Shown piece by piece: positions 1 through 20,569 of a DNA stretch of 20,569 bases. Position 1 is the first letter of the stretch, and every line of letters begins with the position of its first letter. The stretch comes from a virus. The notes below the pieces were generated by a model. The model worked only from the letters and a program-made list of their open reading frames with translations, was not told the DNA's origin and searched no databases. Location: positions 1 through 20,569 of the IMG/VR virus record IMGVR_UViG_3300010401_000087, one strand, 5' to 3'. The position numbers and the translations under genes are program-made.

Positions 1-32
1 CCGCTGGTCGGGACATCGGGAAAATTCAGCAT
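1..32 (-). CDS. 5' end of a further phage structural gene (partial)
   Basis: Reading leftward, an ATG at 32-30 opens a frame that stays open to the window edge and begins MLNFPDVPTSG. I recall this kind of opening (ML-N-F-P-x-x-P-T-x-G) from phage tail and tail-fibre proteins, so a structural protein is likely. It starts 4 bases after the stop of the 17-residue-repeat gene, as expected in this tightly packed operon. The ATG at 40-38, which overlaps that stop, meets a TGA after four codons and is not a credible start. Only ten codons are visible, so product and length cannot be stated. Confidence 0.5.
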   Translation of the reverse strand, partial: MLNFPDVPTS

Positions 33-36
33 GGCG

Positions 37-246
37 TCATCCCGTATTGATCAAAACCGCGGTCTGCCCGCTGGCGACCATGAGCGGCGGCGGCGTCACC
101 AGCAGCACCTCGCGCACCACGCCCGTAAGCAACGCGACGGTTGACGTGCTAAGCAGCACCTCGCGCACCACGCCAGCCGCGGTGGCGGCTGCGTTCGTTG
201 CGAGCAGGGTCTCGCGAACGGTGCCTGAATTGTTGATGTCGGTCAT
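37..246 (-). CDS. Small repeat protein of the tail module
   Basis: A 69-residue protein of unknown function. After an 8-residue leader it consists of three tandem copies of a 17-18-residue unit: TVRETLLAT..., VVREVLLST... and VVREVLLVT... (residues 9-25, 26-42, 43-60), then a short tail. It has no cysteines, no convincing signal peptide and no membrane span. The ATG overlaps the stop of the lectin-like gene (ATGA), so it is probably translationally coupled and made with the distal tail proteins. The periodic V-R-E-V-L-L pattern suggests beta-strand or beta-solenoid units, and a small tail-fibre accessory or chaperone role is a guess. The repeat is also visible in the DNA, with an exact 23-base repeat 51 bases apart. 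Confidence 0.7.
   Translation of the reverse strand: MTDINNSGTVRETLLATNAAATAAGVVREVLLSTSTVALLTGVVREVLLVTPPPLMVASGQTAVLINTG
101..174 (-). repeat. 23-bp direct repeat coding for the V-R-E-V-L-L unit
   Basis: Bases 101-123 and 152-174 are identical. The 51-base spacing equals 17 codons, so the repeat stays in frame and underlies the protein repeat of the small tail-module gene. This points to duplication of a coding unit and not to a regulatory iteron. Confidence 0.75.
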
Positions 247-1742
247 GACTCAACCTTGACGCCGCTCTGCGCCGCGTTGAGCGCCGCCAGCGTCCACGCC
301 GCCGCGGTGGCCGGGTCGGTCGGGAACAGAGTGGTGAGCCAGCCGTAGCCGGTGCCGGGCGCGAGCGCGCCGGCGCTGCCGCCGCTATCGGTCGCGCCTG
401 ACTTCATGCGCAGGGAGACGGTCTTTGCCCCGGCGTCGCTCTTGCTGACGCTGGCCTTGACGGCCACGGTATAGATCGCCGAAGGCGTTGCGGAGAGCGC
501 CGGGTATGAGTAGAGGTCTTCCTCGCCGACATTTGCTTCGAACACATAGCTTTGACTGCCCTGCGGCGGCGATTGCTGGGTGTACCAATTCGCGCTCGCC
601 GTCACGTTGCCCCAGATTACCGCCGCCACCGCAGCCGCGGTGCCGCTTGCCGTTCCCGGCGCACCAGAGGCAAAACTCGCGGTTACCGTCCGGTCGGTGT
701 TTGTGCCGTCGAGTCCGCTCAAACTGGAGGCGAGCACGATATCGTTCATCACGCCGATCCAGTATTGCGTCCCGGCCGTCAGCGCCTGCGGCGTCGTCAG
801 CGGCATCGTTCTGTTGGTTCCCGACGTGATGCCCGTCACCGTCGAGCCCGCCGACATCAATGAATTCGGCAATCCCGCGCTATCGGAGTAGATGACCGGC
901 CGCAACTGGATCGAAGCATTCGTTGCCACCGGGGAAATCGACACTGCATTGATCGTGCAGTTGACTGCCGGCGTCACCGGCCGCAACCGCATTTGATTTA
1001 CCGCCATGCCCTGCGCCGCCGCGATCCGCGACACGCTAGACCCGACAATAGCCGCCCCCGCCGCGAACTGCACCGTGCTGCCGTCGCCGGTCGGGAATTG
1101 CGTCTCGATGCGCGGCGAGGTCAGCAGAACCGCGTTGTTTGCGCTGCCGCTGGCATCGAACAGGTAGAGGTCGTCAACCACGAAATTCACGCTTACATTG
1201 CCGGCGATTACTTGCAGGCCGCTCGCACTGCTGTTGGCCGTGTTTGTTGTGTCACCCGAGCCGGAAAGAATAGATACGCCGTCGAGCCACAACTGATAGC
1301 TTCCGGCATTGTTGAATGTTATATCCCACTCAAGATAATGCACTGAGCTTGCTGTTATTGTTGCGGTCGATGTGCCCAATATGGTGCCGGCGCTATAAGA
1401 CCCGCTGCGGACGGCGATGGTTCCCGCACTGTTGATGCAAATACCCGCCTGATTGCTGGCGACATCGATAAATTGAATACCGCAGACGCCGGCCAAAGTA
1501 CTGGAGAACCGAAGGCCGCCAATCAACCGCGCATAACTACCGGGCAGGGTCTTGTTTATGCTAACGGCGGCGCCGGTGATTTGTAGCGCATACCCTGTTG
1601 CACTCAACCCCGCCACGATCGCCAAGGTTGGCGGCCCGGTGGTTGAACTCCACTCGCCCGCCGTCAGCAGTGCCGCAACCCCCGCCGAGTTGGTGTTCGC
1701 CGAGCCATACTTGTCAAAAGATTCAAGGAATAAGCAAGCCAT
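243..1742 (-). CDS. Tail structural protein with concanavalin A/LamG-like domain
   Basis: A 499-residue secondary tail protein. The first ~200 residues look like a jelly-roll lectin (LamG/ConA-like) fold: an ESFDKY opening, alternating beta strands, the pattern HYLEWDITFNNAGSYQLWLDG and a closing VNFVVDDLYLFD. Domains of this kind bind glycans on the host surface, so a receptor-binding or decoration role is inferred. The remaining ~300 residues are Ser/Thr/Ala-rich beta structure with the pattern LTAGTQYWIGVMN, seen in phage tail proteins. I start it at the ATG at 1742 and not at the TTG six bases upstream, because the ATG sits just after the preceding stop (TGAGCATG). Parts of the lectin-like region are clearly less GC-rich than neighbouring genes. 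Confidence 0.75.
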   Translation of the reverse strand: MACLFLESFDKYGSANTNSAGVAALLTAGEWSSTTGPPTLAIVAGLSATGYALQITGAAVSINKTLPGSYARLIGGLRFSSTLAGVCGIQFIDVASNQAGICINSAGTIAVRSGSYSAGTILGTSTATITASSVHYLEWDITFNNAGSYQLWLDGVSILSGSGDTTNTANSSASGLQVIAGNVSVNFVVDDLYLFDASGSANNAVLLTSPRIETQFPTGDGSTVQFAAGAAIVGSSVSRIAAAQGMAVNQMRLRPVTPAVNCTINAVSISPVATNASIQLRPVIYSDSAGLPNSLMSAGSTVTGITSGTNRTMPLTTPQALTAGTQYWIGVMNDIVLASSLSGLDGTNTDRTVTASFASGAPGTASGTAAAVAAVIWGNVTASANWYTQQSPPQGSQSYVFEANVGEEDLYSYPALSATPSAIYTVAVKASVSKSDAGAKTVSLRMKSGATDSGGSAGALAPGTGYGWLTTLFPTDPATAAAWTLAALNAAQSGVKVES

Positions 1743-1744
1743 GC

Positions 1745-3988
1745 TCAAGTCTCGTGTCCGACCAGCGTGCAGTAGAAATTTGCCAGCGTGCTATCGGCGA
1801 TAGCTGGCCCGACGAGCCGGATGACATCGCCTTGGGCGAGGCTGACGGCGGTGCCGCCGGCCGTGGCGAAGGTCGGCGTGATGCTGGCCGCCGCAATCGT
1901 GATGGTGCCGACCTGAGTGAATGTGTTGGGCGACGCATTCAAGGCGCGCTCGACGCTGATGACGGTGCTCGCGGTAGCATTGGCGGTGCCGCCGGCCTGG
2001 CTGACGTGCCCGGCATAGCTGCCGAAATTCGCTGGGATGGTGACCGCGATCGATGCCCGATGCATGCCGAGCAACTGGCTGCTGCCGAGCACGCCGCCGG
2101 TGTAGGAGAACCCGAGATTGTATTTCGGCGGGGTAGGCGCGGCGGAACTATTCGCGATGACCCACTGCGACGAGGTGCCGTCGCTGTAATAGATGTAAAG
2201 CTGGCCGCTGACGCTATCCCACCACATTGCTCCCGCGGTTGGGGAGCCTGGTGGGGTGTCGGCTATCGTGATGCTGGCGCCGCCGCCGCCGGCCGCCCAT
2301 GACGGATCGGCTGCGGTGCCGCCCGTGGTCAGCACCTGGCCCGCGGTGCCCGCCGGAAGCGCGGCCCATCCTGCGGCGCCGCGGTAGAGCACCATGCCGC
2401 GTGCGCTGCCGAACACGGCGTCGAACAGATTGCTCGGCGTGACGGCCGAGGCTGCTGCGGTCGAGCCGCTGACGTTGCCGAGCACCGTCTTGTCGGCAAT
2501 CGGCGCGCTCGACGGCACGGCGGCCCAGGCAGGGTTTGCCGCAGCGCCTGCCGTAGTCAGCACCTGACCGCTGGTGCCGGGTGCCAGGATCACCCAGCTC
2601 GTGGCGTTGCGGTAGAGCAACGCGCCCTGTGTGGCACCGAATACGCTGTCGAAATAAAGGCTCGCGGTCGTTGCGACCGGGGCGGCGCTGCCGCCGCTGG
2701 TATTGGCGAGCATCGACAGGTTGGCGACATTCGCCAGCGACACCGTGCCGACGCCCGTGATTGGCGCGCCGCCCGTGGTGATGCCGGTGCCGGCGGAAAT
2801 GCTGGTGACGGTGCCGGTACCGGCGGGCGCATCCCAAACCGGGTCTGCGGTCGGCCCCTGCGTTTTGAGATAGTACCCGCTCGTCCCGGCGGCGAGCGCG
2901 ACCCAGCCGCCGCCCGCCCGCATCAGGATCGAGCCGCGGGCATTGCTCATAACCGCGTCCAGAAGGCCGCTGAGCGTGGTCGGCGTCGGCGCGGTCGTGG
3001 TGCCGCTGGTATTGGCCAGCAGCGTGCCAGTGGCCACGGGAGCGAGCGCCAGCGTGCCCGTGGCGACGAGCGGGTTCGGGCTCGCGGCGATGCCGGTGCC
3101 GGCGGTGATCGAGGTGACGCCGGCCCCCGCGGCGGCCCATTGCACATCCGCTCCGGGGCCGAGGGTCTTTAGGAAATAGCCCGACGTTCCCGGCGGCAGC
3201 GCCACCCAGCCGGAAGCACCGCGATAGATCGTGGAGCCGCGGACGGTGGTACCCAGGACGTAATCGAGAAAATCGGAGAGCGTGTTGGGAACGGCCGGCG
3301 CGACAACCCCAGCGATGTTCGCCATCATCGTGCTGTTCGGCGCGGTCATGCCCGCCGGCAGCGCATCCACATATGCCTTGGTGGCAACGTCGCTCGGTCC
3401 CGTGGGCGGCGGCATCCCGCTGATCGTGCCGCCCGTGATGTCAACGGCCCACGAGTCTTGGTAAGACATCGTGCCGAGGCGGATATTCACCCACTTCGCA
3501 ACATCCGCCTTCCACGTCAGGAAGTCCTGATCTTGAAGGCTGGTGATCGCGACGTCGGGCAACGCCGAGAGGCTAGCATCGGCCGAACCAAACAACTGCA
3601 CCAGAGCGGGCTCGCCGCCGACCTGGATGTTCGGGTCGAAGAAGCTTCCCGAGGTGTGGTCGTGCTCGACCAGATAGATGCCGGTGTTCGCAACGTTGAA
3701 TACGTCGAGCGTGACGTATGGGGTGTTCGGTTGCCATTCGTCCCGCCACCGCATCACCAGCACCGGGATGGTGAACGGACCCATGACCTCCCCATTGTTG
3801 AGGACGATGGTCATCTGCGTCCCGCTCATCGTGATCGATTCGATCCCGTTGGGGAGCGCGGGGTTGTCTTCCAGGTTCAGGACGGCGCTGGCGAGTTCCC
3901 AGAAATTAGTATCGACCTCCGACGCCTGGAGGTTGGCGCCCTTGCCCGGCCCCCACGGGCCGACCGTGCGGAAGGTTAGGTCTACCAT
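1745..3988 (-). CDS. Tail fibre protein with four tandem repeats
   Basis: A 747-residue protein with tail-fibre architecture. Residues 1-80 form an N-terminal domain probably used for attachment (WGPGKGANLQASEVDTNFW). Residues ~80-125 look like a small carbohydrate-binding module (W-R-D-E-W...Y...D-V-F...G-I-Y-L-V). Residues ~195-215 carry the trimeric-fibre motif DVATKAYVDAL. Four copies of a ~66-residue unit follow at about 222-288, 323-388, 426-491 and 502-567, each with LANTSG, rGxxLYRG, GTSGxxLKT and ADPxWA. A unique C-terminal domain (~580-747) ends in CTLVGHET and is the likely tip. The ATG overlaps the upstream stop by 7 bases. The role in host recognition is inferred from architecture; I did not identify a receptor. 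Confidence 0.8.
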   Translation of the reverse strand: MVDLTFRTVGPWGPGKGANLQASEVDTNFWELASAVLNLEDNPALPNGIESITMSGTQMTIVLNNGEVMGPFTIPVLVMRWRDEWQPNTPYVTLDVFNVANTGIYLVEHDHTSGSFFDPNIQVGGEPALVQLFGSADASLSALPDVAITSLQDQDFLTWKADVAKWVNIRLGTMSYQDSWAVDITGGTISGMPPPTGPSDVATKAYVDALPAGMTAPNSTMMANIAGVVAPAVPNTLSDFLDYVLGTTVRGSTIYRGASGWVALPPGTSGYFLKTLGPGADVQWAAAGAGVTSITAGTGIAASPNPLVATGTLALAPVATGTLLANTSGTTTAPTPTTLSGLLDAVMSNARGSILMRAGGGWVALAAGTSGYYLKTQGPTADPVWDAPAGTGTVTSISAGTGITTGGAPITGVGTVSLANVANLSMLANTSGGSAAPVATTASLYFDSVFGATQGALLYRNATSWVILAPGTSGQVLTTAGAAANPAWAAVPSSAPIADKTVLGNVSGSTAAASAVTPSNLFDAVFGSARGMVLYRGAAGWAALPAGTAGQVLTTGGTAADPSWAAGGGGASITIADTPPGSPTAGAMWWDSVSGQLYIYYSDGTSSQWVIANSSAAPTPPKYNLGFSYTGGVLGSSQLLGMHRASIAVTIPANFGSYAGHVSQAGGTANATASTVISVERALNASPNTFTQVGTITIAAASITPTFATAGGTAVSLAQGDVIRLVGPAIADSTLANFYCTLVGHET
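2288..3325 (-). repeat. Four ~66-aa coding repeats of the tail fibre
   Basis: Degenerate tandem units encoding L-x-N-x-S-G ... R-G-x-x-L-Y-R-x-A-x-x-W-x-x-L-x-x-G-T-x-G. Start-to-start distances are about 101, 103 and 76 residues. The first two share a Y-F/Y-L-K-T version and the last two a Q-V-L-T-T version, suggesting two rounds of duplication. The first two linkers also share a TAGTGI/SAGTGI motif. Confidence 0.75.
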
Positions 3989-4806
3989 TGCGGGCGCTTC
4001 GACCTCAGCAGACGGGATGCCCGCTGCGCTTCCGCTAAGGAGGTAGGAAGGGGCAGCCCGCGGCTGCCGCCGATTGGCATTACCTCGCCATTATCGAGAA
4101 ACGCAACCGGCGGCCCGTATACCGGATGGTATTCGGGAGGAATTTCCGGACAGAGCCCCTGGATAGTCACCTCCATCGGATAAAAAGCAAAATAGTCATT
4201 GTAGGGAGGATTAACTATCCACAGCGGGCCGCCGTAACTAGGATCAAACCGGGTCACATCTGTCGGGTCTACCTCGTCGGATGCGGACACCCACGGATTA
4301 GTGCCCACGTTGTAGGTCCACGTAAAACCACCCGTAAAATGCAAATATACTGCATCCGGGCCGGTGGGCATGGGGACGCCTAAGAAATTCCAGTAATGGC
4401 TGTAATTCACCGGCGGTCCCATGTGGACGAAACCGAGGGTGCGAGGATCGGACGCGCCTGGCCCGGTTTCACGAACAGTTACCACGTAGGTATCCGTGTT
4501 CATTACAATCACACACGGGACTTCTACATCATAAAATCCGAAGTAGATGCCGCCCGACGTAAGGGTGACGCCCACGATCCAGCCGACGCCGTAGTTTCTG
4601 CTCGCAGGGTTACGAACTTCAAATGGATTTCCGATTGGGCTGGTTATGGTGTTCGGATTGCCCGGGGCCACACTATAGGAGAAGGTGCCGCATCGTATTA
4701 TGCGGTCCCCGTCGCCATCAGGCGGTGGATCGGGCGGTTTCTTCTTGCCGCCGTGTATGCCGACGATCCGGTCGAACGGAAACTCGACGTAAACCGGAGG
4801 GCACAT
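3982..4806 (-). CDS. Unrecognised tail-module protein, low-GC
   Basis: A 274-residue protein that I do not recognise. It is rich in Pro, Gly, Tyr and Trp, with many aromatic residues spread along its length, as in beta-rich secreted or virion-surface proteins. After a charged, proline-rich stretch (GGKKKPPDPPPDGDGD, residues ~19-34) there is a predicted beta-rich body and then a short basic C-terminal tail (residues ~255-274). It has no catalytic motif, signal peptide or membrane span. It starts one base after the preceding stop (TGAGATG) and its own stop overlaps the tail-fibre start, so it is part of the operon. Its DNA is markedly less GC-rich than the head genes, with several 60-base lines at 43-57% G+C. 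A minor tail or baseplate role is inferred from position only. Confidence 0.65.
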   Translation of the reverse strand: MCPPVYVEFPFDRIVGIHGGKKKPPDPPPDGDGDRIIRCGTFSYSVAPGNPNTITSPIGNPFEVRNPASRNYGVGWIVGVTLTSGGIYFGFYDVEVPCVIVMNTDTYVVTVRETGPGASDPRTLGFVHMGPPVNYSHYWNFLGVPMPTGPDAVYLHFTGGFTWTYNVGTNPWVSASDEVDPTDVTRFDPSYGGPLWIVNPPYNDYFAFYPMEVTIQGLCPEIPPEYHPVYGPPVAFLDNGEVMPIGGSRGLPLPTSLAEAQRASRLLRSKRPQW

Positions 4807-4807
4807 C

Positions 4808-5257
4808 TCAGCCTCCGGCCGCTGTGGTGTTGTTGATGAGCTTCATGGTGGCTTTAAACTTATCCGGGTCGGCGCTCTGGTTCGTGCTTATATTGGGATT
4901 GCTGAAGGTCGGATTGACCGACTGAACCTGTCCCGCAGAACTCGGTTGCCAGTAGCCGCCATAGCGTATCTTGTCGAAAACGACCCTGTTGGCTCGCTCC
5001 ACATCGACCCAGACATTGCCCGTGTCGTCGGTAGTGCCGGTGATCCGAACGGTTTCGGTGTCGCGGTTGATCTCGTCGTATTCCTCGCGGTGCTTGCGCG
5101 TGTTGAACCCTTGCTCGTAATACACCACGTCCGGAAGGTCGGCCTCGCCGCCCCACGTCAGGATCGCCGTTTCCGTGCTTGCCTTGGGCGTCGAGTGAAT
5201 GATGACGCGGCCGTGGCTATCGGGCGCCTGGAATGGTCTGACGACATATTCGAGCAT
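4808..5257 (-). CDS. Unrecognised small tail protein
   Basis: A 149-residue protein of unknown function lying between the hub-like gene and the low-GC gene. It has mixed alpha/beta character, with an acidic central segment (REEYDEINRDTETVRITGTTDD) and an Asn/Ser/Thr-rich C-terminus. It has no transmembrane helix and no enzyme motif. The ATG at 5257 is preceded by GGAG with 8 bases of spacing, a good ribosome binding site. The upstream stop lies only 5 bases before the ATG. Its place among distal tail genes suggests a minor structural protein. Confidence 0.65.
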   Translation of the reverse strand: MLEYVVRPFQAPDSHGRVIIHSTPKASTETAILTWGGEADLPDVVYYEQGFNTRKHREEYDEINRDTETVRITGTTDDTGNVWVDVERANRVVFDKIRYGGYWQPSSAGQVQSVNPTFSNPNISTNQSADPDKFKATMKLINNTTAAGG

Positions 5258-5262
5258 CGCCC

Positions 5263-8037
5263 CTACTCCGGTGGTGGTGCCCGCAGATCAATCGTCTGCG
5301 GGATCGCCAACAAACTAACCGCTGGCAGAAAATCCGTGTGGTATTCCGAGCCAGTGACCGGCTTCAGATCGAGCGTTACCGTGCTGACCATGTGTTTCAT
5401 TGTCGTCCACGGATCGGACAATCCGCTGTTGTTGGGAAAAGATTGATTTTGGAACTTGCCCAACTCCGTCGTCTGCTGCGTATAGCCGTGGGTCACCGTG
5501 CAGGAATTGATCACCGTCGCCGTCGTCAGATTGTTAAGGTCGAGGCCATCGTCGACGACCGAAAACTGGTCGAGGGTCTGATAGGCCAACTCATCGGTCA
5601 GCAGCATGTACTGGCCGCCGGCCACCACCTGATAGCCATCAGCGACGTAATCGGCCTCGACATAGGACGGAATGCCCGTCGCGGCGGTCGCCGGGTTGCC
5701 ATTCCCGATGGTCGCGCCCAGAGTGAATTCGCCCCACATGCCGGCTTCATTCACGGTGATCCGGTATTGCTTGACCTTGCCGATCGCGCTGCCGCCGGGG
5801 ATGCGTCGATCGAACAGCGCCACCGAGTGCCGCAACGAGATCGCAATCGCCGTGGGAAAGTCGACCGCGAAGGTGATCTCGACCGACCGGGCGGCCGCGC
5901 GCAGCTTGGCGCGAGCCGCCAGCAGCAGGTATTCGAACGAGGCCGCACCCCGATCCGACTGAAAGTAGGAGCGGAACGCCGCAGAGCCTATGGGCACGCC
6001 GCCGCCCGGGTCGATCCCTTCGGCGATGGTATCCGATGAATAGGAAATCTCTTCGGTAGCGCCGCCGCCCGCGTTGTCGATCACCTGGTCCATGATGTCC
6101 GCCACCATGACCGCGCGAACCGTTTCGGTTCTTTTCCGGCTGGCTTTGTAGTGCAGGATCATCCGTATGGAATACGGATTGAGGGCGAAGCTCCAAGTCC
6201 AGGTGCCATGTTGGATGAAGACGTTGAAGTCGGTTTGATCCTCGGGCGGCGCGTTCGTGTCGGGACGTTCGTTGGCGGGCGGCGGGCCGATATAGGTCAG
6301 GTTTAAGTGGTAGCCTTCGATAAACGGCGCGTTGCCGCGTACCGCGTCCGACATATAGGAGAGCGGCTTGCCGTCCGGCCCGTTGCCCGAAGCAACCTCC
6401 CAGCCGCCGCCAATGCTCGTGCCGGGTGTCGGCCAACTGCTTTTTAGCGATGAGCCGTTAAAGGTGTAGATCAAACCGCCGCCGGAAATCCGTGTCCCGA
6501 TGATCTTGGTCTTGATCCCGGTAAAGGGCGTCCGCACCGGGTTGCCGGCGGCGCCGAAGGCCGAGATTAGCGGCCCGGTTACGTCGATGAACCCTTCCGC
6601 TTCCTGCATCCACTCAACGGTGCCTGAGACCGTGACGTGCCGCAGCGGCGCATCGCCGAAGCTCATGCTGAAATTGTCGTAAAAAGCCTGATCCTCGCGG
6701 ACCTCCCAGACGCCCGCTTCGCCTTCGATGATGTCGCTGGCGGTTACGTCCAGGCTCACCCGATCGGTGTGCCAAAGCGCGGAATAGGCTTCCAGCACCG
6801 TGTCCGGGTTGCCCGCGTCCTGCGCCAGCCACACCGGGTCCCAGGCAGGCAGGGTCATCATCGAATTGGCGAGCGCTTGCTTCTGGCTCGCGTAATCCTC
6901 CGGTCGCGCGAGAAACTGCAACTGGATGATCTCGTCGGTGGCGAGGCGCGGTATCGCCACCAGCCGCCCATTGAACAAGGGAACGGGATCAGGATTGCCG
7001 GCGATGCTCAGCCAGCACCACAAGTTCCGTCCGGTCGCCAGATAGCCGATGCCGCTGTTTTTGATGTCGATGGTCAGGGTGCAGAATTCGCCCTCGGTTT
7101 GTTCCAGGGTGATCGCCAGCACCTCTTCGTCGAACCGCAGGTGCGTCGCCGGATCGAACGGCTCACTTTCGGAACGCGGCCCGGTGATTGTCAGGATCGC
7201 GCCATCCTCGGCGGACGCGACGGATTGATCGAGTTCGATCGAGGTCGCACCGGCCGGCGGCGCGATGAACGTGGTCCCGACCGGGATGCCGTTGCCGCTG
7301 ATGTTGTAGCGCGCCCCTTCGGTCAGACCGGCCAGGGCTTCCGATGGGATGTTGGTGACCTGATACCAGGGGACGATCCCGCTCGACCACGTGTCGTTGG
7401 CAAAGCCGGTGATCTGAAACGTCGCATAGCCCGTCGCGGTCGCGAACACCCCTTGCGGGTCCACCGTCGTATTCCCCGCGTCGTCGGTCGTCGCGGCGAA
7501 CGTCCAGATCGGCACGAGCCCGTCGCCGTGATAGGCGAACCAGGCGCTCGGCACCGGCAGCGTCTCGGTGTTGTCGGTGCCCGGAACCCAGGTGTAACCG
7601 ATGCCCGGCCCCGAAATCCCGTAGATGCCCTCCATGACATCCAGCGGCCCGCCAAAATCGACAAAGCTCGAATCCGCCGTGGTCTGGCCGTCGCGCCGGT
7701 AGAGCGGGACCGCCTCAAGCGCGGTGAAGGTCGCCGACTTGCGCGTCTCGGTCGCCGGCACGCTGAGATTGATCGCGCCGTTGGACAATACCGTTTCGTC
7801 GTAGATGAAGATTGTGCCCGGCGTGATGCCGTCGCCTTGCGGCAGGTACAGCTTCCCGACCGTAAGCGTGTCTCCGATGTTGCCCAGGTTAGTGATCTGC
7901 GACTTGCCGTCCTCGATGTCGCCGACGAGCGTGATTTCCCGAACCTGGCCGCCATGCGTGTTGCCGGTGGTGACGACGGTTACCTGCTCGGCCGTGATCC
8001 CACCGCTCCACGCGAAATAGAACGGCCCGCCCGGCAT
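5263..8037 (-). CDS. Large tail hub / host-specificity-like protein
   Basis: At 924 residues this is the largest product here and comes soon after the tape measure, where phages encode the central tail hub. Residues ~50-95 and ~226-287 are two related beta modules (...G-D-G-I-T-P-G-T... and ...G-N-G-I-P-V-G-T...). Residues ~300-400 form a beta-rich domain (EEVLAITLEQTEGEFCTLTI). The C-terminal part (~690-780) has YLLLAARAKLRAAARSVEI, DRRIPGGSAIGKVKQYRI and GEFTLGATIGNG, a pattern I associate with hub-type tail proteins of alphaproteobacterial prophages. I start it at the ATG at 8037, which overlaps the previous stop (TGATG); an in-frame start 15 codons upstream would intrude into that gene. 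The hub assignment is inference from position and pattern. Confidence 0.7.
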   Translation of the reverse strand: MPGGPFYFAWSGGITAEQVTVVTTGNTHGGQVREITLVGDIEDGKSQITNLGNIGDTLTVGKLYLPQGDGITPGTIFIYDETVLSNGAINLSVPATETRKSATFTALEAVPLYRRDGQTTADSSFVDFGGPLDVMEGIYGISGPGIGYTWVPGTDNTETLPVPSAWFAYHGDGLVPIWTFAATTDDAGNTTVDPQGVFATATGYATFQITGFANDTWSSGIVPWYQVTNIPSEALAGLTEGARYNISGNGIPVGTTFIAPPAGATSIELDQSVASAEDGAILTITGPRSESEPFDPATHLRFDEEVLAITLEQTEGEFCTLTIDIKNSGIGYLATGRNLWCWLSIAGNPDPVPLFNGRLVAIPRLATDEIIQLQFLARPEDYASQKQALANSMMTLPAWDPVWLAQDAGNPDTVLEAYSALWHTDRVSLDVTASDIIEGEAGVWEVREDQAFYDNFSMSFGDAPLRHVTVSGTVEWMQEAEGFIDVTGPLISAFGAAGNPVRTPFTGIKTKIIGTRISGGGLIYTFNGSSLKSSWPTPGTSIGGGWEVASGNGPDGKPLSYMSDAVRGNAPFIEGYHLNLTYIGPPPANERPDTNAPPEDQTDFNVFIQHGTWTWSFALNPYSIRMILHYKASRKRTETVRAVMVADIMDQVIDNAGGGATEEISYSSDTIAEGIDPGGGVPIGSAAFRSYFQSDRGAASFEYLLLAARAKLRAAARSVEITFAVDFPTAIAISLRHSVALFDRRIPGGSAIGKVKQYRITVNEAGMWGEFTLGATIGNGNPATAATGIPSYVEADYVADGYQVVAGGQYMLLTDELAYQTLDQFSVVDDGLDLNNLTTATVINSCTVTHGYTQQTTELGKFQNQSFPNNSGLSDPWTTMKHMVSTVTLDLKPVTGSEYHTDFLPAVSLLAIPQTIDLRAPPPE

Positions 8038-8519
8038 CAGACCTCTTCCAGCGACAGCTTCCAGGTATAAGCAGCCGCCCACTCGTCCCGCTCGATCTCA
8101 TGCTCGACGATCAGCATCAAGAGCTGCGGCCGGTAGTAGCTGAAATCGCCCTCGAACCGCAGGCTCCCGGGAACCGCGGTGCGCGACGGCGCCCCGCCGG
8201 CGGTCAGAAACGCCGTCTCGACATGGCTCGACACGGTGACCGCCATCCCGACGAAGAGGCCGTCCAGCGCCGGCGGCGCCATGTCCGCGCCGCTGACTTC
8301 GAGGCGATACTTCCACATCTGCGGCGCCGCTACGCTGACCAGGGTCCCGTTAACCGTCCGCCGTAGTTTATCGAGCCCCTGCGCCGCGTCGATCGGTCGA
8401 AGCGTGCCCTTGAGCGCGCGCGCCGAAAGCGGGTTGACCCCGGGCGGCCCAGGCGAGGCCGCCATATCGAACTCGATGTCGAGGGTGGTGAATTCATATG
8501 GCCCCCAGGTCGGCGGCAT
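8037..8519 (-). CDS. Minor tail protein, possible distal-tail-like
   Basis: A 160-residue protein between the tape measure and the hub-like gene, the slot usually taken by a distal tail protein. The sequence (MPPTWGPYEF...) is beta-rich: ...WKYRLEVSG, a hydrophobic GLFVGMAVTVSS strand, SLRFEGDFSYYRPQLLMLIVEHEIE, and a C-terminal YTWKLSLEEV. These strand patterns would suit a tube-like or distal-tail fold, but I cannot name the family. The frame is open far upstream over the tape-measure gene, but the ATG at 8519 sits in a TGATG overlap with the tape-measure stop and gives a compact product, so I chose it. Its own stop again overlaps the next start. Confidence 0.75.
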   Translation of the reverse strand: MPPTWGPYEFTTLDIEFDMAASPGPPGVNPLSARALKGTLRPIDAAQGLDKLRRTVNGTLVSVAAPQMWKYRLEVSGADMAPPALDGLFVGMAVTVSSHVETAFLTAGGAPSRTAVPGSLRFEGDFSYYRPQLLMLIVEHEIERDEWAAAYTWKLSLEEV

Positions 8520-10366
8520 CAGTTGTTCGGCCTTCCGCCGTACCAACTGGGCTTGACCCCGGAAGACCGCATCTGACTCTGCCGGGCGTGCGTCACCAGC
8601 GCCCCGACGACATCGACCGCTCCCGCCAGCGCGAATTCCCGACCACCGAGGTGCAGATGCACCGGCACGCCGCCCCCGGCCCCAGCCGCGACGAGGCCGC
8701 CGTCGGCGAAGCGCGGCGTCCCGGCCGAGTTCATCGCCGACAGCATGCCGGCGCCCCAGTGCTGTACGGCGGCGGCGCGCATGACGAACTCGCCGTTGCT
8801 CAGCCGCGCCAGGATGCTGTCGCTGGTGCCGGTGCCGCGACCGCGCACCACACCGCCCGCGGCGAACCCGCCGGGACCGACCGGGGCGCCCGCGGTGGCG
8901 GCGCCGCCGATTGCCGACCCGACGCTGGCTATCGCGCTCTTGATATAGTCGACGACTGCCGTGACTTTTTGCAGAAGCCCGTCGAGGGCGGCGCTGGCCG
9001 TTTGGGTGAGCGAATTCCAGAACGAGGTAAATCCATCGGTCAGGCTCGTCCACAACTGTGTAAAGACATCCTGAATGCTGGCGCCCCAATTAGTGAAGTT
9101 CTGAGTGGCGTTATTCAGGGCAGCGGCCAGCGTTTCGCCGGCCCAGTTCACGAAAGCGTCGGCGACTCTGGTTAAGGTCGCGTCTAGTGAGTCTCCCCAA
9201 CTGGTGAAGAGTTGCCCGGCGGCGTTCACCCAATTCGACAGATTGGTCTGCATTCTGTCGAGAACCTGGGCGAATGACGTAGGCCAATTTTGCAACACGC
9301 TGGCGAGCCACTGATTGGCCGCGGTTTGCTGAGCGAGTAGCCACTTCTGATAGCCGGCGGTCAGTTCTTGGAACGCTGTGCTGACCTGACCCTGCGCAGT
9401 CTTTAATTCGCCAAGCTGTTGCAGTATCGGAGACCCGGCGCCGCGCGCCGTATTGGCCAAATTGGCGATGTGCGCGTTGAGTTTATCGATATCGTCGGCC
9501 ATTGCCCGGATCACGGCAATGGGTGCGCCGAATAGCTCCTGCGAGAGCCGGTTGATCTGCGATGGGAACCGCGCTTCCAGAGCCAACGCTTTCTCGACCG
9601 CCGCTCGATACGCGTCGACCTTGCCTTGCGGCGTATCGGGAAAGCTCCTGAACCTGATGCCGAGCGCCTCCAGGGAATTCGACCAATCCTTAGTTGCTGC
9701 CGTACCTTTATCAATCTCCGGAACGACCATCGCCATCCCGTTGACGATCTTGATGCCGGGGTCGGGCGTGGCGCGCAGCGCGTCGAGTGCCTTGGAGAAG
9801 CTCTCGAATGACTTGGCCCCCACTTCGGCGTCCAGCCCGGCGCGCTTCGCCGCCTCACCAATCGCCTGAAGCACAATTGGTGGCACGCCAGATGAAAGCG
9901 CCTGGTTCTGAAGCTTGCCGAGCGCCTCGGCCATAGAGCCGAGGCTTTTGAGCATGAAATCGATCGCGTTACCGACCGCTTGACCGGCGAAGGCGCCGAC
10001 AAACCCGCCCGCCAGGCCGCCAAGCAGGGAGGTAAGTCCTGAGATGCCGCTGCCGAAATTGGTCAATTCGCCGGCTATGCGGCGCAGCCCACGGCTCTCG
10101 CCAACCAGACTGCGGAAGCTCTTCGATGTCTCGTCGACAGACCCGGATAGCTTGCGATACTCGCCTGAGAGTTGACGAACGACCGCGTTTTGCTGTTCCC
10201 ATGCCCGCGTGAGTTGCTGCACGCGAGCCGGGTCGCCGATGCCCTTGGCAACATCGCGCGCCGCCGCCGTCGCCTGCTGCCCAAGCTGCTTGAGTGCTTG
10301 CTGGGCAACCAATAGCTCGGATTTGAGCTTGCTTTTGGCAACGATGTTTATGTCGAGGTTAGGCAC
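8519..10366 (-). CDS. Tail tape measure protein
   Basis: A 615-residue protein that sets tail length and is ejected with the DNA. Residues 1-100 are helical and rich in Gln/Ala/Lys, as in a coiled coil. Residues ~105-150 contain a Gly/Ala hydrophobic stretch likely to cross a membrane during ejection. Residues 342-450 have Trp at 342, 353, 361, 379, 390, 408, 427, 439 and 450, mostly 11 or 18 residues apart with Phe in between, a known tape-measure signature. The C-terminal part has GGVVRGRGTGTSDSILARLS and NGEFVMRAAAVQHWGAGML, a motif common in siphovirus tape measures. It starts at GTG (10366), 3 bases after the frameshift-frame stop. By the usual ~0.15 nm per residue, the tail would be roughly 90 nm. 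Confidence 0.92.
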   Translation of the reverse strand: MPNLDINIVAKSKLKSELLVAQQALKQLGQQATAAARDVAKGIGDPARVQQLTRAWEQQNAVVRQLSGEYRKLSGSVDETSKSFRSLVGESRGLRRIAGELTNFGSGISGLTSLLGGLAGGFVGAFAGQAVGNAIDFMLKSLGSMAEALGKLQNQALSSGVPPIVLQAIGEAAKRAGLDAEVGAKSFESFSKALDALRATPDPGIKIVNGMAMVVPEIDKGTAATKDWSNSLEALGIRFRSFPDTPQGKVDAYRAAVEKALALEARFPSQINRLSQELFGAPIAVIRAMADDIDKLNAHIANLANTARGAGSPILQQLGELKTAQGQVSTAFQELTAGYQKWLLAQQTAANQWLASVLQNWPTSFAQVLDRMQTNLSNWVNAAGQLFTSWGDSLDATLTRVADAFVNWAGETLAAALNNATQNFTNWGASIQDVFTQLWTSLTDGFTSFWNSLTQTASAALDGLLQKVTAVVDYIKSAIASVGSAIGGAATAGAPVGPGGFAAGGVVRGRGTGTSDSILARLSNGEFVMRAAAVQHWGAGMLSAMNSAGTPRFADGGLVAAGAGGGVPVHLHLGGREFALAGAVDVVGALVTHARQSQMRSSGVKPSWYGGRPNN

Positions 10367-10369
10367 GTC

Positions 10370-10648
10370 TCAGCTTTCCCAGTCTTTGAGGGTAGCGCGG
10401 AGCGTCTTCTCGTCGGCGCGGTTGGCCAGGACACCGAGCCGCAATTCCTGGCTCATTTCGCGGCGCCTGCGGTGGCCGCCGATGACGAGGAAGGCCGCCG
10501 CCTGGCGCGGCGTGTAATCCCACACATCGCGCGCACTGTGCCCATAGGCGATCAGCTGCTCGGCGGCGGCGGCGAATTCATATCCTGATCCCTGCCAGGC
10601 TGGTCGGCGGCGCCGCCGGCGCCGATCAGCTTTAGCAGGCGCTCCATA
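10370..10648 (-). CDS. Tail-assembly chaperone extension reached by -1 frameshift
   Basis: An open frame with no good start of its own, lying in -1 relative to the chaperone gene. Shifting at the slippery site 10654-10648 adds 92 residues to the first 110 and gives a 202-residue fusion. After a basic linker (ADRRRRRRPAWQGSGYEF) the frame encodes a conserved-looking helical domain, AAAAEQLIAYGHSARDVWDYTPRQAAAFLVIGG split over residues ~25-56 of the extension, followed by HRRRREMSQELRL and LKDWES. The W-D-Y-T-P-R-Q segment resembles the second chaperone domain of siphovirus G/G-T-type proteins and of small ORFs after the chaperone in alphaproteobacterial phages. It ends 3 bases before the tape-measure start. 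A separate product from an internal GTG or ATG is possible but would lose the helical domain. Confidence 0.78.
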   Translation of the reverse strand, partial: YGAPAKADRRRRRRRPAWQGSGYEFAAAAEQLIAYGHSARDVWDYTPRQAAAFLVIGGHRRRREMSQELRLGVLANRADEKTLRATLKDWES

Positions 10649-10977
10649 AAAGGGGCGGTGCCATTGGGCATCGTCAGATCGCGCACCGCCAAGAGGCAGT
10701 CGACCATATCGTCGAGCGCCATTGCTTCGGCGATCTGCGGTGCCGCTTCCGGCTGTTCCGCCGCCTCCGCTATGATTGCCGCGACCGCTTCCGGGGCCAT
10801 CTCGATCAGCGCGTCGACATCCAGCGCCGGCGCGCCCTCGACGAAGAGCTTGCGCAATTCCGGAAAGCGCACGAGCAGATCGGCGACGTGGCGCAAGCCG
10901 AGGCCGCGCAGCTCCAGGTCGCCGGCGGCGATCCGCACGGTCTTGGTTTGCGGAACAATGTCGACCAGCGAAACCAT
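10552..10977 (-). CDS. Tail assembly chaperone (G-like, unshifted form)
   Basis: A 141-residue protein between the tail tube and tape-measure genes, the standard slot for the tape-measure chaperone. Residues 1-30 are a beta-strand pair (VPQTKTVRIAAGDLELRGLGL). Residues ~31-108 are helical (LRHVADLLVRFPELRKLFVEG ... AVAAIIAEAAEQPEAAPQIAEAMALDDMVDCLLAVRDLTM). The region then continues through PNGTAPF to a low-complexity C-terminus (DQDMNSPPPPSS). Such chaperones coat the tape measure and recruit tail tube subunits. The last 31 residues follow the slippery site and are replaced in the frameshifted form. The ATG is 6 bases after the tube gene stop. The lambda gpG comparison is by position and layout, since sequence similarity in this family is low. 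Confidence 0.82.
   Translation of the reverse strand: MVSLVDIVPQTKTVRIAAGDLELRGLGLRHVADLLVRFPELRKLFVEGAPALDVDALIEMAPEAVAAIIAEAAEQPEAAPQIAEAMALDDMVDCLLAVRDLTMPNGTAPFMERLLKLIGAGGAADQPGRDQDMNSPPPPSS
10608..10624 (-). promoter_or_regulatory. GC stem-loop downstream of the slippery site
   Basis: On the coding strand, CGGCGCC-GGC-GGCGCCG can form a perfect 7-bp stem with a 3-base loop. It begins 23 bases after the slippery heptamer, farther than the usual 5-9 bases, so its part in frameshifting is uncertain. In this GC-rich DNA such stems also arise by chance. Confidence 0.3.
10648..10654 (-). promoter_or_regulatory. Slippery heptamer for programmed -1 frameshift
   Basis: In the chaperone reading frame the bases read C CCT TTT, an exact X XXY YYZ heptamer. 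After a one-base backward slip both tRNAs would pair again (CCT to CCC, TTT to TTT). The new frame is open from here through 10370, and the unshifted frame ends soon after, at 10552. Its position near the 3' end of the upstream chaperone ORF and just before the tape measure is the standard place for the G/G-T frameshift of siphoviruses. Confidence 0.75.
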
Positions 10978-10983
10978 TTAGTT

Positions 10984-11496
10984 CTATGGTCCTGCGCTGG
11001 CGAGCAGCGCCATTTGCAGGTTCGGCGCGGTGAACTCGTCCATGACCAGATGGACGGTCATGGTCTGCTGCACGACCGGCGAGAAATCCTTTTTGCGGAT
11101 GCCGCCGACCCGGTGGTTCCAGTGGTCGAGGCGCTCGACGGTCGGCGTCAATTCAAAGGTGTTGACGTTGCCGACATCGCGCGCGGTGAGATCGGCCTCG
11201 CCCTTCCAGGTGATGATCCCGGTGCCGACGTAGTAGGCGGCAGTGGTCGGGCTCACCATCGCGTCATCCGGATGCACTAGGGTGCCGAACGAGCCGGTGA
11301 CCGGATCGGCGAGCACGTCGCCTTCGAGTTCGATCTGACCCCATTCGTCCTGGATGAAGCCGAGCGCGCCGGACGGCCCGAATTGCACGAGCGGCAGGGT
11401 GATTACCACCTTCGGCCCGATGTCGTTGGTGCCGGTGAACACCAACTCGCCGCTGATCTGGGATTCAAGTCCGATGTTCAGTGTGCTTGCGGCCAT
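10984..11496 (-). CDS. Major tail tube protein
   Basis: A 170-residue beta-rich protein in the major tail protein position, just before the chaperone. It begins MAASTLNIGLESQ and contains alternating strands such as KVVITLPLVQFGP, GQIELEGDVLADPVTGSFGTL and TMTVHLVMDEF. It has no cysteines and no signal peptide, as expected for a subunit that stacks in rings around the tape measure. It has the strongest ribosome binding site in the window (AGGAGGAGG, 8 bases before the ATG), fitting a product needed in many copies. The assignment rests on position, size, composition and the strong RBS; I do not recognise a precise family. Confidence 0.72.
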   Translation of the reverse strand: MAASTLNIGLESQISGELVFTGTNDIGPKVVITLPLVQFGPSGALGFIQDEWGQIELEGDVLADPVTGSFGTLVHPDDAMVSPTTAAYYVGTGIITWKGEADLTARDVGNVNTFELTPTVERLDHWNHRVGGIRKKDFSPVVQQTMTVHLVMDEFTAPNLQMALLASAGP

Positions 11497-11504
11497 TTAA
11501 GCGA

Positions 11505-11513
11505 CCTCCTCCT
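11505..11513 (-). promoter_or_regulatory. Strong Shine-Dalgarno for the tail tube gene
   Basis: The coding strand reads AGGAGGAGG ending 8 bases before the ATG at 11496. It overlaps the TAG stop of the tail terminator gene. It is the best ribosome binding site seen in the window, consistent with high expression of the tube protein. Confidence 0.75.
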
Positions 11514-12159
11514 ATGGATAGGCGTAGGTGTCGGCGCTCTGGCCGACGACGATCTTGAGCGGAATGACGGCGAGCGCGGTCTGTGCGGCATGGCCCGGGT
11601 CTTTGACGATCTCGCCCTCGATGCGGCAATAGTGGACGCCATGCACGCCAAGGTTCTGGCGGAAGCTGCGTGGCAGATTGGAATAGAGCGTCCGCTCCAG
11701 CCCATCGATCAGGGTGTTGAGCATGGCGGCCGGGATTGCATTGTCTGCGGCGCCGACCCGCGTATAGACCCAGGCTTCGCAGTTGAGTTCGACGAGCGCT
11801 GCGGCGGCGCCCCAGTTATGCACTTCGTTGCCCTCGACGAGATAGAGCGCCGGCATATCCTGCTCGACGGCGGGATCGCGCATGCGGCGCTCGACGGTGA
11901 GGAAGCCCTGCGTCAGCGCCGCGTCGGTGCGATCGGCGAGCGCCGGCGACGACAGCGTGATGGTCGGCGTCACCGTGGCGATCACCGCGTCGAGCGGCAC
12001 GCCGTCGCCGTTGACCGGCATGCCGACCATCAGCCCGGTGGCGTCGCTGACATTCGCCAGCGTCACATCGCCGGTCGTGGTGTCGGCGGTGAAGTTGAAC
12101 ACCATCGGCGGCGCGGTCAGCTTATTCAGCAGCGCCGTCAGGATCAGCTCGCGGTTCAC
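11512..12159 (-). CDS. Tail terminator / tail completion protein with inserted beta module
   Basis: A 215-residue protein in the tail-terminator slot between the gp10-like closure protein and the tube protein. The ends match a pattern I know from alphaproteobacterial prophages: an N-terminal helix MNRELILTALLNKL; a central FLTVERRMRDP, EQDMPALYLVEGNEV and ELNCEAWVYTRVG; LNTLIDGLERTLYSN; and a C-terminal GVHGVHYCRIEGEIVKDPG and IPLKIVV. In that family the first helix usually leads almost directly to the F-x-T-x-x-R-R strand. Here ~50 residues (about 29-77, VTLANVSDATGLMVGMPVNG and onward) are inserted. The ATG overlaps the upstream stop (ATGA). The protein would cap the tail tube and dock onto the head. 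Confidence 0.75.
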   Translation of the reverse strand: MNRELILTALLNKLTAPPMVFNFTADTTTGDVTLANVSDATGLMVGMPVNGDGVPLDAVIATVTPTITLSSPALADRTDAALTQGFLTVERRMRDPAVEQDMPALYLVEGNEVHNWGAAAALVELNCEAWVYTRVGAADNAIPAAMLNTLIDGLERTLYSNLPRSFRQNLGVHGVHYCRIEGEIVKDPGHAAQTALAVIPLKIVVGQSADTYAYP

Positions 12160-12629
12160 TTGAGCGCGTCCCGCAAGGTGCCGTTCAGCACCTCTTCGAT
12201 TTCGCGCCGCGCGCGCGGCAGCATGACGGCGGCGGCGCCGCGCAGGAAGCGCAGTTCGCGCAGGCCGCCGCGCCGCTCGTAGGCACGCACCTGGCCGCGG
12301 CCGCGGCGATAAGACTTCACCGGGAAGCGCTGACCCGTGCTGCCGTATTCAAGCGCGCCGAAGGCGGCGGCGAGCGGTTGCGCCTGTCCCGTCGCGATGA
12401 TGCGCACCCGGCCGCGCACGAAGTTCTTGGCGACGTTCTCGTCGACATAGGCATGCGTCCGCGAGCGCATCCGGCCGGTGCGCACCGGCTCGCGGGCCTT
12501 GACCATGCGCAAGAGTTGGTTGGTCAACTCTCCGATCTTCGCCTTGAGTTGGCGCCGCAGTTGCTTCGGCAACTGGTCGAGCGCCACCGTGAGCTGCTTG
12601 TCGTTGACCTCGACCCGGAAGTCGATCAT
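12156..12629 (-). CDS. HK97 gp10-like head-tail closure protein
   Basis: A 157-residue very basic protein. It shows the usual gp10/minor-tail pattern: an N-terminal strand and helix (MIDFRVEVNDKQLTVALDQL, PKQLRRQLKAKIGELTNQLL), then KAREPVRTGRMRSRTHAYVDEN, where the P-V-R-T-G-x-M/L-R motif is the family hallmark. Next come VRGRVRIIAT, FGALEYGSTGQRFPVKSY and a C-terminal helix (PRARREIEEVLNGTLRDAL). Proteins of this family join the connector to the tail. The frame is open upstream across the connector gene, but the ATG at 12629 forms an ATGA overlap with that gene's stop and fits the family length. The residues after the Y-G-S/T motif contain an unusually long Arg/Gly-rich segment. Confidence 0.88.
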   Translation of the reverse strand: MIDFRVEVNDKQLTVALDQLPKQLRRQLKAKIGELTNQLLRMVKAREPVRTGRMRSRTHAYVDENVAKNFVRGRVRIIATGQAQPLAAAFGALEYGSTGQRFPVKSYRRGRGQVRAYERRGGLRELRFLRGAAAVMLPRARREIEEVLNGTLRDALK

Positions 12630-13249
12630 CCGACGAGCCCGCGCCGATAGGGGTTGAGCAGGCTGGCGATGTCCTGCGGGATCAGCGACGCGCCCGGCAC
12701 CCCGCCGACCCAGTACTCTTGCCGTCCGATGCCGGGCGATTCCGAGGCGCGCAGCAGCGGATCGCGGCCGCGACCGGCATTCTCCATCGTGCAGAGGTCG
12801 AGCACCGCCTGCTGCACGTCGGGCGGGATTTCGGCGAAGCCCGCGGTGTAGGCGACGCTGAGCCCGCTGGTGCTGACCCAGTACGTCGCGTCGCCCATGC
12901 GCCACAGATGCCCGACGACCGGCTGCAAGGCGTAGCCGGCCGGATCGATGATCGTGCCGTCGAGCGTCGTCTCTAGGCTGGTCGGATCGACCGGCGCTTG
13001 GCTGAGGATCAGCGGCTCGCCGGCCGCGCCGGTGGTGCCGGCGAGGAAGGTATCGAGGTAGTCCTGGAGCGCGAAGATGCGGCTGCAATAGCGCTCGGCG
13101 GCGAGCGAGGCGCGGGCGATGACTTTGGTCAACCAGGCATCGTTTGCGACGTCGCCCGGCCGCACCCGCAACTGCTCGCGCAGGTCGTCGAGCGTCACCA
13201 GGTTGCGCTCGGTGGCCGGCGTCACGACGGTGGTGTAGAGCGGCGTCAC
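12626..13249 (-). CDS. Head-tail connector, gp6-like
   Basis: A 207-residue protein of the phage gp6-like (phage QLRG family) connector type. The N-terminal helical part shows LVTLDDLREQLRVRPGD, NDAWLTKVIARASLAAERYC and a Y-L-D-T-F strand. The centre has the usual ILSQAPVDPTSLETTLDG and DPAGYALQPVVGHLWRM. The end has SVAYTAGFAEIPPDVQQAVLDLC, typical of the family. The connector forms a ring under the portal that receives the tail. It starts at GTG (13249), overlapping the collagen-like gene's stop as GTGA. The C-terminal ~40 residues (RQEYWVGGVPGASLIPQDIASLLNPYRR split) match the family's usual 'L.P...LL.PYR' ending. Confidence 0.88.
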   Translation of the reverse strand: MTPLYTTVVTPATERNLVTLDDLREQLRVRPGDVANDAWLTKVIARASLAAERYCSRIFALQDYLDTFLAGTTGAAGEPLILSQAPVDPTSLETTLDGTIIDPAGYALQPVVGHLWRMGDATYWVSTSGLSVAYTAGFAEIPPDVQQAVLDLCTMENAGRGRDPLLRASESPGIGRQEYWVGGVPGASLIPQDIASLLNPYRRGLVG

Positions 13250-13902
13250 GGACGCGCCTCGGCGTGGTACTGCTCGAAGAGTTCGCGCAATTCCAGGGCC
13301 GGCCCGACGCTGCCGTCCGACATGATCGGCACGGCGCGGAATTCGCGCACCGTCCAGCCGGTGATGCTGGCGCCGCGCTCGCCGGCCGGGCCGCGTTCGC
13401 CGCGCTCACCCTTCTCGCCGGGCTTGCCGCGGCGCCCGGCTTCCGAGGCCATCGCCCAGCCGTCGCCGGGCAGCGGCCCCGGCGTGTCCCGCTTGGCGCG
13501 CCACTCGGCGCCGTGCAGTGTCACCAGATCGAATTTGCGGTATTCGCGGGTGGCGTCGAACAGGCCGCACACCTCGCCGACATAGGGCACCTCGCCAGGC
13601 GGCCCAGGAAGCCCCTGGATGCCCGGTTCGCCGGGTGGGCCGGTAATAGCCTCGCCCGGCTCTCCCCGCTCTCCACGCTCGCCCGGTGGCCCGGGCGGGC
13701 CATCCTGAAGCGATGCCAGCCGCTCGGCGACCATCCGGTTCGCGCGCAGCTCGGCCTCTGCATGGTCGGCGCGGAGGATTGCGACTTCCTGCCTGATCTC
13801 GGCAAGCGCGACTGAGACGGTGAGCTTTAGTTCGCGCTCTATGCGGGCAGCGAAGGAGCCGAGTTCGGCGGCCAATGTCTCAAGCGGCGAGATTGTGTCC
13901 AC
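13246..13902 (-). CDS. Collagen-like protein with carbohydrate-binding-like domain
   Basis: A 218-residue protein. Residues 5-65 form a long amphipathic helix, probably a trimeric coiled coil. Residues 68-104 are Gly-X-Y collagen repeats (GPPGPPGERGERGEPGE, interrupted by AIT). Residues ~106-156 look like a CBM5/12-type module (YRKFDLVTLHGAEWRAKRDT...GDGWAMASEAG). Residues 157-177 are a second collagen stretch (GRRGKPGEKGERGERGPAGERG), followed by a 40-residue C-terminal cap. This build is usual for phage fibres that bind surface sugars. I start it at GTG (13902), with AGGA 6 bases upstream, overlapping the portal gene by 23 bases; no in-frame ATG gives a better start. Its site between portal and connector is unusual and suggests a head fibre or a displaced fibre gene. 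Confidence 0.8.
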   Translation of the reverse strand: MDTISPLETLAAELGSFAARIERELKLTVSVALAEIRQEVAILRADHAEAELRANRMVAERLASLQDGPPGPPGERGERGEPGEAITGPPGEPGIQGLPGPPGEVPYVGEVCGLFDATREYRKFDLVTLHGAEWRAKRDTPGPLPGDGWAMASEAGRRGKPGEKGERGERGPAGERGASITGWTVREFRAVPIMSDGSVGPALELRELFEQYHAEARP

Positions 13903-15241
13903 TGGCTGTCCTAAAAGCAGCGAGCATTTTCGCGGGATTGACCGATTCGGCAGGCGGCGCTGGCTGCGCCGCATCCGGCCGCGGCGTTGCCGGCGGCGGG
14001 TTCGACCACGCATCCAGCGGGACGACCTGCTGCTGCACCCTCGGTTGGTCGCCGTCCTTGGCCTTCGGCAAGTCTTCGAGCGCGCGCGCTTCGTTCGGCG
14101 AGTAAATCCCGCCCTGGACGCCTCTCGCCAATGCCTCGATGCGGTCGCGCTGGGCACTGCGCAACAATGCCGCGGTGTCGAATTCGAGATATTCCTGCGG
14201 CCAGCCGGCGAGGCCGAAAAACAGCCCGATCCCGTTTTCGATGTGGTCGAGGCAGAACCCGAAGCGGCCGCCGACCCAGTATCGCATCAGGTCGGCGGTG
14301 GCGCCCGCCGCGGTCTGCACGCCCCACAGCGACAGCAGCGGCAGCGGGATGCCGTAGACGGTGGCGATGTGGCCGTCGGTGATCTGCATCATCTCGGCGT
14401 ATTGAGCATCGCGGCTGCTGGTGCTCATCGCCTGAAACTTGAGCCCCGACGACAGGATCGGCACGCCGCCGGCACCGGCGCCGGTGGTCCGCTCCAACCA
14501 CATCTGGTGAATTTCTTTATTCTGCCAGTCTTCGAGCGGCTGGTCGGTGGTCAGCACACCCGACGGTTTGCTTTGGTTTTGCGCGATCGTCTGCGTCTGC
14601 CGCAGCATCGCCTGGTTGGCGGCGATATCGGCGGTGGCGTTGATCAGCGGCGGCTCGCCTTTCAGCGGATTGCCGCGGGCGTTCAATTTGAGGTGCAGTA
14701 CGTCGCGCGCCGGCACGCGCTGCAAGGCGCCATGCGGCAAGACCGCCTCGACCACCGGGTTACCGGCGAGCGAGTAGAACACCTGTCCGTTGCTGGCGAC
14801 GTTGGCCTCGCACGAGGCGGCATCCATCAGGTGCAGTTCGCCGACCTCGAAGCGGTTGTTGCGGATGGCGAGCGCGTAGGCGTTGCCATCGCCGTAGAGA
14901 TAGCCGACCAGGTTAAGGATGAAGTCGGAGCCGCTCTGGTACGCGTTCGGGCGCTGCATGACCCGCGACAGCGCGCTATTGGTGACACGCTCGCGGCCGT
15001 TGTCGCCGGTTGAGCGCCAGTGTGACGGCGGGCACTCGGCGGCGGTTTGGGCATAGGTGTCGATGCAGGCGGCGACGACGGCGCCGCCGCCCACCGGGAT
15101 CGGATCGTAGCCGAGCTGCCAGAAATTCCATGGCCACGACGGCGGGATATAGCCGCTCGACTGCGACGAGCGCGTCAGCGCCTTGGCACGCGGCCGGAAG
15201 ATGCGCGTCAGCGCACCCGCCGACCGCTCGACGAGCGACAT
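13880..15241 (-). CDS. Portal protein, HK97/lambda-type family
   Basis: A 453-residue phage portal protein (Phage_portal family). It forms the 12-subunit ring at one head vertex through which DNA is packed and leaves. Recognisable parts are VAACIDTYAQTAAECPPSHW near residues 56-75, RPNAYQSGSDFILNLVGYLYGDGNAYAL (~97-124, split), HLKLNARGNPLKGEPPL (~183-199), the long helix ATADIAANQAMLRQTQTIAQN, GGVPILSSGLKFQAMSTSSRDAQ and VYGIPLPLLSL (~293-303). The C-terminal 60 residues are Pro/Ala-rich and probably disordered. The ATG follows the upstream TAA directly (TAAATG), with AAGG 6 bases before it. Length is slightly above the usual ~400. The position downstream of the capsid gene is the odd feature. 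Confidence 0.93.
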   Translation of the reverse strand: MSLVERSAGALTRIFRPRAKALTRSSQSSGYIPPSWPWNFWQLGYDPIPVGGGAVVAACIDTYAQTAAECPPSHWRSTGDNGRERVTNSALSRVMQRPNAYQSGSDFILNLVGYLYGDGNAYALAIRNNRFEVGELHLMDAASCEANVASNGQVFYSLAGNPVVEAVLPHGALQRVPARDVLHLKLNARGNPLKGEPPLINATADIAANQAMLRQTQTIAQNQSKPSGVLTTDQPLEDWQNKEIHQMWLERTTGAGAGGVPILSSGLKFQAMSTSSRDAQYAEMMQITDGHIATVYGIPLPLLSLWGVQTAAGATADLMRYWVGGRFGFCLDHIENGIGLFFGLAGWPQEYLEFDTAALLRSAQRDRIEALARGVQGGIYSPNEARALEDLPKAKDGDQPRVQQQVVPLDAWSNPPPATPRPDAAQPAPPAESVNPAKMLAAFRTASGHNLAA

Positions 15242-15571
15242 TTACGACCTTTCGTGCCGCGGCGGCTCGTGGCGCACCGGCTCCTGGCGCGGCGCCGCGG
15301 GACGTGGTGCCGGCTTGGCGGCGGGCGCGGTCGGCAATGCCTCGCCGGTCGCGAGATACGCCTGCTGAGCAGCCACCGGCGGCATCGGTTTAAGGTCCGC
15401 CTGCGCCTTTTCGTCCGGGTGCAAGAGCCCGAGCGCGGCGAGGTCGTTTTCTTCCTGGGTCGGCGTCGGCGGCTGTGCCATCCCATCGGTCGAGGCCAGC
15501 GTCATATTGGTCAGCGTCGCCCGCCGCTCCTTCTGCTGCTCGTATTCCTGCTTCAGTTCGTCGTTTGGCAT
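15242..15571 (-). CDS. Small Pro/Ala-rich protein between capsid and portal
   Basis: A 109-residue protein of unknown function. It has a charged N-terminal helix (MPNDELKQEYEQQKERRATL), a middle region with Gln, Thr and Pro, and a C-terminal half made largely of Pro, Ala, Arg and His (AAKPAPRPAAPRQEP). It is probably mostly disordered. In-frame starts also exist at 15589 (TTG) and 15577 (ATG). I chose the ATG at 15571 because AAGGA lies 8 bases upstream, against 2 for the other ATG. Its position between capsid and portal and its charged helix allow a scaffold-like, head-completion or capsid-decoration role, but nothing in the sequence proves one. Confidence 0.6.
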   Translation of the reverse strand: MPNDELKQEYEQQKERRATLTNMTLASTDGMAQPPTPTQEENDLAALGLLHPDEKAQADLKPMPPVAAQQAYLATGEALPTAPAAKPAPRPAAPRQEPVRHEPPRHERS

Positions 15572-15592
15572 CGTCATCGTCCTTCTCAATGC

Positions 15593-15618
15593 GCCGGCCC
15601 CGCAACCACGAGGCCGGC
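15593..15618 (-). promoter_or_regulatory. Stem-loop after the capsid gene
   Basis: On the coding strand GCCGGCC and GGCCGGC are perfect 7-base complements separated by 12 bases. The hairpin lies in the only sizeable non-coding gap of the head module, between the capsid stop at 15641 and the next gene. No T-run follows, so it is not a standard terminator. It may protect the 3' end of capsid mRNA or slow read-through. Confidence 0.35.
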
Positions 15619-15640
15619 TTCAGCCATGCGTAAGAGCGCA

Positions 15641-17593
15641 CTACCAGGTGACGCCGGTCATCCACGCCACCGGCGCCGGCAGCCGCCGGATCGCCCAGTT
15701 CATCGGCAGGATCATGCGCAGCGCGAGCGAGTCGGTCTGGAACATCGAGCGCACCGGCGCAGCGACGACGTTCGGCGAGCCTGGCGTGCTGATTTGCAGC
15801 GGTGTCGTGTCCTCGAAGTGCAGCGTCGCCTGATCGCTGACATCGAACCGCGGCGTGTCGCCCTGCACCACCATCAGATCGTCGGCATTTATCAGGATCA
15901 CCATCCCGGCCGGCACCGTCGACGAGATCACGACCGGATAGCCCATCAGCCGGTTGCCGTTGATCTCGGCCTGGAACGGGAACTCGCCGCCGGCATTCTG
16001 GGTCAGCGAGATCGCGATCTGCTGCACCGGGTTCATGATCCACACCGGGTTGGACAGTGAGTTCATGCCCGCCAGGATGCCGACCAGCAGCTTGATGTCG
16101 CCGACCAGTGCGGTGAACCCGCCGCCCGCGGTCGGCGTCTGACCGGCGACACCGGCACGGATGCCAGCCGGGCGCACCGCGGTCGACGATGTGGCGTCGA
16201 TAAACACCGTATCCACCGCAACGCCGGTATCGTCCATGATCAACTGCCGCAGGATCGTCTCGATCTCGGGCGTCGAGTGCTCGGCGATCTCGCGGGTGTA
16301 GCTGATGATGACGGCCATCTTCTTGAGGCCGATCGTCACCGCCGTGAACGCCGCCTGCCGCACCGGGATCGGCGCGCCTTCGGCGACGAACGAGCCGGCG
16401 ATAGTCGGCGTCGCCTGCCGCGTCGGCATGCTGATCGAGGCGTTGCGGCCGAGCGTGATGTTCATGCCGCGCGACGCGACCGGCTGAAAGATCGACCCCG
16501 CCATCAGCGCGTTGAACCAGGCGCCTTGCCCGACAACGGCCAATTCGGCGGCCCAAGTGCTCGTCGTGGTGGTCGCCGGCGCCGTCGCGGCCCGCTGGCG
16601 CCACTCGAACACGCCCTTGGTCTGCTCGAAATCGCCATAGCTGCCGTAGCACTCGGCGAGCGCCACCTCGAGCGGCAAGCGCTTCACATAGGCAACGGCG
16701 GTTGCCACGAACTCGCGCAGCAGGTGCTCCTCGGGCGGAATCTCCTTGCGCTTCGGCTGCGCCCACGCCTTCGGTGCGCTCTGCGGCAGTTGCTCGCTCG
16801 GCCGGAACACCTGGATGCGCTCTTTCGGCACGGTGATCGGCGCGGCTTCGGAGCCGAGCGCCTTCTCAGCCTCGACCCAGGCGAAGATTTTGCCCTTCAC
16901 TTCGCTGATGCGCTGGGTGAGATCGGCTACCTTGTGCACCTCATCTGCATCCGGCAGGCTCGCCAACTGGTCTTGCAGCCCGACCACTTCCTGTTGGGCG
17001 GCTTCAATACGTTCGCTGTAGTTCATTTTCCTAATTCCTGATTTCGGGTCTCCATTGGCTATCCCGCCAGTGAGCCCGCGGGTCGTGGCGAGCTGATCCG
17101 GTTCGGCTATCCCGCCGAAGATCATCGCCCGAGTTTCGCGGGAGAGCCCGAGCGCCTTGGCGATCGCCAGGGCATTCGGATTTGCCGGCACCGAGACGAG
17201 CGAGCATTCGACCAGCTCGGCCTCGGTGAACCTGAGGCCGCCGGACTTACCGAGCGGCTCAGCCTTGTCGCTGTGAAATCCGACGCTGACGGCGCGCAGT
17301 ACGCCGGCCTTGACCGCGGTGTGTATCTCGCGCAGCCGGTCGGACACCGGGTCCATCAATTCGAGCGAGCCGGTGAGCTGACCCTTGCGGACACCGACAT
17401 CGCGCCACTTGCCGATCGGGAAGCCCGGGTTGTGCCCAAACAGCGCGATCGGGTTCGCGCGAAAGCGGTCCAACTGCCAGCCTTCCGGTTCGATCACGTC
17501 GCCCATGCGATCGACGCTGCCGTCCGACATGACAAATTCCAGCGGGTCATCCGCCGGCGGCGGCGCCGCAGACGCTTTCAGTCGCAATTGCAT
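15641..17593 (-). CDS. Prohead protease-major capsid protein fusion (HK97 type)
   Basis: A 650-residue fusion of two proteins that are separate in HK97. Residues 1-150 are an S21-type prohead protease: H54 in ALFGHN and S103 in RAVSVGFHS are the likely catalytic pair, and their 49-residue spacing equals that of H65 and S114 in HK97 gp4. The usual ELVECSLVSVPANPNA follows at 127-141. Residues ~151-189 are a linker. Residues 190-335 are a delta-like scaffold with a coiled coil (NYSERIEAAQQEVVGLQDQL). Residues ~345-650 are the HK97-fold capsid, with ISMPTRQATPTIAGSFVAEG, VIISYTREIAEHS, GYPVVIS and a C-terminal FQTDSLALRMILPMNW. The reading frame is continuous with no stop between parts. An internal ATG at 17026 could give capsid alone. 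Confidence 0.93.
   Translation of the reverse strand: MQLRLKASAAPPPADDPLEFVMSDGSVDRMGDVIEPEGWQLDRFRANPIALFGHNPGFPIGKWRDVGVRKGQLTGSLELMDPVSDRLREIHTAVKAGVLRAVSVGFHSDKAEPLGKSGGLRFTEAELVECSLVSVPANPNALAIAKALGLSRETRAMIFGGIAEPDQLATTRGLTGGIANGDPKSGIRKMNYSERIEAAQQEVVGLQDQLASLPDADEVHKVADLTQRISEVKGKIFAWVEAEKALGSEAAPITVPKERIQVFRPSEQLPQSAPKAWAQPKRKEIPPEEHLLREFVATAVAYVKRLPLEVALAECYGSYGDFEQTKGVFEWRQRAATAPATTTTSTWAAELAVVGQGAWFNALMAGSIFQPVASRGMNITLGRNASISMPTRQATPTIAGSFVAEGAPIPVRQAAFTAVTIGLKKMAVIISYTREIAEHSTPEIETILRQLIMDDTGVAVDTVFIDATSSTAVRPAGIRAGVAGQTPTAGGGFTALVGDIKLLVGILAGMNSLSNPVWIMNPVQQIAISLTQNAGGEFPFQAEINGNRLMGYPVVISSTVPAGMVILINADDLMVVQGDTPRFDVSDQATLHFEDTTPLQISTPGSPNVVAAPVRSMFQTDSLALRMILPMNWAIRRLPAPVAWMTGVTW
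17024..17039 (-). promoter_or_regulatory. Internal ribosome binding site and ATG for capsid-only product
   Basis: Inside the fusion gene, ATG at 17026-17024 (residue 190, MNYSER) is preceded by AGGA at 17039-17036, 9 bases away, and by a second AGGA at 17032-17029. It falls exactly where the linker ends and the delta-like coiled coil begins. Initiation here would give a 461-residue capsid protein without protease, allowing a high capsid-to-protease ratio. Confidence 0.55.
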
Positions 17594-17603
17594 GATGTAC
17601 CGC

Positions 17604-19172
17604 CTAAGCGATCATTGTGCGGTGGTTGAACCGCGGCTCCTCGAGGGGCGCGACGCCGGCCAGCATCGCGAGCGCGACCGCGCCATCGATGCGGCCCGCG
17701 GACTTGTCTTTCGCCAGCTTACGGTTGCCGGCCGGGTCGATCTTCACGGTGGCGTTGGCGAGGCACATCGACAGCACCGGATGCCCGCCATGCGCCAATC
17801 GGCCATTGAGTATCTCGGCCTCGAGCGCGCGCAGCGCCGGGCTCATGTCCTGGAAGCCCTGCCCAAATTCGGCGAAGTGCTCTTCGAGCTGTGCTTCGGT
17901 GAAACCCGCCTTGAGCAGCCACGGCCGCAAGTGCTTCCAGCCCCACCGATCAAAGCCGATCTTGCGGATGTCCAGCCGGTCGAACAGGCCGCGCAGATGC
18001 TCGGCGACATACTCGTAATCGACGCTCTTGCCCGGTGCGGCCAGCAGATGCCCGTCGCGGTGCCACAGATCGTAGGGCACCCGATCGGCCCGCGATTTCG
18101 CCGCCAATCCGTCGCCCGGCAGCCAGAATGTCGGGTGTATCTGCCACACCGAATCAACCCGCGCGCCGAGCACGAGCGCCGTCAGATCGGACACCGCCGA
18201 CAGGTCGAGGCCGCCATAAACCGGGTGCCCATCGAGCGGCAGCGGCTCGGCATTGCAGGCGATCCACAACTGGCGGCTGATGAACGGCGCCGACGCCTCG
18301 ACGCGCCGGTTGAGGATCAGGTTTTCGTATTCGCTCTGCCGGCTCGGCATGCGCTCGGCGTCGGCCGCCATGCCGAGCACTTCGGTGGCGTTGAGGAAAT
18401 CACCAAACGCCGGGTTGGCGGCGCGGATCGCCTCTTCGCCGAACGGGTGCAAATCCATCGGCGCGGTGTAGAGCGACACCACGACGCGCGGGTCGTGCGC
18501 CGCCAGGCCGTCGTCAATCAACACGCTGAGCAGGTCCGCATCGGTCGGCGCTTGCGTGCTGATCACGATCGACAGCGGCGCTTCCTGCGCGCCGGTGGCG
18601 GTTTCGAGCGCCTCATATAGCCGGCTGCGCGGCCCGCGGACTTGGCCGAGTTCATCGAAAACAACAAACACCGGGCTTAACCCAAACGCCGTCGTGGCCT
18701 CGGCGCTCAAGGCTCGGTAGAGCGTCTGCATTGTTGGACAGAACAATTCTTTCGCCGTGTCGCGGATAATGATGGCGCCGCCCTGACCGGCATCGAGAAA
18801 CGGGTTTAATCGGACGATCTTAGCGGCGAGGCTGAACAGCACGCCGGCTTGTTCCCGGCTCTGGGCCGCCGAGAAAAGCTGGCTATTCGGCCGCGCCTCG
18901 TCGCCACACAGGTGCAGCAGCAACAGGAATGCCGCCAGCGCCGTCTTGCCGTTCTTCCGGCCAAAACTGAGGATTGCGCGCCGGGTGCCGGCCGGGTTGT
19001 CATAGATGCGGCATATCTCCCGGCGCTGCCACTCGCGCAACCGGACCGGCCGCCCTACCAGCTTCCCTTCAGGAACCCGGCACCAATCCTCAATCCACTG
19101 GATGTTTGCTTCGCCCCGCGACGGCTCTTTCCCACGGGACGCGGATTTGCGAGATCGTTCGGGGGTTGCCAC
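17604..19172 (-). CDS. Terminase large subunit
   Basis: A 522-residue packaging motor and nuclease of the Terminase_1 type. It opens with the family signature (WIEDWCRVPEGKLVGRPVRL, REWQRREI). The ATPase domain has Walker A GRKNGKT at residues 71-77 and Walker B VFVVFDE at 168-174, with the catalytic Glu at 174. STQAPTDADLL at ~205-215 is the coupling region. The nuclease domain has likely metal-binding Asp residues at 323 (GGLDLS), 408 (IGFDRWG) and 496 (GRIDGAVAL). All key residues are present and the length is normal. The GTG at 19172 lies within the small-subunit gene, an 83-base overlap. No nearer start would leave the conserved N-terminus intact. Confidence 0.95.
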   Translation of the reverse strand: MATPERSRKSASRGKEPSRGEANIQWIEDWCRVPEGKLVGRPVRLREWQRREICRIYDNPAGTRRAILSFGRKNGKTALAAFLLLLHLCGDEARPNSQLFSAAQSREQAGVLFSLAAKIVRLNPFLDAGQGGAIIIRDTAKELFCPTMQTLYRALSAEATTAFGLSPVFVVFDELGQVRGPRSRLYEALETATGAQEAPLSIVISTQAPTDADLLSVLIDDGLAAHDPRVVVSLYTAPMDLHPFGEEAIRAANPAFGDFLNATEVLGMAADAERMPSRQSEYENLILNRRVEASAPFISRQLWIACNAEPLPLDGHPVYGGLDLSAVSDLTALVLGARVDSVWQIHPTFWLPGDGLAAKSRADRVPYDLWHRDGHLLAAPGKSVDYEYVAEHLRGLFDRLDIRKIGFDRWGWKHLRPWLLKAGFTEAQLEEHFAEFGQGFQDMSPALRALEAEILNGRLAHGGHPVLSMCLANATVKIDPAGNRKLAKDKSAGRIDGAVALAMLAGVAPLEEPRFNHRTMIA

Positions 19173-19530
19173 GATGAGTCTGTGTCGCTTGTTGGCTGAT
19201 CCGCATCGACGCCGCCAACGCCTTGAGCGCAGCGGATTCGTCTTTTTGGTATTTCAACAAATCGAAGTAAGTCACGAGATCGCCGGAATGCCGTTCGATC
19301 AACTCGGCGATCCGTTTTGCAGCGATAACATGCCGGCAGTATTGTGTCAGTAAAGGCGCGTTACCTGGAGTAAACCACCCTGCCTCCACCGATGAAGTCA
19401 CCGCAACCCATACCTCAACCTCTTCATCCGTCAATTCAGGCGGCGGACGCAGCCGATCGAGAACTTGAAGCTCCGCCGGCACGAAATCGACCAAAGCACG
19501 CGGCCCGCGCTTGCGTGGTGTTGTTTTCAT
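19090..19530 (-). CDS. Terminase small subunit, P27-like
   Basis: A 146-residue protein directly before the large subunit. It has the P27-family layout: a basic N-terminus (KTTPRKRGPRAL), PPPELTDEEVEVWVAVTSSVEAG, then GNAPLLTQYCRHVIAAKRIAELI, a YFDLLKYQKDESAALKALAASMRIS helix region, and a basic tail. This subunit recognises the packaging start in viral DNA and recruits the large subunit. It overlaps the large-subunit gene by 83 bases, more than other junctions here, so its last ~28 residues may be an extension unique to this phage. The ATG at 19530 has only a weak Shine-Dalgarno (GGG, ~10 bases away). The candidate packaging repeats lie about 100-160 bases upstream of its start. Confidence 0.85.
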   Translation of the reverse strand: MKTTPRKRGPRALVDFVPAELQVLDRLRPPPELTDEEVEVWVAVTSSVEAGWFTPGNAPLLTQYCRHVIAAKRIAELIERHSGDLVTYFDLLKYQKDESAALKALAASMRISQQATQTHRGNPRTISQIRVPWERAVAGRSKHPVD

Positions 19531-19559
19531 TCAGCAGCCCGAGAATCCACCAGTTTTTG

Positions 19560-19591
19560 AAAAAAGGCCACCAACGCCGGCTGTTACGGCG
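19560..19591 (-). terminator. Weak terminator-like hairpin and T-run
   Basis: In coding direction CGCCG and CGGCG (19591-19587, 19579-19575) can pair around a 7-base loop. A run of six T follows at 19565-19560, but 9 bases beyond the stem. The 5-bp stem and the gap make it a poor intrinsic terminator, and it would stand between the HNH and terminase genes. Confidence 0.2.
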
Positions 19592-19623
19592 CGCACCCCT
19601 GAATTCGACCCTCCCCCCCTGGG

Positions 19624-19635
19624 TAATGATCATTA
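19624..19635. repeat. 12-bp perfect palindrome
   Basis: TAATGATCATTA is fully self-complementary. It overlaps the first ATTAACACTC repeat upstream of the small terminase gene, so it may be part of the same protein-binding site. Confidence 0.55.
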
Positions 19636-19692
19636 ACACTCACACTATTAATCATTATTAACACTCACATTAATTAACAATGATTAACACTC
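19632..19692 (+). repeat. Phased direct repeats ATTAACACTC upstream of terS
   Basis: Three exact copies of ATTAACACTC lie at 19632-19641, 19657-19666 and 19683-19692, 25 and 26 bases apart. Two weaker copies begin at 19647 (ATTAATCATT) and 19673 (ATTAACAATG), giving steps of 15, 10, 16 and 10 bases. The last copy overlaps the stop codon of the HNH gene. Repeats of this type next to a small terminase gene fit multimeric binding by the small subunit, though a repressor or replication protein could also use them. Confidence 0.7.
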
Positions 19693-20079
19693 TGCTTTGT
19701 GCCAATGGTGGTTGGGGTCGAGCGGTTGGCCATTACTATCAAACCCTTTGGTGATCTCGATGCGTTGATGCGAACCCTTGCCATGTCCTTTCTCGGCATG
19801 GCTCTGGTTGTCACACCTACTGCATAGGCTTCTCAGGTTAGCCATGTCATAGGCGAGGTGTGGATGGCTGAGCCTTGGCCTGATGTGGTCTACCCTGGCC
19901 TGACCTGGGCCACTGACATCAGCGTTGCACTTGACGCAACGGTAGTGGTCACGCAGTAGCACAAGGCGGCGCACATAGCGCCATCGCTTCGAGTAGTAGA
20001 AGGGGGAGGGCTTCACGCTCCGCGCATGCCGCACCCCGATCTTACGCATCAGGGAGGGCTCGCTAAGTTTGCTATCCAC
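19684..20079 (-). CDS. HNH endonuclease
   Basis: A 131-residue zinc-finger HNH nuclease. A basic N-terminus leads to WRYVRRLVLLRDHYRCVKC (C48 and C51 begin the zinc knuckle), then RVDHIRP with the catalytic D64-H65, N81 in MANLRSLC, and CSRCDNQSH with C86 and C89. The position usually filled by His directly after the second cysteine pair is Asp here, with His at 94, so the third metal ligand may differ. HNH proteins of this size next to terminase take part in cos cutting and packaging in HK97-like phages. The GTG at 20079 has GAGG 10 bases upstream, and an ATG ten codons later is an alternative start. It follows the NusG-like gene by 18 bases. Confidence 0.88.
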   Translation of the reverse strand: MDSKLSEPSLMRKIGVRHARSVKPSPFYYSKRWRYVRRLVLLRDHYRCVKCNADVSGPGQARVDHIRPRLSHPHLAYDMANLRSLCSRCDNQSHAEKGHGKGSHQRIEITKGFDSNGQPLDPNHHWHKAEC

Positions 20080-20097
20080 ACAGGTTGTGCCTCATTG

Positions 20098-20569
20098 TCA
20101 AGAGAAAACCACATGTAGCCGTTGCACCGGAACATTGGTTCGGATGGTGCGGCCGAGCATCAGCATCGAGACGGTGGCCTTGCCATCCGGGCTCAGCGCA
20201 TCGAGCACGCCGAGGATACGCTGGCCGAACGCGTCGACTTCGACGGCATCGCCGATGCTGAATTGCTGCCCGACCGTATCGAACTCCCGACTTCGTTCGC
20301 GGTCCATGATGTAGGCGACATCCTCATCCGAAAGTTTGGCCGGGATGCCGGGTTGCAGGCTCATCAATCCGACGACGCAGCCGATCGGCATAGCCGGCCA
20401 GCCGCGCCAGTCCTGCGCGAACAGCATTCGTGGAAATATCGGCCGCAGCACGGTCACAGCGCTCCGGCTGCGGCCATGCGGGTGGACGAGGCAACGGTAG
20501 CGCGGCAGGTAAACCCGGTATCCGGCGAGCCGCAGCGAGCGCTCGGCGGCGTCCTCGGCGGCCGGCCGC
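20098..20569 (-). CDS. NusG-like transcription factor (N-terminus outside window)
   Basis: The frame is open from the right edge to the stop at 20098, giving 156 visible residues. It matches the NusG layout: the visible N-terminal part has AAERSLRLAGYRVYLPRYRC, HPHGRSR and LRPIFPRMLFAQ, the NGN-domain pattern (L...G...Y.P......R.LFP.YLF). Then come GCVVGLMSLQPGIPAKLSDEDVAYIM (split) and a KOW-like domain with FSIGDAVEVDAFGQRILGVLDAL and MLMLGRTIRTNVPVQRLHVV. NusG-type proteins bind RNA polymerase and change pausing and termination. A phage copy before the terminase genes may let polymerase read through the long late operon. An internal GTG at 20457 is not needed, because the upstream codons clearly belong to the NGN domain. 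Confidence 0.85.
   Translation of the reverse strand, partial: RPAAEDAAERSLRLAGYRVYLPRYRCLVHPHGRSRSAVTVLRPIFPRMLFAQDWRGWPAMPIGCVVGLMSLQPGIPAKLSDEDVAYIMDRERSREFDTVGQQFSIGDAVEVDAFGQRILGVLDALSPDGKATVSMLMLGRTIRTNVPVQRLHVVFS

Follow-up and report, generated by a model that had tools for sequence, protein, structure and literature searches.

In HK97, in Rhizobium phage 16-3, and in PAJU2, the genome end lies just before the small terminase gene (terS). The small terminase protein (TerS) of HK97 binds one 15-bp site at +15 to +29 downstream of the cut, in which a critical C:G pair stands beside an A-tract, and the DNA is threaded through the channel of the TerS ring, not wrapped around the ring (PMC11331095). 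In 16-3, GGGGGAGGG is followed by 28 nt and then by CCGGCGTCGG, and these final ten bases carry the cohesive-end annotation. For Serratia phage OS31, coverage by reads is reported to start at nucleotide 19,032 (PMC7556043).

The window, an IMG/VR fragment of 20,569 bases, carries an HK97-like set of head and tail genes on its minus strand, and it was compared with contigs and records of relatives, referred to below by L- and G-numbers. The order on this strand is NusG-like gene, HNH gene, gap, terS, terL, protease-capsid fusion, and portal. The NusG-like antiterminator gene (20098..20568, minus strand) sits just upstream of HNH and is incomplete, being cut by the window end; it was assigned to PHROG 6386, transcription antiterminator (E 4e-6), and its product shows 94–97% identity to those of L213–L217 (97% in L213). 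The HNH endonuclease gene (19684..20079, minus strand) was recognized by Pfam HNH (E 3e-7), by PHROG 144 (E 1e-23), and by a phmmer match to the solved phage HNH 5h0m (E 8e-11); its product is 89–92% identical to those of L023–L025, and the gene is likely the equivalent of HK97 gp74. Downstream lie terS (19090..19530, minus strand; PHROG 12559, terminase small subunit, E 5e-28) and an HK97-type large terminase gene, terL (17604..19172, minus strand; PHROG 9, E 2e-105), whose product is 48% identical to TerL of HK97, 53% to that of 16-3, and 62% to that of PAJU2. At 15641–17593 the head protease and the major capsid protein are fused in a single 650-aa frame, as in PAJU2. Three features of an HK97-type packaging module were found: a TerL of HK97 type, a TerS modeled with the HK97 fold, and an HNH gene beside cos.

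The gap between HNH and terS was originally proposed to be a candidate packaging site made up of a G/C run and phased AT-rich repeats. The location and the participation of the G/C run are upheld here, but the AT-rich repeats are not retained as the TerS-binding site. The gap is almost certainly an HK97-type cos site, that is, a site of an already known kind, and the explanation as a whole, in which this cos site is accompanied by repeats that are a lineage-specific insertion outside cos function, is given a probability of about 0.85. On the minus strand, the gap reads GGGGGGGAGGG, 28 nt, CCGGCGTTGG, 40 nt, and ATG. The G-run GGGGGGGAGGG (19609..19619, minus strand), which forms the upstream element of the cos core, recurs in 20 or more relatives and in HK97, PAJU2, 16-3, and KpF5, where its distance from terS is similar. 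It is followed by a 28-nt spacer (TCGAATTC...GTAACAG; 19581..19608, minus strand), which is 28–30 nt long in the relatives that were measured and nearly the same in sequence in L213. The predicted cut (19571..19580, minus strand) would leave a 10-nt 3' overhang, CCGGCGTTGG, of which nine of the ten bases are identical to the annotated cohesive end CCGGCGTCGG of 16-3; its placement draws on this similarity, on the contig ends of relatives, and on the OS31 coverage. The exact position is inferred by homology to these relatives, and is uncertain by 1–2 nt. The G-run stands 38 nt from the cut both in the window and in 16-3 (annotated end), 39 nt in OS31 (read coverage), and 41 nt in HK97 (end of record), and the same arrangement of G-run, spacer, and cut was found in HK97, PAJU2, and KpF5 as well as in about 20 relatives from metagenomes or prophages. 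A cos profile made from 25 such regions, the window being left out, had its best window match at 19618–19551, above all of the 50 randomised windows used for comparison, although taken by itself the match is weak (E 3.9 for a search of about 1 Mb). Scanning with just the cos core gave mostly chance or distant places, none of them with repeats.

The ends of related contigs fall at the predicted cut from both sides. Right contig ends lie at one edge of the overhang in L023, L025, and L036, the first two stopping at ...GCCGAGCAG plus one base and the third at ...CGGAGAC, directly before the overhang. Left ends lie at the other edge in L148, L149, L150, G001, and G003, of which L148, L149, and L150 start 34–50 nt before terS. 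Both ends of G001 (35,597 bp) and of G003 (36,589 bp) are at cos, so that these two records most likely represent whole linear cos genomes. Among the 48 TerS-family contigs whose upstream flank is shortened by a contig end, 29 end 30–80 nt before terS, a clustering far outside a uniform null (the null is crude, and the contigs are not fully independent). For the relatives, fixed virion ends with a 10-nt 3' overhang are supported by these contig ends and by the match to the annotated end of 16-3; for the window such ends are predicted. The stop points of public metagenome contigs thereby map where the virion DNA of uncultivated HK97-type phages ends.

The TerS of the window has no detectable sequence similarity to HK97 TerS or to PDB chains. 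The first PDB matches of its predicted model (mean pLDDT 72) were HK97 TerS structures 8pop, a TerS-DNA complex, and 6z6e (Foldseek probability 1.00, E about 0.1, TM-score by target length 0.61–0.72), and the protein is accordingly modeled with the HK97 TerS fold. A candidate recognition site for this protein is the A-tract TTTTTTCAAAAACTGGTGG at +6 to +24 from the cut (19547..19565, minus strand), which is proposed from its conservation and from its position. Its parts AAAAACTGGnnG and AAAAACTGG are kept in the three contigs closest in TerS (L148, L149, and L150), and the site overlaps the +15 to +29 mapped in HK97, with an A-tract a few bases nearer the cut than that of HK97. L213 and G001/G003 have another TerS type and other sequences after the cut, so the post-cut stretch follows the TerS type and the pre-cut core does not. 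The cut was also seen to be a mosaic junction: the window at 19570/19571 and L213 at 1130–1160 share the pre-cut core and differ in TerS type and in the TerS-site stretch. In the mechanism that we propose, the 10-nt stretch at 19580–19571 would be cut with a stagger to give 3' overhangs, TerL with the help of HNH would cut cos at the start and at the end of packaging, and a ring-shaped TerS would recognize the A-tract at 19565–19547 after the cut. The AT-rich repeats, on the other side of the G-run, would come to lie at the right genome end that is packaged last; they are unneeded for cos in relatives, and might influence late transcription that enters terS or the shape of the DNA nearby.

The elements from which the original prediction was built are present. 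Three exact copies of ATTAACACTC lie at 19632, 19657, and 19683 (spacings of 25 and 26), and with degenerate copies starting at 19647 and 19673 the spacings become 15, 10, 16, and 10, as had been described. The 12-bp palindrome TAATGATCATTA can be read off the sequence at 19624–19635, where it is strand-neutral and belongs to the unit nearest the G-run, and the C-run CCCTCCCCCCCTGGG occupies 19609–19623. The array is better described as three tandem AT-rich units of 25–26 bp (19624..19699, minus strand), comprising 19624–19648, 19649–19673, and 19675–19699, which form a lineage-specific insertion separating HNH from the cos core. The minus-strand unit is roughly GAGTGTTAATnATnRTTAATnnTGT, and each unit has a dyad close to TTAATnATnATTAA. 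An A+T content of 71% sets the block apart from the genome, which has about 37% A+T. No further copy of ATTAACACTC, even with one mismatch, was found in the 20.6-kb window (0.21 matches expected by chance), and none of 500 dinucleotide shuffles contained any 10-mer in three exact copies within 100 bp. The dyad consensus, which was derived from the window sequence itself, was likewise reached in none of 500 shuffles. Two features of the initial description need to be qualified. The array does lie in the gap between HNH and terS, but it overlaps the end of HNH, whose stop codon (19684) falls inside the third unit. Half-sites spaced by 10 bp share one helix face within a unit, but the units are 25–26 bp, or about 2.4 helical turns, apart, and therefore they are not all on one face.

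The repeats are absent from the four nearest relatives, L213, L023, L024, and L025. In the last three, the stop codon of HNH, TAG, leads straight into the G-run. In L213, CCCAGGGGGGAGGGTCGAATTCA comes immediately after the stop TGA; it is the cos core of the window (87.5% identity over 56 bp) in front of a different TerS. Most relatives with HNH in front have a frame that ends within 16 nt of the G-run, and in most relatives the HNH stop codon abuts the G-run and so leaves no room for repeats. The contigs closest in TerS (L148 and L149, 78%) begin at the left end, and the absence of the repeats is therefore judged from other relatives. The repeats thus represent about 70 bp inserted in a single lineage, and are therefore dispensable for cos in its kin. 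In L026, L027, L028, and L029, relatives of the HNH gene are followed at once by a terS-like frame, which leaves no space for cos, so their cos must be elsewhere.

Where there is room in the slot upstream of the G-run, its contents vary. AT-rich symmetrical or repeated blocks of unrelated sequence occupy it in HK97, PAJU2, L160, and L163, and no such block was found in L154 and L166. In L163 (1000–1065), another phage of the TerS family, the G-run is preceded by three AT-rich repeats, ATGCAACxGTGA, each about 19 bp long and unrelated in sequence to those of the window. The enterobacterial HK97 group (L017, which is the HK97 right end, L226, L227, L228, L230, and L231) has a common AT-rich block, about AAATGAGAATGAATCGCATC, that immediately precedes the cos G-run. 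This block resembles a Fur box (15/19 in OS31). It is kept where the flanks or TerS differ, and in SaltyDalty, ST13-OXA48phi12.4, and OS31 it stands beside differing neighboring sequence; its persistence beside divergent neighbors hints that such blocks can be functional.

Two rival readings concern packaging itself. Many terS-proximal signals in phages are pac sites, and the terS-proximal location of the gap would also suit headful packaging from a pac site without fixed ends. The contigs of relatives, however, end at a single fixed place on both sides (the 29 of 48 contigs and the two genomes with both ends at cos), TerL and TerS are of HK97 type, and the overhang resembles that of 16-3, which together leave this reading the slimmest of chances. 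The original prediction itself took the phased repeats for sites that a ring-forming TerS would bind within the packaging signal; on this reading they would correspond to the R sites in lambda cosB and be contacted by an outer ring of DNA-binding domains. Their adjacency to cos and terS, their repetition, and the 10-bp distance between half-sites agree with such a role. However, they lie 53–128 nt upstream of the predicted cut, opposite the candidate TerS site and the side on which the HK97 fold is known to bind, and not downstream of the cut in the left end, where a lambda-type cosB has its TerS-binding repeats. They are also missing from L213, which has the same cos core, and from L145, L151, L157, L175, and L187, which have related TerS proteins, and TerS is predicted to adopt the HK97 fold, in which the DNA is threaded through the channel. 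A search among the repeats for an IHF site, as in lambda cosB, gave a best match of 7/9 that was equalled in 434 of 500 shuffles. The repeats are very likely not the TerS recognition site, TerS binding along them is improbable, and a direct packaging role of any sort has a low probability.

As to what the repeats are instead, the odds that they form a protein-binding array rather than neutral DNA are about even. Judged by their symmetry, they could be a tandem operator bound by a dimeric protein, and any function given to them, an operator role included, is putative. They may tentatively be viewed as a transcription-control region holding operators, and perhaps a promoter, for a host or phage regulator of terS and the head genes, a reading consistent with an AT-rich island in a GC-rich genome, with the tandem symmetrical dyads, and with the unrelated AT-rich repeats or dyads that L163, L160, PAJU2, and HK97 have in the same slot. 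Against it, no sigma-70-like promoter was found on either strand, matches to the IHF, CtrA, LexA, DnaA, and CRP/Fnr consensus sequences were no better than in shuffles, Fur was marginal in the window (shuffle p 0.035 and 0.07), and neither copies of the unit in eight related records nor a tandem GAGTGTTAAT pair in IMG/VR were found. Known regulator sites (the above as well as boxA and sigma-70) were set aside as weak or no better than shuffles, and a Fur-box reading was not adopted, being marginal for the window and stronger only in some enterobacterial phages. The array could also be neutral AT-rich DNA that grew by tandem duplication in a slot of free length, which somewhat under two chances in five would cover; its restriction to one lineage fits, as does the fact that the slot is empty or filled with small ORFs or unrelated sequence in different relatives, but the 10-mer is exact in all three units while the flanks between them vary, and AT-rich symmetrical blocks recur in the same slot of unrelated phages. 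The iteron-like direct repeats beside an AT-rich stretch recall a replication origin that is no part of cos, yet no initiator gene is nearby, relatives lack the array, and the DnaA box match is no better than chance, which makes an origin very improbable. When the repeats were looked for elsewhere, scans of IMG/VR for the exact pattern yielded no more than scattered single matches. An IMG/VR scan for dyad pairs found one unrelated AT-rich pair, blastn against phages and plasmids gave nothing meaningful for the repeats, and Rfam had no family match. A broader and unlikely idea is that the slot just upstream of the G-run in HK97-type cos sites takes up accessory AT-rich operator arrays peculiar to each lineage, such as the three 25-bp dyads of the window, unrelated arrays having been acquired by different phages. 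Such arrays would let a host or phage regulator modulate terS transcription or cos cutting.

With the gap read as an HK97-type cos site, a vague candidate packaging site becomes a cos site whose cut, overhang, and TerS site are predicted and can be tested. Comparison with other phages separates a core that is common across TerS types (the G-run, the 38–41-nt distance, and the cut) from a TerS-specific post-cut stretch, and exposes a variable slot with AT-rich contents in several phages, HK97 included. The likeness to lambda cosB (R1–R3 and an IHF site) consists in tandem repeated protein sites near the cos cut, the repeats of the window being only candidate sites; in lambda, however, the overhangs are 5' and the R sites are found downstream of the cut, whereas the repeats of the window lie upstream and its predicted overhang is 3'. 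L213 and G001/G003 (L023, L025) share with the window the HNH protein (90% in G001 and G003), the NusG-like protein (97% in L213), and a near-identical cos core (L213), but their HNH stop adjoins the G-run without repeats, and their TerS type and post-cut sequence are different. Phage 16-3 has no AT-rich repeats upstream of the G-run, but its 10-nt 3' overhang CCGGCGTCGG resembles the predicted CCGGCGTTGG, its G-run-to-cut distance of 38 nt is the same, and its TerL is 53% identical. HK97 (TerS gp1, TerL gp2, and HNH gp74) differs in a TerS without sequence similarity, in a TerS site farther from the cut than the candidate in the window, and in an AT-rich block of unrelated sequence without 25-bp tandem units. 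It shares with the window the order HNH-cos-terS-terL, the G-run about 40 nt before the cut, a GACCG-like cut region, the post-cut A-tract TerS site (a candidate in the window), the TerS fold (predicted in the window), and the presence of an AT-rich block upstream of the G-run.
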